Shown piece by piece: positions 1 through 64,000 of a DNA stretch of 64,000 nucleotides. Made by a program: the position numbers and the translations under genes. Source of the DNA: Mucilaginibacter gilvus (GTDB taxonomy: Bacteria; Bacteroidota; Bacteroidia; Sphingobacteriales; Sphingobacteriaceae); assembly GCF_004054195.1 (NCBI RefSeq), contig NZ_SBIW01000001.1:248001-312000 (forward strand), written 5' to 3'. Within the stretch, counting starts at the first letter, position 1. Each line of letters opens with the position of its first letter. Below the pieces are notes generated by a model. The model did no database searches and was not told where the DNA came from. It saw only the letters and a program-made list of their open reading frames with translations.

Positions 1-2
1 TA

Positions 3-299
3 GAGCAATACAACGCATGGCAAACCATCCAACGTTCGCACGCGATTGCAAACGGCGTGTACGTGGTAAGCGTGAACCGTGTAGGCGAAGAAGCCGGCGT
101 AAAATTTTGGGGCGGATCGTTCTTTGCCAACCCGTTCGGCGCCGTTATGCACCAAACCACAACCGATGAGGAAGAAGTTGTTGTAATGGAACTGGATCTT
201 AATAAATCCGATTACTACCGCAGTCACTGGCCGTTTTTGAGGGACAGGAGGATTGATAGTTATCAGCCAATTACAAAACGTTTAATTGACGGCGACTAA
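3..299 (+). CDS. aguB: N-carbamoylputrescine amidase, C-terminal part (5' end outside window)
   Basis: The reading frame is open from the window edge to TAA at 297-299, so only about the last 98 residues are present. They contain WQTIQRSHAIANGVYVVSVNRVG, the late part of the nitrilase-fold hydrolases, and a C-terminal SHWPFLRDRRIDSY block typical of bacterial N-carbamoylputrescine amidases. The enzyme hydrolyses N-carbamoylputrescine to putrescine, CO2 and ammonia in the cytoplasm. The next intact gene on the same strand is agmatine deiminase, which makes its substrate, so the two form a putrescine route. They are separated here by a broken four-helix-bundle gene with flanking repeats. The catalytic Glu-Lys-Cys residues lie upstream of the window and cannot be checked. 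Confidence 0.88.
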   Translation, partial: EQYNAWQTIQRSHAIANGVYVVSVNRVGEEAGVKFWGGSFFANPFGAVMHQTTTDEEEVVVMELDLNKSDYYRSHWPFLRDRRIDSYQPITKRLIDGD

Positions 300-303
300 C
301 TGG

Positions 304-727
304 CCCATAGTCCATAGACCATAGTAAAACAACAATGGCATTTAAATTTGAAAGCCTCCAAGTTTGGCAACGTGCATTAGATTTAACTGAGGAAATTGAC
401 GCTTTAACAAAGAGGAATTTTCCTTAAGACGAATTATTTGTGTTAACCTCTCAAATAAAACGAGCTGCCGATTCGGTAGTTCTCAACATAGCAGAGGGTT
501 GTACCGGCCAAACAAACGCTACCTTCAAACAGTTTTTGGGCTATTCGTTACGATCTGCAATAGAGGTGGTATCGTGTTTGTTTATCGGAAAACGAAGAAA
601 AATTATTAACGACACCGAATTTCAAAAGCTATACGATGATTATCAAGCTTTATGCAAAATGATCACGGCTTTACGAAATTCGCTTTAAACTAATTCCTAC
701 TATGGACCATCGACCATTGACTATGGA
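304..727. mobile_element. Candidate element: four-helix-bundle pseudogene framed by inverted heptad arrays
   Basis: Left arm 304-324 is three 7-base units of the form nCCATAG. Right arm 700-727 is four 7-base units, CTATGGA, CCATCGA, CCATTGA, CTATGGA, which are the reverse complement type. Between the arms lies one gene, the four-helix-bundle pseudogene. The whole sits inside the aguB-aguA gene pair, which suggests an insertion. The right arm contributes the aguA start region: ATG occurs at 702 and again at 723, in frame. That this is a mobile unit is inference; no target-site duplication was recognised. Confidence 0.45.
335..688 (+). pseudogene. Four-helix bundle protein (S23/IVS-protein family), interrupted by an in-frame stop
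   Basis: From ATG 335 the frame reads MAFKFESLQVWQRALDLTEEI, then about ten more codons, and hits TAA at 425-427. It continues in the same frame as DELFVLTSQIKRAADSVVLNIAEG up to TAA 686-688. The start (F..L.VWQ.A), the LTSQIKRAADSV..NIAEG motif and a full length of 117 codons match the four-helix-bundle family once called S23 ribosomal protein, whose members occur in 23S rRNA intervening sequences and resemble Avd of diversity-generating retroelements. Family members usually have lysine or a similar residue before DELF, so AAA to TAA is the likely change. A downstream GTG at 440 could start an 82-residue remnant. It is flanked by inverted heptad arrays. Confidence 0.85.
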
Positions 728-1748
728 CTCAAAATTACACTTCCCTGCCGAATGGGCTAAACATACTGCTACCTGGTTAAGCTGGCCGCATAAGGAGGCT
801 TCATGGCCGGGGAAGATAGACCTGATATACAGCAAGTATGCTGAGTTCATCAAAGTCCTTACAGAGGGCGAGATTGTACGCGTCAATGTAATTGATGCGC
901 AAATGGAAGCTTTCGCCAAAATGCAATTGCAACTGGTGGGTGCCAACCTGAGTAAAGTAGAGTTTTTCCACTTCCCTACCAATGATGCCTGGTGCCGCGA
1001 TCACGGGCCTGCCTTTTTGGTGAATTATGAAACCAAAGAAAAAGCTATTATAGATTGGGGCTACAACGCATGGGGTGATAAATACCCTCCGTACGATCTG
1101 GATGATGTTATCCCAACCAAAATTGCCAACCATTTTAACCTGCCGGTATATCATCCGGGTATTGTAATGGAAGGTGGGTCGGTAGATTTTAACGGCGCGG
1201 GCACGTTGCTTACCACTACCGCCTGCCTGCTCAACCCTAACCGTAACCCACACTTAAACCAGCAACAAATAGAAGGCTACCTGCAAAAATACTACGGCGT
1301 GGAGCAGATACTTTGGCTGGGCGACGGGATCATCGGTGATGATACCGATGGACATATAGACGATATTACCCGTTTTGTAAATGCCGACACCGTAATTACA
1401 GTGGTAGAAGAAAATAAGCACGACGAAAATTACCACATCCTGCAAGAGAACCTGAAAACACTAAAAACTATGCGCCTGCTCAACGGCAAACAGTTGAACA
1501 TTGTGGAACTGCCCATGCCGGATGCCGTAATTTACGACGATCAGCGTCTGCCTGCCTCCTACGCTAATTTTTACATTGGTAACGCGGCGGTGGTAGTGCC
1601 AACCTTCCGCAGCAAACACGACGATAAAGCGCTGGATATTATCCAAAACTGCTTCCCCGACAGGAAAGTGGTGGGTATCGATTCTACAGATATCATTTGG
1701 GGATTAGGAAGTTTCCACTGCCTGAGCCAACAGGAACCGGCGGTGTAA
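723..1748 (+). CDS. aguA: Agmatine deiminase (agmatine iminohydrolase)
   Basis: Converts agmatine to N-carbamoylputrescine and ammonia, the step before AguB. Family blocks are visible in order: FPAEWAKHTATWLSWPH at the N-terminus, NDAWCRDHGPAFLV, EGGSVDFNGAGTLLTT, LGDGIIGDDTDGHIDDITRF, and the C-terminal GSFHCLSQQ holding the catalytic cysteine (about residue 333 from this start). The length, 341 residues, is normal for the porphyromonas-type deiminase family. I chose ATG 723 because homologues start a few residues before FPAEWA. An in-frame ATG at 702 would add seven residues encoded by the heptad repeat that abuts the gene. The gene ends three bases before the end of the convergent membrane-protein pseudogene. 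Confidence 0.93.
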   Translation: MDSKLHFPAEWAKHTATWLSWPHKEASWPGKIDLIYSKYAEFIKVLTEGEIVRVNVIDAQMEAFAKMQLQLVGANLSKVEFFHFPTNDAWCRDHGPAFLVNYETKEKAIIDWGYNAWGDKYPPYDLDDVIPTKIANHFNLPVYHPGIVMEGGSVDFNGAGTLLTTTACLLNPNRNPHLNQQQIEGYLQKYYGVEQILWLGDGIIGDDTDGHIDDITRFVNADTVITVVEENKHDENYHILQENLKTLKTMRLLNGKQLNIVELPMPDAVIYDDQRLPASYANFYIGNAAVVVPTFRSKHDDKALDIIQNCFPDRKVVGIDSTDIIWGLGSFHCLSQQEPAV

Positions 1749-1751
1749 CAA

Positions 1752-2920
1752 TTATTGAGCGAGTTGATACCAGGGTATATGGAGTAAGCCTTGCTTTAGT
1801 TCAACTCTGGTGTTAGTTCCTTCTGTCATTGTGTAGAAAACTGTTTCTGACACCTGAATCGATTTTGCTTTGCTAACCGGTCCCCAAGGTAATAAGGTGA
1901 CATTATATATTGTTCTCTTTCCCCTTGTTATAGATACATTTTCCACTTTGGTAAAAAATATTTTCGGTTTAGTTTTATCAATAAACAGTTCACAGTTATT
2001 GTAGAGCCGCAAGAATAGCCTAATGCGGTGATAATCATTAAAACAACTTGCCCCTTTATTGCATTGGCCGCATCAGCTTTCCCCTTCCAATATAGCCCGC
2101 AAAAAAATATAATGGCAATACCGCCCATCGGAAGCCAAACCTGGCTAATTTCAACCAAATGGTATTTAACAAGGGGTTTTACTACCAAAAAGACACATGA
2201 CATAAACATCGAATAATATATGCTGTATACCGGACTTGTTTTCTTTGCAGCAAATTTTATTAAGCCTTTTTTCTTAGACATAATTGCTATACCGACTAAG
2301 GGATATATCATTGCAACAACAGAATATATATCGCTTGATAATATTGCATCTAAAAAAAAGAAACAAATAATGAGCCCTATAATTCCCAAAAGGTTGTAAG
2401 CCAGTGCTAATTTGCCCGCAGATCGTAAACTATTCATACGCTCGTCTTCAGACAACCCAAATTCGTTACTTTGCAAAATATCGGTCAACTGACTTTCGTA
2501 CTCTTCGGCGTTTAAATCAGTGTACCGTTCACTTAGTTCAGTAATTAAGCCGTCATTATCCCCTAAGCTATCGTAATCGTTTATCATTATCCTGCGCCGG
2601 CCTTCGGCAATGGAGTAAATTAAAATTGCCTTCTCTTCTACCCTGAAACCTTTTACGTCATAATTCGCAAACGTTCTTGTACCAAGTATCCCGCTTACCG
2701 ATATCGAATCATTTGATAGGACAACCTTTCTTCTTACAAGGTAGAGGCCCAGCACTATCCCCACTCCAATCAATAAAATACTTCCCGAAATCGCACCTCC
2801 GAGGCTACTCGCGGTAGATATCTTGCTTGCTAAAAACGCCCCAAATGCAAACGACGCTAAAGATACCAAGCCATAAAAAATCTTCCATCCTCTCGATATT
2901 GTATACTCCTGTTCCATCAT
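1752..2920 (-). pseudogene. PH-like membrane protein with C-terminal extracytoplasmic domain, frameshifted
   Basis: Reading from ATG 2918-2920 the protein has two membrane segments at residues 14-60, a soluble PH-like part with many charged residues, then four further membrane segments. Near residue 310 the frame runs NCLLIKLN to a stop at 1928. The neighbouring frame continues with FIDKTKPKIFFTKVENVS... and ends GLLHIPWYQL at 1752, which matches the usual tail of these Bacteroidota membrane proteins (NC.FD..KP ... V..PWG ... G.L.I.WY). Restoring one base in the T-run opposite 1983-1985 gives NCFIDKTKPK and a single protein of about 388 residues. It is therefore a one-base loss, either real or a sequence error. 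Function unknown. Base composition is more AT-rich than its neighbours. Confidence 0.75.
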
Positions 2921-3030
2921 AAATTAATCGGTTTACCAAGATAGAATTTCGCCATCTCTTTTTTCCAAACTTTTTCACCGACAATTTATCCATACTTACC
3001 GACTTCTTCAATTACATCGCCTATTAAGCA

Positions 3031-3061
3031 TTTGCATATATCAAATGTTACATTAGTTTTG
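3031..3061 (+). promoter_or_regulatory. Bacteroidota-type promoter for the LiaF-like/LytSR operon
   Basis: TTTG at 3031-3034 and TAGTTTTG at 3054-3061 are separated by 19 bases, an exact fit to the Bacteroidota -33/-7 consensus (TTTG, 19-21 bases, TAnnTTTG). Transcription would begin near 3067, about 20 bases before ATG 3087. This is the clearest complete promoter in the window. Confidence 0.7.
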
Positions 3062-3086
3062 GGTAACAATAAAAATTATAGAAATC

Positions 3087-3920
3087 ATGAACACCAATAT
3101 AGATCAACAACCTAACAAAGCCAATGGCAAAGTTATGGCCGGCGGAATCCTGCTTCTGGTAGGCGCCTTTTTGCTGCTTAAGCAACTCAACCTGTTTTTC
3201 ATACCCGATCATATCGACCTATGGCCTTTATGGCTCGTATTCTCTGGCCTTTGGATCGGATCGCGCAGCAACTTTCAAAAATCAAACTGGGTTGTTATAA
3301 CCGCCTTGGGTGTAATATTCCTGTTAACTTCAAATATCAATAATGCCGAAGGGTTTGTTTGGCCTGTAGCACTCATTGGCTTTGGTTTCTGGATCATCCT
3401 GCGGAAGAAAAAAACAGGCGACACTTTAGGCGGCGCTGATTACTGGGATAAAAAATATAAAACAAGCACGGCTGATACCGATAAACCCCTTGCCGATTTT
3501 GGCGACACTACTTATAGCTCTGCTACAGGCGTGCCCCCAACAGATAGCAATACCACCGGCACCACACCCCCACTATCGCACGATGATATTTTAGATGCTA
3601 CCGCCATATTTGGCGGGGTTAACAAAAGCATTTTTTCCAAGAGCTTCAGGGGTGGTGATATTACCAACATCTTTGGCGGTACCGAGCTTGATTTTACCCA
3701 TGCCGATATCAACGGCAGGGCGATAATAGATGTCACCCAGGTATTTGGCGGCACCAAGATCATCGTACCATCCAACTGGCAGGTAATTGTAGATATGAGC
3801 GCCATTTTTGCCGGTACAGATGATAAGCGGATGAAAAGCATACAAGCCGCAAAAAGCGACAAGGTACTGATTATCAAAGGTGTATCATTATTCGCCGGCT
3901 TAGAGATCCGCAGCTATTAA
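3087..3920 (+). CDS. LiaF-like membrane protein (N-terminal membrane helices plus LiaF C-terminal domain)
   Basis: Residues about 16-110 form four hydrophobic helices of the LiaI/LiaF transmembrane type. A polar linker rich in Thr and Asp follows, then a C-terminal repeat-like beta domain with recurring IFGG motifs (ATAIFGGVNK, NIFGGTELDF, QVFGGTKIIV, AIFAGTDDK, SLFAGLEIRS), the pattern of LiaF/VraT-type proteins (DUF2154). In Firmicutes LiaF inhibits an envelope-stress two-component system. Here the protein heads a set with a DUF4288 protein, a LytS-type kinase and a LytTR regulator, so a modulatory role at the membrane is a reasonable inference but unproven. Confidence 0.82.
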   Translation: MNTNIDQQPNKANGKVMAGGILLLVGAFLLLKQLNLFFIPDHIDLWPLWLVFSGLWIGSRSNFQKSNWVVITALGVIFLLTSNINNAEGFVWPVALIGFGFWIILRKKKTGDTLGGADYWDKKYKTSTADTDKPLADFGDTTYSSATGVPPTDSNTTGTTPPLSHDDILDATAIFGGVNKSIFSKSFRGGDITNIFGGTELDFTHADINGRAIIDVTQVFGGTKIIVPSNWQVIVDMSAIFAGTDDKRMKSIQAAKSDKVLIIKGVSLFAGLEIRSY

Positions 3921-3965
3921 TTAACAGACAATTTACTCTATCCATTTACATAAAATTTGAATAAC

Positions 3966-4301
3966 ATGAATTGGTACGTAGCAAAATTAGTGTTCAGGGT
4001 GATCAGCGGCAACGGCGATCATAACGCCCAGTTCGACGAGCAACTGCGCTTGATAAACGCCGATACCGAGCACCAGGCCTTCCAGAAGGCAAGCAACATT
4101 GGCCACGCCAACCAGGATAGCTTTGTAAACGTGCAAAAGCAAACCGTAAAATGGCAATTTATAGACGTTGCCGAACTAAATGTTTTAACCGGCCTTGCCG
4201 ATGGCACCGAACTATATTACAACATCCACGAGGCTCCCGACCCGGACCTGTACATCGCCTGGGCACATCATAAGTCGGCCTTGTTGGGTGTTAAAAATTA
4301 A
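3966..4301 (+). CDS. DUF4288 domain protein
   Basis: A 111-residue soluble protein beginning MNWYVAKLVFRVISGNG, with FDEQLRLINADTEHQAF.KA and WQFIDVAELN in the middle, as in DUF4288 proteins. These are small single-domain proteins of unknown function, common in Bacteroidota. ATG 3966 is preferred to the upstream TTG because homologues start at MNWYVAK. It lies 45 bases after the LiaF-like gene and 20 bases before the kinase gene, so it is probably co-transcribed with both. Confidence 0.8.
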   Translation: MNWYVAKLVFRVISGNGDHNAQFDEQLRLINADTEHQAFQKASNIGHANQDSFVNVQKQTVKWQFIDVAELNVLTGLADGTELYYNIHEAPDPDLYIAWAHHKSALLGVKN

Positions 4302-4321
4302 TCATACCTAAATCACCAGTT

Positions 4322-5356
4322 TTGGCATCAGAACAATTATCAGGAAAGAAATTATTTGGGGCATTTGCTATATGCGGGGTGGTTTGGGCCGCCCTGCAAG
4401 CATACCTACTGCATAGTTTCGGCTTTGTTTGGATGGTTGCCCTTGCCGATGCCGGTGTTAGCGCATTATTGCTTTCGCTGGCTTGCTGGCTCATTAACAA
4501 TAACCTGCGCTACTACCAGCCAGACCGCGGCAGCTATATTTATCTGCTGGTATGGTGCGGTGCCCTCGCTGCCGGCTGCGCATCATCCTCCCGGTATGTC
4601 CTTCCATTTTTTGGCTTTGGGGTGGTGTTTGATAATTTTCTGAAACAATCCTTCATCATCCGCCTCTTCACCGATTTTTTGGCCATCGGCTGGATGGCCA
4701 TGATCAGCGCCCTGTTCTACTCGCAGATAGACCATAAAAAAACCGAGCAACGCAAAACCGAAGCCGAGAAACTGGCCCGCGATGCCGAGCTTTATAACCT
4801 GAGACAGCAATTGCAGCCACACTTTTTGTTCAACAGCTTAAACTCTATCAACGCTCTTATCGGCTTTAAGCCCGATGAAGCCAGGCGGATGATCCACCAA
4901 CTGTCGGACTTTTTACGCGGCACCCTGAAAAAGGACGACCAGCTATTAGTACCCCTGAGCGATGAGCTAACCCACCTGAATTTATACCTTGAAATAGAGA
5001 AGGTACGCTTTGGCCACCGCCTGCAAACGGAAATAACCTGTTACGAAAAATGCGCCAAGGCCTTGCTACCATCCATGCTGCTGCAGCCTTTGGTAGAAAA
5101 TGCCATAAAATTTGGCTTGTACGATACCACCGGCGATGTAACCATCAGCATCAGTGGCGAATTGGAGGATAACTATCTCATCATGACCATCCAAAACCCC
5201 TACGATTCGCAAACCTCCAGGCCCCGCAAGGGTACCGGTTTTGGGCTTAGCGGGGTACAACGCAGATTATATTTGATATTTGCACGCAACGATTTGATGG
5301 AAACCCATGCAAATGATAATATATTTACAACCATTATAAAAATACCGCAGTTATGA
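4322..5356 (+). CDS. LytS/YehU-type sensor histidine kinase
   Basis: Four hydrophobic helices span residues about 11-135, followed by a short charged linker and the His_kinase domain (PF06580) with RQQLQPHFLFNSLNSINAL. His167 is the predicted phosphorylation site. A HATPase region follows with VENAIKFGL (N box) and GTGFGLSGVQRRL (G box). There is no ATG in frame near the expected start, so TTG 4322 is proposed. The stop TGA overlaps the ATG of the LytTR regulator (ATGA at 5353-5356), implying translational coupling. The stimulus is unknown; there is no extracellular sensor domain beyond the helices. Confidence 0.9.
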   Translation: MASEQLSGKKLFGAFAICGVVWAALQAYLLHSFGFVWMVALADAGVSALLLSLACWLINNNLRYYQPDRGSYIYLLVWCGALAAGCASSSRYVLPFFGFGVVFDNFLKQSFIIRLFTDFLAIGWMAMISALFYSQIDHKKTEQRKTEAEKLARDAELYNLRQQLQPHFLFNSLNSINALIGFKPDEARRMIHQLSDFLRGTLKKDDQLLVPLSDELTHLNLYLEIEKVRFGHRLQTEITCYEKCAKALLPSMLLQPLVENAIKFGLYDTTGDVTISISGELEDNYLIMTIQNPYDSQTSRPRKGTGFGLSGVQRRLYLIFARNDLMETHANDNIFTTIIKIPQL

Positions 5357-6099
5357 CACGCGCTTTAATTATTGACGACGAGCCATTGGCACGTATGGTT
5401 GTATTGGAATATTTGCAGGCTTTTCCGCAAATTGAGGTTTTGCAGGAATGCGGCGATGGCTTTGAAGGCCTGAAAGCCATACAGCAACACCAGCCCGACC
5501 TTATATTCCTGGATATACAAATGCCCAAAATAAACGGTTTTGAGATGCTCGAACTGGTGGACAACCCGCCTGCCGTAATATTTGCTACCGCTTTTGACGA
5601 GTTTGCCATAAAAGCTTTTGAAGCCCATGCGGTAGATTACCTGTTGAAGCCCTTTAGTAAAGAACGTTTTGTTAAGGCCATTGATAAATTCCTGTCGCAC
5701 AACAATACCGCGCCTTCCGCCGCGAAAACTACCGAAACATTGCTGGAGATAGCCGCGCAATCGCCCGCGCAAAACGAGCGTATAGTGGTAAAAACAGGCA
5801 CCAAGGTGAAGATCATTTCGGTACAGGATGTAGAATACCTGCAAGCCGATGATGATTACGTAAGCGTTATAACCGCCGAAGGCGCGTTTCTCAAAAACAA
5901 AACCATGGCCTTCTTCGAAAAAACCCTGGACCCAAGGTACTTCGTCCGTGTACACCGCTCCTACATCATCGCCATACAGCAAATAACCCGTTTAGACCCT
6001 TATGAGAAAGACAGCCACCTGGCCATCCTCAAATCGGGTGCAAAAATACCGGTAAGTAAAACGGGCTATGTGAAGCTGAAGCAGGTATTGGGAATATAA
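5353..6099 (+). CDS. LytTR-family response regulator
   Basis: An N-terminal receiver domain carries the acidic pair DD at residues 8-9, the phosphoacceptor Asp54 in LIFLDIQMP, and Lys in LLKPF. A C-terminal LytTR DNA-binding domain has VEYLQADDDYVSV, FVRVHRSYIIAI and a closing IPVSKTGYVKLK. The length of 248 residues is typical. It is the partner of the upstream kinase, with which it overlaps by four bases. LytTR regulators bind direct repeats upstream of envelope or transport genes; the target here is not visible. The L,D-transpeptidase gene follows after 92 bases and could be a target, which is only a guess from position. Confidence 0.93.
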   Translation: MTRALIIDDEPLARMVVLEYLQAFPQIEVLQECGDGFEGLKAIQQHQPDLIFLDIQMPKINGFEMLELVDNPPAVIFATAFDEFAIKAFEAHAVDYLLKPFSKERFVKAIDKFLSHNNTAPSAAKTTETLLEIAAQSPAQNERIVVKTGTKVKIISVQDVEYLQADDDYVSVITAEGAFLKNKTMAFFEKTLDPRYFVRVHRSYIIAIQQITRLDPYEKDSHLAILKSGAKIPVSKTGYVKLKQVLGI

Positions 6100-6191
6100 A
6101 GTTCTGTTATTTTATATTTAACGAAATTAAATTCTAATAAAATACAATATTCAGGTATTTTTATCGTATCTACTGATAAAAATACCAATCC

Positions 6192-6896
6192 ATGCCTAAG
6201 CTTATCTTTATTACGTTGTTGTCCTTTTTGGTGATAACAAAACCCGTCGACCTGCCCGATAGCAAACGCGCCAGCGATGTACGTACCACCCTCTGGCCCA
6301 GGTTACAGGCAGAACTAAGCGAGCGCGGCTTCGACAGCAACTACCATATTTACCTGCGCATATTTAAGCAGACGGACCAATTTGAAGTTTGGGCGAAACG
6401 GGGTGCTAAGTATGCCTTGTTTAAAAGCTACGATATTTGCTACTTCTCCGGCGGATTGGGCACCAAAACAAAACAGGGCGACGGCAAAAGTCCCGAGGGT
6501 TTTTATACCATCACCGCAAAACAGCTAAACCCGGCCAGCAATTACCACCTCGCCATAAACATTGGCTACCCAAATCAACTGGAACAGCAAAAAGGCTATA
6601 CCGGCAGTGCCATTATGGTACACGGGCATTGTGCTTCCATAGGCTGCTATGCCATGACCGATGCACGGATAGAAGAGATCTACACCCTTGTTTACAAAGC
6701 CCTTAATGCCGGGCAGGATAAGATAAGCCTTGATATTTTCCCTTTTTATATGGACGATTACCACATGCAGGCAAACGCGGCTTCACCCTCCCTGCAATTT
6801 TGGAGAACCATAAAACCGGGATATGATCTGTTTGAGAGGAACCGGGTACCGGCGGTAGGTAGGGTGGTGGGTAAACAATACGCCTTTGCGAATTAG
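6192..6896 (+). CDS. L,D-transpeptidase family protein (YafK-like)
   Basis: The catalytic motif reads MVHGHCASIGCYAMTD, with His144, His146 and Cys152 as expected for the YkuD/ErfK fold, preceded by the GGLGTKTKQGDGKSPEGFY substrate-side block typical of the YafK group. The N-terminus (MPKLIFITLLSFLVI) is a short signal sequence or anchor, so the enzyme should act in the periplasm on peptidoglycan stem peptides. Which bond it forms or breaks cannot be read from sequence; YafK relatives detach proteins from murein. The 234-residue length is ordinary. The gene stands alone after the LytTR regulator. Confidence 0.87.
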   Translation: MPKLIFITLLSFLVITKPVDLPDSKRASDVRTTLWPRLQAELSERGFDSNYHIYLRIFKQTDQFEVWAKRGAKYALFKSYDICYFSGGLGTKTKQGDGKSPEGFYTITAKQLNPASNYHLAINIGYPNQLEQQKGYTGSAIMVHGHCASIGCYAMTDARIEEIYTLVYKALNAGQDKISLDIFPFYMDDYHMQANAASPSLQFWRTIKPGYDLFERNRVPAVGRVVGKQYAFAN

Positions 6897-6913
6897 AAAC
6901 ACCCAATCAACCT

Positions 6914-6941
6914 GTAGAGACGCGACACTTCGCGTCTCTAC
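6914..6941. repeat. GTAGAGACGCG palindrome, short form (copy 1 of 3)
   Basis: A perfect 12-base stem (6914-6925 with 6930-6941) around a four-base loop, beginning GTAGAGACGCG and ending CGCGTCTCTAC. The same sequence forms the ends of two longer copies at 17682-17770 and 23238-23327. This short form looks like the longer element with its middle removed. It sits between convergent genes and may also act as a transcript end. Confidence 0.8.
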
Positions 6942-6951
6942 CAAAGAGATT

Positions 6952-7839
6952 TTACATCAACAACACTTTCCAGGCCTCCTCCACCAGGCCACTATCCAGC
7001 AAATACTTGGCGCGTAAATGCAGTTGCACTTCGCGGGTTTGGCTGTCGCCGATGGTGGCATCAAACAGTTCTTTTATCTCGTCGCTTTGGGCAAAGGCCT
7101 CTACTTCTTCGTCCGTAGGCAAAAATTCTACGTTACCCAATTGCCCAAGGTTATTGCCGGTGAGCACTTTGGAGTTGCGGATGGCGTAAGGGATAGCATC
7201 AACCCCAATGCCGATGGTGCGCACGGGCTTGGCCACTTTAAACAGGTTATCGGCAGTAACGCGGCAGTACCAATCGCCACCGAGGCGTGCCACGAGGTCT
7301 ATTTTCTCCTGATCTATTTTGCCGGTATCGTCCAGCACATCTTCGTTTATGTGGATCAGCTTTATTTCGGCGAGCACCAAATTACCCGCGCCAGGGCCGT
7401 CGCCAAGGCTGATCACCTCGGTCACCACGCACTCAAACTGCACGGGCGATTCGGCTACACGGGGCGGCTTAACCAATTCTGAGGGCAGCGCCGTTAGGCC
7501 CGATTTAATAAACTCATCCACTCCAGCCGGGTACTCCACGCTGGAGAGCGACACCTGCTGCACAATATCATAATTCACAATATTGATCACACACTCCGGC
7601 ACCAGCTTTATGTTCTCCAGCGTATGCTTAGTGGTATTATCCCGCACCCTCCGCGCCGGCGAAAACACACAAATGGGCGGGTTAGTGCTAAACAAATTAA
7701 AAAAGCTAAACGGACTTAAATTCACGTTTCCCTCCGCATCCACCGTTGAAGCGAGGCAAATAGGCCGCGGCGCAATAGCGTAATGCAGATAGTTCTGCAA
7801 TTCGAGGGGTAATAGGTCGGACGTTTTGAGGGTTTTCAT
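6952..7839 (-). CDS. Flavin reductase-like protein (FMN-binding split barrel, DIM6/NTAB family)
   Basis: A 295-residue protein opening with NYLHYAIAPRPICLASTVD and NLSPFSFFNLFSTNPP, the FMN-binding split-barrel signature of the flavin reductase family, followed by an extended C-terminal region containing LARLGGDWYCRV and RNSKVLTGNNLGQLG. Such proteins supply reduced flavin or act on small aromatic compounds. The neighbouring FAH-family, homogentisate and 4-hydroxyphenylpyruvate genes suggest a link to aromatic degradation, which is an inference from context. It is on the same strand as the FAH-family gene, 116 bases downstream of it, with a palindromic repeat in between. Confidence 0.85.
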   Translation of the reverse strand: MKTLKTSDLLPLELQNYLHYAIAPRPICLASTVDAEGNVNLSPFSFFNLFSTNPPICVFSPARRVRDNTTKHTLENIKLVPECVINIVNYDIVQQVSLSSVEYPAGVDEFIKSGLTALPSELVKPPRVAESPVQFECVVTEVISLGDGPGAGNLVLAEIKLIHINEDVLDDTGKIDQEKIDLVARLGGDWYCRVTADNLFKVAKPVRTIGIGVDAIPYAIRNSKVLTGNNLGQLGNVEFLPTDEEVEAFAQSDEIKELFDATIGDSQTREVQLHLRAKYLLDSGLVEEAWKVLLM

Positions 7840-7868
7840 TCTTTTCCCTGATGTTATTAATAAAGTTT

Positions 7869-7935
7869 GTCATTGCGAGGAGCGGGCCGGAAGCGCGGTG
7901 GGGCACACAGCTCTTCGCGGGACCCTCGCAATGAC
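7869..7935. repeat. GTCATTGCGAG inverted repeat
   Basis: A perfect 11-base stem (GTCATTGCGAG at 7869-7879, CTCGCAATGAC at 7925-7935) encloses a GC-rich middle. This is the form of a dispersed intergenic palindrome common in Bacteroidota. Related sequences occur at 44111-44164 and 44417-44470. Confidence 0.75.
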
Positions 7936-7955
7936 ATGGTGGTAAACGGCGGGTT

Positions 7956-8951
7956 TTACTTTTTTAATCCGAGTATAGAAAACTCACTTTTGCTTTTTTT
8001 AATAATATTGCCCAGCATACCCAGGCCGGTTATCTCCAGTTCAACAAGGTCGTTGGGTTGCAGCCATTGGGTTTGGTAATTGGGGTTGTTTAGCAGGCCT
8101 GTACCGTTCAGTTCCAGGAAACAGCCTGTACCTACGGTACCCGAGCCTATTACATCCCCTGGCAGTACATCACAGCCATAAGCGCAGCGCTCTATGATCT
8201 CGGCAAAGGTCCAGTCCATATCGGCCATATTGCCGCTGCTTACCTGTTCGCCATTAACCAGGCATTTCATTTGCAGGTTGTAGGCGTTACCGGTATGGCC
8301 AGGTTTTGGCTCCGTTTTATACTGCTCCAACTCATCGGGCGTAACCAGCCATGGGCCTATCACGGTAGAAAAATCTTTCCCTTTTGCAGGGCCAAGGTTC
8401 AGCAGCATCTCCTCCATTTGCAGCGTGCGGGCGCTCATATCGTTCATGATCATGTAGCCGGCTATGTAGCTATCGGCATCAGCAGCTTTAATGTTGCGGC
8501 CTTTTTTATTCAGCACCACGGCAACTTCCAGTTCAAAATCCAGTTTCTGGAAATGGTCGGGCATACATTCTATTTCGCCGGGGCCTTGTATAGCGTTGTG
8601 GTTGGTGAAATAAAATATGGGGTATTGATCAAACTCGGCAATCATATCTACCTTGCGGTTGCGGCGGGCGGCGGCCACATGCTGGCGAAAAGCATACCCG
8701 TCGCGGCAGGAGGATGGGTGCGGTACCGGGGCTATCAATTCATAAAACAACTCCTCTTTACCCTGCATTTTGCCGCTGCGCAAGTCGTCATTAACCTTTT
8801 TGGCATGTTCCATTAGTTCATCTCCACCCCATAAAAACTCATTCATGTTATCGGGGATCAATTTATCGCAGGAGTTGAGGTTATAGATATGCCCTTTGAT
8901 GTATACGCCCAAATGCTCGCGATCTTCGGTTTTATAGGATACTAATTTCAT
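7956..8951 (-). CDS. Fumarylacetoacetate hydrolase family protein
   Basis: The C-terminal catalytic domain shows the FAH-fold motifs: FDQYPIFYFTNHNAIQGPGE, LDFELEVAVVLNKKGRNI (metal-binding acidic residues), IAGYMIMNDMSARTLQ and GDVIGSGTVGTGCFLELNG. Length is 331 residues. With homogentisate dioxygenase and HppD next door, the likely job is cleavage of fumarylacetoacetate to fumarate and acetoacetate at the end of tyrosine breakdown. The FAH superfamily covers several other C-C hydrolases, so this role rests on context. No maleylacetoacetate isomerase gene is visible. Its ATG overlaps the stop of the upstream small membrane-protein gene (ATGA). Confidence 0.88.
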   Translation of the reverse strand: MKLVSYKTEDREHLGVYIKGHIYNLNSCDKLIPDNMNEFLWGGDELMEHAKKVNDDLRSGKMQGKEELFYELIAPVPHPSSCRDGYAFRQHVAAARRNRKVDMIAEFDQYPIFYFTNHNAIQGPGEIECMPDHFQKLDFELEVAVVLNKKGRNIKAADADSYIAGYMIMNDMSARTLQMEEMLLNLGPAKGKDFSTVIGPWLVTPDELEQYKTEPKPGHTGNAYNLQMKCLVNGEQVSSGNMADMDWTFAEIIERCAYGCDVLPGDVIGSGTVGTGCFLELNGTGLLNNPNYQTQWLQPNDLVELEITGLGMLGNIIKKSKSEFSILGLKK

Positions 8952-9238
8952 AGGTATGTTGGTTTATCAGGTTTAATTTTTTTGAGGCTGCGCTCCAGGA
9001 AGATGTTTACCAGGTATATAAAACCGCCAAGGGCGGTGAGGTCCAGTATAAAGTTGCTTAAATTAAACCCCAGCTGGCTTTGGTTTACATACGCAAGCTT
9101 CCCGTTGGTATAGCTGTAAAAATGCCATGGAAAACCCAAAATGGTGAAACCATCCGTTGCGGATTTATCTTCCATAAATAAAAACGTTAAAACAACCCAG
9201 GCAACTATTCCGAATACTATAGCTTGTTTCCTGATCAT
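8948..9238 (-). CDS. Small two-helix membrane protein of unknown function
   Basis: A 96-residue protein with a hydrophobic N-terminal helix (MIRKQAIVFGIVAWVVLTFLF), a polar middle with aromatic residues, and a second helix near the C-terminus (FILDLTALGGFIYLVNIFL) followed by a Lys/Pro-rich tail. I do not recognise a family. Its stop overlaps the FAH-family start by four bases, so it is translated from the same message and coupled to it. Confidence 0.65.
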   Translation of the reverse strand: MIRKQAIVFGIVAWVVLTFLFMEDKSATDGFTILGFPWHFYSYTNGKLAYVNQSQLGFNLSNFILDLTALGGFIYLVNIFLERSLKKIKPDKPTYL

Positions 9239-9463
9239 ACTGGCTTAATTGGAAATCAAACATAGGAATTTTGGTTGATTAAGTAAATGGTTGATTGGTG
9301 AGTGGTATTTTTTACGGTAGTTCTTTGATGCCGATAACACCGCAACAGGGATTGTAGGGGAAGCCACGGCGGGGGCATGCGCGGAAAAGCAACGGGGCCG
9401 GAGCGCAGCGCAGTCCCGCAAAGCCCGGCCCGCAGGGGTTGCCATTGTTGGTGAGTGGAGCAT

Positions 9464-9567
9464 TTTGGAGTTTGGATGCTCGATCTCGGATTTTTTATTT
9501 CTTTTTTAGATCAGCCATCACCAACCACTCTCAGAATCAACCTCACTCCTCACAACTCTCTCCTCAC
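9464..9567. repeat. Two 7-base-period arrays
   Basis: At 9464-9491 four 7-base units share a GGAT or GGAG ending (TTTGGAG, TTTGGAT, GCTCGAT, CTCGGAT). At 9540-9567 four units share CTCAC or CTC (ACCTCAC, TCCTCAC, AACTCTC, TCCTCAC). The second array resembles the reverse complement of GGTGAGTGG sequences at about 9297-9304 and 9450-9458, so nested inverted arms are likely. Confidence 0.55.
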
Positions 9568-9577
9568 CAAAATAACC

Positions 9578-9609
9578 CTTGCATCTTCAAATAAAACCCC
9601 CTAATTTTA
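9578..9609 (+). promoter_or_regulatory. Promoter-like sequence ahead of a 35-codon frame
   Basis: CTTG at 9578-9581 and TAATTTTA at 9602-9609 are 20 bases apart, close to the Bacteroidota consensus except for A instead of G at the last position. It points to the small frame starting at 9621. Confidence 0.4.
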
Positions 9610-9620
9610 CCTCATCAATC

Positions 9621-9728
9621 ATGAGCATTAAAAAACAGTTTTACTTTTCCCTCGGGCTCACCTCTATGAGTGATGCTTCGTCCTTTAGGGATGCTGTGCT
9701 CGCTACTGCCGTTTTAGCGCAGTATTAA
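9621..9728 (+). CDS. Possible 35-residue peptide
   Basis: ATG 9621 to TAA 9726-9728 gives a 35-residue peptide beginning MSIKKQFYFSLGLTSMSDA. It starts 11 bases after a promoter-like box. It could be a real small protein, the remnant of a longer gene, or chance within a small RNA. I do not recognise it. Confidence 0.25.
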   Translation: MSIKKQFYFSLGLTSMSDASSFRDAVLATAVLAQY

Positions 9729-9743
9729 ATTCGCTGTTGTAAG

Positions 9744-9888
9744 GTTTTAATATTGAAAGGTTGGAATGCGATTCCAGGTCTGTTCCGTTAAAACTATTCT
9801 GCTACCTCAATCGTTTAATAATTAATGGCTTAAGGGCAAGTTTTTAAAACTTCGCAACCTTAAAACATTCCAACATTTAAACCAACAA
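9744..9888. repeat. Inverted 8-base-period arrays upstream of hmgA
   Basis: Left arm 9744-9767 is three 8-base units (GTTTTAAT, ATTGAAAG, GTTGGAAT). Right arm 9857-9888 is four units (ACCTTAAA, ACATTCCA, ACATTTAA, ACCAACAA) of the opposite orientation. The right arm ends five bases before the hmgA start codon, so the 5' leader of hmgA is made of this array. Confidence 0.6.
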
Positions 9889-9893
9889 AACCA

Positions 9894-11051
9894 ATGCCTA
9901 TTTACCATACTTTAGGGAGCATCCCGCCTAAGCGGCATACGCAGTTCCGTAAGCCCGATGGCACTTTATATGCCGAAGAACTGGTTTCTACCGAAGGGTT
10001 CTCCAGCCTGTATTCGCTGGTTTACCATGCCTACCCGCCAACCATTGTGAAGGCGCTGGGCGAGCCATACTCCGTTGAACCAAAAATAGCCCGCGAAAAA
10101 CATTTAAAACATACCAGTCTTATCGGTTTTAATATCGAACCGGTTGACGATTATCTGCAAAGCCGTAAACCTGTGCTGGTGAACGCCGATTTGCATATCT
10201 CGCTCGCCGCGCCGCGCAAATCAATGACCGACTATTTTTACAAGAACAGCCAGGCCGACGAGGTAATATTTATCCACGTAGGCAGCGGTACTTTAAAAAC
10301 CGGCTTCGGGAAAATAAGGTTTGCCTACGGCGATTACCTGGTTGTACCCCGTGGTACCATTTACCAGCTGGAGTTTGATACACCCGATAACCGTTTGTTC
10401 ATCGTAGAAAGCTTTAGCCCCATTCGCTCGCCAAAGCGCTACCGCAACGCCTACGGGCAGCTGATGGAGCACTCGCCCTATTGCGAGCGCGATATTAAGC
10501 GCCCAACCGACCTGCAAACGCACGACGAGAAAGGCGATTTTAAGATCCTCATTAAAAAACAGGGGCTTATTTACCCTTACATCTACGGCACCCACCCGTT
10601 CGATTTTATTGGCTGGGATGGTTTCCACTACCCATGGGCATTTTCCATCCACGATTTTGAACCGATAACCGGTCGCCTGCACCAACCGCCGCCCGTGCAT
10701 CAAACCTTTGAGGGGAACAACTTTGTAATTTGCTCTTTTGTTCCGAGGAAATTCGATTATCACCCCCTCTCCATCCCCGCCCCATACAACCACAGCAATG
10801 TGGATAGCGACGAGGTTTTATACTACGTAGCCGGCGATTTTATGAGCCGTAAAAGCGTAGTAAAGGGACAAATAACCCTGCACCCCGGCGGCATCCCGCA
10901 TGGCCCTGCACCGGGTTCGGTAGAGAAATCCATCGGCAAGGAAAGCACAGACGAACTGGCCGTGATGATAGACCCCTTCCGCCCGCTGATGCTAACTGAA
11001 GACGCGGTAAGAATAGAAGACGAAAATTATTTCAAGAGTTGGGTTATTTAA
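9894..11051 (+). CDS. hmgA: Homogentisate 1,2-dioxygenase
   Basis: A 385-residue cupin-fold protein. The opening MPIYHTLGSIPPKRHTQFRKPDG and the inner FIHVGSGTLKTGFGKIRFAYGDYLVVPRGT block mark the bacterial homogentisate dioxygenase family, and the C-terminal LHPGGIPHGPAPGS holds the histidines expected to bind Fe(II) with the preceding Glu. It opens the ring of homogentisate to maleylacetoacetate in the cytoplasm. HppD, 73 bases downstream on the same strand, makes its substrate, and a FAH-family gene lies divergently upstream. The usual size range for the short bacterial form is met. Its leader is occupied by an 8-base-period repeat. Confidence 0.92.
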   Translation: MPIYHTLGSIPPKRHTQFRKPDGTLYAEELVSTEGFSSLYSLVYHAYPPTIVKALGEPYSVEPKIAREKHLKHTSLIGFNIEPVDDYLQSRKPVLVNADLHISLAAPRKSMTDYFYKNSQADEVIFIHVGSGTLKTGFGKIRFAYGDYLVVPRGTIYQLEFDTPDNRLFIVESFSPIRSPKRYRNAYGQLMEHSPYCERDIKRPTDLQTHDEKGDFKILIKKQGLIYPYIYGTHPFDFIGWDGFHYPWAFSIHDFEPITGRLHQPPPVHQTFEGNNFVICSFVPRKFDYHPLSIPAPYNHSNVDSDEVLYYVAGDFMSRKSVVKGQITLHPGGIPHGPAPGSVEKSIGKESTDELAVMIDPFRPLMLTEDAVRIEDENYFKSWVI

Positions 11052-11090
11052 GGTGAAAGCAGAAAGGTAAAGGCTTTTAGGAAATCAACC

Positions 11091-11114
11091 ATTCAATAAT
11101 TCACTCAATCACTA
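11091..11114. repeat. 8-base-period array between hmgA and hppD
   Basis: Three 8-base units (ATTCAATA, ATTCACTC, AATCACTA) followed by a partial fourth end ten bases before the hppD start. No opposite arm was recognised. Confidence 0.5.
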
Positions 11115-11124
11115 ATTAATAGCA

Positions 11125-12249
11125 ATGGACACATTAACATTAGATACAAAACCAACCACAACAGATTTTTTGCCGCTTAACGGTACCGATTATGTGGAAT
11201 TTTACGTGGGCAACGCCAAGCAGGCGGCGCATTATTATAAAACTGCTTTCGGTTTTCAGGACCTGGCTTACGCCGGGCCGGAAACAGGTGTGCGCGATCG
11301 CGCATCCTACGTTTTACAGCAAGGCAAGATCCGCTTGGTGCTTACTACACCCCTGCACTCTGATCACCCCATTGCCGAGCATATTAAAAAGCACGGCGAC
11401 GGCGTAAAGATCTTGGCCCTTTGGGTGGACGATGCCTTCGACGCCTTTAAACAAACCGTTGCCCGTGGTGCCGAGCCTTACCAGGAGCCAAAATCCATCA
11501 CGGATGAATATGGCGAAGTGCGCACCAGCGGCATAAAACTGTATGGCGAAACCGTGCATTTATTTATAGAACGCAAAAATTATAAAGGTCCGTTTTTACC
11601 GGGCTATAGGGCTATGCAAACCAGCTACCAGCCAACCGATACCGGCCTGCTATATGTAGACCATTGTGTGGGCAACGTGGGCTGGCATAAAATGAACCAA
11701 TGGGTTAACTTTTATGAGGACATTATGGGTTTCCGCAACATCTTAACATTTGACGATAAGATGATCTCGACCGAATACTCTGCCCTGATGAGCAAGGTAA
11801 TGAGTAACGGGAACGGTTACGTAAAGTTCCCGATAAACGAGCCCGCAGAAGGCAAAAAGAAAAGCCAGATAGAAGAATACCTGGAGTTTTACGAAGGCGA
11901 GGGTGTACAGCATTTGGCATTGGCAACAGCGGATATTGTAAAAACCGTTACCGACCTGCAAAGCCGCGGCATAGAGTTTTTAACCGTGCCCACCACCTAT
12001 TACGACGAACTAACCGCACGGGTTGGCCATATTGACGAGGACCTTGGCCCGTTAAAGGAACTCGGCATCCTGGTAGACCGCGACGACGAAGGTTACCTGC
12101 TGCAGATCTTCACCAAACCGGTGGAAGACAGGCCTACGCTGTTCTTCGAGATCATCCAACGCAAGGGAGCCAAATCCTTCGGTGCCGGTAACTTTAAGGC
12201 ATTATTTGAAGCGATTGAGCGGGAGCAGGAGTTGAGGGGAAACTTGTAA
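11125..12249 (+). CDS. hppD: 4-hydroxyphenylpyruvate dioxygenase
   Basis: Converts 4-hydroxyphenylpyruvate to homogentisate. The 374-residue protein has two vicinal-oxygen-chelate domains. The iron ligands are visible in the second half: His180 in VDHCVGNV, His263 in VQHLALAT and Glu342 in LFFEIIQRKG, followed by the substrate-site tail GAGNFKALFEAIE. The N-terminal domain begins NGTDYVEFYVGNAKQAAHYY. It forms a pathway unit with hmgA and the FAH-family gene. A strong terminator follows at 12294. ATG 11125 is the only suitable start. Confidence 0.95.
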   Translation: MDTLTLDTKPTTTDFLPLNGTDYVEFYVGNAKQAAHYYKTAFGFQDLAYAGPETGVRDRASYVLQQGKIRLVLTTPLHSDHPIAEHIKKHGDGVKILALWVDDAFDAFKQTVARGAEPYQEPKSITDEYGEVRTSGIKLYGETVHLFIERKNYKGPFLPGYRAMQTSYQPTDTGLLYVDHCVGNVGWHKMNQWVNFYEDIMGFRNILTFDDKMISTEYSALMSKVMSNGNGYVKFPINEPAEGKKKSQIEEYLEFYEGEGVQHLALATADIVKTVTDLQSRGIEFLTVPTTYYDELTARVGHIDEDLGPLKELGILVDRDDEGYLLQIFTKPVEDRPTLFFEIIQRKGAKSFGAGNFKALFEAIEREQELRGNL

Positions 12250-12293
12250 TTAGATTTCGGAGATGGGAGTTCCGATTTTGGATTTAGTTTGGA

Positions 12294-12316
12294 GCCGGGC
12301 ATTTTGCCCGGCTTTT
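12294..12316 (+). terminator. Rho-independent terminator of the hmgA-hppD unit
   Basis: GCCGGGCA (12294-12301) pairs with TGCCCGGC (12305-12312) around TTT and is followed by TTTTGTTTT. A weak 7-base-period array (units ending GATTT) lies between the stop codon and the hairpin. Confidence 0.8.
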
Positions 12317-12376
12317 GTTTTGATAATAGCTGAGCAGATTTTCTATCTTTATTTCAGAATCCTAAAACCACATGCT

Positions 12377-12838
12377 ATGTTACGATTAAAATTATTGCTG
12401 CCCCTGCTGTTGATGGGCATAGCCTGCCTCGCCCAAACTGAAAAACCTGCCTATAATGCCGCGCTTGCCCAAAAGCTGGGTGCCGATCAATACGGTATGA
12501 AGAAATATGTAATGGCTTTCTTGAAAGAAGGGCCTACAAAAATTACCGATGCCAAAGCCGGTCAGGAATTACAGATGGCCCACCTGCGTAATATTATGAA
12601 ATTGGCTGCCGAAGGTAAGCTGGTATTAGCGGGCCCTTTTATGGACGACCATCCTATACGTGGTATTTTTATTTTTAACGTGGCAACCATTGAAGAGGCA
12701 CAAGGGCTTACCGCTACCGACCCTGCCATCAAAGCGGGTACTTTGGTTATGGAACTGCACCCCTGGTATGGTTCTGCCGCGCTGATGCAGGTGGTGCCCA
12801 TTCATAACACCTTAGAGAAGAAAAGCGTTGCAGAATAA
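12377..12838 (+). CDS. Secreted YCII-related protein
   Basis: ATG 12377 begins a signal peptide (MLRLKLLLPLLLMGIACLAQ) with probable cleavage before the QTEK region. The mature part contains KYVMAFLKEGP, QMAHLRNIMKLAAEGKLVLAGPF and GIFIFNVATIEEAQGLTATDPAI, the pattern of the YCII (YciI-like) fold. Secreted Bacteroidota versions are frequent and of unknown role. Frame upstream of this ATG runs through the terminator and is not part of the gene. Confidence 0.82.
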   Translation: MLRLKLLLPLLLMGIACLAQTEKPAYNAALAQKLGADQYGMKKYVMAFLKEGPTKITDAKAGQELQMAHLRNIMKLAAEGKLVLAGPFMDDHPIRGIFIFNVATIEEAQGLTATDPAIKAGTLVMELHPWYGSAALMQVVPIHNTLEKKSVAE

Positions 12839-12963
12839 CTTGCAAACAGATGCGGACAGTAGCATCAAACAGCCTCACAGAACTTTTAAGCCGGCCATGA
12901 TCTCCAACAAAACGCCCGACCCGGCAGCCTAAACATTTGCGTTGCCGCCGTGTTATTGTTATC

Positions 12964-13461
12964 ATGAAAGCCAACTCAGCCGTACCCAAATTCCAGCTTA
13001 TCCCGTTGGCCATAAGCCTTTTTATCACACTGGCTATCGGCGGGGTTGCCACAATATTTACCCGGCCCGAGATCAAAGGCTGGTATATTACGCTCAACAA
13101 GCCGGGGTTTACGCCGCCAAACTGGTTGTTCCCGGTGGCGTGGACAACGCTTTACGTCCTCATTGCCATAGCAGCCTACTTGGTTTGGAAACGCCGCGAC
13201 GGCACTCCAGTTTACAGAACTACGGCCATTATTTATAGCATACAGCTGCTGCTCAATTTTTTATGGTCGATAGTGTTTTTTGGGCTGCACCAAATATTTG
13301 GCGGGCTTATCATCATCGTGCTTTTGCTGGTGTTCATCATTCTTAATATCGCCTGGTTTGGCAGGTTCACCAAAACGGCTGCCTGGCTGCTGGTGCCGTA
13401 CCTCGTTTGGGTGAGCTATGCCACGCTGCTCAACATCGGTATTTATATACTTAACAAGTGA
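12964..13461 (+). CDS. tspO: TspO/MBR family protein (tryptophan-rich sensory protein)
   Basis: A 165-residue membrane protein with five helices. Signature blocks are GWYITLNKPGFTPPNWLFPVAWTTLYVLIAIAAYLVW and LLNFLWSIVFFGLHQIFGGLIIIV, ending in WLLVPYLVWVSYATLLNIGIY. TspO proteins bind porphyrins and related ligands; no physiological partner is visible here. ATG 12964 gives the standard N-terminus; the frame extends upstream but without a better start. Confidence 0.92.
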   Translation: MKANSAVPKFQLIPLAISLFITLAIGGVATIFTRPEIKGWYITLNKPGFTPPNWLFPVAWTTLYVLIAIAAYLVWKRRDGTPVYRTTAIIYSIQLLLNFLWSIVFFGLHQIFGGLIIIVLLLVFIILNIAWFGRFTKTAAWLLVPYLVWVSYATLLNIGIYILNK

Positions 13462-13510
13462 TGGAAAAAACACTATTTTTATTGCAGGTTATATCCCCTC
13501 AAATACACTA

Positions 13511-14050
13511 ATGAAAAAGATACTTTTTACCTGCTGCCTGTTTATGATCGCATCGGGTTTTGCTTTTGCAGATACCGTTTCTATTAAACATTTTGTGGTG
13601 AAGGAAAACCCCTTCGCTAAAGACGAGATAGCTATTGTAGCGGTTGATACCGGCAAAAACATCCAGGAGAACGTAAACGGAACCTTCAGCTTTACCATTA
13701 ATGGTTTTGTAGAGACATTGAAATTTGAAAAAGGCACCGCGTTTTTCCGCCACAAGCTGGAAAAATCGAGCTTTATATTTGCCCGCCACCAAAACGACGA
13801 AGGCACCACCTCTATGCTGTATTACGTTTACCGGCACGATAGTAAACTCACCCCGGTAAAAATAAGCTGGATCCTTTTGATAGCCATCCCTTTAGGTTTG
13901 GTCTTAATAGGCTACCTGTTTAAGCGGTTCATCATCATCGCCCTTATCATCTTCTGTATCTTCCTGTATTTCAACTACCACAACGGCCTCAGCATCCCCA
14001 CGTTTTTCCAAAGCGTTTTAGATGGATTGAAGGGGATATTTAGTAGTTGA
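13511..14050 (+). CDS. Exported membrane-anchored protein of unknown function
   Basis: Signal peptide at the N-terminus (MKKILFTCCLFMIASGFAFA), then a roughly 110-residue extracytoplasmic beta-rich part (VSIKHFVVKENPFAKDEIAIVAVDTG...), then two adjacent hydrophobic helices at residues about 118-158 and a short C-terminal tail. No family recognised. It starts 50 bases after tspO and might share its transcript. A 7-base-period array begins at the stop codon. Confidence 0.7.
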   Translation: MKKILFTCCLFMIASGFAFADTVSIKHFVVKENPFAKDEIAIVAVDTGKNIQENVNGTFSFTINGFVETLKFEKGTAFFRHKLEKSSFIFARHQNDEGTTSMLYYVYRHDSKLTPVKISWILLIAIPLGLVLIGYLFKRFIIIALIIFCIFLYFNYHNGLSIPTFFQSVLDGLKGIFSS

Positions 14051-14072
14051 GATTGGAGTTTAGAGATTAGTT
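14045..14072. repeat. 7-base-period array (single arm)
   Basis: Four 7-base units (AGTTGAG, ATTGGAG, TTTAGAG, ATTAGTT) overlap the stop codon of the preceding gene. No facing arm was found nearby. Confidence 0.5.
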
Positions 14073-14148
14073 AAGCCCCTTAACCAACGCGGCATTACAA
14101 TGACGGCGGTTTTTAATCGCGTCGAATCTTGAAATCCTTAAATCGTGT

Positions 14149-16542
14149 TTAAAACGGCAACCCTATACCAAAGTTAAGCTGCATAAAGTTATAGCTATCA
14201 CCTACATAGTTGCCGTTGGAGTCTACACCGGTGCTGTTTGCTTTGAGGTATGCCTTTTTGAAATCGCCTGATTTAAACAATTCGTTGGCATGGCGGAAGA
14301 GCACCCATTGATCCGCGCCGTTAAACTGGGGGTCTTTAAATTTAAAGGCCGCATCCAGCCTGAAGATAAAGAAGCTAAGATCGAAACGCAGGCCGGTACC
14401 GATACCTATAGCTGTAGAGTTGAAAAGGTTATTTAGTCTGAATTCGCCGTTAGGGTTGTCAGGCGTTTTATGCAAGCGCCATACGTTGCCCATATCCATA
14501 AACAAAGCGCCCTTAAGTTTAGTGCCGAAGAAGTTATCAACCAATTTATAGCGGTACTCCAGGTTGGCTACCATTTTTATCTCGCCAAACTGGTCGAGGT
14601 ATTTTAAGCGCGCCCTGGTAGTATCTGCAGCGCCGTTTACACCATAACTGGCGCGGTTAAATTGCCCGGGGCCAAGTGTACGCGGCAGCCAGGCGCGGAT
14701 ATCGTTGGCACCACCGGTATAAAAGTTCTTTTCAAATATCAGTTGGTTGCTGTTGCCGTAAGGAATACCAATGCCCGGGCTGAAACGGAAAATAAACTGC
14801 CGTTCGCCGCCGAGGCTTCTGTACAGGCGGTAATCTATTTCGGTTTTTACGTATTGCGAAAATGCGTTGCCAAAAAAAGTGCGCTGGCCGAGGCTGTCTT
14901 TGGGTGTTCTGAAAGCGCGGCTCAGTAAATTCAGCGTACCGCCGCCCAAATCCAAACTTCCGCGGAAATAATAGAAATTCTCGTAAGTGTTTAGCTTGAT
15001 ACTGTTATACTGAAAGGTATACTGGCTCCCCGATGTAAAGGTGGTACGGCCAATAAGGTAAACGTATGAGTAGCGGTTTTGCTTCAGCAGCTCTGCCTTG
15101 GCAATAGGGTCGATATTTCCGCTGGAAAATTCGATATTGATAGGGGTTATGGAGTGCTGTTTGGTACGCGTATCGAAGAAATCGTAGGTGATGGAGTTAA
15201 TCCAGCTGCGGCGCTGCACCAGTCCTTTTTGATAAAACAAGGAGAAGTTGGTAGAGAAGGTGGTGTGCGGCACCCCAAACTTGGCCAGGTTAGGAAAATC
15301 GAACGGCGATACAATGCGCGGGTATATTAAACTCACCCCGGCTTTAAACTCCTGGTTTTGGATGCCTTTGCTATCGCCGGCGTTGCGCCCGCTATCAAAC
15401 AAAATACTCCAGTTAAGTTTCACCTGTAAGGCCGCCGCCTGTTTAAACAAATTACGGTTGGTAAAGGTATTGCCAATGTTGTAGCCATATCGCCCGCCGT
15501 TAAACAGGAACTCCGCCTCCACCCTGTCGCTCATGCGTTTCAGCGGGGTAATATCTATGCGGGTATTGAGCCTGTTGGTACTATCAGGCAGCTTTTCATA
15601 AATTGGGCTGGGCACATTTCTAAAAACGTTCAATTCCGATAAGCGCGAAGTAGTAAGCGTTTGCATATCGATATCAAACAGGCGCCCTTTTTTCTGAAAA
15701 ATATAGTCGGTTACCGTTTTTGGCTTAAACCTCCCCGAGTAATCCACATACCTAAACTGCGAATCTACCTGTATGGTATCGGGGTTACCGGTTTTGCGGC
15801 CGTTGCTTTGTGTTACGGTTATCAGTGTGTTATTAATGGTAAAAGTTGGATGCGCCGGCTTATCGGCGGGGTTATCAATGATCATCACCAGATCTACGAT
15901 ACTTTGGTTGTAGCTCGAATCCGGCTCAAAGTTGACGTACTGGCGGTAAAAGTCAAAGTAGCCGTTCCGTTTCATCACCTGGAAAAACTGGTCACGGTCG
16001 TACGCCAGGCTATCGGTATCAAAGCGGCTTCCGGGGTTTACGTGCGAGTATTGCGCTTTGGTGCGGCGGTAAAGCCCTTTTACATTAGGATCTGCAATGC
16101 TATCCTTATAGTTGCGGATGCGGAACATCGGCCCCTCGGTAGCGGTAAATATCAGTTCGGCTTTTTGTTTTTTGATAACGATGGAATCGGCTACTTTTGC
16201 TTTGAGGTAGCCTTTATTCTGCAAATATTTTTGCAATTGCAGGCGCGAAAACTCCACCAGGCTACTATCTAAAAGGCGTGGTGCCTCGCCAATATTGCGT
16301 TTGCCCTTTTTGCTAAAGGTGTAATAAAATTGCAGGTTGAGCCAGTTGTTGGGTTGTTGCTCTTTATCCACATAATTAACGGCGGCTTCGGCAAATTCCT
16401 TGTCAATACCCTTTAAGGTGAGCGTGCGGACAATGGCTTGGTTTGGTTTTATTCCACGCGTAACGCTGCAGCTGGAGATAATAACCACCAAAATACTTAA
16501 TATTGCAATACGGTAATGGCCGGGTGTTAAATATGCTTTCAA
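14149..16542 (-). CDS. tamL: TamL-type outer-membrane assembly lipoprotein (BamA/TamA superfamily)
   Basis: A 797-residue protein with a lipoprotein signal (ILVVIISSC, lipid-bearing Cys25), POTRA-like segments with short beta-alpha motifs (LQKYLQNKGYLKAKVADS; FQVMKRNGYFDFYRQYVNFEP; LTTSRLSELNVFRNV), and a C-terminal 16-strand barrel region ending in Phe (NFGIGLPF). This is the architecture of Bacteroidota TamL, the lipidated TamA relative that works with TamB in moving material or inserting proteins at the outer membrane. No tamB gene is adjacent in this window. The only plausible start is TTG at 16540-16542. Its first codons overlap the start of the divergent RNA methyltransferase gene. Confidence 0.9.
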   Translation of the reverse strand: MKAYLTPGHYRIAILSILVVIISSCSVTRGIKPNQAIVRTLTLKGIDKEFAEAAVNYVDKEQQPNNWLNLQFYYTFSKKGKRNIGEAPRLLDSSLVEFSRLQLQKYLQNKGYLKAKVADSIVIKKQKAELIFTATEGPMFRIRNYKDSIADPNVKGLYRRTKAQYSHVNPGSRFDTDSLAYDRDQFFQVMKRNGYFDFYRQYVNFEPDSSYNQSIVDLVMIIDNPADKPAHPTFTINNTLITVTQSNGRKTGNPDTIQVDSQFRYVDYSGRFKPKTVTDYIFQKKGRLFDIDMQTLTTSRLSELNVFRNVPSPIYEKLPDSTNRLNTRIDITPLKRMSDRVEAEFLFNGGRYGYNIGNTFTNRNLFKQAAALQVKLNWSILFDSGRNAGDSKGIQNQEFKAGVSLIYPRIVSPFDFPNLAKFGVPHTTFSTNFSLFYQKGLVQRRSWINSITYDFFDTRTKQHSITPINIEFSSGNIDPIAKAELLKQNRYSYVYLIGRTTFTSGSQYTFQYNSIKLNTYENFYYFRGSLDLGGGTLNLLSRAFRTPKDSLGQRTFFGNAFSQYVKTEIDYRLYRSLGGERQFIFRFSPGIGIPYGNSNQLIFEKNFYTGGANDIRAWLPRTLGPGQFNRASYGVNGAADTTRARLKYLDQFGEIKMVANLEYRYKLVDNFFGTKLKGALFMDMGNVWRLHKTPDNPNGEFRLNNLFNSTAIGIGTGLRFDLSFFIFRLDAAFKFKDPQFNGADQWVLFRHANELFKSGDFKKAYLKANSTGVDSNGNYVGDSYNFMQLNFGIGLPF

Positions 16543-17282
16543 AATCTCAGATCAGTTTACTAACGTCTTTACAACATAAAAAGTTTCGCCGGGAAAGTGG
16601 TTTGTTTTTGGTGGAAGGTTACAAATCCATTATTGAATTTGCCAATTCGCCCTACTGTATTCAAACCATTTACCATACGCCTGGTATTGCCCCAAAATTG
16701 CTTAATTTATCCCGAAAAATAAACTTTCAGGAGATTTCGTTAAACGAACTGCAAAAAATAAGCGTTTTAAAGAACCCCGCCGATGCAATTGCTGCCGTTA
16801 ATATACCCGAATGGGCCGGCTTTAGCGATCAGGACTTAAAGAATAAATTCACTTTAGTGCTTGATGGTGTGCAGGATCCGGGTAATATGGGCACCATTAT
16901 CCGCACAGCCGACTGGTTTGGCATTACCAATTTGGTGTGCAGCGAGGATACGGTAGATGCTTATAACCCAAAAGTGGTGCAAGCCACCATGGGGAGCTTG
17001 GCGCGGATGAACATTAGTTATACCGATTTGAAGGAATTTCTCCGCTCGGCCAAATTGCCCGTTTATGGCGCCTTGTTAAATGGCCAAAGCATTTATAAAA
17101 CCAATTTTGGCACTGAGGGACTGGTAGTTATGGGCAACGAGGGCAATGGCATCCGCCCCGAAATTGAAGCTTTGATAAGCAATGCGGTAACCATTCCACG
17201 CATAGGGGGGGCCGAATCATTAAACGTGGCTATAGCTACCGCGATATTTTGTTCGGAAGTTGCAGGAAAAAGCGCCAAATAA
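16533..17282 (+). CDS. TrmH/SpoU-family RNA 2'-O-methyltransferase
   Basis: The N-terminal substrate-binding domain reads KKFRRESGLFLVEGYKSIIE, and the C-terminal SPOUT domain has the three motifs in order: LVLDGVQDPGNMGTIIRTADWFG, GLVVMGNEGNGIRPE and VTIPRIGGAESLNVAIATAIF. The last forms the knot that binds S-adenosylmethionine. It methylates a ribose in rRNA or tRNA; the exact site cannot be read from sequence. The ATG at 16533 lies inside the first codons of the divergent tamL gene, so promoters of the two genes must sit within each other's coding region. Length, 249 residues, is typical. Confidence 0.93.
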   Translation: MLSKSQISLLTSLQHKKFRRESGLFLVEGYKSIIEFANSPYCIQTIYHTPGIAPKLLNLSRKINFQEISLNELQKISVLKNPADAIAAVNIPEWAGFSDQDLKNKFTLVLDGVQDPGNMGTIIRTADWFGITNLVCSEDTVDAYNPKVVQATMGSLARMNISYTDLKEFLRSAKLPVYGALLNGQSIYKTNFGTEGLVVMGNEGNGIRPEIEALISNAVTIPRIGGAESLNVAIATAIFCSEVAGKSAK

Positions 17283-17283
17283 A

Positions 17284-17314
17284 ATTGATTGGCAAATAAT
17301 AATTGTTATTTTTG
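17284..17314 (+). promoter_or_regulatory. Promoter of tRNA-Cys
   Basis: ATTG at 17284-17287 and TATTTTTG at 17307-17314 are 19 bases apart, matching the Bacteroidota promoter form. Transcription would start near 17320, just before the tRNA at 17329. Confidence 0.6.
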
Positions 17315-17328
17315 CAATCCTTAAAAAA

Positions 17329-17399
17329 GGTCGGATGGCCGAGTGGCTAGGCAGAGGTCTGCAAAACCTCCTACAGCGGTTCGAATCCGCTTCCGACCT
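17329..17399 (+). tRNA. tRNA-Cys (anticodon GCA)
   Basis: The 71-base cloverleaf has a seven-base acceptor stem GGTCGGA/TCCGACC, a D-arm with GAGTGGCTAGGC, an anticodon arm GAGGTCTGCAAAACCTC with GCA in the loop, and a T-arm GCGGTTCGAATCCGC. The discriminator is T (U), as in cysteine tRNAs. CCA is not encoded. Confidence 0.95.
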
Positions 17400-17430
17400 C
17401 AGGGTTAAAACATTTATTAAATAAAAGATC

Positions 17431-17604
17431 ATGGGCGTTACTCGTTTAAAAAGAAAAGATAGAAGAAACAAAACTTTCTCTCGTTTAGAAGTACAGTTTT
17501 TAAAGTTAGCTACTAACATTGAGTTAGGTAGCCGTTCTGCAGAGAAAAAAGATAGCCAAATAGCAAAAAACAATGCTGTTTTAGCTATAGCTTCAGCTAA
17601 GTAA
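17431..17604 (+). CDS. 57-residue basic protein, conserved-looking, function unknown
   Basis: ATG 17431 to TAA 17602-17604 encodes a 57-residue protein, very rich in Lys and Arg at the start (MGVTRLKRKDRRNKTFSRLE) and helical in the rest, ending AIASAK. It lies 31 bases after tRNA-Cys and ends just before a strong terminator at 17629, so tRNA and peptide probably share one transcript. The codon use is narrow (almost only TTA for Leu, CGT or AGA for Arg), which suggests high expression. The basic start is compatible with RNA or ribosome binding. I recall similar short proteins in related genera, but no function. Confidence 0.75.
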   Translation: MGVTRLKRKDRRNKTFSRLEVQFLKLATNIELGSRSAEKKDSQIAKNNAVLAIASAK

Positions 17605-17628
17605 TTCTTATCTCCACAAAGCTTTGAA

Positions 17629-17658
17629 GGTGTACCAATTAATTGGTACGCCTTTTTT
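17629..17658 (+). terminator. Rho-independent terminator after the 57-residue gene
   Basis: GGTGTACCAATT (17629-17640) pairs with AATTGGTACGCC (17641-17652), with one G-T pair, followed by TTTTTT at 17653-17658. Confidence 0.88.
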
Positions 17659-17681
17659 GGTTGGGGAATTTTTTCTGCGAT

Positions 17682-17770
17682 GTAGAGACGCGATAATTCG
17701 CGTCTCCTTTAGGACGGTGGCGATAAACCTTATGAGTTGTTCTTCAAGACGCGAAGTATCGCGTCTCTAC
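17682..17770. repeat. GTAGAGACGCG palindromic element, long form (copy 2 of 3)
   Basis: An 89-base element that begins GTAGAGACGCGATAATTCGC and ends with the matching AAGACGCGAAGTATCGCGTC then TCTAC. Each end is itself a small hairpin, and the two ends are also inverted relative to each other. The middle holds CCTTTAGGACGGT. The copy at 23238-23327 has the same order and almost the same length. Confidence 0.85.
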
Positions 17771-17787
17771 AAAATCGTGTAAATCTC

Positions 17788-18822
17788 TTAATCCTTCAAT
17801 CGTGTCAGGATGCGTTTAATCAGCCCCGGCCCCTCATAAATAAACCCGGTGTATAATTGCACCAGCACCGCCCCTGCCGCGATTTTCTCCGCTGCATCTT
17901 CTGCCGAGTGGATGCCACCCACCCCTATTATGGGGAACGAACCACCGGATACCTTATTTAAATAGCTGATCACTTCTGTAGAGCGCTTGGTTAAGGGCTT
18001 GCCGCTTAACCCACCCGTTTCACCTTTAAAGGCCGATGTAAGCCCTTCGCGACTGATGGTGGTATTGGTGGCGATGATACCGGCTATGCCGGTCTGTTTT
18101 ACAATATCTGCTATATCATCCAATTGATCATTGGTAAGGTCTGGTGCTATTTTAAGGAGGATGGGGCGGCTGATACCTTTTTTGCTATTGCGTTGCTGCA
18201 GGGTGTTCAGAATATGCATTAGCGGCTCTTTCTCCTGCAATGCGCGCAGCCCTGGAGTATTGGGCGAGCTTACATTCACTACAAAATAATCTACCACATC
18301 AAACAGCCTGTCGAAACATTTGATGTAATCGCTCACGGCGTCCTCATTAGGAGTTACTTTATTTTTGCCGATATTACCGCCTATAATAAGGGCGGTTTCA
18401 CTGGTTTTAAGGCTTCTGCGATAAGCAGCTATGCGCTCGGCGGCTACATCAACCCCTAAATTATTAAAACCCATGCGGTTGATGAGCGCTTCATCTGCCG
18501 GCAGGCGAAACATGCGGGGCTTGTCGTTACCCGGTTGCGGCAATGGCGTAACGGTACCAACTTCTACAAACCCGAACCCTAAAGCACCCATTTCGGCGAT
18601 CAGTTCGGCATTTTTATCAAAACCTGCGGCTAAACCTACTGCATTTTTAAACTTCAGGCCGAACACTTCTTTCTCCAAACGCTTATCGTCCGATGCCCAG
18701 ATGGCTTTGCTGATGGCTGTACCGCCGGGCATTTTGTTGAGGCGTTTTAGATTGCGGGTTACAAAATAATGGACGTTCTCCGGGTCGAACTTGAACAGCA
18801 GGGGTTTAAGCAGTTGATACAT
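17788..18822 (-). CDS. pyrD: Dihydroorotate dehydrogenase (quinone), class 2
   Basis: Oxidises dihydroorotate to orotate in pyrimidine synthesis, passing electrons to membrane quinone. The N-terminal helix extension ([20 protein letters not shown]) is the class 2 membrane-binding part. FMN and substrate motifs follow: [53 protein letters not shown] with the class 2 catalytic serine, GIIATNTT and IGVGGI. Length is 344 residues, as expected. TAAATTCG lies five bases upstream of the ATG and resembles the -7 box. Confidence 0.96.
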
Positions 18823-18917
18823 GGCGCGAATTTACCGTTTTTAATATTTAAGGGTTAACATTTTGCAGAATATTGTAATTTAGTTGCTGTCCATTTTATC
18901 GGAACATCTATCTATAT

Positions 18918-19685
18918 ATGAAGAATTTTTTATTGAACTCGCGCCGGAATTTTATTAAAAACGCGGCTATTGGCACCGTTGCCACTTTGTCTATCCCGCA
19001 AATTGTATCTGCAGCTGTGGGTACCTCATCAGCAAAAAAAGTGGAGCTGAACGATAATGATATTATTCTTTTCCAGGGAGATTCCATTACCGACTGGGGC
19101 CGCGACAAAAGCAAAACCGAGGCCAATAACCCAAGTTCACTTGGCAATGGCTATGTGATCCATACCACCGGCGCCCTGCTGGTAAAATATCCGCACAAAA
19201 ACCTGAAGATCTTTAACAAAGGCATTAGCGGTAACAAGGTTTATCAATTAGCCGAGCGCTGGGATACCGACTGCATCGCCCTTAAACCAACCGTACTGAG
19301 CATCCACATCGGCGTAAACGATTTTTGGCATACGCTTACCAGTGGCTACAAAGGCACCATAGAAAACTATATAGCCGATTATAAAAAGCTGATAGAGAGC
19401 ACCCATAAAGCTTTACCCGGCATTAAAATCATCATTTGCGAACCATTCGCGGTAAAAGGCGTGCGGGCAGTAGATGATAAATGGTACCCGGCATTTGATG
19501 CCTACAGGCAGGCTGCCCGCGATATAGCCACGCAGTATGGTCTCCCTTTTGTGCCCTACCAATCTGTTTATGATAAAGCACTCGAAACCGCCCCCGGCAG
19601 TTACTGGACCACAGACGGTGTACACCCCAGCATTGCCGGCGCCAAATTAATGGCCGAAGCATGGGTGCAAGTGGTGAAAGGATAG
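18918..19685 (+). CDS. Exported SGNH/GDSL hydrolase
   Basis: The N-terminus has a twin-arginine-like signal (NSRRNFIKNAAIGTVATLSI) ending near SAAVG. Catalytic blocks of the SGNH fold follow: block I FQGDSITDWGRD with Ser56, the glycine in GISGNKVYQ, block III HIGVNDFWH with Asn, and block V DGVHP with Asp233 and His236. It is an esterase or lipase-like enzyme, perhaps active on acetylated sugars; the substrate cannot be inferred. It stands alone, divergent from pyrD. Confidence 0.9.
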   Translation: MKNFLLNSRRNFIKNAAIGTVATLSIPQIVSAAVGTSSAKKVELNDNDIILFQGDSITDWGRDKSKTEANNPSSLGNGYVIHTTGALLVKYPHKNLKIFNKGISGNKVYQLAERWDTDCIALKPTVLSIHIGVNDFWHTLTSGYKGTIENYIADYKKLIESTHKALPGIKIIICEPFAVKGVRAVDDKWYPAFDAYRQAARDIATQYGLPFVPYQSVYDKALETAPGSYWTTDGVHPSIAGAKLMAEAWVQVVKG

Positions 19686-19788
19686 ATTTTAAGACAAAGG
19701 ATTAAGCACCAATAGGCAAAAGAATGGCGTAATTTCACATTGCGCTGACTTAGATATACATAGCAACCGTTCCTTAATCCTTTCGTCC

Positions 19789-19820
19789 GTTGTCTTTTGT
19801 CCCTCAAAACCGTATCTTTG
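19789..19820 (+). promoter_or_regulatory. Promoter of the ABC-F gene, near-leaderless
   Basis: GTTG at 19789-19792 and TATCTTTG at 19813-19820 are 20 bases apart. The -7 box ends six bases before ATG 19827, so the transcript should begin at or within a few bases of the start codon. Confidence 0.65.
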
Positions 19821-19826
19821 CGGCAA

Positions 19827-21752
19827 ATGATCGCTATAAATAACCTTACGTTTGAGATTGGTGCGCGGGCGCTGTACGATGAAGCTAACTGGCATATAAA
19901 ACCTGGAGAAAAAATTGGCCTTATTGGCGCCAATGGTACCGGTAAAACTACCCTTTTAAAGATCATTGTGGGCGACTACAAGCCTACCTCGGGTACTATA
20001 TCTATGGCTAAGGACCTCACCATGGGTTACCTTAACCAGGACCTGCTCTCCTACTCGTCTGACAAGAACATCGTTCACGTTGCTATGGAAGCCTTTGAGC
20101 GCCAAAACCAACTGCACGACGAAATAGAAGTATTGCTTAAAAAACTGGAAACAGATTACACCGAAGACCTTTTACATAAGCTAAGCGATAAGCAGCACGA
20201 GTTTGAACTGCTTGATGGTTACAACATTGAATACAAAGCACACGAAATTTTGGCCGGCCTTGGTTTTAGCGAAGCCGAATGCCAGCGTAAGCTAAGCACC
20301 TTTAGCGGGGGCTGGCGGATGCGCGTGATGCTTGCAAAAATACTTTTACAAGCGCCTGATATCCTTTTGCTGGATGAGCCTACCAACCACCTGGACTTAC
20401 CATCTATCCAATGGCTGGAAGACTATCTGAAAGCCTTTAACGGTGCTATCATCATCGTATCGCACGACAGGTGGTTCCTGGATAAGGTGATCAACCGCAC
20501 CGTAGAAAGCCGCAAGGGTAAACTGAATGTGTATGCGGGTAACTATACCTTCTACCTGGAAGAAAAAGCCTTACGATCCGAGATCCAGCGCGGCGAGTTC
20601 AAGAACCAGCAATCGAAAATAAAACAAGAGGAGCGTTTAATTGAGCGTTTCCGTGCCAAGGCCTCTAAGGCGAAGATGGCGCAGTCGCGTATTAAAATGC
20701 TCGATAAAATGGAGCGTGTTGACGATGTAGATGATGATAACCCTGAGGTTAATTTCAGCTTCCGTTTCAGCAGGCAATCGGGCCGCCACGTGGTTACCAT
20801 GGAGCACATCACCAAAAAATATCCGGCTATAGATATTTTAGATGATGCAGAAGCGATAATCGAAAAAGGTGACAAAATTGCCTTGATAGGTGCCAACGGT
20901 AAAGGTAAATCGACCCTGTTGCGCATTGTTGCAGGTGCTGATACCGAGTTTGAAGGCACAGCCCAAACCGGACATAACGTTACACAAACATTTTTTGCGC
21001 AACACCAGTTAGAGTCGCTTCACCTGGAGCACCAGATCTTGCAGGAGTTGCAAGCCTTCGCTCCAAAACATACCGATACGGAACTTCGCTCGATATTAGG
21101 TTCTTTCCTGTTTACCGGCGATGATGTATTTAAGAAGATAAAAGTATTATCGGGTGGGGAGAAATCGCGTGTGGCTTTAGCCAAGGCCTTAACTGCCGAT
21201 GCAAACTTTTTAGTACTGGATGAGCCTACCAACCACCTGGACATGGCATCTGTAAATATATTGATACAGGCACTGCAACAGTACGAAGGTACCGTGATAG
21301 TTGTATCGCACGATAGGTACTTCTTGGATAATGTGGCCAATAAGATCTGGTTTATCGAGGATCAAAAGATAAAACAATACCCGGGCACTTACGCCGAGTA
21401 CGATGTGTGGAACGATAAACGCAAATTGGAGCCGAAAGTCGCGGCACCTTCCCCTCAGCCTAAAAAGGAAGAGAAGAAAGAAGTCGCGCCCGTTAAACAA
21501 CAAAGTAGCGACAACAAACATCAGCAATTGAAGAAGCTTAACCAGGATCTGACTAAGCTTGAAGAGAACATAGCTTCGGTTGAAAAGGAAGTTAAAGCCA
21601 TGGAAGCCCAGCTGGCCGATAACCAGATCTTCAACCAGGCGGAAAAAATGAAGCAGATAAACAACAGCTACCAGCTTAAAAAAATGGAGCTTGGCGGCCT
21701 GCAACAAAAATGGGAAGCATTAGCCGACCAGATAATGGAGCTGGAAGCTTAA
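19827..21752 (+). CDS. ABC-F family ATPase (translation factor type)
   Basis: A 641-residue protein with two ABC domains in tandem and no membrane segment. Walker A motifs are GANGTGKTT and GANGKGKST. Signatures are STFSGGWRMRV and LSGGEKSRV, and both Walker B regions read LLDEPTNHLDL or VLDEPTNHLDM. The interdomain linker is charged (FKNQQSKIKQEERLIERFRAKASKAKMAQSRIK), as in the P-site tRNA-interacting motif, and the C-terminus is a coiled coil of about 80 residues. This matches ABC-F proteins that act on stalled ribosomes. The subfamily (Uup- or YdiF-like) is suggested by the coiled-coil tail. Confidence 0.93.
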   Translation: MIAINNLTFEIGARALYDEANWHIKPGEKIGLIGANGTGKTTLLKIIVGDYKPTSGTISMAKDLTMGYLNQDLLSYSSDKNIVHVAMEAFERQNQLHDEIEVLLKKLETDYTEDLLHKLSDKQHEFELLDGYNIEYKAHEILAGLGFSEAECQRKLSTFSGGWRMRVMLAKILLQAPDILLLDEPTNHLDLPSIQWLEDYLKAFNGAIIIVSHDRWFLDKVINRTVESRKGKLNVYAGNYTFYLEEKALRSEIQRGEFKNQQSKIKQEERLIERFRAKASKAKMAQSRIKMLDKMERVDDVDDDNPEVNFSFRFSRQSGRHVVTMEHITKKYPAIDILDDAEAIIEKGDKIALIGANGKGKSTLLRIVAGADTEFEGTAQTGHNVTQTFFAQHQLESLHLEHQILQELQAFAPKHTDTELRSILGSFLFTGDDVFKKIKVLSGGEKSRVALAKALTADANFLVLDEPTNHLDMASVNILIQALQQYEGTVIVVSHDRYFLDNVANKIWFIEDQKIKQYPGTYAEYDVWNDKRKLEPKVAAPSPQPKKEEKKEVAPVKQQSSDNKHQQLKKLNQDLTKLEENIASVEKEVKAMEAQLADNQIFNQAEKMKQINNSYQLKKMELGGLQQKWEALADQIMELEA

Positions 21753-21799
21753 AGCGAAGCCCCCCAGCGCCCTGAAGGGGGAGTTTTTGAAAAGTATTG

Positions 21800-21830
21800 A
21801 GCCAAAAGACATCCGTCTTTTGGCTTTTTT
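21800..21830 (+). terminator. Rho-independent terminator after the ABC-F gene
   Basis: AGCCAAAAGAC (21800-21810) pairs with GTCTTTTGGCT (21815-21825) around ATCC, followed by a T run. A smaller CCCCC...GGGGG hairpin followed by TTTTT lies just before it at about 21762-21788. Confidence 0.88.
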
Positions 21831-21965
21831 GTTTCCAGGCTACCTATATAACCATCTTGTCAGCAATGACAAGTCTTTATAATTTGCTGCCGTACTTACT
21901 TGTCGCCTATTTCATTCACTGAAATATTTTCCTGCCACCCGCGTTTTTGTGCTATTATTGTGATA

Positions 21966-23228
21966 ATGAAAAAAGCCCTTTGTCTGTTAATTCTTTCTGC
22001 GCTAACCTTTTCTATTGCCTTCGCGCAAGCACCTTACGGCAACGATGTATTTCGCCCGGAGATTAAAAGCGTTGAGTTTTATAAAGTAGATAAACAGGCG
22101 GCGGCTTTCCCCGTGATTAACTTAAACAGCGAGGAAAAAGTTGTTTTAGGCTTTGACGACCTGAGCGGCGGCAGCCGTAATTTTTATTATACCATTGAGC
22201 ATTGCGATGCCAACTGGAACTCCTCGCACCTTTCGCCTGCCGAGTATCTGCAAACCTTTATGGACGATAGGCTTTTCAATTACACCTACTCATCCGGCAC
22301 CTTCCAAAAATATACCCATTACGAGCTGACCCTGCCCAATCAAAACATCGCCCCAAAAATATCGGGCAACTATATTTTAAAGGTGTATGAGGATAGCGAC
22401 CTTAACAAAATGATCCTTACGCGAAAGCTGTATGTGCTCAACAGTCGTGTAGGGGTTGGCGGCACCATCGCTTCGTCCAACAACGTATCGGCAAGGCGAA
22501 CTAACCAAAAGCTTAATTTTACGGTAGATTACGGCGGATTGAATGTACAGAATCCCAACCGTGATATCCGCGTGCTGGTGATGCAAAACGCCCGCCCCGA
22601 AACCGGTAAAATGAACAATGTGCCCACTTATATCCGTGGCACGCAATTGGTTTATAACGATGTAAACATCAACGATTTTGCAGGCGGAAACGAGTTCAGG
22701 CATTTTGATACCCGGTCGTTAAAAGTAAATTCGGAGCGGATAGGCCGCATCTACCGGGATACGGCCAACACCGTAATGCTGCTGGGCGACCCAAACCGCA
22801 ACTTGCCCAATTATACTTTACTGTATGATAACGATGGCAAGTACTATGTGATCAATCAGGATGGCCGCGATTCGCGCACGGATGCCGATTACGCGCACGT
22901 GTATTTTAATGTTGGGACGAACAAGTCGGAGGCAGAAGGCACGCCCTATATCATCGGCCAGTTTAACGATTATAACATAGATGCCAACAGCCGGATGCAA
23001 TTTGACAGCCGCGGCCGCTTTTACACCAACCTGCTGCTGAAGCAGGGCGTTTACGATTTTATGTACGTTTGGGTGAACAATGCCACCAAACAACCCGATT
23101 ATACCGCGCTGGAAGGGAACTACTTTGAAACGGAGAACGAATACCAGTTATTGGTTTACGTCCGCCCCGCCGGTGCCCGCTGGGAAGAGTTGGTGGGTTA
23201 CAGTTTGTTACGGACGGTGAGGCCATAA
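21966..23228 (+). CDS. Type IX secretion system plug protein (formerly DUF5103)
   Basis: ATG 21966 begins a signal peptide (MKKALCLLILSALTFSIAFA), giving 420 residues in all. The mature N-terminus PYGNDVFRPEIKSVEFYK and the block FDDLSGGSRNFYYTIEHCDANW are diagnostic of the family now named T9SS plug. The middle has SGNYILKVYEDSDLNK, and the end has YDFMYVWVN and ALEGNYFETENEYQ. In Flavobacterium the plug closes the periplasmic side of the SprA outer-membrane channel. No other T9SS gene is nearby, which is usual for this scattered system. It implies the organism secretes proteins by T9SS. Confidence 0.9.
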   Translation: MKKALCLLILSALTFSIAFAQAPYGNDVFRPEIKSVEFYKVDKQAAAFPVINLNSEEKVVLGFDDLSGGSRNFYYTIEHCDANWNSSHLSPAEYLQTFMDDRLFNYTYSSGTFQKYTHYELTLPNQNIAPKISGNYILKVYEDSDLNKMILTRKLYVLNSRVGVGGTIASSNNVSARRTNQKLNFTVDYGGLNVQNPNRDIRVLVMQNARPETGKMNNVPTYIRGTQLVYNDVNINDFAGGNEFRHFDTRSLKVNSERIGRIYRDTANTVMLLGDPNRNLPNYTLLYDNDGKYYVINQDGRDSRTDADYAHVYFNVGTNKSEAEGTPYIIGQFNDYNIDANSRMQFDSRGRFYTNLLLKQGVYDFMYVWVNNATKQPDYTALEGNYFETENEYQLLVYVRPAGARWEELVGYSLLRTVRP

Positions 23229-23237
23229 GCCTTTTCC

Positions 23238-23327
23238 GTAGAGACGCTATACTTCGCGTCTCCCTTAGGACGGTAACAAACTCCACATCAACATAATTCA
23301 TCAAGACGCGAAGTATCGCGTCTCTAC
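23238..23327. repeat. GTAGAGACGCG palindromic element, long form (copy 3 of 3)
   Basis: A 90-base copy with the same plan as 17682-17770: left hairpin starting GTAGAGACGC, then CCTTAGGACGGT in the middle, right hairpin ending CGCGTCTCTAC. The right end is nearly identical to copy 2, while the middle differs. Confidence 0.85.
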
Positions 23328-23363
23328 AACATAATGGCTGTGTACTAATTTCCCCTTAAAAAC

Positions 23364-23371
23364 TATCTTTG
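23364..23371 (+). promoter_or_regulatory. TATCTTTG -7 box four bases before the thioesterase start
   Basis: A perfect TAnnTTTG box ends only four bases before ATG 23376. No good TTTG is seen at the expected upstream spacing. If used, the transcript would be leaderless or the start codon would lie further in (an in-frame ATG occurs at 23412). Confidence 0.5.
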
Positions 23372-23375
23372 CACT

Positions 23376-23900
23376 ATGAAAGGAAAAGCGCCTAAAGAAT
23401 CATTTACCATCATGAACGAGTTGGTATTACCCAACGATACCAACACCCTCAATAATTTAATGGGTGGGCGTTTGCTGCACTGGATGGATATAGCTGCCGC
23501 CATATCCGCGCAAAAGCATTGTAACCGTGTGGTGGTAACCGCATCGGTAGATAATGTATCTTTTCATCACCCTATTAAACTGGGCGATGTGATCACCATT
23601 GAGGCTAAGGTTACCCGTGCGTTCACCACCTCGGTAGAGGTACGGATGGATGTTTATGCCGAAAACATCCCGCAGGGTACCCGCCATAAAAGCAACGAGG
23701 CTTACTATACATTTGTAGCGCTGGATAAAGATGGCGGCAAAGTACATGTGCCCGAACTGCTCCCCGAAACTGAAGACGAGGTAGAACTTTACGAAGGCGC
23801 GCTCCGCCGCCGCCAACTCAGGCTGATCTTAGGCGGCAAAATGAAACCGGATGATGCTACAGAATTGAAAGCGCTGTTTTTTGCTGCGCAGAAGAAGTAA
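23376..23900 (+). CDS. Acyl-CoA thioesterase (hotdog fold, YciA/BFIT type)
   Basis: Hydrolyses acyl-CoA esters to free acid and CoA. The hotdog signature is clear: LPNDTNTLNNLMGGRLLHWMDIAAAISAQKHC with the catalytic Asn and Asp region, VDNVSFHHPIKLGDVITIEAKVTRAFTTSVEVRMDV, and EAYYTFVALD. Length 174 residues fits a single hotdog domain with a short tail. It is a standalone gene after a palindromic repeat. Confidence 0.92.
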   Translation: MKGKAPKESFTIMNELVLPNDTNTLNNLMGGRLLHWMDIAAAISAQKHCNRVVVTASVDNVSFHHPIKLGDVITIEAKVTRAFTTSVEVRMDVYAENIPQGTRHKSNEAYYTFVALDKDGGKVHVPELLPETEDEVELYEGALRRRQLRLILGGKMKPDDATELKALFFAAQKK

Positions 23901-23972
23901 GCACGAACACATCCGCTGGATTTGGAGTAATTTCGGCACAAACAGGTACGGGCCAATACTCGTTATACCCTT

Positions 23973-24497
23973 ATGGATGCAAGAATTAAACTACAGCAAG
24001 GCGATATCACCAAATTAGCCGTTGATGCCATCGTGAACGCCGCCAACAGCAGCCTGATGGGCGGCGGTGGGGTAGACGGCGCTATCCACCGCGCGGGTGG
24101 CAAGCAAATATTGGAAGAGTGCATAAAAATTGTGGATCGACTGGGCCGCTGCAAAACGGGCAACGCCATTATTACCAACGGCGGCAGACTGCCCGCCAAA
24201 TATGTTATCCATACGGTTGGCCCTGTTTATAACGGTGGAAAAAACGTTTTGAAAGAGGAAGAGCAACTGGCCGGTTGTTATGCCAACAGTTTAAAACTGG
24301 CGGTAGAGAATGGCATACAAACTATCGCTTTCCCAAATATCAGCACGGGCGTTTACCGTTTCCCAAAACAGCGGGCGGCAGAGATCGCGGTAGCAACCGT
24401 TGAAAATTTTCTGGCAGAAAACCATCAAATAACCCAAGTGATCTTCATTTGTTTCGACGATGAAAATCTGGGCATCTATCAAAACCTTGGCTTGTAA
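23973..24497 (+). CDS. Macro domain protein, O-acetyl-ADP-ribose deacetylase type
   Basis: The 174 residues make a single macro domain: [39 protein letters not shown] at the ligand-binding N-terminus, [25 protein letters not shown], and [23 protein letters not shown] around the phosphate-binding loop. Such proteins remove acetyl or ADP-ribose groups (YmdB class). No ADP-ribosyltransferase toxin gene is next to it, so it is not an obvious DarG-type antitoxin. It ends facing the EVE gene, with an A/T-rich stem at about 24521-24555 between them. Confidence 0.93.
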
Positions 24498-24591
24498 ATT
24501 AGCCCAAAAACAGGCTAAAAAAAGCGCGTTTTTATCCCTTTTTTTGATAAAAAGCACCAAAAATTAGTAAAAACACGCAAGTTTTTGGTGG

Positions 24592-24999
24592 TTAATTATT
24601 CGCCAGTTCCAGTATCCGGTCAAATTCCTCGCGTTTAACCCCCATTACCGATAGGCGGCCCTGGCGTACCAGGCCGATATCTTTAAGGCGCTCATCGGCT
24701 TTTATTTCTTCGAGGGTTACGGCGCGTTTAAGGCTTTCTACGGGTTCCAAATCAACCACTACCCAGTTTGGGTCTTCGGTAGTAGGGTCCTGGTAGGCTT
24801 CTTTTACTACGCGGGCAATGCCCACAATTTCTTTACCCTCGTTACTGTGGTACCACATCACCAGGTCGCCTATTGCCATCAGCCTTAGGTTGTTGCGCGC
24901 CTGGTAATTGCGTACGCCATCCCAAAAGGTGCGGCCCTCTTTATTAAACTTTTCCCAGCTATATTTAAATGGTTCTGATTTTACCAGCCAATGATTCAT
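24592..24999 (-). CDS. EVE domain protein
   Basis: A 135-residue single EVE domain: MNHWLVKSEPFKYSWEKF, FWDGVRNYQARNNLRLMAIGDLVMWYHSNEGKEIVGIARVV, and the C-terminal GRLSVMGVKREEFDRIL. EVE is a PUA-like fold that binds modified bases; stand-alone members (thymocyte nuclear protein 1 type) are widespread. No restriction or defence gene lies next to it, so a housekeeping nucleic-acid role is as likely as defence. Confidence 0.93.
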   Translation of the reverse strand: MNHWLVKSEPFKYSWEKFNKEGRTFWDGVRNYQARNNLRLMAIGDLVMWYHSNEGKEIVGIARVVKEAYQDPTTEDPNWVVVDLEPVESLKRAVTLEEIKADERLKDIGLVRQGRLSVMGVKREEFDRILELANN

Positions 25000-25113
25000 G
25001 ATAATGCCCTATAATTTACTGAGCAAATATGATAAAATGCGGCTGTAAACTAAATAACGGACTAACATATTTACGCAAATACCACATAAGAGCGGGCGGC
25101 CAAACATCTGCCC

Positions 25114-25149
25114 ATAAAAAACCCCGGCTGCAACCTGCAAACCGGGGCT
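25114..25149 (-). terminator. Terminator of the SulP-carbonic anhydrase operon
   Basis: Read on the minus strand, AGCCCCGG (25149-25142) pairs with CCGGGG (25127-25122) and is followed by a T run down to 25115. It lies about 30 bases after the carbonic anhydrase stop codon. Confidence 0.8.
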
Positions 25150-25178
25150 AATTTAAACCTCACCTCAACATGAGTATT

Positions 25179-25925
25179 TTAGTGTGCAGCCATGGCATCT
25201 ACACCGTTCAACTCGTATACATAACCCAGGTTATGCGGGCTGCTGCTGGTCACTTTCAAGTCTTTCACAAGGCCGCTGCCCAGGTCAATTACCCAGCCAT
25301 GTACCTCCAAATCATGGCGTTCCATCCAGGCGTTCTGCACAATAGATGTTTTGCAAAGGTTGTAAACCTGCTCGCTTACGTTAAGCTCAACCAGGCGGTT
25401 TACTTTTTGCGTTTCGTCTGTTATACGGTCCAGCTCGTGGCTATGCAGGCGGTATACATCTTTAATATGGCGCAGCCAGTTATCAATAATACCAAATTGC
25501 TTATTAGTGAGCGCGGCAGCAACGCCGCCACAGCCGTAATGGCCGGCAACAATTACATGCTTCACTTTTAATACGTTAACCGCATAATCGAGCACGCTCA
25601 GCATGTTCATATCCGAGTGATTGCACACATTGGCAATGTTGCGGTGTACAAACACTTCGCCCGGTTTGGTACCGGTAACCTCGTTTGCCGGTACCCTGCT
25701 GTCTGAACAGCCTATCCACAGCACTTCGGGGCTTTGGCCTTTTGCCAGGTTTTTAAAATATTCCGGATCTTCGCCGATGCGTTTTTCTACCCATTGGGCA
25801 TTGTTGGCTATCAGCTTATCGTAGCTGCTTTTTTGCGCCAGCGATATCTGTTTTACATCAATAGCCGGTTTGTTGCTTTGGCCATTTTGGCCGTTGTTGT
25901 TTTTTTTATCTTCTATGGTCGACAT
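25179..25925 (-). CDS. Beta-class carbonic anhydrase
   Basis: Interconverts CO2 and bicarbonate. Zinc ligands are visible: Cys73 with the Asp75-Arg77 dyad in CSDSRVP, His129 and Cys132 in HYGCGG. The 248-residue protein has a Gln/Asn-rich N-terminal extension of about 30 residues not found in its paralogue at 41547. It begins 12 bases after the SulP transporter gene on the same strand, so the two form a bicarbonate uptake and interconversion pair. The core is very similar to the second carbonic anhydrase in this window. Confidence 0.95.
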   Translation of the reverse strand: MSTIEDKKNNNGQNGQSNKPAIDVKQISLAQKSSYDKLIANNAQWVEKRIGEDPEYFKNLAKGQSPEVLWIGCSDSRVPANEVTGTKPGEVFVHRNIANVCNHSDMNMLSVLDYAVNVLKVKHVIVAGHYGCGGVAAALTNKQFGIIDNWLRHIKDVYRLHSHELDRITDETQKVNRLVELNVSEQVYNLCKTSIVQNAWMERHDLEVHGWVIDLGSGLVKDLKVTSSSPHNLGYVYELNGVDAMAAH

Positions 25926-25937
25926 GGTAAATTTCTT

Positions 25938-27542
25938 TTAAAGTTTATAAACTAATTCTTTTAATGGCGGTACGTCATACTTATCCTTCACGTCTATCAG
26001 TTGCACTATAATGCCCTTTGTGTAGGCATTGTGCTTGTAATTATGGATGATCTCCAATACATCAGGGTCTATAAAGCGGGAGTTGGAACCATCGATGATC
26101 ACATCGCTGCCTTTTGGCAAGCTGGTAAGCGTTACCTGTATGGCTGCTTTATTCAGGAACGATACTTCTTCTGCAAGTCGCAGGGTGATGGTTTTTTTAT
26201 CGCCTTTGGTGGTTATCTGATAAAAGTATGGGTTGCGCAAATTGGTACGCAGTATATAAAATATACCCACCATCATGCCTATCCCTACCCCTATCAGCAA
26301 ATCGGTAAGCACTACTGCTACAATGGTTACTACAAAGGGGATAAACTGATCCAGCCCTTTGTGCCACATGTGCTTAAACAGCCCGATGCGTGCCAGTTTG
26401 TAACCCGTCATTAACAGGATAGCTGCCAAACATGATAGCGGTATCTGGTTAATTAATTTGGGGATGAACAGCAACGATAAAAGCAGCATCAGCCCGTGAA
26501 AAACGGCGCTCACCTTGGTACGTGCACCCGCATTTACGTTTGCGGAAGAACGTACGATAACCGCAGTCATAGGTAAACCACCAAGCAAACCGCTTACTAA
26601 ATTGCCAGCCCCCTGAGCAACCAGCTCGCGGTTTGTAGGTGATATTCTCTTTATTGGGTCTATTTTATCTACAGCCTCCAGGCTTAGCAGCGTCTCTAAA
26701 CTCGCTACCACGGCAATGGTAAAGGCTGTTATCCAAACTTCCTTATTTGTTATGGCTGCAAAATTCGGGCTCTTAAACAGCGCGAAGAATTCTCCGCTGT
26801 TATTCACCATCGGCAAGTTAACCATCTGTTTTTCCTGTAATGCAAATCCTGTCCCTGCGAACAATGCGCTTAGCGCAATACCCGAGAGTACCACCAATAA
26901 TGGGGCAGGCACCATGGCCACTTTTTTAATTTTTGGCCAATAGATCAATATTAACAAGGATACACCCGCAATAATAACAGCACCGTAATTGATCTTGCCA
27001 ACAGCGCTCATAATACCGCTGAAAGTGTTGTTACCTTCGCCGTTCTCGCTAAAGCCCTCGTCGCCTTCAAAATCGGCATCGTAGCCTACCGCGTGCGGAA
27101 ACTGTTTCATGATGAGGATGATACCAATAGCAGCCAGCATACCTTCAATAACCGGGGATGGGAAATAATTTGCAATAGTGCCGGCCTTTATTATACCCAG
27201 CAGTATTTGCAGCGCCCCGGCTATCATTACGGCTAATAAGAATGTTTCGTAAGAGCCCAGTTTGGTAATAGCGTTTAATACAATAACGGTTAAACCCGCG
27301 GCCGGCCCGGCAACGCTTAGTTGCGAACCGCTGAAAATACCAACCACAACACCACCAATGATGCCGGTTAATATCCCTGCGAAGAGCGGCGCGCCGGATG
27401 CCAGCGCAATACCCAAACATAAGGGCAGCGCTACCAGAAACACTACGATACTTGCGGGTAGATCTTTTTTTAAGTTTTTAGACAGGAAATACTTCTTCAG
27501 GTTAAGGCCGCCGCCAGCGGTGCCTCCTTGATTAATTTGCAT
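25938..27542 (-). CDS. SulP family anion transporter (bicarbonate or sulfate type)
   Basis: A membrane protein of about 534 residues. It starts with KKYFLSKNLKKDLPASIVVFLVALPLCLGIALASGAP, the SulP entry helix. SGSQLSVAGPAAGLTVIVLNA is the substrate-site region, about ten further helices follow, and a degenerate STAS domain (VIIDGSNSRFIDPDVLEIIHNY) closes the protein. Pairing with a carbonic anhydrase makes bicarbonate the likely substrate, by analogy with BicA-type members; sulfate cannot be excluded. ATG 27542 gives the normal start, since longer upstream starts add an unrelated hydrophobic stretch. Confidence 0.9.
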   Translation of the reverse strand: MQINQGGTAGGGLNLKKYFLSKNLKKDLPASIVVFLVALPLCLGIALASGAPLFAGILTGIIGGVVVGIFSGSQLSVAGPAAGLTVIVLNAITKLGSYETFLLAVMIAGALQILLGIIKAGTIANYFPSPVIEGMLAAIGIILIMKQFPHAVGYDADFEGDEGFSENGEGNNTFSGIMSAVGKINYGAVIIAGVSLLILIYWPKIKKVAMVPAPLLVVLSGIALSALFAGTGFALQEKQMVNLPMVNNSGEFFALFKSPNFAAITNKEVWITAFTIAVVASLETLLSLEAVDKIDPIKRISPTNRELVAQGAGNLVSGLLGGLPMTAVIVRSSANVNAGARTKVSAVFHGLMLLLSLLFIPKLINQIPLSCLAAILLMTGYKLARIGLFKHMWHKGLDQFIPFVVTIVAVVLTDLLIGVGIGMMVGIFYILRTNLRNPYFYQITTKGDKKTITLRLAEEVSFLNKAAIQVTLTSLPKGSDVIIDGSNSRFIDPDVLEIIHNYKHNAYTKGIIVQLIDVKDKYDVPPLKELVYKL

Positions 27543-27684
27543 AACAGGAATTTTAGAATGAATTTGGGGACCAACAGCCAATTGCAATAGCCACAAAAAA
27601 TGCAGGCAAAGCATGCTGTTTCAGCCGTAGATTAAAACATACGGCTGGTTACCCGGTTCAGCAATTTGAACCGGTAAAAAGATG

Positions 27685-28017
27685 TTATGCGTTGGGAGGT
27701 GGGGTAGGTACTACCGGGTGGTAAAGTTGCTGGTAAAGCGAGTGCTCCTGGTTGTGCAGCACGTTGGTTTCAACAATAAAAGTTTTGTAAACCACAAAGT
27801 GCAGGTAATTCTCATCAAAAACTTTCTTCTCTTTAAAAGTGTCCTTTTCGGGATCTTCCTTTTCGGTTTTCGATTCGTGCTCCAGCTGCATAATAACCGC
27901 GTTAACCGCTTTATTATCGAGGCATAAAAAAGCAGGCGCGATAGATATGGCCATCTTTGCAACAAAGATGCTCATAAACAAAACCACTACAGAAATTTTA
28001 AAATTCCTCGCTTTCAT
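27685..28017 (-). CDS. Small exported or membrane-anchored protein, function unknown
   Basis: About 110 residues. The N-terminal hydrophobic helix (FKISVVVLFMSIFVAKMAI) is followed by a small charged region (ESKTEKEDPEKDTFKEKK) and a C-terminus with YHPVVPTPPPNA. I recognise no domain. It lies on the same strand as, and upstream of, the SulP gene, separated by two hairpins at about 27626-27677. Confidence 0.6.
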   Translation of the reverse strand: MKARNFKISVVVLFMSIFVAKMAISIAPAFLCLDNKAVNAVIMQLEHESKTEKEDPEKDTFKEKKVFDENYLHFVVYKTFIVETNVLHNQEHSLYQQLYHPVVPTPPPNA

Positions 28018-28116
28018 GCGTCGCAAATATAGTAAAATCTGCACCCCAAAAATAGTGTAATCACAATCTTACAATTTAATTACTAATTTTAGCGCTGTAC
28101 CTAATAAACCGGGATA

Positions 28117-29658
28117 GTGGATAAAAAGTTAGAAATATTACAGCAAAAGCGCCAAAAAGCGCTTGAAGGGGGTGGTATCGCCCGTATAGAAAGTCAGCAT
28201 AAAAAAGGCAAACTCACTGCACGCGAGCGCCTTCACTTTTTATTGGATGATGGCAGTTTCCAGGAAATTGGGATGCTGGTTTCGCACCGCTCTACCGATT
28301 TCGGGATGGAAAAAGAAAAATATCCGGGCGACGGTGTAGTTACCGGTTATGGCACCATTAATGGCCGGCTGGTATACGTTTTTTCGCAGGATTTCACCGT
28401 TTTCGGTGGCTCACTATCAGAAACCCATGCCGAAAAGATCTGTAAAATAATGGACCTGGCGATGAAAAACGGCGCACCTGTTGTTGGCCTTAACGACTCG
28501 GGCGGTGCCCGCATCCAGGAAGGCGTAGTATCCTTAGGTGGTTACGCCGATATATTTTACCGCAACACCATGGCCAGCGGCGTTGTGCCGCAAATATCGG
28601 CTATTATGGGCCCCTGCGCGGGCGGCGCGGTATACTCCCCCGCCATTACCGATTTTATTTTGATGGTAGAGCATACCAGCTACATGTTTGTTACCGGCCC
28701 CAATGTGGTAAAAACGGTAACGCACGAGGTAGTAACCTCCGAAGAACTTGGCGGTGCCAATACCCACGCTACCAAAAGCGGCGTTACACATTTTGCCTGC
28801 AGCAACGAGATAGATGCCATACAGCACGTAAAAAAACTACTAAGCTATATGCCTCAAAACTGCGAGGACCGTGCCCCTTCCCTGCCCTATGAAACCGGCA
28901 ACGAGAGCCGCCCCGCGTTAACCACTTTACTGCCCGAAAACAATTCGCAGCCTTACGATATCCGCGAGGTGATTGAAGAGGTGTTAGATGCGGGCTCGTT
29001 TTTAGAAGTACATAAAGATTTTGCTGAAAACATTGTAGTGGGCTTTGCCCGTTTAGCAGGCCGAAGCATTGGCATAGTAGCCAATCAACCTGCTTTTTTA
29101 GCCGGAGTGTTGGATATCCATTCCTCGCAAAAAGCGGCACGCTTTGTCCGTTTTTGCGATAGTTTTAATATTCCGCTACTGGTGTTTGAAGATGTACCGG
29201 GCTTTTTACCGGGTACCGACCAGGAGTGGAACGCCATTATCACCAATGGCGCCAAGCTGCTCTTTGCCTTCTGCGAAGCAACCGTGCCGCGTATTACGGT
29301 AATTACCCGCAAGGCTTACGGTGGCGCTTATGACGTAATGAATTCCAAGCACATTGGCGCCGATATGAACTTTGCCTGGCCAACCGCCGAAATTGCCGTT
29401 ATGGGTGCCAAAGGCGCCGCCGAGATCATCTTTAAACGTGAAATAACCACCGCCGATGACCCCGAGGCCAAATGGCGCGAAAAAGAACAGCAGTACGCCG
29501 AGATCTTCGCCAACCCTTACCGCGCCGCCGAGCGTGGTTTTATAGATGAGGTTATCGAACCTGCCGAAACCCGCATTAAATTGATCCACGCCTTTAAAAT
29601 GCTGGAGAATAAAGTGGTGAATAACCCGAAGAAGAAGCACGGGAATATTCCGTTGTAA
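28117..29658 (+). CDS. Acyl-CoA carboxylase beta (carboxyltransferase) subunit
   Basis: Transfers CO2 from biotin to a short acyl-CoA, most likely propionyl-CoA. The 513-residue protein has both halves of the crotonase-fold carboxyltransferase: [77 protein letters not shown], and in the second half [33 protein letters not shown] and [22 protein letters not shown]. The start is GTG 28117. A TAATTTTA box at 28084-28091 may be its promoter. No biotin carboxylase or biotin carrier gene is adjacent. Confidence 0.93.
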
Positions 29659-29663
29659 ACAAT

Positions 29664-30140
29664 ATGGGCTTTAAGTGGAAATATCTTTGGATAATACCGA
29701 TAGTAATTGCGGCTTTTGCGGTAGCTTCCTTTTATGAAGACGAATACGTTTTGTTAATTAGAAAGCTTTACGTTGCATTTACAGATGGTAAAATATCCTT
29801 TGTTGTAAGGAAGGAATTTCATTTTGCGAGCTATGCGTTTGCGGGTTCGTTTGCGGTGTTTTGTATATGGTTGTCGTTTTGGATGATATGGAAGCCGTCT
29901 AAACGAAACCTATTTTATGTAATTATATCGGTCGCCTTATTTTTTGTATCTACTGCTGTCATAGCCTGCTTTAACAGTAATGCCGAACTTATTAACTGCA
30001 CAATGTGCCAAGGCGGGCGCAAAAAACTATACTCATTAAAATGTGATTCGATATTTATGGCAAGCATTGCGATTGCGGCAATTGGTTTTACAGTGGCAAA
30101 ATTAAAATTTGATAGAATCGATTTTAAAAAAGAAAATTAA
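29664..30140 (+). CDS. Four-helix membrane protein of unknown function
   Basis: A 158-residue protein with hydrophobic helices at residues about 7-24, 55-77, 84-104 and 130-147, and a CTMCQGG motif in the loop before the last helix. The base composition is lower in GC than either neighbour. It begins five bases after the carboxyltransferase stop and ends right at the start codon of the next gene, so it is in that operon. No family recognised. The CxxC pair could bind metal or be redox active. Confidence 0.65.
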   Translation: MGFKWKYLWIIPIVIAAFAVASFYEDEYVLLIRKLYVAFTDGKISFVVRKEFHFASYAFAGSFAVFCIWLSFWMIWKPSKRNLFYVIISVALFFVSTAVIACFNSNAELINCTMCQGGRKKLYSLKCDSIFMASIAIAAIGFTVAKLKFDRIDFKKEN

Positions 30141-30971
30141 ATGACACCTACCCAACACCAAAAAGCCGAAACCTTTAAAGCCCTGCATACCCGCAGCGGT
30201 ATATTTGCCATCCCCAACCCATGGGACGCAGGCTCGGCACGAATGCTAGCGAGCCTGGGCTTTGAGGCGCTTGCTACCACCAGCGCGGGTTTAGCTTATT
30301 CGCTGGCAAAGCCGGATGGCGAAGGTGTGGTAACTTTGCAGGAGGCATTGGCAAACAGCGAAGCCATCAGCGCGGCGGTTAGCCTCCCCGTTTCTGCCGA
30401 CCTGGAGAATGGTTATTCCGATGACCCGGGAGGCTGCGCCCAAGCGATACTTCTTGCCGCAAAGGCAGGTGTTGTTGGCGGTTCTATAGAAGATGCCACA
30501 GGTAAGGCTGGGTCGCCGATATATCCTTTTGAATTATCCGTAGAACGCATCCGCGCCGCAGTTAAGGCAGCCGGGAGTTTAGATTTTCCTTTTATGCTGA
30601 CCGCAAGAGCCGAGAATTTGATCCATGGCGTTATCGAATTAAAGGATACCATCAAACGCCTCGAAGCTTACGCCGAAGCAGGTGCCGATGTGCTTTTCGC
30701 ACCGGGACTAAAATCCGCGGAAGATATTGCCGCTGTGGTAAAAGCAGTTTCGCCAAAGCCGGTTAATGTGGTGATGGGATTATCGGGCCCAAGCTTTTCG
30801 CTTAATCAACTGGAAGACCTGGGTGTAAAACGCGTGAGCCTCGGCTCCTCCTTAGCTCGTGCAGCTTATGGGGCTTTCATAAATGCAGCCTCGGAGATTA
30901 AAAACACCGGCACATTTGATTTTGCTAACGGAATAATCCCTTACGGCGATTTAAATAAGATGTTAAAATAG
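30141..30971 (+). CDS. PEP mutase/isocitrate lyase superfamily protein
   Basis: A 276-residue TIM-barrel protein with the family motifs GIFAIPNPWDAGSARMLASLGFEALATTSAGLAYSLA, VSADLENGYSDDP (metal and substrate site), GVVGGSIEDATG and FMLTARAENLIHG. The superfamily includes 2-methylisocitrate lyase, PEP phosphonomutase and oxaloacetate decarboxylase-like enzymes. The catalytic KKCGH loop of true isocitrate lyases is not seen. The position after a probable propionyl-CoA carboxylase subunit hints at short-chain acid metabolism, but the reaction is unassigned. Start codon directly abuts the previous stop. Confidence 0.88.
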   Translation: MTPTQHQKAETFKALHTRSGIFAIPNPWDAGSARMLASLGFEALATTSAGLAYSLAKPDGEGVVTLQEALANSEAISAAVSLPVSADLENGYSDDPGGCAQAILLAAKAGVVGGSIEDATGKAGSPIYPFELSVERIRAAVKAAGSLDFPFMLTARAENLIHGVIELKDTIKRLEAYAEAGADVLFAPGLKSAEDIAAVVKAVSPKPVNVVMGLSGPSFSLNQLEDLGVKRVSLGSSLARAAYGAFINAASEIKNTGTFDFANGIIPYGDLNKMLK

Positions 30972-31264
30972 TAATAAACTTACCTACTGAAGCTATCCAA
31001 AGTGGCACCCTTGTGCGATTACCTCTCTTGGCAGGGTTTACAAAAGTTAACACAATTTCAATTTATTTTTCTTAAGTTATTGATAATCAAATTTTTGTAA
31101 ATATACAGGGTTAACACTTTTTTTGATAATAGTGTCACCACCATTTTCAGATTTTTTATTATGAAACCGTAAAGAAATTTAATAAGCCCTGTCTTTGCCC
31201 GGGCTATTACAGTTGGGAGGGAATAGAACGGGCAATCGGCTTGGAGAAATGATAAATCACACTG
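30972..31264. other. Intergenic region, no gene seen
   Basis: An AT-rich stretch of 293 bases between convergent genes. It contains GTTAACAC twice (near 31044 and 31110) and a weak GC stem near 31186-31204. I see no coding frame and no clear terminator. Confidence 0.5.
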
Positions 31265-31621
31265 TTACCCGGCTTTTTGCTGCTGCGTACTTTGTTTAAT
31301 CTCCGCCATTTCCAGTTCGTAGGCGCGCATACGGGCGTGGAGGATGTCTACCTCGGTGCGGAGCATTTGAATTTCGGTAATGAGTTTTGCAGATTCGGGC
31401 TTGTGGATATTTTTTTCTCCGGTGCCGAGGATGAGCCATTCGGGCGAGTATTTGAGCTGGAAGCAAAGCTTGCGGATAAGGTAATAGCTGATGTCTTGCT
31501 TTTTGTTGATCACCTTGCTGATGAAGCCCTGGTCTACCCCAATAGCGTTTGCCAGTGCAAGCTGACCGCCATGCTCCTTAACAATAACCTTTATCCGTTT
31601 TACAACCGCGTCGTCCGACAT
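31265..31621 (-). CDS. XRE-type helix-turn-helix protein with C-terminal coiled coil
   Basis: About 118 residues. The helix-turn-helix covers KEHGGQLALANAIGVDQGFISKVINKKQDISYYLIRKLCFQLKYSPEWLILG, of the Cro/C1 type ending in the PEWL.G motif. It is followed by a coiled coil (KLITEIQMLRTEVDILHARMRAYELEMAEIKQ) that probably mediates oligomerisation. It is a small DNA-binding regulator; no effector domain is present and its targets are unknown. MSDDAVVKRIK at 31621 is the likelier start; ATG 31636 would add five residues. An inverted heptad element lies directly upstream. Confidence 0.85.
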   Translation of the reverse strand: MSDDAVVKRIKVIVKEHGGQLALANAIGVDQGFISKVINKKQDISYYLIRKLCFQLKYSPEWLILGTGEKNIHKPESAKLITEIQMLRTEVDILHARMRAYELEMAEIKQSTQQQKAG

Positions 31622-31650
31622 ATTCTTCGGATGCAATGATAGTAAAAAAG

Positions 31651-31740
31651 TTCATAGTTCATAGATGATGGTTCATAGTTCATAAAAAGTTAATAGCGTA
31701 TAGCCGCTTCGGCCATGAACTATCAACTATGAGCCATCAA
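31651..31740. repeat. Inverted 7-base-period element
   Basis: The left arm 31651-31685 is five 7-base units (mainly TTCATAG). The right arm 31713-31740 is four units (CCATGAA, CTATCAA, CTATGAG, CCATCAA) in the opposite sense. The spacer of 27 bases holds an imperfect stem. It separates the XRE gene from the MBL-rhodanese gene, both on the minus strand. Confidence 0.75.
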
Positions 31741-31746
31741 CTCCTC

Positions 31747-33081
31747 CTACATCCACTCCCTCACTGCTTCGCTGAGGTCATAAACCGGGACCGCCTTTAT
31801 TTTGGCTGAGATAATACCAGCCGCAGCGGCTGAGCGGTAACCAGCAGCGCAATGCACCACTATAGGCTTGTCGGTAGGAATTTCGTTAACCCGCTCCCTT
31901 AACTCAGGTAAAGGGATAGTAAGCGCATCACTAAACAGCTTGCCGGAGTTTATTTCGGCCCAGTTGCGTGCGTCTACGATCGTATAGTTATCAGTATGCG
32001 CTTTAAATTCAGCCAGATTGATAACTGGTGATTTTACCGTCGCGCTATCCGGCGTAAGCAAAGCTGCTTTTATATTTTTTTCGTAGCCAATTTTGGCTGC
32101 CTTTTTTATCAGGATATCTAAATCGGCATGTGTTTCGCCAATAAGATAAAACTCTTCGGTGGGGGCAATAACAGATCCCAGCCAGGTCTCAAATTTCTCG
32201 CCATTCTGCAGGTTGATGCTGTTTTTAACATGGCCCCTGCGGTATAATTCGCTTGGGCGGGCATCAACCACTAACACGCCTTTTTCTAATTCTGTTTGGC
32301 TATCAGCCTTAACAACATTGTTAACGCTCTCGGCAAAGTTTGGCGCGCCGGTTTTGTTCAGTTCTACATCATAACTAAAGTATTTGGGCATAAAGGGCTG
32401 ATCGGCCATTAGGGTTTGCACAAACTTTAACTCGTCCATCAGTTGCAGGGCGTAATTCTCGCGCAACTCTTTGCCTATGGTGGTCTGCAGATCGGGGCTC
32501 ATGCTTTTACCGCAAAGCGAGCCGGGACCGTGTGCCGGGTAAACCGTAACATCTGCAGGTAATACCATCAGTTTTTCGCGGGTGCTATGATACATATCGC
32601 GGGCAAGTTCCTCTTTTTTGGCGGTGATGTTGCCGGCAGTCTCGCGCAGATCAGGGCGGCCTACATCACCGGCAAACAGGGTATCACCGGTAAATATGGC
32701 ACAATCCTTACCTTTTTCATCCTCCAGCAAAATACAGATGGAATCGGGCGAATGTCCGGGGGTATTGATCGCTTTCAGTTTGATATCATCCAATTTTATC
32801 ACGTCCCCGTCGTCAAATGTTTCATGCGGAAAGGTACCGCCGGCCAGTTTACTTACATAAATAACGGCTCCAGTGGTTTGGTGGATCTCGAGGTGCGAGC
32901 TCACAAAATCGGCATGGGGGTGGGTTTCTATCACGCCCAAAATATCGGCGCTGTGGATCTCTGCAAAATCGTAGTAAGGCTGCGGGTCGCGGGCAGGGTC
33001 TATCACCACCATGCGGCCATTGCGGATAATAGCGTAAGATGCGTGGGCCAAACCCTTATCGTAAAACTGGTTAACTATCAT
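31747..33081 (-). CDS. MBL-fold hydrolase with two rhodanese domains
   Basis: The N-terminal metallo-beta-lactamase domain has ETHPHADFVSSHLEIH, DTLFAGDVGRPDL and VYPAHGPGSLCG, the metal-binding pattern of ETHE1-like persulfide dioxygenases and related proteins. The first rhodanese domain (VVDARPSELYRRGHVKNSINL) lacks the active cysteine. The second (VDARNWAEINSGKL ... IVVHCAAGYRSAAAAGII) has it in CAAGYRS. Such fusions handle glutathione or low-molecular-weight persulfides in sulfide oxidation; the exact reaction is inferred. Start ATG 33081 (MIVNQFYDKGLAHASY) fits homologues. Length is about 444 residues. Confidence 0.9.
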   Translation of the reverse strand: MIVNQFYDKGLAHASYAIIRNGRMVVIDPARDPQPYYDFAEIHSADILGVIETHPHADFVSSHLEIHQTTGAVIYVSKLAGGTFPHETFDDGDVIKLDDIKLKAINTPGHSPDSICILLEDEKGKDCAIFTGDTLFAGDVGRPDLRETAGNITAKKEELARDMYHSTREKLMVLPADVTVYPAHGPGSLCGKSMSPDLQTTIGKELRENYALQLMDELKFVQTLMADQPFMPKYFSYDVELNKTGAPNFAESVNNVVKADSQTELEKGVLVVDARPSELYRRGHVKNSINLQNGEKFETWLGSVIAPTEEFYLIGETHADLDILIKKAAKIGYEKNIKAALLTPDSATVKSPVINLAEFKAHTDNYTIVDARNWAEINSGKLFSDALTIPLPELRERVNEIPTDKPIVVHCAAGYRSAAAAGIISAKIKAVPVYDLSEAVREWM

Positions 33082-33166
33082 AACGTATAATGGCCGCAAA
33101 GATAATGTTTCGGGCGAAAGGTTTGAAGGAGGAAATGTTGGAGGAGGGTAAAGATTGGGGGGGGTA

Positions 33167-33199
33167 TTTGATATAATAATTCTATTATTTGTATATTTA
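33167..33199 (+). promoter_or_regulatory. Promoter of the UPF0175/DUF3368 pair
   Basis: TTTG at 33167-33170 and TATATTTA at 33192-33199 are 21 bases apart. The -7 box ends four bases before ATG 33204, so the message should be leaderless or nearly so. Confidence 0.55.
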
Positions 33200-33203
33200 C
33201 TTT

Positions 33204-33431
33204 ATGACTACGCTAACACTCCAAATTCCAGACAGCCTTGGCGAGTATCAAAATGATACTGTAAGGTTTATAGCTGCGAAATTATATGAAGCGGGTAAAT
33301 TGTCGTTAGGGCAGGCTGCCGATATGGCTGGCTTATCTAAACGTACATTTGCCGAGCTGCTTGGCGACTATGGAGTTTCGTTAATGAATTACCCCGCATC
33401 TGAGATACTTGCCGATGCCGCCCGGATATAA
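33204..33431 (+). CDS. UPF0175 family protein, probable antitoxin
   Basis: A 75-residue protein with a UPF0175 core: FIAAKLYEAGKLSLGQAADMAGLSKRTFAELLGDYGVSLMNYPASEILADA. The middle is a helix-turn-helix-like segment. In UPF0175-DUF3368 pairs it is the upstream partner and the presumed antitoxin. It overlaps the downstream toxin frame by 16 bases. ATG 33204 was chosen because MTTLTLQIPDSL is the natural start. Confidence 0.85.
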   Translation: MTTLTLQIPDSLGEYQNDTVRFIAAKLYEAGKLSLGQAADMAGLSKRTFAELLGDYGVSLMNYPASEILADAARI

Positions 33432-33875
33432 GATTGTAATTGCCGATGCCACCTGCTTTATTCTTTTGGCGAAAATTGGGGAATTGGAATTATTAGAAAA
33501 AATATTCAAACAAGTCTTCACCACCCTACTGTAGAAAAGGAGTTTGGCGAACAATTGCCCGATTGGGTAATGATACGCGAAGTTGAAAATGTGCAGTTTC
33601 AGTTTTCTTTAGACATTGATCCGGGAGAGGCGAGTGCGATAGCGCTTGCAATGGAATTTGGCCCGGCGCTACTTATAATTGATGACGGTAAGGGAAGGAA
33701 GGTAGCCCGAAAGTTAAATTTGGAAGTTACCGGCACTTTTGGTGTTATTTTAAAAGCTAAAGAATTTGGCATAATCCCAGCTATTAAACCAGTAGTTGAA
33801 AAGATCCGCAAAACTAATTTTTGGTATTCACCAGAAGTGATTAATGAAATCCTCTTGCTTGCTAGGGAAGCCTAA
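33416..33875 (+). pseudogene. DUF3368 PIN-like toxin, frameshifted
   Basis: ATG 33416 reads MPPGYKIVIADATCFILLAK and on to KIFKQVFTT, then CTA CTG TAG. The neighbouring frame continues VEKEFGEQLPDWVMIREVEN ... DPGEASAIALAMEFGPALLIIDDGKGRKVARKLNLEVTGT, the DUF3368 pattern (PIN-like RNase fold), to TAA 33873-33875. Restoring one C in the run at 33524-33526 joins the two parts as FTTPTVEKEFGE, giving about 153 residues. The toxin is therefore inactive, unless the missing base is a sequence error. The acidic residues expected of PIN nucleases (D11, E in GEASAI, DD) are otherwise in place. Confidence 0.82.
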
Positions 33876-34110
33876 CATCCTCTACTTATTAAACCACTTA
33901 ATAACTACCGATATCCTTGATAATTTAAGCATAGCCGCCAGGAAACGATTTAATGGAATTGTTTTCATATCTGTGCTGTGATATAAATTATAAACTGCCG
34001 GGCCTTTATATTATTGCCACCCAAGCTTATAAATACTTATTCTTAATAAAGCCATTACCGTGCCGCAAAACTCAATATGCATTAGGGCTTAACAATTTGG
34101 CACAAATAGT

Positions 34111-34118
34111 TATTTTTG
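34111..34118 (+). promoter_or_regulatory. TATTTTTG -7 box of valS
   Basis: A perfect TAnnTTTG box ends six bases before ATG 34125. The -33 region has no clear TTTG at the standard spacing. The upstream 235 bases hold no gene and no recognised leader structure. Confidence 0.45.
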
Positions 34119-34124
34119 CGGGCT

Positions 34125-36827
34125 ATGATCATTGCTAAAACATATTCCCCCAAAGAAGCCGAAGAAAAATGGTACAGTTACTGGTTGCAACACAATTTTT
34201 TTCGCTCGGTGCCCGATGAGCGCGAGCCTTACACTATTGTGATCCCTCCGCCAAACGTTACCGGCGTGCTGCACATGGGGCATATGCTAAACAATACCAT
34301 ACAGGATGTACTCATCCGCCGTGCCCGCATGAAGGGAAAGAACGCCTGCTGGGTACCTGGTACAGATCACGCAAGCATCGCTACCGAAGCCAAAGTTGTG
34401 GCCATGCTCAAAGAGCGCGGCATCAATAAAAAAGACCTTACCCGCGAGGAGTTTTTAAAATACGCCTGGGAGTGGAAAGAAAAATACGGCGGCATTATAC
34501 TGGAGCAACTAAAGAAACTCGGAGCATCATGCGATTGGGAACGCACCAAGTTCACCATGGACGAAGATATGAGCGAAGCAGTTATAGACTATTTTGTTCG
34601 CCTGCACAAACAAGGGCTGATATACCGCGGTGTACGTATGGTTAACTGGGACCCGCAAAGCAAAACCGCCGTAAGCGATGAAGAAGTAAACCGCAAAGAA
34701 GTAAACCAGAAGTTGTATTACATTAAGTATCAAGTAGCAAGTAGCAAGTATCAAGATAATGCCGACGAATCTACTGAGCAGTCTAACGACTTGATACTTG
34801 ATACTAAATACTTAACCGTAGCCACCACCCGCCCCGAAACCATTATGGCGGATGCGGCAATATGTGTAAACCCTAATGATGAACGCTACCTGCACCTGCA
34901 TGGCAAAAGCGTGTTTATCCCGCTTATTAACCGCGAGATCCCGGTGATACTGGACGAATATGTTACCATGGATTTTGGTACAGGTTGCCTAAAGGTTACC
35001 CCGGCACATGATCTGAACGATTACGCTCTTGGCCAAAAACACAATCTGCCCATCATTGATATTTTGAACGATGATGGTACCCTAAACGATAAAGCACAGA
35101 TCCTGGTTGGCGAAGATCGCTTTGCTGCCCGGAAAAAAATCGCGGTATTATTGGAAGAAGCCGGAGCACTGGCTAAAACAGAAGATTATGCCTCGCAAAT
35201 AGGCTTTAGCGAACGCACCAACGCCGTTATCGAGCCAAAACTTTCGATGCAATGGTTCTGCAAAATGCAGGAAATGGCCAAACCGGCGCTTGATTATGTT
35301 TTGAATGGAGAGGTAAAGCTGATCCCCGAAAAGTTCATCAACACCTACCGCCACTGGATGGAAAACGTGCGCGACTGGAACATAAGTCGCCAATTGTGGT
35401 GGGGGCAGCAGATCCCGGCCTACTACCTGCCAAACGGCGAATACATGGTTGCCAAAACGATTGAAGAAGCGTTGGACGAAGCTAAACTCAAAACTCAAAA
35501 CCCAAAACTCACCACTGCTGATTTAAGGCAGGAAGACGATGTATTGGATACCTGGTTCTCATCGGGCCTGTGGCCGATATCGGTTTTTGATGGTGTGCGT
35601 AACCCGGATAATGCCGAGATAAGCTACTACTACCCTACCAACGATTTGGTTACCGCTCCCGAGATCTTGTTCTTCTGGGTGGCCAGGATGATCATGTCGG
35701 GCCATGAGTTGCGCGGGCAAAAGCCGTTTACCAATGTGTATCTAACCGGTATTGTGAGGGATAAACAGGGCCGCAAAATGTCTAAATCATTGGGCAATTC
35801 CCCCGACCCTATTGAACTAATGGCCAAATACGGGGCTGATGGCGTACGTGTGGGTATGCTGCTATGCTCCCCTGCCGGTAACGACCTCATGTTCGATGAA
35901 AGCTACTGCGAACAGGGCCGAAACTTCGCCAATAAAATATGGAACGCCTTTAAACTGATCCAGGGATGGGCGGTTGATGAGAGCCTTACTAACACCAACC
36001 AGATAGCCATAGAGTGGTTTGATAGCCGCTTTAACCAGGCGCTGGCGCAGATAGAGGACGACTTTAAACAATACCGTTTATCGGAAGCTCTGATGGCCAC
36101 CTATAAGCTGGTTTGGGACGACTACTGCGCCTGGTACCTGGAGATGGTGAAGCCCGTTTACAAAGCCGGTGCCGAAAAACAAAGCATCGATGCGGAAACC
36201 TACGCGGCTACCATCAACTTCTTTCAAAACATCTTAAAAGTACTCCATCCGTTTATGCCATTTCTTACCGAGGAGCTATGGCATGATGAACTGTTTGGCG
36301 AGAGAGACGAACTCGATTGCTGCATTGTGGCACAATTGCCCGCACTTGGGGAAATCAATTCCCAGTTAATTTCCGAGATTGAAATTATCCAGCAAGTTGT
36401 TACCCAGGTTCGTAACGTGCGGAACGCCAAACAATTATCGCCAAAAGAGGCTCTGCCACTCGCGGTAAAAACAAACTCGGCTATCAATTATGTTAAACAT
36501 CAACCCATTATTAAACATTTGGGGAATATTAACGATGTGAGCCTGGTTAACGAAGCGCTTGGTGGCGCTGTAAACTTTATTGCAGGCACCGATGAATTCT
36601 ACATTGCTTTGAATATAGAAATTGATGTAGCGGCAGAATGTGAGCGCCTGAAAAAAGAGCAGGAATATCTCCTGGGCTTTTTAAAATCGGTTAGTGCAAA
36701 ATTGGGCAACGAACGTTTTATGGCTAACGCAAAACCCGATATTATAGATAATGAACTGAAGAAGAAAGCGGATGCAGAATCGAAATTAAAAACAGTAGAA
36801 GACAACCTAAGAAGCTTGGCTTGCTAA
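34125..36827 (+). CDS. valS: Valyl-tRNA synthetase
   Basis: Charges tRNA-Val. Class I motifs are present: HMGH at residues 50-53 in NVTGVLHMGHMLNN and KMSKS at 551-555. The editing (CP1) domain includes LTVATTRPETIMADAAICVNP. The anticodon-binding domain and C-terminal coiled coil (AECERLKKEQEYL) complete 900 residues. Two oddities lie inside the gene. Residues about 201-230 are encoded by an inverted 7-base-period element and appear as an extra Ser/Asp-rich segment before the editing motif. Residues about 454-463 are encoded by a second 7-base-period array. Both keep the frame. ATG 34125 is preferred over the TTG nine bases upstream. Confidence 0.96.
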   Translation: MIIAKTYSPKEAEEKWYSYWLQHNFFRSVPDEREPYTIVIPPPNVTGVLHMGHMLNNTIQDVLIRRARMKGKNACWVPGTDHASIATEAKVVAMLKERGINKKDLTREEFLKYAWEWKEKYGGIILEQLKKLGASCDWERTKFTMDEDMSEAVIDYFVRLHKQGLIYRGVRMVNWDPQSKTAVSDEEVNRKEVNQKLYYIKYQVASSKYQDNADESTEQSNDLILDTKYLTVATTRPETIMADAAICVNPNDERYLHLHGKSVFIPLINREIPVILDEYVTMDFGTGCLKVTPAHDLNDYALGQKHNLPIIDILNDDGTLNDKAQILVGEDRFAARKKIAVLLEEAGALAKTEDYASQIGFSERTNAVIEPKLSMQWFCKMQEMAKPALDYVLNGEVKLIPEKFINTYRHWMENVRDWNISRQLWWGQQIPAYYLPNGEYMVAKTIEEALDEAKLKTQNPKLTTADLRQEDDVLDTWFSSGLWPISVFDGVRNPDNAEISYYYPTNDLVTAPEILFFWVARMIMSGHELRGQKPFTNVYLTGIVRDKQGRKMSKSLGNSPDPIELMAKYGADGVRVGMLLCSPAGNDLMFDESYCEQGRNFANKIWNAFKLIQGWAVDESLTNTNQIAIEWFDSRFNQALAQIEDDFKQYRLSEALMATYKLVWDDYCAWYLEMVKPVYKAGAEKQSIDAETYAATINFFQNILKVLHPFMPFLTEELWHDELFGERDELDCCIVAQLPALGEINSQLISEIEIIQQVVTQVRNVRNAKQLSPKEALPLAVKTNSAINYVKHQPIIKHLGNINDVSLVNEALGGAVNFIAGTDEFYIALNIEIDVAAECERLKKEQEYLLGFLKSVSAKLGNERFMANAKPDIIDNELKKKADAESKLKTVEDNLRSLAC
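34725..34813. repeat. Inverted 7-base-period element inside valS
   Basis: The left arm 34725-34759 is five 7-base units (AAGTATC, AAGTAGC, AAGTAGC, AAGTATC, AAGATAA). The right arm 34789-34813 is ACTTGAT twice, ACTAAAT and ACTT, the reverse-complement type. A 29-base spacer lies between. The whole is translated in frame within valS, where other synthetases have only a few residues before the editing motif, so it reads as an in-frame insertion. Confidence 0.8.
35484..35511. repeat. Second 7-base-period array inside valS
   Basis: Four consecutive 7-base units, AAACTCA, AAACTCA, AAACCCA, AAACTCA, encode AKLKTQNPKLT. This stretch aligns without an obvious insertion to AK.KTGN..LT in related synthetases, so it may be drift or local slippage rather than an inserted element. 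Confidence 0.55.
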
Positions 36828-36929
36828 TTGTATATATTTAAAGCTGTTTAAACCTATATGTAATTTATTGTGTGTATTAAACCGCAATATTTTTTTTAGA
36901 TTTAATAAATTAACGGCTTAAAGTATAAA

Positions 36930-38735
36930 GTGGATTTTTTTAACTTCTCAATTTATAAAATACTTTCACGAGACCTGTCGATCCTCGACCAGGCGCGTAT
37001 CCGTTTACTTTATTATGGCTTTCTGCTCATTTTTGTTGCGCTTGGCGCTTTATTTTTAAGCGTTTATTTGCAGGGGCTGCCTTTGCTTACGGCAACATCG
37101 GGTATATTGATGTTTTGCGTAGCGGCGCTGTTTAAATACCTCACCTTTAAGCCGCACTGGCGCCAGATCTCGCATATCCTGCTGATATTGGGCACCATAG
37201 TAAACTTGTCTACCGTGTTTGTGATCATGCAGGATGTTAATATCATCGTGATACAGATCATCATCCTGGTAGTGGTTTTTAGCTTTTATATGCTGGGCCA
37301 AAATTGGGGAATGTTCTATTCGCTGCTGAATTTGCTGCCGGTATTGATTTTCCTGGTAATGGTTTATGATCATAACTATTACATCGACTTTAAGCCCGAG
37401 AAGGTAGACCAAGCCACTATTATTATAGGGGTGTTTGCCAATTTCATACTCATCATATTTATTCATAGTCACTTTTATACCGCTTTTTTAAAGAACATAA
37501 AAGAGCTTAAAGATACCAGCGAAGAGCAGGCCGCCCTCAACATCAAATTCGAAAAAGCGATAGAGAAGGCGGAGAAATCGTCACAGGTGCAGTCGGAATT
37601 TTTGTCTACCATGTCGCACGAGATCCGAACGCCGCTCAACGCCGTTATTGGTATGAGTAACCTGCTGATGATGAACAATCCGCGGCCGGATCAGAGCGAG
37701 AACCTGGATATTCTGAAATTTTCAGCTAACAACCTGCTTGCCATTGTGAACGACGTACTCGATTTTAATAAGATAGAATCGGGTAAGATCGTATTCGAAA
37801 AAATAAAATTCAACCTCGTAGATCTGCTTCACAACATCTGCGGCGGGCAAATTATCAAGGCCGAAGAAAAAGGCTTATTATTTAAGCTGGATATAGATAG
37901 CGCGTTAAGGCGCAAGGTGATCTTTGGCGACCCAACCCGCCTAACGCAGATCATCTTTAACCTTACCAGCAACGCCATTAAATTTACCGCGGTAGGCAGC
38001 GTGGAAGTGCGGGTAACCTGTATAGAAGACCGCCACAATAACATTACCGTAAGCTTCTCGGTAAAGGACACCGGTATAGGTATCAAAAAAGAAAATCTTG
38101 AGAGCATCTTCGAACCGTTTACGCAGGAATCTATCACCACCACCCGCCAATATGGTGGCACTGGTTTAGGCCTTGCCATTGTTAAGCGCCTGCTGGAGCT
38201 GCAGGGTTTACAAATGCACGTACACAGTGTGGTTAACCGGGGTTCGGAGTTCTCGTTTAACATGGAGTTCCCGGTATCTACAGAGGTTGCGGCAGCGCCT
38301 GTACAAAAACAGAAACAGATCCAATCGGCTCCTGAAACGGATATCTTTGGCTCGGCCAACCTGCGCGTGCTGATAGCCGAAGACAACCCGGTGAATGTGA
38401 TGCTGATGAAAAAACTGTTCTCTAAATGGCAGATAGTACCAACTATTGCCGAAAACGGGGAGCGTGCGGTAGAAATTATGCAATACGGCAACTTCGATAT
38501 TATTTTGATGGACCTGCAGATGCCGATCATGAACGGTTTCGACGCCACCATCGAGATCCGCAAAATGCCCGACCCTGCTAAAGCCAATATCCCTATCATC
38601 GCGCTTACTGCATCCGCCCTGTTTGATATTAAGGACCAGGTAACCAGCGCCGGCATGAACGATTATGTGGCCAAGCCATTTAAACCGGATGAACTGATGG
38701 AGAAGATCCAGAGCCTGGTGGGCAAAACCGCATAG
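36930..38735 (+). CDS. Hybrid sensor histidine kinase with receiver domain
   Basis: A 601-residue protein starting at GTG 36930. Six hydrophobic helices cover residues about 25-190 with no large periplasmic loop, followed by a short coiled coil. The HisKA domain has FLSTMSHEIRTPLNAVIGMSNLL (phosphorylated His230), and the ATPase domain has LTSNAIKFT, VKDTGIGI and GTGLGLAIVKRLL. A C-terminal receiver has IAEDNPVNVMLM and DIILMDLQMP with Asp528. There is no output domain and no Hpt domain, so the signal must pass to another protein. The stop abuts the stop of the convergent gene (TAGCTA). Confidence 0.93.
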   Translation: MDFFNFSIYKILSRDLSILDQARIRLLYYGFLLIFVALGALFLSVYLQGLPLLTATSGILMFCVAALFKYLTFKPHWRQISHILLILGTIVNLSTVFVIMQDVNIIVIQIIILVVVFSFYMLGQNWGMFYSLLNLLPVLIFLVMVYDHNYYIDFKPEKVDQATIIIGVFANFILIIFIHSHFYTAFLKNIKELKDTSEEQAALNIKFEKAIEKAEKSSQVQSEFLSTMSHEIRTPLNAVIGMSNLLMMNNPRPDQSENLDILKFSANNLLAIVNDVLDFNKIESGKIVFEKIKFNLVDLLHNICGGQIIKAEEKGLLFKLDIDSALRRKVIFGDPTRLTQIIFNLTSNAIKFTAVGSVEVRVTCIEDRHNNITVSFSVKDTGIGIKKENLESIFEPFTQESITTTRQYGGTGLGLAIVKRLLELQGLQMHVHSVVNRGSEFSFNMEFPVSTEVAAAPVQKQKQIQSAPETDIFGSANLRVLIAEDNPVNVMLMKKLFSKWQIVPTIAENGERAVEIMQYGNFDIILMDLQMPIMNGFDATIEIRKMPDPAKANIPIIALTASALFDIKDQVTSAGMNDYVAKPFKPDELMEKIQSLVGKTA

Positions 38736-39194
38736 CTACAATTCTTTATAAGAAGGCAATTCCTCTAAAAAGCGATAACTTTCCTGCTCGAAATCTATGC
38801 TGCAATAGTAATGCTGTAGTCCGTTAGTTACAACCAGCAGTTTCACTTTGTGTACCATATTATAACGCGCGGCCTGGTCGAAAGTAGCCTGGCTGATGGC
38901 CACCGACGGCGCTTTACACTCCACCAATAAAACCTTCTGGCCCGACGAATTGTACACCACGATATCCGACCGTTTGGCCATCCCGTGCAGTTTCAGCCCG
39001 CCTTCCAGCTTAATAAGTGATTTTGGGTAATGCTTTTGCTTGATGAGGTACTGTACAAAATGCTGACGCACCCATTCCTCTGGGGTGAGAATGATCTTCC
39101 GTTTCCGCAATTCATCAAACACGCTCAACTGTCCGTTATCATCGGTAAGCTTAAAAGGGTATGGCGGAAGATTGAGCGGGAGTAACAAATCCAT
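38736..39194 (-). CDS. HsdR N-terminal-like nuclease domain protein
   Basis: A 152-residue protein matching the type I restriction R-protein N-terminal family (HSDR_N_2): RKRKIILTPEEWVRQHFVQYLIKQKHYPKSLIKLEGGLKLHGMAKRSDIVVYNSSGQKVLLVECKAP. The D...ECK pattern (SDIVVY, then VECKAP) is the PD-(D/E)xK nuclease core. No hsdM or hsdS gene and no motor domain are present, so this is the solitary form found next to holA in many Bacteroidota rather than a restriction system. Its start is eight bases from a TACTTTTG box in a shared divergent element. Confidence 0.88.
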   Translation of the reverse strand: MDLLLPLNLPPYPFKLTDDNGQLSVFDELRKRKIILTPEEWVRQHFVQYLIKQKHYPKSLIKLEGGLKLHGMAKRSDIVVYNSSGQKVLLVECKAPSVAISQATFDQAARYNMVHKVKLLVVTNGLQHYYCSIDFEQESYRFLEELPSYKEL

Positions 39195-39198
39195 TATT

Positions 39199-39308
39199 AA
39201 GTCAAAAGTAAAAATTCAAAATTCAAAAACCTGCATAGGCGTATTCTCAACAATAGTTTATTATCCACATTAAGGAATTTTTCACTTTTTACTTTTTACT
39301 TTTGACTT
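39199..39308. promoter_or_regulatory. Inverted 7-base-period element forming a divergent promoter region
   Basis: Left arm 39199-39226 (AAGTCAA, AAGTAAA, AATTCAA, AATTCAA) and right arm 39281-39308 (TTCACTT, TTTACTT, TTTACTT, TTGACTT) face each other. Each arm contains TACTTTTG, a perfect -7 box, pointing outward. On the plus strand it is at 39297-39304, nine bases before the holA ATG. On the minus strand it is at 39210-39203, eight bases before the HsdR_N ATG. The element fills nearly the whole gap between the two genes, so it is the likely source of both promoters. Confidence 0.65.
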
Positions 39309-39313
39309 ACCAC

Positions 39314-40336
39314 ATGACTGCTCCCGAAATTATAAAAGACCTTAAGGCCCGCAAATTTAAGCCACTGTACCTGTTGCACGGGGAGGAGCCTTATTTTATT
39401 GACCTGGTGAGCAACTACATCGAGCATAAAGTATTGTCTGATGCCGAGAAGGGCTTTAACCAAACGGTACTGTACGGCAAAGATACCGATGTGATGACGG
39501 CCATTAACGCGGCCAAGCGCTACCCCATGATGAGCGATTACCAGGTAGTAATGGTAAAAGAGGCGCAGGATATGAAATGGGGCCGTGATGACGAGGATAA
39601 GAAAAGCATTAACCCGCTCCTCGCCTACCTGGAAAACCCGCTGCCAAGCACTATACTGGTATTTTGCTACAAATACGGCAAGTTTGATAAGCGCAAAAAA
39701 ACATATAAGGCCATAGATAAGAACGGGCTGATATTTGAGTCGGCAACGTTGTACGACAGCAAGATCCCCGCCTGGATAGAGGGTTACATCACCGAAAAGA
39801 AATACAAGATCAGCGGGCAGGCATCAGCCATGCTATCCGAATACCTGGGTAACGATCTCTCTAAAATTGCCAACGAGCTGGATAAGCTGATGCTGAACGT
39901 TAGCGCCGGCGAGGAAATTACCCTGAAGCACATCCAGGATAATATTGGCATCAGCAAGGAGTACAACGTTTTTGAGCTGCAATCGGCATTAACCAAAAAG
40001 GATGCCTATAAGGTGAACCAGATTGTAAATTACTTTGAGGCCAACCCCAAGGCTAACCCCATCGTATTGGTTTTAGGCAACCTGAACAACTTTTTCAGTA
40101 AGGTGCTGGCTTATCATTACATTAAGGATAAGTCGCCGCAGAGCCTTGCGCGCGAGCTTGGCGTGAGCCCCTACTTTGTAAAGGATTACGAACAGGCGGC
40201 CCGTGGGTACAGCCTGGGCAAAACCTTCCAGGTGATCAGCTACCTGCGCGAGTACGACCTTAAAAGCAAAGGCGTAGAATCAAACACCGGCCACGGTGGT
40301 TTGATGAAAGAGCTGATGTTTAAGATATTGCATTGA
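39314..40336 (+). CDS. holA: DNA polymerase III subunit delta
   Basis: Clamp-loader subunit that opens the sliding clamp. The 340-residue protein begins MTAPEIIKDLKARKFKPLYLLHGEEPYFIDLVSNYI, followed by NQTVLYGKDTDVMTAINAAKRYPMMSDYQVVMVKEAQ, the AAA+-like domain of HolA without a Walker A. The C-terminal collar has NIGISKEYNVFELQSALTKKD and VLGNLNNFFSKVL. ATG 39314 gives the standard start; an upstream in-frame TTG at 39302 lies within the repeat arm. Its promoter appears to be supplied by that repeat. Confidence 0.94.
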   Translation: MTAPEIIKDLKARKFKPLYLLHGEEPYFIDLVSNYIEHKVLSDAEKGFNQTVLYGKDTDVMTAINAAKRYPMMSDYQVVMVKEAQDMKWGRDDEDKKSINPLLAYLENPLPSTILVFCYKYGKFDKRKKTYKAIDKNGLIFESATLYDSKIPAWIEGYITEKKYKISGQASAMLSEYLGNDLSKIANELDKLMLNVSAGEEITLKHIQDNIGISKEYNVFELQSALTKKDAYKVNQIVNYFEANPKANPIVLVLGNLNNFFSKVLAYHYIKDKSPQSLARELGVSPYFVKDYEQAARGYSLGKTFQVISYLREYDLKSKGVESNTGHGGLMKELMFKILH

Positions 40337-40429
40337 ATATTTATAAGTTGCGACAAGCTTTCTATCTCCCGCGCGTCATTGCTGTAAGGGCACAAAGCAA
40401 TCTCCCTATAGGCTGAGTCGTCTGAACCG

Positions 40430-40465
40430 GGATTTATCAGATTTATAGGATTTCTGGGATTTGTT
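40430..40465. repeat. 9-base-period array
   Basis: Four 9-base units, GGATTTATC, AGATTTATA, GGATTTCTG, GGATTTGTT, in tandem. No facing arm was recognised nearby. Confidence 0.6.
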
Positions 40466-40483
40466 TTGCGAAAGAGAACAACC

Positions 40484-40674
40484 AACGAAGCCCGCTCCTA
40501 AATCGGCCTTGGCCTGTTCGGCAACCACTACAACTGCTAAAACACAACCGTTAATAGAACAGGGCGCAGCCGAGAGTTTTTTCTTTGGTTCGTTTCTTTT
40601 TTTCGGAAAAAAAGAAACGAACATCCACAGGCTTAACAAAAACCACCGCTGCTCCTAACAAGGCACAACAGAAC
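40484..40674 (+). repeat. 190-base repeat, copy A
   Basis: Runs from AACGAAGCCCGC through GGCCTGTTCGGCAAC and a perfect 16-base stem at 40588-40622 (GTTCGTTTC...GAAACGAAC) to CATCCACAGGCTTAA and GGCACAACAGAAC. The same order of landmarks occurs on the opposite strand at 44168-44352. Frames across it translate to similar Cys/Ala-rich peptides, but nothing suggests it is a gene. Confidence 0.8.
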
Positions 40675-40779
40675 GATCAGCCGAAGCTAAATCTACACTT
40701 CTAAAATTTGCCCCATCTAATCCCGCATAATTTATATATGTTTATCCATTAAACATTTATCCATTTCATAACCCCTCTT

Positions 40780-41523
40780 ATGCTGCGCGAATCAAAAGCC
40801 GACCGTACCCTCCGTGGAAACCTGTTGCTTGCCTCCTCTACGGCGGCAGTTTCGGGCATTACCAATGTGGCAGGCGTGGTGGCATTTTTAGCGTTTACCT
40901 CCAACATAACCGGGCATGTAGCCAATTTGGCCAGGCACATGGTTGAGCAGAATTTCGGGGAGATCATCGTATTCGCTATCTGGCTGGCCATGTTTTTCTC
41001 GGGAGCATTTTTGGCTACCTATATTGTGCGCAGTTACGAAAGCAAAAGCTATTACAAAGCGCATTCTATCCCTATTATTATCGAAACCATTATCCTGTTG
41101 TTCGTGGCCATTTATGGGCACAATTTTTACAAGGAAACCCAAACAGAGCGCGAAGTAGTGATCGCCGCCATCCTATTCGCCATGGGCTTGCAGAATAGTT
41201 TGGTATCTACGATCTCGGGCGGATTGATCAAATCCTCGCACCTCACCGGCCTGTTTACAGACCTGGGCGGAGATATTGCCGACTGGATGCACGCCAAAAA
41301 AAATGTAACCGAAACCACCCGCCACAAGGTATACATCCGCACTACGGTGCTGGGCTTTTACTTTTTGGGTTGCCTGGCCGGCGGTTACCTTTTCGATCTG
41401 TACGATTTTGCTATTTTTTATTTTATACCTGCAATACTTTTAACAATTTTGTATTACGATCTTTCGCCGCTGGCGCTGCATAAAGTGCTGCGGCGGTTTT
41501 CGCGAAATAAAACATCAGCATAA
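40780..41523 (+). CDS. YoaK/DUF1275 family membrane protein
   Basis: A 247-residue protein with six hydrophobic helices and the family motifs AAVSGITNVAGVVAFLAFTSNITGHVANL and ILFAMGLQNSLVSTISGG, then SSHLTGLFTDLGGDIADW. The family has unknown function and is sometimes proposed to be a transporter. It is followed after 23 bases by a carbonic anhydrase gene on the same strand, so the two are probably co-transcribed, as the SulP transporter is with the other carbonic anhydrase. Confidence 0.88.
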   Translation: MLRESKADRTLRGNLLLASSTAAVSGITNVAGVVAFLAFTSNITGHVANLARHMVEQNFGEIIVFAIWLAMFFSGAFLATYIVRSYESKSYYKAHSIPIIIETIILLFVAIYGHNFYKETQTEREVVIAAILFAMGLQNSLVSTISGGLIKSSHLTGLFTDLGGDIADWMHAKKNVTETTRHKVYIRTTVLGFYFLGCLAGGYLFDLYDFAIFYFIPAILLTILYYDLSPLALHKVLRRFSRNKTSA

Positions 41524-41546
41524 AACATCATAAAACCTATTATACC

Positions 41547-42218
41547 ATGTGCGCAAAAACTACAAAGCCTATACACGATACCAGCCATATCACCTATGAA
41601 AGCCTGCTGGAAGGTAACCGCCTTTTTGTTGAAGAGACCCTGCAGGAAGACCCTGATTACTTTACTACCCTGGCAAACGGACAAAAGCCGCCGGTTTTAT
41701 GGATCGGCTGCGCCGATAGCCGGGTACCCGCCAACCAGATAACGAATACTAACCCGGGCGAGATATTTGTACACCGTAACATTGCCAACATGGTGATCCA
41801 CACCGATATGAATATGCTGAGCGTGCTGGATTACGCCGTAAACGTACTACAGGTAAGGCATGTAATTGTAACCGGCCATTACGGTTGCGGCGGCGTGCTG
41901 GCATCCATGACCAATAAACAATTTGGTATTATTGACAACTGGCTGCGCCATATTAAAGATGTTTACCGCGTACACGCCCAGGAGCTGGATGCCATTACCG
42001 ACGAAGGCAAACGTGGCGACCGCCTGGTAGAACTCAACGTGATAGAGAACGTAAATAACCTCTGCAAAACCTCCATTGTACAAAACGCCTGGCAAAACGG
42101 GCAGGAACTAAGCGTACACGGTTGGGTGTACAGCCTTGCTACAGGTATTATTACCGATATGAAGGTAAGCGCCAACAACAACTCCAAAATGGATGAGGTG
42201 TTTAGGTTTGAGAGGTAG
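41547..42218 (+). CDS. Beta-class carbonic anhydrase (second copy)
   Basis: A 223-residue enzyme with zinc ligands Cys55, His111 and Cys114 and the Asp57-Arg59 dyad (CADSRVP, HYGCGG). The core NMLSVLDYAVNVL and NKQFGIIDNWLRHIKDVYR is almost the same as in the enzyme at 25179, which points to a duplication within this lineage. It lacks the Asn/Gln-rich N-terminal extension. It follows the YoaK-like gene. A terminator inside a heptad-repeat element follows. Confidence 0.95.
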   Translation: MCAKTTKPIHDTSHITYESLLEGNRLFVEETLQEDPDYFTTLANGQKPPVLWIGCADSRVPANQITNTNPGEIFVHRNIANMVIHTDMNMLSVLDYAVNVLQVRHVIVTGHYGCGGVLASMTNKQFGIIDNWLRHIKDVYRVHAQELDAITDEGKRGDRLVELNVIENVNNLCKTSIVQNAWQNGQELSVHGWVYSLATGIITDMKVSANNNSKMDEVFRFER

Positions 42219-42220
42219 AG

Positions 42221-42356
42221 TCAAGAGACAAGATAAAAGTAAAACAACCGATTTATGAGAAGAGCCAGAGATTTGGATAATGATTATCCAAATCTCTGGC
42301 TCTTTCTTTTTCTATGAAGCTGTCTTGTCTCTTGGTTCTTATTTCTTGATTCTATT
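42221..42356. repeat. Inverted 7-base-period element enclosing a terminator
   Basis: The left arm 42221-42241 (TCAAGAG, ACAAGAT, AAAAGTA) begins three bases after the carbonic anhydrase stop. The right arm 42322-42356 (GTCTTGT, CTCTTGG, TTCTTAT, TTCTTGA, TTCTATT) runs into the pruA stop codon. Between the arms sits a perfect 20-base hairpin. The element fills the gap between two convergent genes. Confidence 0.72.
42261..42312 (+). terminator. Long perfect hairpin terminator between convergent genes
   Basis: A 20-base stem (42261-42280 with 42284-42303) without mismatch and a three-base TGA loop, followed by TTCTTTTTCT. The stem starts AGAGCCAGAGATTTGG. It should end the carbonic anhydrase message; on the other strand it is not followed by a T run. 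Confidence 0.78.
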
Positions 42357-43992
42357 AAACTTCTTTCTGCAAAAATGGGTACCTGTAATCCGTAGGAGAA
42401 TCAAAGGTTTCTTTAATGGTACGTGGCGATACCCAACGCAGCAGGTTGATCATTGAGCCTGCCTTATCGTTAGTACCGCTTCCGCGGGCACCGCCGAATG
42501 GCTGCTGGCCCACTACGGCACCGGTTGGCTTATCGTTGATGTAGAAGTTACCCGCGGCATTGCGCAGCTTGTAGGTAGCCTCGGCAATGGCATAGCGGTT
42601 TTGTGACAGCACCGCGCCGGTTAAGGCGTAGATGGATGTTTTATCGATGATGCTCAGCGTTTCGTCCCATTTGGCATCCTCGTAAACGTAGATGGTTAAT
42701 ACCGGGCCGAATAACTCTTCGCACATGGTCACGTAGTATGGGTCCTGCACCTGCAGTACGGTTGGCTGCACGAACCAGCCCTGGCTTTTATCGTAACCGC
42801 CGCCGGCGATGACCTCTACGCCTTCGTCCTTTTTGGCAGCGTCGATATACTTAGCCAGTTTATCAAAACTTACTTCGCTGATAACGGCATTAATAAAATT
42901 CTCAAAATCTTCGGTAGGGCCCATTTTAAAGGTGGCCATTTCGCGCTGCATGTGTTCCTTTACCGCAGGCCAAAGGCTTGCCGGGATGTAGGCACGTGAC
43001 GCTGCCGAACATTTCTGTCCCTGGTATTCAAAGGCGCCGCGCATCAATGCTACCGCAACCGCATCAGCATTGGCACTTGGGTGGGCAAGCACAAAATCCT
43101 TACCGCCGGTTTCGCCCACAATGCGCGGGTAGGTTTTGTATTTGTGTATGTTGGTGCCTATAGTTTGCCAGATGTGCTGGAAAACCTTGGTAGAACCGGT
43201 GAAGTGGATGCCCGCAAAATCAGGGTGGTTAAATACTACCTCGCCAACTTCGGGTCCGTCGGCGTAGATCAAATTGATCACACCATCGGGCACGCCGGCT
43301 TCTTTAAAGATCTGCATAATTACGTTGGCAGCGTACACCTGTGTATCGGCAGGTTTCCAAACCACTACGTTACCCATCATGGCCGCGCTGGCTGGCAGGT
43401 TACCCGCTATAGCCGTAAAGTTGAACGGCGTAAGCGCGAAAACGAAGCCTTCTAAGGGCCTTTGCTCCAAACGGTTCCACACGCCTTTGCCCGATACAGG
43501 GGGCTGCTGGGCGTAGATCTCCGTCATGTACTGCACGTTAAAACGCAGAAAATCTATCAGTTCGCAAGCCGAATCTATCTCGGCCTGGTAGGCATTCTTA
43601 CTTTGGCCAAGCATGGTGGCCGCGTTCAGTTTATAACGGTACGGACCGGCTATCAGCTCTGCTGCTTTTAAAAATATGGCTGCACGCTGCTCCCATGGCA
43701 GGTTCTCCCAGTCGGCTTTAGCGGCAAGGGCTGCATCAATGGCGGCGGTAACGTGGGTTTTATCTCCGTAGTGAAAAACGCCCAACAGGTGCTGATGATC
43801 ATGCGGCGGGCGAAGCTCCACCAGTTTGCCGGTGCGTACCTCTTTGCTGCCAATGTACATAGGTATATCCAGTTGCTGGGCGCGGGCCTCGGTAAGGGCC
43901 GCTTTAAGCGCTGCACGTTCCACACTGCGCGGGCCGTAGTTTAAAACAGCCTCATTTACAGGCGGCGGAACGTTAAAAAATCCTTTAAGCAT
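42355..43992 (-). CDS. pruA: L-glutamate gamma-semialdehyde dehydrogenase (P5C dehydrogenase)
   Basis: Oxidises pyrroline-5-carboxylate/glutamate semialdehyde to glutamate with NAD in proline degradation. The 545-residue enzyme starts MLKGFFNVPPPVNEAVLNYGPRSVER. It carries the aldehyde dehydrogenase motifs: FTAIAGNLPASAAMMGNVVVWKP, GIHFTGSTKVFQ, VGETGGKDFVLAH, and the catalytic cysteine in EYQGQKCSAASRAYIP. A late block is GNFYINDKPTGAVVGQQPFGGARGSGTNDKAG. This is the monofunctional form; no proline dehydrogenase is present nearby. ATG 43992 is the family start. The stop codon is shared with the end of a heptad array. Confidence 0.95.
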   Translation of the reverse strand: MLKGFFNVPPPVNEAVLNYGPRSVERAALKAALTEARAQQLDIPMYIGSKEVRTGKLVELRPPHDHQHLLGVFHYGDKTHVTAAIDAALAAKADWENLPWEQRAAIFLKAAELIAGPYRYKLNAATMLGQSKNAYQAEIDSACELIDFLRFNVQYMTEIYAQQPPVSGKGVWNRLEQRPLEGFVFALTPFNFTAIAGNLPASAAMMGNVVVWKPADTQVYAANVIMQIFKEAGVPDGVINLIYADGPEVGEVVFNHPDFAGIHFTGSTKVFQHIWQTIGTNIHKYKTYPRIVGETGGKDFVLAHPSANADAVAVALMRGAFEYQGQKCSAASRAYIPASLWPAVKEHMQREMATFKMGPTEDFENFINAVISEVSFDKLAKYIDAAKKDEGVEVIAGGGYDKSQGWFVQPTVLQVQDPYYVTMCEELFGPVLTIYVYEDAKWDETLSIIDKTSIYALTGAVLSQNRYAIAEATYKLRNAAGNFYINDKPTGAVVGQQPFGGARGSGTNDKAGSMINLLRWVSPRTIKETFDSPTDYRYPFLQKEV

Positions 43993-44110
43993 AGGTAATA
44001 ATTTAAGGCTGCAAAGATAAGGGTAAATGTGCAGATGTGCGAATATGCAGCTAAGCGGATTGTTTTTTGTGACAGGAGGGGGACAGTTGGCAGTGGGTAG
44101 TCTCCCCAAC

Positions 44111-44164
44111 GTCCTTGCGAGCGATAGCGCGGCAATCATCGGCAAGAAGAGCGGCTTGCAATCT
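44111..44164. repeat. TTGCGAGCGATAGCGCGGC direct repeat, copy 1
   Basis: A 54-base sequence with TTGCGAGCGATAGCGCGGC, then AATCATCGGCAAG and GCGGCTTGCAAT. A near-identical copy in the same orientation is at 44417-44470. It is related to the GTCATTGCGAG palindrome at 7869-7935. Confidence 0.75.
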
Positions 44165-44167
44165 ATT

Positions 44168-44352
44168 GGTTCTGTTGTGCCCTGTTAGGTATAGCAGTAA
44201 ATTATATTAAGCCTGTGGATGTTCATTTCTTTTGACAGCAAAAGAAACGAACCAAAGAAAACTGCCGGCTGCGTCCTGTTCTATGAAAGGTTGTGCTTTA
44301 GCAGGTGCGGTAGTTGCCGAACAGGCCAATGCCGGTTTTGCGGGCTTCGTTA
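44168..44352 (-). repeat. 190-base repeat, copy B (opposite orientation to copy A)
   Basis: Read on the minus strand it has the landmarks of copy A in the same order: AACGAAGCCCGC, GGCCTGTTCGGCAAC, CTGCTAAAGCACAAC, GGTTCGTTTCTTTTG, CATCCACAGGCTTAA, GGCACAACAGAACC. The middle stem is less perfect than in copy A. Confidence 0.8.
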
Positions 44353-44416
44353 GGTCTGGCTTATTACTTTGTCATGTTGAAACGAAGCATCTACTCATAG
44401 CCATACTCGCCACATC

Positions 44417-44470
44417 GTCTTTGCGAGCGATAGCGCGGCAATCGTCGGCAAGCAGGACGGCTTTGCAATT
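44417..44470. repeat. TTGCGAGCGATAGCGCGGC direct repeat, copy 2
   Basis: Second copy of the repeat at 44111-44164, with TTGCGAGCGATAGCGCGGC unchanged. The two copies bracket the 190-base repeat. Confidence 0.75.
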
Positions 44471-44609
44471 GGCTACCTTGCATGCGGGCCACAAATCGGG
44501 GATGCTTGTGGCGGCAGCGGCGGAACGACCGGCTTTTATACTAATAGACCCTGCCCATCACCGAATTTAAAATCCCTCATAAGGTTAAAAAAAAATTGCA
44601 TATTTATAT

Positions 44610-46382
44610 GTGTATTCCATTCAAGCCATATTAGAGCCGATTGATGTCCTATCCTGTACAAGACTGGATGAACGCGGGGTAGCAAAGCACATCGACAACT
44701 TCATTCAATCCTGTGATGGCCATGTTGATGAAACTTTGCATTGGGAAAAGGCAGCATTCGAATTTCACCCGAATTATAAAAACAAAGAAACCGGTTGGGG
44801 AACATATCACGGACCTATGTACATCTGGCCAAATGAAAAAGGTCAATCGATGGAATGCCCATCAATCCAGATGCTTTCTGAAACCATATTAGATTATTAC
44901 CACAGTCGAGCAGTGCAGGCACAAAATCCCATTTTAACCGCCCGCTATTACGGACTTGTTTATGACTTTTACCACCGAATTACAAATAAACGGACTCCGT
45001 ACGATATCAAAACAAATTATGTAAAGGCTTTAGTCGAAACTGCAAATGGCGCTTATTACACGTCGCCGATATATGTTGTAGAAAAACTCAGGCGCGCCTT
45101 GGAAATAGCACTTTCTATTTCGAATCGTGAACTGATAAACCTGACGAAAGACGGGATTATTTCATTTGAAAATAAGACGGCTGAAGACAAATTTCCTGGA
45201 CTTTGGGGATACTCATTTGATTTGTTAGTACTCCAAAACCGGAATAAATCTATTCTCGAGGATCTAGAAGAGCAACAGATTGTCCAAACGATGAAAGATA
45301 GATTGAAAAGGCTTCTTTTATGTGAGAATGATAAAAGTTCCTCTTTTAGAAACTCAGAGTTCGCTGCAACATACCTCGCTAAACATTTCAGATCGAAAAG
45401 TGATCATAAAAGTAAGATTAAACACATTGAAGAAATTACCGACAGGATTGAAAGTAGAATGCTGGATGAAACTTCCGGAAGCAAAGCAGTTGCAGAATAT
45501 GAAAGACTTCATAAATTGTGCACAGAGTTTGGGCTCAATGACCGCGCGAAACGTTATTTAATTAAAATAAGAGAGTTGGGCCGCAAGGCCCATGATGAAA
45601 TGTCAGTATTCAGGTTTGAACACTCTATTTCCAATGAAAAGCTCGAAGCATTTGCATCTATCATATTCAAAGGTAGGCCGGTTGATAAAATCCTCAAAAT
45701 TGCCCATAGCTTTATTCCTGATTTGGGCGCAATAGAGCAATATGTTAAGGATGACTTTAAGGCGAACCCAGTCAGGTACATTGTAACGCAAAGGCTCATG
45801 GATCGGCAAGGGCGTACAATGGCTGTGATTGGCCCAATTGAAACCGATTTGGAAGGACATATTTTCTATTACGCATTTAGAGTTCTAAAAATAAATGTAG
45901 CTCCTTATTTAAGCTATGTACTTCATAAAGCAAAAACCGATATGGAATTTGAGAAAAGTGATATTTTGAAAGCTTTCGAAGGAAGCCCCGTTGTAAGTCC
46001 TGCGAGATTAAAAATAATCGAAGCTGGTCTTGATGCTTATTTTGACCAGAACTATCTCGTCGCAATTCATTTGCTGATCCCGCAGATTGAAGAAGCTCTG
46101 AGAAATACTCTCGAGATTCATGGCGGCGTAATATTAAATTATAGGGAAGATGGTTCAAGCTACGTAAAGACACTTGATAGCATCTTACGTGACGAAATTA
46201 CCGTGAGAGTCTTAGGTGAACACGTTACAAATTATTTCAGATTGTTACTTACTGACCAACGCGGATGGAATTTGAGAAATGACGTTTGTCATGGCCTAAG
46301 TGAACCGGAAAGCTTTACAAACATGGCAACCGACCGGGTTATTCACGCGATTTTATGCCTCACGAATATCAAGACCTTTTAA
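44610..46382 (+). CDS. DUF4209 domain protein with HEPN-like R-x4-H motif
   Basis: A 590-residue soluble protein beginning at GTG 44610 (MYSIQAILEPIDVLSCTR); an out-of-frame ATG two bases earlier is not used. The N-terminal two thirds are helical and show no recognised catalytic motif. The last 150 residues (LLIPQIEEALRNTLEIHGGVILNY ... QRGWNLRNDVCHGLSEPESFTNMATDRVIHAILCL) match the DUF4209 pattern. RNDVCH (Arg556 to His561) fits the R-x4-H active-site motif of HEPN RNases. The gene is AT-richer than its neighbours and uses rarer codons, stands alone, and is bordered by a repeat nest, all suggesting acquisition. A role in defence or RNA cleavage is possible but not shown. Confidence 0.75.
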   Translation: MYSIQAILEPIDVLSCTRLDERGVAKHIDNFIQSCDGHVDETLHWEKAAFEFHPNYKNKETGWGTYHGPMYIWPNEKGQSMECPSIQMLSETILDYYHSRAVQAQNPILTARYYGLVYDFYHRITNKRTPYDIKTNYVKALVETANGAYYTSPIYVVEKLRRALEIALSISNRELINLTKDGIISFENKTAEDKFPGLWGYSFDLLVLQNRNKSILEDLEEQQIVQTMKDRLKRLLLCENDKSSSFRNSEFAATYLAKHFRSKSDHKSKIKHIEEITDRIESRMLDETSGSKAVAEYERLHKLCTEFGLNDRAKRYLIKIRELGRKAHDEMSVFRFEHSISNEKLEAFASIIFKGRPVDKILKIAHSFIPDLGAIEQYVKDDFKANPVRYIVTQRLMDRQGRTMAVIGPIETDLEGHIFYYAFRVLKINVAPYLSYVLHKAKTDMEFEKSDILKAFEGSPVVSPARLKIIEAGLDAYFDQNYLVAIHLLIPQIEEALRNTLEIHGGVILNYREDGSSYVKTLDSILRDEITVRVLGEHVTNYFRLLLTDQRGWNLRNDVCHGLSEPESFTNMATDRVIHAILCLTNIKTF

Positions 46383-46456
46383 AATATGTAATCAGCCTAT
46401 GCCGGTAGTATTACCGCACCATCCCAGTGCCCGGAAGATTAGCAATAAAACCAACC

Positions 46457-47014
46457 TTAGGCTAACACGCCCTTTAACACGGGCCAAACCAGTTCGGCCA
46501 CTACTTTATAGCCTTCGGCGGAGGGATGCAGCCTATCCCATAAATTAAAATGCTTTTTGCCGGCCACGCCTTGCAGGAGGAAAGGAACCAGCGCCATGTT
46601 GTTGGCGTTTGCCAGCCTGGGGTAAATAGTGCTGAATTGTACGGCCACATCGCCGCCCAAAAACACGGGGATCTCCATGCCCAGCATCACCAGCTTTGCC
46701 TGCGGATATTTTGTTTTTACCTTATTGATGATGGCCTGCAGGTTTTGAGCGATGGTGTTAGGCGGCGTACCGCGGCGGATATCGTTAATGCCCAGCTCCA
46801 GGACAAAAACATCTACAGGCTGGCTCAGCCAGTAATCCAGTCGTGCCAAGCCCCCGGTGGTGGTATCGCCGCTTTGGCCGGCGTTACTCACGCGATACTG
46901 CAAGCCCGCGGCAGTCAGCTTGTCCCCTATCAACGCCGGGAACGATTGCGTAGCCGCGTTGGCCAATCCATAGCCCGCCGTTAAACTATCGCCAAAAAAC
47001 AGAATGTGCTTCAT
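46457..47014 (-). CDS. SGNH-fold arylesterase (TesA-like)
   Basis: A 185-residue enzyme with block I FFGDSLTAGYGL (Ser10), block II NAGQSGDTT, block III ELGINDIRRG and block V WDRLHPSAEGY (Asp160, His163), the arrangement of TesA-type esterases and lysophospholipases. No signal peptide is visible, unlike E. coli TesA, so it is probably cytoplasmic. It hydrolyses aryl or acyl esters; the natural substrate is unknown. Confidence 0.9.
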   Translation of the reverse strand: MKHILFFGDSLTAGYGLANAATQSFPALIGDKLTAAGLQYRVSNAGQSGDTTTGGLARLDYWLSQPVDVFVLELGINDIRRGTPPNTIAQNLQAIINKVKTKYPQAKLVMLGMEIPVFLGGDVAVQFSTIYPRLANANNMALVPFLLQGVAGKKHFNLWDRLHPSAEGYKVVAELVWPVLKGVLA

Positions 47015-47083
47015 GGCAAATTAACGTGATACCGTTTGAGTTGTTTTATTTCCGAAACCATTAACCCGCTACCCCAACGGTAT

Positions 47084-47422
47084 TTATATCCGCCATAAAC
47101 CGGGGTGGTCGCGGTAGTGGCTAATGTTTTCTATGATCTCCTGTACGTCGTCTGTGCTGAGTTCGTAATTGCCGTCGGCTGTGTAGGTGAAAAGTTTTCC
47201 CGGTTGTTCAAAGGTGATAAAACCCATGTAATTTGGGCTTTTCTTTTTTTCCAGCAGCAGTTCTTTTTCCTTCAGTTTTATCATGGCGGCATCCTCAAAG
47301 CCCTCGTCGCGGTAAACATTGTAAGTGTAAGTAATTACGGTGTGCCCATCCAAATGCGCCTCGGTATTGGGGATCACCATCACGGGCAATTCGGCTCCAA
47401 CTTTAAAAAATATAGGATTCAT
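47084..47422 (-). CDS. Conserved-looking hypothetical protein
   Basis: A 112-residue soluble protein beginning MNPIFFKVGAELPVMVIPNTEAHLDG and containing GFITFEQPGKLFTYTADGNYELSTDDVQEIIENI. Beta-rich first half, helical end. No family recognised, but the composition and clean start argue for a real gene. It lies upstream of the arylesterase on the same strand, 69 bases apart. Confidence 0.6.
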   Translation of the reverse strand: MNPIFFKVGAELPVMVIPNTEAHLDGHTVITYTYNVYRDEGFEDAAMIKLKEKELLLEKKKSPNYMGFITFEQPGKLFTYTADGNYELSTDDVQEIIENISHYRDHPGLWRI

Positions 47423-47536
47423 GGCGTCTATGGGTTATTCACAAATAACACCACACTATTCAATTAGTTTAGGCGATTTATAAAATGAGTTTAAATACTT
47501 TGTTTTTGTATTTTAGAGCAACAAATCACCCTGCTG

Positions 47537-47809
47537 ATGATCCAGTTCAACCTTCCCGGCAACCTCACCCTCCTGTTAGAGCCTGCCAATAAAAAGTTCC
47601 GGCTGGTATTAATCGACGGCACTCAGGAACTTGCCTGCCGCAAAGAAACCCGGACTAATCTCAAAAGGTTTATCACATCAACAGAAAGCCAATTATTTAA
47701 AGGCAGGCTCCAATTATACAAGAACGATGACGCAATTATAATAAAGCTGAAAGGGGAAGATGTTGGTGCGATAACGTTATCTGAATTGGAAAAGGCGTTA
47801 GAAACTTAA
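47537..47809 (+). CDS. 90-residue hypothetical protein
   Basis: A small soluble protein (MIQFNLPGNLTLLLEPANKK ... DAIIIKLKGEDVGAITLSELEKALE), likely an alpha/beta fold with a closing helix. A TATTTTAG box at 47509-47516 lies 20 bases upstream of the start. No homologous family is recognised. Confidence 0.55.
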   Translation: MIQFNLPGNLTLLLEPANKKFRLVLIDGTQELACRKETRTNLKRFITSTESQLFKGRLQLYKNDDAIIIKLKGEDVGAITLSELEKALET

Positions 47810-48162
47810 GCAGGTGCAAAAGCCTCACCTATATCCTCTCCAACGGAGAGACTTAGAGAACCCTCTCCTTTGGATAAGGGCACAGGGAATCCCTTTTAAA
47901 ATTCAGGATTGGCAATTTTCGGCTAAAGCCAGTTCTTTCGTTCCATTGTAACCGTTGGCTAAAGCCGAACGGCAATGGATGAAAAAAAGTATTGTTTCTA
48001 CATTTATTGCCGCCCCCTTTAGGGGACGGATGGCATAAAACATAACATGGCTTTAGCCAAAATCAGCCTAAAAGTTTAAAATCGATTTCCCCGGAGAAGG
48101 ACAGGTTGAAGCTACAACCTACCCAAAAAATCACTATATTACCGCTACCTATTTTACCCTTT
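47810..48162. other. 353-base intergenic region with small palindromes
   Basis: CCTCTCCAACGGAGAG at about 47835-47850 forms a short stem, with a second CCCTCTCCTTTGGATAAGG block after it. GGCTAAAGCC-type sequences occur at 47921-47930, 47957-47966 and, reversed as GGCTTTAGCC, at 48049-48058. The stretch 47941-47979 folds as CCATTG...CAATGG around one of them. These are dispersed-repeat-like. I see no gene. Confidence 0.55.
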
Positions 48163-49449
48163 ATGACAAACGCTGCCGAACCCGCCTACTGGTCCGCCCC
48201 GAGAAAAATTGCCTGCCGTTTTTTTGTGGTATTTTTTATCCTATACGTTTTCCTCAACCCAAACGGGGTAGTACCCAACGTTGATACGGCTTACGAGTTT
48301 TATATCGCACCTTTCCATTGGTTAATGGTGTGGATAGCCGCGCATATTCTGCACCTGGCCAAACCCGTAACCCAGTTTACCGGCGGCAGCGGCGATACTA
48401 CTTATGATTACCTCATCCTGCTGTTTATCACCTTTGTGGCTACGGTAAGCGCCATCATCTGGTCGGTTATTGACAGGAAAACACGCAACTATAACAAGCT
48501 TTTTTATTGGCTAACGGTTATTGTACGATATTATTTGGCTATTACCATGGTGGTTTATGGCGGGGTAAAGGTTATTAAGCTCCAATTCCCCGGTCCCTCT
48601 CCGGATAGGCTTTTGCAGCCTTTGGGCAGCATGTCGCCTATGGGGCTGGCGTGGTCGTACATGGGCTACTCCGTAGGTTTTAACTACTTCACCGGCTTTG
48701 CCGAACTTAGTTGCGGGCTGCTGCTTTTCTTCCGTAAAACGGCAACGTTGGGCGCGGTAATAGGGCTTGTTGTTACCGGCAATATCATGGCCATTAACTA
48801 TTGCTTTGATGTACCTGTAAAACTGCTGGCAACCATGCTGGTGGTGATGAGTATTTTCCTGCTGAGTAAGGATTCTATCCGGCTCATTAATTTCTTTTTC
48901 CTGAATAAACCGGCGGAGCCGGCCAACCTCGATCCGCATAAATTTAAAGCCCGATGGAAGAATATTACACTCGCAACTATTAAATACGTGTTTATTTTCT
49001 ATACCGTGGTAGGCAACTTTGTCAGCGATGTGCAGGCCATGAGCCTATATGGCGATAAAGTAAAAAAGCCGCCGCTGTACGGCATTTATAATGTGCAAAG
49101 CTTTGTGCGGAATAACGACACCATCGCTCCCCTGAACACCGATACCACCCGCTGGAACAAATTGGTAATTAGCTACGCAGGTAGTGCAAGGGTAAAACTA
49201 ATGAACGACAGCAGCAAGCGGTATAATTTTGTGATAGATACCCTAAAACATACCATTGTAATGAATACCTATGCCGATACTGTTAAGAAAGCACACTTTA
49301 CTTACCAGCTCAAAAAAGACACCCTTTTGATGGTGAGTACATTCCCAAAAGACTCGCTGCGCATCCGCATGAAAAAGTTTGATATGAATAATTTTATCCT
49401 GATCAAACGCGGCTTCCATTGGGTGAATGAGGTGCCTTTTAACAGGTAG
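48163..49449 (+). CDS. DoxX-like membrane protein with C-terminal extracytoplasmic domain
   Basis: About 428 residues. Hydrophobic helices run from residue 16 to about 265 (eight segments), including VYGGVKVIKLQFPGPSPDRLLQPLG and YFTGFAELSCGLLLFFRKTATLGAVIGLVV, the DoxX-type motif pair. The last 135 residues are a soluble beta-rich domain (LYGIYNVQSFVRNNDTIAP ... RGFHWVNEVPFN). The role of such Bacteroidota proteins is not known. Start ATG 48163 was chosen over the upstream frame. The stop abuts that of the convergent EamA gene (TAGCTA). Confidence 0.75.
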   Translation: MTNAAEPAYWSAPRKIACRFFVVFFILYVFLNPNGVVPNVDTAYEFYIAPFHWLMVWIAAHILHLAKPVTQFTGGSGDTTYDYLILLFITFVATVSAIIWSVIDRKTRNYNKLFYWLTVIVRYYLAITMVVYGGVKVIKLQFPGPSPDRLLQPLGSMSPMGLAWSYMGYSVGFNYFTGFAELSCGLLLFFRKTATLGAVIGLVVTGNIMAINYCFDVPVKLLATMLVVMSIFLLSKDSIRLINFFFLNKPAEPANLDPHKFKARWKNITLATIKYVFIFYTVVGNFVSDVQAMSLYGDKVKKPPLYGIYNVQSFVRNNDTIAPLNTDTTRWNKLVISYAGSARVKLMNDSSKRYNFVIDTLKHTIVMNTYADTVKKAHFTYQLKKDTLLMVSTFPKDSLRIRMKKFDMNNFILIKRGFHWVNEVPFNR

Positions 49450-50391
49450 CTAAGCGGCAGCCTTCTTTCGGAATTTGCTGAAATCTATCCGCGTGAGGTA
49501 AACGCCGCCAAGGATGATGAACAGGCAGCCAATTTGCCCTATGGTGATGGTTTCGCCGTAGTACCAGCCCCAGCCAAAGGCCACAAAGGGAATGCCGTAG
49601 CTGGCCGTAGAGGTAAACAGCACACTGGTGCGTTGTACCAGTGCGTAAAACAGTACCCAGGCCAATGCAGTGCCCAGCATCCCTAATGTACACACGGCCA
49701 CAACGGCCTTAATGTACCGCGGCTGAAGAAGCGGCAGGCCGAAGAAACCTGTTTGCCATAAAATAATGAGCGAGGGCAGGCCTACTGATACTAAACTGAA
49801 AGCGGTAATAATTAGCGGACTCACTCCATTAAGGTACCTTTTCACCACAATGATATTGATCCCGTAAAATATAGTAGCCAATATCACCAGCCCGGCATAA
49901 CCTATTTGCCCGTACCCGGTATGCTTTTGCACTACATAGAGCAGCACAATACCGCCGAAGCCTATGATAATGCCTATGATATGGGTAAACGGGATCTTAT
50001 TCCCGAAGAACAGGAAACCGAAGATGATGGCGAATATGGGCGTAAGTGAGTTGAGGGTGCCGGCGAGGGCACTGTCTATCCTGGTTTCGGCAATGGTGAA
50101 CAAAAAGGCGGGTAAAAAGCTTCCGAAGAACCCCGAGAACACCAGCCAGCCCGAAAGCTTAAAGGGTATTTTACCACGATGCCTGATAAGCACCGGCATA
50201 AGCACCACCCCGGCAGTTATAATGCGGATGGCGGCTACCTGCGATGCGGTAAGCAGCGGTTTGCGCTCATCATCATACAATCCCAGTTTCATCAGGATGA
50301 ACGAACTCCCCCATATTAAACAGATAGCAAAAAACATGAGCCAGTTGATGAGTTTGGGCGGGAAAATAGTATTGGGGACTTGCTGCGGCAT
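49450..50391 (-). CDS. DMT superfamily transporter (EamA family)
   Basis: A 313-residue protein with ten hydrophobic helices in two EamA repeats: MFFAICLIWGSSFILMKLGL in the first, and LAGTLNSLTPIFAIIFGFLFFGNKIPFTHIIGIIIGFGGIVLL closing it. The second repeat ends SVLFTSTASYGIPFVAFGWGWYYGETITIGQIGCLFIILGGVYL. It is an inner-membrane exporter or permease of small metabolites; the substrate is unknown. Confidence 0.92.
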   Translation of the reverse strand: MPQQVPNTIFPPKLINWLMFFAICLIWGSSFILMKLGLYDDERKPLLTASQVAAIRIITAGVVLMPVLIRHRGKIPFKLSGWLVFSGFFGSFLPAFLFTIAETRIDSALAGTLNSLTPIFAIIFGFLFFGNKIPFTHIIGIIIGFGGIVLLYVVQKHTGYGQIGYAGLVILATIFYGINIIVVKRYLNGVSPLIITAFSLVSVGLPSLIILWQTGFFGLPLLQPRYIKAVVAVCTLGMLGTALAWVLFYALVQRTSVLFTSTASYGIPFVAFGWGWYYGETITIGQIGCLFIILGGVYLTRIDFSKFRKKAAA

Positions 50392-50548
50392 GGTGCTGCA
50401 ATTTAATATAAAGAAGGTTAAGCTAAAGGCAAAGTTTTAATTTGTCCGTTTTGGTCCCGCCTTACTGCATTTGTGGTTACTTCTGCTGTCTTCTTTTTCA
50501 AAAAAACATTTTGTCTCCCTCATCAAAAACCTTTTACCTTTACCGGTA

Positions 50549-50965
50549 ATGTTAAGCATCGAACAAATACGCCCCGAACTTACCTGGCGCTTACGGCGCG
50601 AGGTGCTGTACCCCAACGAGCAACTGGCCGATATGGCCATGGAAGAAGATAATCAAGGCTATCATTTTGGTGCCTTTCACGATAACGCGCTGATAGCCGT
50701 CGTTTCCTTGTTTCAGCGCGAGCGCGATTGGCAGTTCCGCAAATTCGCGGTAGTCGATGCCTTGCAGGGGCAGCAGGTGGGTACGCAGTTGCTTGATTAT
50801 ATTACCGCTTTTGTGGTAAAAGAAAACGGCGGCTTGCTTTGGTGTAATGCCCGGTTATCGGCCATTGGTTTTTACAATAAATTTGGCTTTAGCGCCGTTG
50901 GCGAAGTGTTCCATAAAAATGGCTTCGATTATATTATTATGCAAAAGGATATACCCTCGGGATAA
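50549..50965 (+). CDS. GNAT family N-acetyltransferase
   Basis: A 138-residue GNAT domain: MLSIEQIRPELTWRLRREVLYPNEQ, then RKFAVVDALQGQQVGTQLLDYI (the acetyl-CoA-binding motif A, here QGQQVG in place of the usual Q/RxxGxG/A) and GLLWCNARLSAIGFYNKFGFSAVGEVFHKNGFDYIIM. Members of this shape acetylate small amines; the substrate is unknown. ATG 50549 was chosen because homologues begin near MLSIEQIR. Confidence 0.9.
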   Translation: MLSIEQIRPELTWRLRREVLYPNEQLADMAMEEDNQGYHFGAFHDNALIAVVSLFQRERDWQFRKFAVVDALQGQQVGTQLLDYITAFVVKENGGLLWCNARLSAIGFYNKFGFSAVGEVFHKNGFDYIIMQKDIPSG

Positions 50966-51006
50966 AAAAATAACAGGTCAGCCTGCCTCGCGCAAACTGA
51001 CCTGTT
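50964..51006 (-). terminator. Hairpin with A run on its left side
   Basis: AACAGGTCAG (50972-50981) pairs with CTGACCTGTT (50997-51006), with seven A at 50964-50970 on its left. Read leftward it would be a terminator, but no leftward gene ends here; read rightward it lacks a T run. It follows the GNAT stop codon and may mark the end of that message by other means. Confidence 0.45.
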
Positions 51007-51103
51007 CAATTAACTGATCTTATTTATTAACGGGGCAAAGTTGAGTTTATAGTGTTAAAACTGTGTTAACAAACAAACATTATTTAATATACCGTGTAAA
51101 GGG

Positions 51104-51137
51104 TATTGCGGCAATATCAACCGCTTTACTATATTTG
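51104..51137 (+). promoter_or_regulatory. Promoter of the M42 peptidase gene
   Basis: TATTG at 51104-51108 and TATATTTG at 51130-51137 are 21 bases apart, as in Bacteroidota promoters. Transcription would begin near 51143, about 29 bases before ATG 51172. Confidence 0.6.
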
Positions 51138-51171
51138 CGAATGGCCATCCAACGGCCTCATACTTATATCA

Positions 51172-52287
51172 ATGGCTAAAAAGAAAACTGAAGTTGAGCA
51201 GAAACCTGCCGTAGTTACCGAAAATTCCCTTGCATTCTTCGAAAAATATATCAATAACGCCTCGCCTACCGGCTTTGAGTGGAAAGGCCAGCAAATGTGG
51301 CTGGATTACCTTAAACCTTACATCGACGATCATTTTGTAGATAATTATGGCACCGCTGTAGGGGTAATAAACCCTACTGCCGAATACAAAGTAGTGATTG
51401 AGGCCCATGCCGATGAAATATCGTGGTTTGTAAATTACATCACCAGCGATGGTTTGATCTACGTGATCCGCAATGGCGGGTCTGATCACCAGATAGCACC
51501 TTCAAAACGGGTAAATATCCATACCGATAATGGCATTGTAAAAGCAGTTTTCGGTTGGCCGGCCATACACACCCGCCTCGGCGGCGAAAAAGAAGAAGCT
51601 CCTACTCTTAAGAACATTTTTCTGGATTGCGGCTGCACCAGCAAAGAGGAAGTTGAAAAACTGGGCATCCACGTAGGTTGTGTGATCACTTACGAAGATG
51701 AATTTATGGTGCTTAACAACCGTTATTATGTTGGCCGCGCGTTGGATAACCGCGCCGGGGGCTTCATGATAGCAGAAGTTGCCCGTTTATTAAAAGAGAA
51801 CAACGTAACCCTTCCTTTTGGTTTATACATCGTAAACGCCGTACAGGAAGAAATTGGCTTGCGCGGTGCCGAAATGATAGCCCACCGCATTAAACCGCAC
51901 GTGGCCATTGTTACCGATGTTACCCATGATACCGGTACGCCAATGATCAACAAAATTACCCAGGGCGACCTGAGCTGCGGCAAGGGCCCGGTTATTTCCT
52001 ACGCTCCTGCGGTACAAAACAACCTGAACAAACTACTGATAGAATCGGCACAGAAAGCAAATATCCCATTCCAGCGCCAGGCCTCTTCGCGCAGCACCGG
52101 AACGGATACCGACGCGTTTGCTTACTCTAACGATGGCGTACCATCGGCGCTTATCTCTTTACCGCTGCGCTATATGCACACCACGGTAGAAATGATCCAT
52201 AAAGAAGACGTAGATAACGTTATCCGCCTCATCTATGAGTCGTTACTCAATATCAAATCCGGGCAGGATTTTAGATATTTTAAGTAA
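51172..52287 (+). CDS. M42 family metallopeptidase
   Basis: A 371-residue aminopeptidase-like enzyme with dinuclear metal site residues: IEAHADEISWFV, VGRALDNRAGGFM, VQEEIGLRGAEM, VTDVTHDTG and the late YMHTTVEMIHKEDVD. These are the metal ligands and general base of M42/M20-type peptidases (TET aminopeptidase or endoglucanase M relatives). It should cut N-terminal residues from peptides in the cytoplasm. ATG 51172 (MAKKKTEVEQKP) is used, as the upstream frame has no homology. Confidence 0.93.
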   Translation: MAKKKTEVEQKPAVVTENSLAFFEKYINNASPTGFEWKGQQMWLDYLKPYIDDHFVDNYGTAVGVINPTAEYKVVIEAHADEISWFVNYITSDGLIYVIRNGGSDHQIAPSKRVNIHTDNGIVKAVFGWPAIHTRLGGEKEEAPTLKNIFLDCGCTSKEEVEKLGIHVGCVITYEDEFMVLNNRYYVGRALDNRAGGFMIAEVARLLKENNVTLPFGLYIVNAVQEEIGLRGAEMIAHRIKPHVAIVTDVTHDTGTPMINKITQGDLSCGKGPVISYAPAVQNNLNKLLIESAQKANIPFQRQASSRSTGTDTDAFAYSNDGVPSALISLPLRYMHTTVEMIHKEDVDNVIRLIYESLLNIKSGQDFRYFK

Positions 52288-52361
52288 TTATTAATAATAA
52301 ACGGAAAAATCATTATTATTGGCAACAATTTAAGCAATACTATAAAATTCTCTTAAACAAT

Positions 52362-53261
52362 ATGAAACCTACCTTATTAATCTTGGCTGCAGGTATGGCA
52401 AGCCGCTATGGAAGCATGAAACAAGTTGACGGATTTGGCCCAAACGGCGAAACCATTATCGACTATTCTATCTACGATGCTATTAACGCCGGCTTTGGCA
52501 AAATATCATTCATCATACGCGAAGAGTTTTTAGACAGTTTCAAAGCTATTTTTGAGCCTAAATTGGCAGGTAGGATAGAAACAGATTACGTTTTCCAAAA
52601 CTACGATCTTAAACAGTTCGGCATTGACGAAGAAATTGAGCGTGCAAAACCATGGGGAACTGCCCATGCGGTACTGGCTGCCCGCAACCAGATAAACGAA
52701 CCTTTCTGCGTAATAAACGCAGATGATTTCTACGGATTCGACGCGTTCAAGAAAATGGCCGATTTTTTAACTACCGAAGTAGCTGATGACACTTATTCTA
52801 TTATAGGTTACCAGGTCGATCGTACTTTGTCAGATCACGGTTCGGTATCTCGCGGCGTTTGTCAGGTAGAAGATGGTAAAATGGTTGCCATAAACGAGCG
52901 CCTTAAAGTATATTTTAAAGAAGACGGTACCGTTGCTTACGAAGAAGACGATAAAGAATACCCGTTGGATCCGCTTACCCGGGTATCTATGAACTTCTGG
53001 GGCTTTACACCGGCTGTTTTCAAACAAAGCCTGCCAATGTTTAAGGATTTTGTTGAAGCCAACAAAACAAACCCTAAAGCAGAATTTTTTATCCCGTTGG
53101 TTGCCGATGGTTTAATAAAAAGCGGCGAGGCATCTTTTAAAGTTATCCCTACCGATGCAAAATGGTTTGGCGTTACTTACAAAGAAGATAAACCAATTGT
53201 ACAAAAAAGCATATCAGACCTGGTAGAGAATGGCACTTACCCTGCCAACCTTTGGTCGTAG
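52362..53261 (+). CDS. Nucleotidyltransferase family protein (NDP-sugar pyrophosphorylase-like)
   Basis: A 299-residue protein beginning MKPTLLILAAGMASRYGSMKQVDGFGPNGETIIDYSIYDA, the nucleotide-binding loop of NTP_transferase enzymes. It continues with WGTAHAVLAARNQINEPFCVINADDFYG, where the aspartates bind Mg. Enzymes of this kind join a nucleotide to a sugar phosphate. The second half is not of the usual left-handed helix type, and the sugar is unknown. A terminator follows. Confidence 0.9.
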   Translation: MKPTLLILAAGMASRYGSMKQVDGFGPNGETIIDYSIYDAINAGFGKISFIIREEFLDSFKAIFEPKLAGRIETDYVFQNYDLKQFGIDEEIERAKPWGTAHAVLAARNQINEPFCVINADDFYGFDAFKKMADFLTTEVADDTYSIIGYQVDRTLSDHGSVSRGVCQVEDGKMVAINERLKVYFKEDGTVAYEEDDKEYPLDPLTRVSMNFWGFTPAVFKQSLPMFKDFVEANKTNPKAEFFIPLVADGLIKSGEASFKVIPTDAKWFGVTYKEDKPIVQKSISDLVENGTYPANLWS

Positions 53262-53281
53262 TTTTACATTAACTTATAATA

Positions 53282-53314
53282 AATCCTGCTCAATTTTGAG
53301 CAGGATTTTTTTTT
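53282..53314 (+). terminator. Rho-independent terminator after the nucleotidyltransferase gene
   Basis: AATCCTGCTCAA (53282-53293) pairs with TTGAGCAGGATT (53296-53307) and runs into a T tract. Confidence 0.9.
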
Positions 53315-53327
53315 GATTTGCTATTTA

Positions 53328-53450
53328 ACCGCAAAGGGTGCAGAGTTTTGCGCAGAGAGCCACTGAGATAAAAAATAGCAGGTGAATTTTATGAATTAGA
53401 ATAGCCACACCACATGCAGGGCTCTATGTACCTCTGCGCCCTCTGCTGTT
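53328..53450. repeat. Inverted 10-base-period arrays
   Basis: The left arm 53328-53367 consists of four 10-base units (ACCGCAAAGG, GTGCAGAGTT, TTGCGCAGAG, AGCCACTGAG). The right arm 53421-53450 consists of three units in the opposite sense (GCTCTATGTA, CCTCTGCGCC, CTCTGCTGTT). The layout is the same as the 7-base-period elements but with a longer unit. It lies in the gap ahead of the M16 gene. Confidence 0.65.
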
Positions 53451-53540
53451 AATTGCCGATAATTCCCCTACTAACTTTTTAGTTCAATTCTTTTCCACCT
53501 CGTCTCTCTTTTGGTTATATTTATAGCCTAACACCTCAGC

Positions 53541-56474
53541 ATGAAAATAAAACTGATCCTTACCCTTTTACTGCTCGGCTCATATACAGCCAGAGTATCT
53601 GCCCAAACGCCATACGTTTGGAAAACAGCTACCACAGGCGGCTATACATATAAATATGTAACCAACGACCCAACACAGGCACGGTTCTATACTTTAAAGA
53701 ATGGCTTAACGGTCATTCTTAGCCCAACCAATAAACAACCCCGCATACAGGCATACATCGCTGTAAAGGCCGGTAGTAAAACCGATCCTGCTGACCATAC
53801 CGGCCTCGCCCATTACCTGGAGCACATGATGTTTAAGGGCACCGATAAGTTTGGATCTCTTAACTGGGCTAAAGAAAAACCCCTGCTGGATAAAATAGAC
53901 GACCTGTATGAGCAATATAACTCTTCTAAAGACGAAGGAAAGCGTAAAGAAATTTACAAGGAGATAGACAAAACATCGGGCGAGGCTGCAAAATTCGGAA
54001 TTGCTAATGAGTATGATAAAATGATGGCCGCCATGGGCGGGCAGGGCAGCAACGCCTTTACCTCTTTTGAGCAAACCGTTTATACCGAAGATATCCCCGG
54101 CTCGGCAGTTGATAAATTTTTAACTATGCAGGCCGAGCGTTTCCGCGCGCCTGTGCTGCGCATTTTCCATACCGAACTGGAAGCGGTATACGAAGAAAAA
54201 AATCGCGGACTGGATAACGATGGCCGCAAAGCCCAGGAAGCTATGTTCGAGGCTTTGTTCCCAAACAACAACTATGGCAAACAAACTACCATTGGCACTA
54301 TAGAGCATCTAAAAAATCCCTCGCTGAAAGCTATTCGCAAATATTATTACGATTACTACGTACCCAACAATATGGGGATCATCCTCTCCGGCGATTTTAA
54401 CCCCGATGTGATGATAAAAAAGGTTGCCGCTCACTTTAATTACATGGTGCCAAAGGCTGTTCCGGCCTACACCTTCGCGCCGGAGGCACCGATTGCCAGC
54501 CCCGTTAAAAGAGATGTTTACGGCCCTACCCCCGAGAATTTGACCATTGCTTTCCGTTTCCCGGGCGCAAGTACCAAAGATGCACGCATGCTTAGCCTTA
54601 TCGGTTCTATATTAACCAACGGCAAAGCCGGTTTATTCGACCTCGACCTCACCAAAAAGCAAAAACTCCTTGGCGCATCGGCTTCGCCTTATGTGCTGAA
54701 AGATTACAGCGTGTTGATGCTACGTGGTACGCCGGTTAAAGGGCAATCGCTTGATGAGGTAAAGGCTTTGATGCTTGCCGAAATTGACAAGTTGAAGAAA
54801 GGCGAATTTGCCGCCGACCTGATCTCCTCTATTGTAAACAACTTAAAAAAGAGCACCATACAGCAAAACGAAAACTACGGCAACCGCGCCGGAAACCTGA
54901 TGAGCGATTTTACATCCGGTGTGGATTGGCGGGTAGACCTGGCCAGTATAAATGAGTTGGCCAAAGTAAATATTGTACAGGTTACCGCCTTTGCCAATAA
55001 GTATTTAACGGCCGATAACTATGTAATTGTTTACAAACACCAGGGCGAGGATAAAAACATCCTGAAGGTTGAAAAACCACCTATAACACCTGTTGAGGTA
55101 AACGCGGGCGAACAATCGGCATACGTTAAAAAAATAAACGCCATGCCCGATAACCCTATCCAGCCTTTGTTTTTAGATTACGCGAAGGATATCCAGCGGG
55201 CAAAAGCGGGTAAGGTTGATGTATTGTCGGTTCAAAATAAGGATAACAGCATCTTCCGTATGTATTACCGTTTTGATATGGGCAGCTGGAACAATAAACT
55301 TTTACCGGTTGCGGCAGCTTACCTGCAGTTTTTAGGCACCGATAAAATGAGTGCAGAAGATGTTAGCAAGGCATTTTATAAACTGGCTTCCACTTACAGC
55401 GTTAGCGCCAGCCCCGAAAACACCAACGTAAATATTGGCGGCCTGCAGGAAAACTTTGGTGCTACAGTAACCTTATTAGAAAACCTGCTGGCTAACTGCC
55501 AGCCCGATGAAAAAGCGTTGACCAGCTACAAAGCCCGGCTAAAAAAAGTACGCGAAAACCAAAAATTGAATAAAGGGTCTATTATGCAAGGCCTGGTTAA
55601 CTACGCTCAATATGGCATCAATAACCCTTTTAATAACGTACTTACCGATGAGGAAATAGACAATATTAAAGCGCAGGACCTGGTTGATATTTTACATAGC
55701 CTGGTAAATTACAAACACACCATATTATATTACGGCCCGCAAACAGCCGTACAGGCAGGCGCAACTTTAGCCAAACTGCACAAAACCCCGGCAACCTTTT
55801 TGCCTTACCCGGCGGCTAAGAAATTCACGCGGGTAAAACCGGGCGAAAACCAGGTATTGTTTGCCAACTATGATATGGTACAGGCAGAGATCAACTGGAT
55901 CCGCAACGAAGAGCCATACGATGTTGCTAAAACACCGGCTGTTGAACTATTGAACAACTATTTTGGCTCCGGTATCAGTTCTATCATCTTCCAAAACATC
56001 CGCGAATCTAAGGCGCTTGCCTACTCTACCTACGCCTACTATAGCCAGGCCGCCAAAAAAGGCGAAAACGATAGTTTTGTAGCCTATGTGGGTACTCAAG
56101 CCGATAAAATGAATGAGGCCATAAAAGCGATGAACGAATTGCTGAACAGTATGCCCGAATCTGAAAAAGGCCTGCTTGCCGCCAGGGAAAACGTGCGCAA
56201 ATCTATAGAAACAGAGCGCGTTACCCAGGATGATATTTTGTTTAATTACCTGGATGCAAAACTACGTGGCCTGGATTACGATCTGCGTAAAAACACCTTC
56301 ACAGCTATTAAAAAATTAGGGCTGGCGGATGTAAAAGCTTTTCATGATACCGAACTAAAAGATAAGCCATATACTTATTGTATTGTGGCATCCGAAAAAC
56401 GGGTAAGTGATGAAGACCTTAAAAAATATGGTGTACTTTCAAAGCCCGATCTTAAAACCATATTTGGGTATTAA
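53541..56474 (+). CDS. M16 family zinc metallopeptidase (insulinase-like)
   Basis: A 977-residue exported protease with a signal peptide (MKIKLILTLLLLGSYTARVSA). The active-site HxxEH is His91-Tyr-Leu-Glu94-His95 in GLAHYLEHMMFKGTDKFGSLNW; the third ligand Glu lies in LEAVYEEKNRG. The protein has both halves of the M16 clamshell, with two further insulinase-type domains (YVPNNMGIILSGDFN and a late IIFQNIRESKALAYSTYAY block). It probably degrades peptides in the periplasm. TATATTTA at 53517-53524 may be its -7 box. Confidence 0.93.
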   Translation: MKIKLILTLLLLGSYTARVSAQTPYVWKTATTGGYTYKYVTNDPTQARFYTLKNGLTVILSPTNKQPRIQAYIAVKAGSKTDPADHTGLAHYLEHMMFKGTDKFGSLNWAKEKPLLDKIDDLYEQYNSSKDEGKRKEIYKEIDKTSGEAAKFGIANEYDKMMAAMGGQGSNAFTSFEQTVYTEDIPGSAVDKFLTMQAERFRAPVLRIFHTELEAVYEEKNRGLDNDGRKAQEAMFEALFPNNNYGKQTTIGTIEHLKNPSLKAIRKYYYDYYVPNNMGIILSGDFNPDVMIKKVAAHFNYMVPKAVPAYTFAPEAPIASPVKRDVYGPTPENLTIAFRFPGASTKDARMLSLIGSILTNGKAGLFDLDLTKKQKLLGASASPYVLKDYSVLMLRGTPVKGQSLDEVKALMLAEIDKLKKGEFAADLISSIVNNLKKSTIQQNENYGNRAGNLMSDFTSGVDWRVDLASINELAKVNIVQVTAFANKYLTADNYVIVYKHQGEDKNILKVEKPPITPVEVNAGEQSAYVKKINAMPDNPIQPLFLDYAKDIQRAKAGKVDVLSVQNKDNSIFRMYYRFDMGSWNNKLLPVAAAYLQFLGTDKMSAEDVSKAFYKLASTYSVSASPENTNVNIGGLQENFGATVTLLENLLANCQPDEKALTSYKARLKKVRENQKLNKGSIMQGLVNYAQYGINNPFNNVLTDEEIDNIKAQDLVDILHSLVNYKHTILYYGPQTAVQAGATLAKLHKTPATFLPYPAAKKFTRVKPGENQVLFANYDMVQAEINWIRNEEPYDVAKTPAVELLNNYFGSGISSIIFQNIRESKALAYSTYAYYSQAAKKGENDSFVAYVGTQADKMNEAIKAMNELLNSMPESEKGLLAARENVRKSIETERVTQDDILFNYLDAKLRGLDYDLRKNTFTAIKKLGLADVKAFHDTELKDKPYTYCIVASEKRVSDEDLKKYGVLSKPDLKTIFGY

Positions 56475-56494
56475 ATAATAAGTTATGCAATGGT

Positions 56495-56527
56495 AAAAGG
56501 AGGCTTGTGTACAACAAGCCTCCTTTT
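56495..56527 (+). terminator. Terminator after the M16 gene
   Basis: AAAAGGAGGCTTG (56495-56507) pairs with CAAGCCTCCTTTT (56515-56527) without mismatch around a seven-base loop. The stem ends in T's that serve as the T tract; it would work in both directions. Confidence 0.82.
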
Positions 56528-56651
56528 TATTGCACAAAAACAGCAAATATCCCTATTAACCTATTGGGCGGCCATATAAATATTATATATTTGTTTGAAC
56601 ATTGATATATAACAATACAATACCCTAATTGTATTGCTAATAAATTTTCCC

Positions 56652-56831
56652 GTGCCAGAAACCCTTACCACCCGTAAAAAAACGGATGCAATATGCGCTA
56701 AATGCAAAGCTGTTTTGGAAACCCGTGCCCACCGCGGTTGGTTTGTAAAAACCTTCCTTTTCTGGTTGCCTATCCGCAATTTTAAATGCTATAAATGTAT
56801 GCGTACGCAATACGTACTGGTTAATCGATAG
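56652..56831 (+). CDS. Small zinc-ribbon protein, paralogue 1
   Basis: About 59 residues, start GTG 56652. Pattern CAKC at the front, then a central block HRGWFVKTFLFWLPI, then CYKC and an aromatic tail (QYVLVN). Four cysteines in two CxxC knuckles make a zinc ribbon. The block between them is basic and hydrophobic. The gene directly downstream encodes the same arrangement. Function unknown; small zinc ribbons often bind nucleic acid or proteins. Confidence 0.7.
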   Translation: MPETLTTRKKTDAICAKCKAVLETRAHRGWFVKTFLFWLPIRNFKCYKCMRTQYVLVNR

Positions 56832-56934
56832 TTAATAAAAACAGCTCGTGTAATCTGTTTTTTACAACAAAAGGCTTGTTTCGTTGTTTCAAATTACTAA
56901 TATTACATTTTAGTAAACATTTATAGCCGAAACC

Positions 56935-57120
56935 TTGGAAAAGACAACTAAACCCTTAAGTTCAAAATGCCCTAAATGCGGCAAATATTTTCATCATAAA
57001 TTACACCGCAGCTGGTTTATAAAAAACATACTGGGCTTTATTCCCTTTAAAAAATATTTTTGTGCCAACTGTAAAAAGGCATATTACATCATAAAAAAGG
57101 GCCCTAATAAGGATGAGTAG
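56935..57120 (+). CDS. Small zinc-ribbon protein, paralogue 2
   Basis: 61 residues, start TTG 56935 (MEKTTKPLSS). CPKCGKYF leads, then HRSWFIKNILGFIPFKKYF, then CANCKKAYYII. The spacing of CxxC, HRxWFxK and CxxC is the same as in the gene 100 bases upstream, so the two are tandem paralogues. It is followed after 80 bases by a receiver-domain gene. Confidence 0.72.
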   Translation: MEKTTKPLSSKCPKCGKYFHHKLHRSWFIKNILGFIPFKKYFCANCKKAYYIIKKGPNKDE

Positions 57121-57200
57121 ACTTTTGGTATAAGTATTGCAGTAGAATCATGGATTATTATGCGTTTCGGCGCATTGTGCAGATACTTAATTATAATTAC

Positions 57201-57575
57201 ATGAGCATGGGGCGGATTTTAGCTGTAGACGACGACATTGATATACTGGAAGTACTACAATTTATTCTTGAAGATTCGGGGTACGAAGTAGATACCTTGT
57301 CAGACGGGCACTATTTACTGGACACTATTCGTAAAAAAGCACCAGATTTAATACTGCTTGATATTATGCTGGGAAATATGGATGGGCGCGAACTTTGCAA
57401 AGAAGTAAAAAATCAAGACTTTACGCATGATATCCCGGTGATCCTGATCTCGGCAAGCCATAATATTTCTAACGCCATGAACCAGGATGGCGCACCGAAT
57501 GATTTCATCGCCAAACCATTCGATATTAATAACCTGCTTGCTAAAATAAAAAATCACTTAAGGCCGGCAGCCTAA
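57201..57575 (+). CDS. Single-domain response regulator
   Basis: Only a receiver domain (about 124 residues): RILAVDDDIDILEVLQFILED, phosphoacceptor Asp54 in LILLDIMLG, and Lys in FIAKPFDINNLLAKIK. There is no output domain, so it must act by protein contact. ATG 57201 (MSMGRIL) or 57207 is likelier than the distant 57150 start. No kinase is adjacent. Its stop overlaps that of the convergent DUF922 gene by four bases. Confidence 0.92.
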   Translation: MSMGRILAVDDDIDILEVLQFILEDSGYEVDTLSDGHYLLDTIRKKAPDLILLDIMLGNMDGRELCKEVKNQDFTHDIPVILISASHNISNAMNQDGAPNDFIAKPFDINNLLAKIKNHLRPAA

Positions 57576-58720
57576 CTTTTAAACGGTTTTATCCCTAACG
57601 CCTGCAACTCCCGCTCAATCCGTGTGTTCCACAATTGCTGCTGGTAGGTATTAGTGCTATGCCCGGTTTCTGTATCATACTGCTTTTGCAGGGTATTAAT
57701 TTCTCTTAACGCGTCAAAATAAGCCATGTTAATTGGCCCATCGTAATTACCGGAAGTTAGTTTTTCAGCTAATATCTGCTTCTTAAAATGCTCGCCAACT
57801 ATTTTTACAATATCAAAATGATGTTGCTCGTGTACAAGGCTGCTGTTAGTCATGGCCTCATATCGCACCCAGCACGCACTTTTGGGCAAGTATACCTTAA
57901 TATCCAGCTTAATGTTTACGGTGCCATTCACTACGCTCACGCTTTCGTTATAGCCTAAACCCGCGAAAACCTCGGCCCCAAATTTACCGCTTTGTGGTTT
58001 TAGCTGAAAATCTGCCCACTTTAAAGGCCGGTTAATATCATAGTATATGGTATCACCTTCAAGTTCTTCAGTATAGTCGATACAGATAACCTTTACCTTC
58101 TTAGCAAGTTTAATATTGGTACCCTCCTGCTTATTCATCCAGCTATCAAGGTAAGTTAAGGTATTCGTTATAGCGTTCCTCAATAATGGTTCAACCTGCT
58201 GTGCCGGCCCGGTATTACGCTGGTAAGTACTTGTAGTGTTGTAGTCGCCAAGCTTTACAAAATCTTCGTCTCGCTCATAGCCAAAGGTTATTCTTAAGCT
58301 AATCCGCCCGTCAGCCCGCTCATTCGCCGCATGGCTTTCTAATACAATAAATTCAGTTATTTTAATAATGATGGGGCGCAGGGTTTTATCGGCAGTAAAA
58401 CTGTTATCAACAAAATGCTTTACGGCCACTGCTGCACCGCCTTTAAGGTCAACCTTAACCATTTCATCAGTTTTACCGGAAACGTTTTTTACTGGTAATA
58501 GCGAGCCAATTAAAGCTTTATCGGCGCGTTCGTCATCTATGCGGGCAATATAAAAATCCTTAGGCGCAAAGGTAAGGCGCTGTTTTTGCAGCTCGATAAA
58601 GGCAACGGGCGTGGTGTTTAATTTAAACGCAGGCGATATCGCAACAAAAGCCACGGCCATGATAGACACTACATGAATTTTTAACCGGGCTAATTTCACT
58701 GAAAGCATTCTGTAAAACAT
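57572..58720 (-). CDS. DUF922 domain protein, putative secreted zinc-protease-like
   Basis: A 382-residue protein with an N-terminal hydrophobic helix (VVSIMAVAFVAISPAFKL, residues about 17-34) as signal or anchor. The C-terminal DUF922 domain has NRPLKWADFQLKP and MTNSSLVHEQHHFDIVKI, where HEQxHFD gives the HExxH-like metal site. The N-terminal half (residues 40-200) is unrecognised. DUF922 proteins are presumed zinc proteases. It probably works outside the inner membrane. Confidence 0.8.
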   Translation of the reverse strand: MFYRMLSVKLARLKIHVVSIMAVAFVAISPAFKLNTTPVAFIELQKQRLTFAPKDFYIARIDDERADKALIGSLLPVKNVSGKTDEMVKVDLKGGAAVAVKHFVDNSFTADKTLRPIIIKITEFIVLESHAANERADGRISLRITFGYERDEDFVKLGDYNTTSTYQRNTGPAQQVEPLLRNAITNTLTYLDSWMNKQEGTNIKLAKKVKVICIDYTEELEGDTIYYDINRPLKWADFQLKPQSGKFGAEVFAGLGYNESVSVVNGTVNIKLDIKVYLPKSACWVRYEAMTNSSLVHEQHHFDIVKIVGEHFKKQILAEKLTSGNYDGPINMAYFDALREINTLQKQYDTETGHSTNTYQQQLWNTRIERELQALGIKPFKS

Positions 58721-58989
58721 AACGTTGCAAAATTTGCAAAATTTTATGCTACTTATTGGTTTACAGCGCGATAATTCTTACCGTGCATAATTACTTTTAA
58801 ACACCGCCTTCTAATTCCCCACATCCTCCTGTTATCTACAAACATTCTCGCTACTTTTAATTTTCCACAGGCATACCATCACGTTTTTGCCTTCGTTTAA
58901 AAAAAAGTGCTTATTCACATTTGTTAATTACTATTGTGGATTGCATTTTTGCGTTTAGCTATTTTAGCACCATCATTAGTATGCGCTTT

Positions 58990-61900
58990 ATGATTAAAAC
59001 TAAGTATATTATCCTCGTTGCACCGGTATTTTTTGCCCTAACCACGCAGGCGCAGCAAAATCCTTCCTTCCACATTAACCAGGTTTACAACACCGCTGCC
59101 GACCTGCTGGATAAAGGAAAATTCGCCTCCGCCGCAGAGCAATTCCGGTTGGTAGAAGAAAGCCGCCTTAAACCCGCGCCGCAATCAAAATTCGAATCGG
59201 AACTCTCCCTTCTAAAAGAAAACGCCCAGTATTACGAAGCATTTTGTGCGCTTGAATTGGGCAACGACGATGCGGAGAGCATGTTTCTGCGCTTTATAAA
59301 AGAACACCCCGAAAACCCGCTTACCAAACTGGCGTTCTTCCAGGTGGGGCGGTCGTATTTTAAACAGGGCAAATTTGAGCAAGCCCTCGTTTGGTTTAAC
59401 AAGGTGCAGGCTGGCGAGCTTACAGGCTCACAAAATACCGAGTACAAGTTCCAAAAAGGATACGCCTATTTTATGCTGAACGACTACAAAAACGCGCAGG
59501 CCCTTTTTGGCGAAGTGAAGAATAAGAGATCGGCGTTTACAGATGATGCCGTTTACTACTTTGCCTATATCGCCTATTTAAAAAAGGATTACAGCATCGC
59601 ATTGGTCAACTTCGAGCGGTTAAAGAACTCCAAAAAATACGAAAGCAGTTACCCTTACTATATCACTGCCGTTTACTTTTTAGATAAACGCTACAACGAT
59701 GTACTGGCATACACCATTCCAATCCTAAAAACAACCAAACAGCAAAACGAAACCGAAATGCTGCGCATTGTTGCTGCATCTTATTTTGCCAATAGCGATT
59801 TTGATAACTCGGTGAGTTACTACAGTCGTTTCCAGGATCAGGACCAGGGTAAAACCCAAAACACGCAGGACAGCTATCAGATAGGTTACGCCTATTATAA
59901 GGTGGGCAATTACGGCAAGGCATCCAGCGAACTGGAGAAACTGGTAGCCCAAAACGACAATTACAGTCAAAGCGGCAGCTACACTTTGGGAGATGTGTTC
60001 CTGAAAATGAATAATAAACAAAGCGCGCGCAACGCGTTCCGTGTTGCCTCCAAGCTTGATTTTGATAAACAGTTGCAGGAAGACGCGCTTTACCAATACG
60101 CCAAACTCTCTTACGAACTCGACTTTAATAACGAGGCGCTGATAGCCACCCGTGCCTATTTAAAGAACTACCCACGCAGCAGCCGCAACGATGAGGTAAA
60201 AACCTTATTAGGCGAAGAGCTGCTAAACTCGCATAATTATAAAGAAGCTGTTGAGATATTGGAGCCGATCCCCAATAAATCGGCCAGTGCCCAGGAAGCC
60301 TATCAAAAAGTGGCCTACTACCGCGGGCTGGAGTTTTACAACGAACGTGCTTTTGAAAACGCCATCGGTATATTCCTGCGTTCGCTTAAAAACCCTGTAG
60401 ATACCAAAATACAGGCGCTTACTTATTACTGGATGGCCGAGGCCATGTACGAAGTACGTAAATACGGCGAATCCGTTGATAATTTCCAACGGTTTTTGGC
60501 CATGCCCGAATCCAAGGAGACCGACGTAGCTAATTTTGCCAATTACGCGCTTGCTTACGCTGCTTTCGGTGGCGAGCAATACCGCACAGCCGCTACTTAC
60601 TTCGAGAAATTTTTAAAGGGAGACATTAAAGATAAAAACAGCGAGAACGATGCGGTAAGCCGCCTGGGCGACAGTTATTTTGTACTGAAAAGTTACGATA
60701 ACGCGATGGGTGCATACAACCGCATCATTGCGCAGCAAAGCCAGGACCAGGATTACGCGTTGTTTCAGCGCGGTATTATACAAGGTTTACAGGGCAACCT
60801 GGATAGCAAGATAAGTACGCTTAACGATGTGTTGTCTCGTTTCCCAAATTCGGATTACGCGGATGATGCATCCTTCGAGATTGCCTATACTTACTTTTTA
60901 AAGAACGATGGCGACCGCGCCAAAACAGACCTGCAGGCCATGATACAAAAGTATCCGCGCAGCAGCTACGTGCCACGTGCCTTAACAACCATCGGCCTAA
61001 TAGATTATAATGCCGGTCGCGATGATGAGGCCGTTACTTCCTTTAAACAGGTAGTTGCCGATTATTCATCAAGCGATGAAGCTAAACAGGCGCTTAAACA
61101 GGTAGAGAAAATTTATACCGATAAAGGCGATGCGCAAACGTTCATCAACTATGCAGGCACTACCGCTATAGGCAACTACTCCACTGCCGACCAGGAGAAC
61201 ATTATGTACGCCGCTGCCAACAACCTTTACCTGCGTGCCGACTGGCAAGGCACCGTAAACGCCGTTAGCGCTTACTTTGATAAATTCCCAACCAAGCAGA
61301 TCTTTGAGAAAGAAGCAAGGTTTATCCGTGCGCAAAGTTTGGTGAATTTGGGTAAAACCGATGAAGCTGTTGTGGATTACAACGTTATCCTGAACGACTG
61401 GACCAGCGCCTACAGCGAGAAAGCGCTCATCAGCATGGCCAAGCTTTACATGGCGCAAAAGAAATACAACGATGCCATCGTGTTCCTGAAAAGGTTGGAA
61501 ACCAACTCGGAGTACAAGGCAGATTACTCGTACGCCATTAACAACCTGCTGTTTTGCTATTCGCAGATAAACATGCCGGATGATATCCTGAAATATGCCA
61601 ACCTCATCCGCGATAACGAAAAATCGGCGCAGGAGGATATCTTTAAAACAGGCACTTACGCGGGTAAAGCTTACCTGGCAAAAGCAGATACAGCATCGGC
61701 CATTACCGAGTTTAACTACACGCTAAAAAACACCAAAACCGTAGCCGCCGCCGAAGCTAAATATAACCTGGCTAACATAGAATATCTGCGCGGCAAGTAC
61801 AAAGCGTCTCAAAAAACCTGTTTCGACCTGGTGAAGGAAATGCCGAACTACGATTACTGGGTGGCAAAAACCTACATCCTGCTCGCTGATAACTATGTTG

Positions 61901-62091
61901 GGTTAAAAGATGCTTTTCAGGCGAAAGCAACACTGCAAAGTATTATTGAGAACTATAAAGGCGATGATGATATTTTGCCTATAGCTAAACAAAAGTTGGC
62001 GCAAATGTCGCCTCAGAAGGCTGGCGCGTTAAAACCTGCCGCTGATAAACCGGCGGTAACAGACACAACTAAACAAGGAACTAAAGAATAA
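58990..62091 (+). CDS. Large exported tetratricopeptide-repeat protein
   Basis: About 1033 residues starting MIKTKYIILVAPVFFALTTQAQ, a signal peptide (an in-frame ATG at 58981 adds three residues). The rest is a chain of TPR units, about two dozen, for example YEAFCALELGNDDAESMFLRFIKEHPENPLTKLAFFQVGRSYFKQGKFEQALVWFNKV and similar. No enzymatic motif is present, so it should be a periplasmic scaffold. The outer-membrane barrel gene follows after 14 bases, which suggests the two proteins work together. Confidence 0.88.
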   Translation: MIKTKYIILVAPVFFALTTQAQQNPSFHINQVYNTAADLLDKGKFASAAEQFRLVEESRLKPAPQSKFESELSLLKENAQYYEAFCALELGNDDAESMFLRFIKEHPENPLTKLAFFQVGRSYFKQGKFEQALVWFNKVQAGELTGSQNTEYKFQKGYAYFMLNDYKNAQALFGEVKNKRSAFTDDAVYYFAYIAYLKKDYSIALVNFERLKNSKKYESSYPYYITAVYFLDKRYNDVLAYTIPILKTTKQQNETEMLRIVAASYFANSDFDNSVSYYSRFQDQDQGKTQNTQDSYQIGYAYYKVGNYGKASSELEKLVAQNDNYSQSGSYTLGDVFLKMNNKQSARNAFRVASKLDFDKQLQEDALYQYAKLSYELDFNNEALIATRAYLKNYPRSSRNDEVKTLLGEELLNSHNYKEAVEILEPIPNKSASAQEAYQKVAYYRGLEFYNERAFENAIGIFLRSLKNPVDTKIQALTYYWMAEAMYEVRKYGESVDNFQRFLAMPESKETDVANFANYALAYAAFGGEQYRTAATYFEKFLKGDIKDKNSENDAVSRLGDSYFVLKSYDNAMGAYNRIIAQQSQDQDYALFQRGIIQGLQGNLDSKISTLNDVLSRFPNSDYADDASFEIAYTYFLKNDGDRAKTDLQAMIQKYPRSSYVPRALTTIGLIDYNAGRDDEAVTSFKQVVADYSSSDEAKQALKQVEKIYTDKGDAQTFINYAGTTAIGNYSTADQENIMYAAANNLYLRADWQGTVNAVSAYFDKFPTKQIFEKEARFIRAQSLVNLGKTDEAVVDYNVILNDWTSAYSEKALISMAKLYMAQKKYNDAIVFLKRLETNSEYKADYSYAINNLLFCYSQINMPDDILKYANLIRDNEKSAQEDIFKTGTYAGKAYLAKADTASAITEFNYTLKNTKTVAAAEAKYNLANIEYLRGKYKASQKTCFDLVKEMPNYDYWVAKTYILLADNYVGLKDAFQAKATLQSIIENYKGDDDILPIAKQKLAQMSPQKAGALKPAADKPAVTDTTKQGTKE

Positions 62092-62105
62092 AAGAGGAAC
62101 AAGCA

Positions 62106-63953
62106 ATGAACACAAGATACACCTACATACTGCTCGCCTTGTTAATGAGTTTTTTCTTTGTCCCGGCAAGTGCGCAAACAAAGAAACCGGCTGCAAAAAA
62201 ACCCGCCGCTAAAACAGTTCAGAAACCGGTAGCTAAAAAGAAACCGGCTAAGGCAGTTCCTGTAGTACAAAAATCATCGGCCAAGAACCTGGGCGATGCA
62301 GCTTCTACCGTTACGGTAGATACCACCAAAAAAGGCGGACAAAACAAACCGAATAATACGCCAGGGGCCGGCCTTACAGAAGAGATAGTAGTTACCACAG
62401 CTTACAAACCGGTATTGGCCGAGGCGGTAAAAATACGCCGCAACCCAAATCTCGAAGAGGCATCGCCTTTTAAAGCGCCTTTGGCTTACGCCCCTATCGA
62501 CAAAAAGCTGCAGCAGGATAATAACATTGGCGAATTGGAGGCCATGAAACGCCCCGCCGAGCAAGATTCTGTATTGATCAATAACTATGTAAAAGTGGGT
62601 GCCGGAAGCTTAAAAACCACATACGGCGAGGCTTATTTTGCCAACGGTCGCGATGAAGCGTTGCAGGTTGGCGGCTTTTTAAAGCATTTTGCACAAGCCG
62701 GCAACCAGTACAAGCAAAACGAGATCAGGGATGAGATTGGCGTTTTCGGTAAAAGCATCAACGCTGAAAACACTATCAGCGGACGGATCAGCTACAAACG
62801 GCACGGCACATATTTTTATGGCGATAACACTTCCGGGGTTGCCCCTGCCGCTTACGTTTTCGATCCGCAGAAGCAAACTTTTAACACCATAGGTGCCGAG
62901 GCTGAACTGGCTAAAAACTATAAAGACGTGGAGAACGATTTCACCTACGCCTTAAAGCTAAAGGGCTATATTTTCAGCAACGCCTACAAGGCCAAGGAGA
63001 ATAACATCATTTTATCGGGCTTTGTAAACCAAACGGTAAAACAGTTTTACGCGGGCCTGGCCGGTTCATTGGACATTAGCACCCAAAAGGATGCGCTTTA
63101 TTCTCTGAATAACAATATTGTAAGGGCAAACCCTTACATCAAGTTCCAGGGCGAAAACTATAAAATTGACGCGGGTATCAACATAGCCAAAGAGTTTGGC
63201 CTTTCTGACAGGTTCTTCATCTTCCCGGCCGCTAAATTAGAGTACCAGATAGTACCGAAATATGTGCGCTTATTTGCCGAAGCCAAGGGTGACGTAAACC
63301 GCGCCTCGTTACTGGAGTATACTGATGTAAACCCTTTCCTGGGCGAAAATATCAACCTTATAAACTCGGTAGATCAGCTGGATGTCACCGTTGGGCTGAA
63401 GGGAACCCTTGCTCCTGGTTTGAGCTTTAAAGCAGCCATTTTCCGCAACAGCATAAAAAACCTTCGACTCTTTGTAAACGATTTTGCTAACACCGGTAAC
63501 AAATACGGCGTTATTTACGATGGCGGTAAAACACGCATCAGTGGATTTAACGGCGAACTAAACTTTAAAGCAGCCGATTTCGATCTGTTTGGCCGTGTAG
63601 AATTTAAAGATTACAAGATGGCAACTGAGGCTGAACCATGGAATTTGCCAACCTTTAAGTTAACCGCAGGTACCGTGATCCACATCAGCAATACGGTAGA
63701 TATAAACGGTTCTTTGATGTTCCGTGGTTCCACGCAGGATAGGCCGCTTGGTGCAGGTGGGTTATCGTCAACACCCGTGAGTTCTAATATAGCGTCTTTT
63801 GCCGACCTGAGCGGTGGGGCCACATACAAGGTGAATAAAAAGTTTTCGGTATTTGTACAGGTAAATAATATACTAAGCACTACTAACCAAACCTGGCTTT
63901 ATTACCCAAATTATGGGCTTAATGTGTTTGGCGGAGTGGGTTATGCTTTTTAA
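62106..63953 (+). CDS. Outer-membrane beta-barrel protein (TonB-receptor-like)
   Basis: A 615-residue protein with a signal peptide (MNTRYTYILLALLMSFFFVPASA), a Lys/Ala/Pro-rich linker (residues about 25-60) that could span peptidoglycan or bind it, and a TonB-box-like EEIVVTTAYKP. A long beta-barrel region has alternating strands and ends in the C-terminal Phe typical of outer-membrane proteins (GLNVFGGVGYAF). No plug domain of normal length is recognised, so it is not a regular TonB-dependent receptor. It is cotranscribed with the TPR gene. Confidence 0.8.
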   Translation: MNTRYTYILLALLMSFFFVPASAQTKKPAAKKPAAKTVQKPVAKKKPAKAVPVVQKSSAKNLGDAASTVTVDTTKKGGQNKPNNTPGAGLTEEIVVTTAYKPVLAEAVKIRRNPNLEEASPFKAPLAYAPIDKKLQQDNNIGELEAMKRPAEQDSVLINNYVKVGAGSLKTTYGEAYFANGRDEALQVGGFLKHFAQAGNQYKQNEIRDEIGVFGKSINAENTISGRISYKRHGTYFYGDNTSGVAPAAYVFDPQKQTFNTIGAEAELAKNYKDVENDFTYALKLKGYIFSNAYKAKENNIILSGFVNQTVKQFYAGLAGSLDISTQKDALYSLNNNIVRANPYIKFQGENYKIDAGINIAKEFGLSDRFFIFPAAKLEYQIVPKYVRLFAEAKGDVNRASLLEYTDVNPFLGENINLINSVDQLDVTVGLKGTLAPGLSFKAAIFRNSIKNLRLFVNDFANTGNKYGVIYDGGKTRISGFNGELNFKAADFDLFGRVEFKDYKMATEAEPWNLPTFKLTAGTVIHISNTVDINGSLMFRGSTQDRPLGAGGLSSTPVSSNIASFADLSGGATYKVNKKFSVFVQVNNILSTTNQTWLYYPNYGLNVFGGVGYAF

Positions 63954-63979
63954 GCTTTTTGATGTTTTATAATTATCCG

Positions 63980-64000
63980 TACTTTTAGCGAATGGATGTA
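63980..64000 (+). promoter_or_regulatory. -7 box and start of the next gene (truncated by window)
   Basis: TACTTTTA at 63980-63987 resembles the -7 box, and ATG at 63992 opens a frame (MDV...) that runs off the window edge. The product cannot be identified. Confidence 0.35.

Follow-up and report, generated by a model that had tools for sequence, protein, structure and literature searches.

The 64,000-nt stretch of Mucilaginibacter DNA analysed here (the window) carries holA, the gene for the DNA polymerase III delta subunit, next to a divergent gene for a small HSDR_N_2-domain protein (Table 1). The closest named relatives are Mucilaginibacter species. holA is present in 147 of 150 genomes of the genus, and the HSDR_N_2 gene is its divergent neighbour in nearly all species compared. 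The gap between the two genes (39195-39313) contains an inverted repeat of 110 bases, whose two 32-nt arms face each other, are 88% complementary in an inverted repeat search, and stand 48 nt apart.

Table 1. Coordinates of the two divergent genes and of features in the gap between them
Feature	Position	Strand	Remarks
HSDR_N_2-domain protein gene, 152 aa	38736..39194	-	PF13588, E 4e-40; start codon at 39194
Predicted transcription start, HSDR_N_2 gene	39198	-	A; would give a 4-nt leader, AATA; placed by F. johnsoniae spacing
Left heptad arm	39198..39229	-	outward reading TTTTTGAATTTTGAATTTTTACTTTTGACTTA; inverted repeat I1; TRF period 7
Predicted -7 box TACTTTTG, HSDR_N_2 gene	39203..39210	-	8 nt before ATG; 23/60 species
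Loop between arms	39230..39277	.	own-genome DNA search with whole gap
TTATCCACA in loop	39261..39269	+	44 nt before holA ATG; possible operator
Right heptad arm	39278..39309	+	outward reading TTTTTCACTTTTTACTTTTTACTTTTGACTTA; inverted repeat I1; TRF period 7
Predicted -7 box TACTTTTG, holA	39297..39304	+	9 nt before ATG; conserved genus-wide
Predicted transcription start, holA	39309	+	A; would give a 5-nt leader, ACCAC; placed by F. johnsoniae G-5 spacing
holA, DNA polymerase III delta subunit, 340 aa	39314..40336	+	PF06144, E 7e-18; PF21694, E 1e-6; start codon at 39314

The original prediction had described facing arms that each carry TACTTTTG, a perfect -7 consensus, on both strands, and this is borne out by the inverted repeat and by exact copies of the longer sequence TACTTTTGACTT, which includes TACTTTTG and occurs in the window solely at 39199-39210 (-) and 39297-39308 (+). 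The distances of 8 and 9 nt between box and ATG were likewise as predicted when the coordinates were checked. The arms are indeed inverted and built of heptads, but the unit and limits given for them (AAGTCAA-AAGTAAA, 39199-39308) required correction. Read outward, the arm is better given as (TTTTGAA)n-TTTTTAC-TTTTGAC-TTA, and it is one base longer on each side, the outermost paired bases being T39198 and A39309. The unit order of the left arm is that of the consensus of 42 copies found elsewhere in the genus.

The loop has no second copy in its own genome, where a DNA search with the whole gap matched only arms at other places. Folding prediction for the RNA of the gap gives z-scores of -4.7 (+) and -3.9 (-). 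The motif TTATCCACA in the loop may be an operator; roughly half of the closest genomes, this one included, have a TCCACA-containing motif of this kind (TTTCCACA, TATTCCACA or TATCCACA in relatives) at 39-45 nt from the start codon of holA. Its count in this genome (16, versus 11.9 expected) is about that of chance. Regulation by DnaA through this motif was considered and rejected, both for this reason and because a DnaA box is replaced by TTTCCACA or TATTCCACA in many close species.

Conservation of the -7 box at the two genes

Among 68 Mucilaginibacter genomes, 50 have TAHHTTTG or TAnnTTGY at 3-12 nt ahead of the holA start codon, and many of these 50 show little or no heptad repetition (in this and the other conservation counts, the species and orthologues are related and hence not independent). 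Across these 68 loci, the distances from TAHHTTTG to the ATG cluster at 5-11 nt, and a few species have no box in range. The box is also kept in 30 of the 38 holA loci scored as lacking strong arrays of heptads in the final 45 nt, a set in which some loci retain degenerate heptads, and heptad-free species place boxes such as TAATTTGC equally far from the ATG. In an earlier set, 39 of 50 holA loci had a box within 14 nt, compared with 1.6 in shuffles.

The HSDR_N_2 side is less conserved, the 23 species in Table 1 being those with TAHHTTTG at 3-14 nt, and several species that lack heptads there show a YATTTTCGC-like motif near the ATG. In the sister genome G087, whose holA is 97% identical, different heptads occupy the same place and TACTTTTG is 24 nt from the ATG. 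Four distant species (L099, L104, L106, and L109) have a divergent gap of only 53-69 bp, which is heptad-free and close to a minimal divergent promoter.

Near boxes at other gene starts

The genome sample comprised 1.22 Mb plus all loci that match the arm pattern. Within the 1.22 Mb, 699 gene starts, taken from a simple ORF picker and having more than 60 bp upstream, include 25 that are preceded by TAHHTTTG at 3-12 nt, whereas none of the 622 gene ends that served as a control, likewise read outward, has it in this range (Fisher p about 1e-7). Similarly, 20-kb stretches around holA in 20 relatives have the motif in this range at 50 of 222 starts versus 0 of 150 ends, a count that includes holA itself and is drawn from related species. 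Most of the 25 starts with a near box are without heptads, and together with the absence at gene ends this points to a class of near-leaderless promoters in this genome, within whose range both boxes of the holA gap fall.

For instance, at the divergent pair C25:127562/127691, which is without heptads, the boxes stand 5 and 8 nt away from the two start codons. The symmetry of the box-to-ATG distances, which had been thought striking, is therefore not special to the heptad element.

Heptad arms across the genome and genus

The 16-mer TTTTTACTTTTGACTT has 133 copies in the 150 genomes of the genus. Thirty-seven of these are in the holA gap, spread over 31 genomes out of the 61 in which the 16-mer occurs anywhere; 23 aim at holA and 14, including the copy in this genome, at the HSDR_N_2 gene. 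Period-7 arrays occur in the holA gap of 25 of 68 species, versus 38 of the 692 gaps of this genome. The 42 copies elsewhere have the consensus TTTTGAATTTTGAATTTTTACTTTTGACTTA, and the next base, the predicted +1, is A in 67% of them. Seventeen are paired with an inverted copy that lies up to 260 nt away and differs by no more than 4 mismatches in 18, while shuffled controls have none. As for their orientation, 28 aim at a start, nine at a stop, and five lie inside an ORF; this preference for starts has a p of 0.005 against equal ends, but orthologues recur among the copies, and with independent families counted (about a dozen versus eight) it is not significant. The genes downstream belong to recurring families, often with the box 4-12 nt from the ATG, among them three unrelated ones: a TsaB-like family, a four-species family of 284 aa, and an FAD-dependent oxidoreductase-like family.

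In this genome, extragenic arms of this type end at gene boundaries and read outward. On a single list of arms, with starts from the simple ORF picker, the distance between arm end and codon is -7 to 9 nt for 14 of 18 arms on the stop side and for 6 of 12 on the start side; tight abutting is thus a property of the arms. On the same list, TAHHTTTG is held by 7 of 12 start-side arms versus 3 of 18 stop-side arms (p 0.045). Additionally, a separate, canonical box of the TATCTTTGC type accompanies the heptad arm seen in rpsO of relatives, and likewise the one near guaA. The broader proposal that heptad arms in general act as promoters is thus not supported, as arms abut stops at least as closely as starts and few stop-side arms have the box. 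Since arms abut stop codons at least as tightly, mostly without a box, and may merely flank a separate canonical box, the symmetric 8- and 9-nt spacing in the holA gap needs nothing beyond abutting arms and an ordinary near-leaderless promoter, from which it is expected.

Heptads of various kinds are present elsewhere. In the window, period 7 has the most arrays of any period from 4 to 13, and in the 1.22 Mb of the genome, period 7 and its double, 14, stand out at stricter thresholds. Arrays with different units (CCATAGT/ACTATGG, AGTTCAT) lie at 305-324, 699-729, and 31649-31684, and the genome has further heptad families with the units AGTGGTG and AAATCCG. In-frame heptad tracts occur in valS at 34722-34815 and 35484-35511; in the valS loop that holds the first of these, other Mucilaginibacter carry stretches that differ in sequence and length, some of them heptad-like, and in others the stretch is short. 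One relative has a long TTTTGAC array, a strong local expansion of the same heptad (G043:C6:407358-407445, L204-L217). Exact ACTTTTNACTTTTNACTT is found at few loci in relatives (none in G010, none in G004, and one in G087), and its scarcity speaks against recent amplification in these three genomes. The heptads have the look of repeats that are gained, lost, and altered wherever the sequence is permissive. A literature search on heptad repeats in Mucilaginibacter found nothing specific.

A predicted divergent promoter and its alternatives

Taken from the sequence comparisons above, the gap is probably a divergent promoter region, with outward TACTTTTG boxes in the outermost heptads, near-leaderless mRNAs, an old position, and heptads as filler. 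The outermost heptad of each arm would provide the -7 box of the Bacteroidota housekeeping sigma factor, reading outward, and transcription would begin on the terminal A of each arm. The start in F. johnsoniae lies 4-5 nt past the -7 element, whose last base is at -5 (PMC6847099), so that the figure of 5-7 bases in the original prediction was corrected to 4-5 nt. As the predicted +1 is the outermost base of the arm, the arms would be untranscribed, T-rich promoter DNA, and the mRNAs would be near-leaderless. Heptad repeats, which recur in the gaps and permissive loops of these genomes, would fill the space behind the promoter, and selection appears to hold the -7 box in the outermost register.

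Two-way promoter activity is likely for holA, where the box is conserved genus-wide and its position belongs to the class enriched at gene starts, and somewhat less likely for the HSDR_N_2 gene, where fewer species keep the box; the reading is well supported for the former and moderately for the latter. TTTG at the usual -33 spacing, about 19-21 nt upstream of the -7 box, is absent from both strands when read from the sequence: the minus strand has TTTG only 6 and 13 nt upstream of the box, and the plus strand has none. This is a weak criterion, because F. johnsoniae promoters are reported to show scarcely any -33 element either (PMC6847099). A scan for sigma-70 -35/-10 elements yielded nothing. 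Short leaders are a minority elsewhere, with leaders of at most 10 nt in 13% of cases in F. johnsoniae (PMC6847099), leaderless mRNAs at 5.5% in F. psychrophilum (PMC9723704), and 5' UTRs under 10 nt at 3.7% in B. thetaiotaomicron (PMC7366714).

Several other explanations were weighed. One that can be entertained tentatively is that arms of the form given above are a distinct, selectively kept near-leaderless promoter module, in which the T-rich 7-nt period matters for strength or regulation, and which is retained at recurring genes (holA and the three families named above) and renewed by repeat turnover. Alternatively, the arms could be neutral, gap-filling repeat DNA in which TACTTTTG is a by-product of the TTTTKAC unit, with the true promoters elsewhere or weak. 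The box does arise whenever TTTTTAC precedes TTTTGAC, and neutrality would also fit both the arms that abut stop codons in this genome at least as closely as starts and the rpsO and guaA arms that accompany a separate promoter. However, species throughout the genus keep the box at 3-12 nt from the holA start codon whether or not they have heptads, most stop-side arms are without it, and the gap offers no better box between arm and ATG; we therefore consider this reading unlikely.

It is less probable still that a MITE-like mobile heptad element with outward arm promoters entered this gap by insertion and established the transcription of the two genes. The inverted arms, the unit order common to dispersed arms over loci and species, and the inverted partners of the other copies are features that such an element would have, and there is a precedent in the Porphyromonas MITE BrickBuilt, which drives outward transcription in reporter tests in E. 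coli (PMC4596501). Nevertheless, of the features that define MITEs, the gap has terminal inverted repeats and lacks both a conserved internal sequence and a target-site duplication: the copies have no common loop, and the flanks, CCATTAT and CCACATG, read as unduplicated. Moreover, the site is stable genus-wide, with a promoter-like box in the same place in species without strong heptads, and the same valS loop holds different stretches in different species. No empty site was found, the arm-free gaps of the four distant species being too diverged to be called such. The earlier suggestion that such elements might bring promoters with them is thus not borne out, as the arms at this site recur throughout the genus with changing units and loops, and those of the sister species are made of different heptads. 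Nothing found favours recent movement, and the comparisons indicate that the promoter position is old and fixed in Mucilaginibacter, not brought by a mobile element.

Finally, it is highly improbable that the inverted arms are mainly a binding site or hairpin (for a dimeric regulator, a terminator, or a cruciform) common to both genes: the length and complementarity of the arms, the predicted fold, and the fixed distance of the TCCACA-containing motif from the holA ATG, in this genome as in others, would suit such a role, but the hairpin would be in neither mRNA if transcription starts at the arm ends, many species have lost or replaced the pairing of the arms and still keep the -7 box, an Rfam search gave no match, and the sole nearby terminator-like match is inside holA and at chance level. 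A hairpin or terminator in the transcript was likewise rejected, as the arms are outside the predicted transcripts and the terminator scan was at chance level.

Discussion

The divergent promoters predicted here resemble those of the Bacteroidota housekeeping sigma factor, sigma ABfr (PMC6847099, PMC9723704, PMC7366714), in their perfect -7 TAHHTTTG on both strands, T-rich upstream DNA, and A at the predicted +1. They differ in their predicted leaders of 4-5 nt, a minority class in those studies, in a box that lies in a period-7 repeat, and in having no -33 TTTG at normal spacing. BrickBuilt of Porphyromonas gingivalis (PMC4596501) comes nearest as a Bacteroidota repeat with promoters that face outward; it shares the inverted ends and the outward promoter activity that is predicted here. 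The holA-gap element is not a member of that family: BrickBuilt has 23-nt units with a conserved leader and tail, whereas here the unit is 7 nt, the loops are unrelated, and no signs of mobility were found. Tandem heptamers beside start codons are also known as the TAACTGA repeats of Beggiatoaceae, cyanobacteria, and some Bacteroidetes, which in the BOGUAY genome are mostly no more than several nt away from a start codon (PMC4679880). In contrast to these, the repeats described here have the units TTTTGAA, TTTTTAC, and TTTTGAC (TTTTKAC/TTTTGAA), form inverted pairs, and are found at stop codons as well. Post-transcriptional regulation has been proposed for the TAACTGA repeats (PMC4679880); such a role would not apply here if the arms are untranscribed.

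The holA gap would thus represent a variant of Bacteroidota housekeeping promoters that is overlaid on heptad repeats. If this reading is correct, holA and other housekeeping genes would have their promoters in repeats that annotation ignores, and a class of near-leaderless mRNAs would be conserved in a phylum whose mRNAs are without Shine-Dalgarno sites. The holA gap would then also be a clean case of a fast-turning repeat that is kept in register by one functional box.
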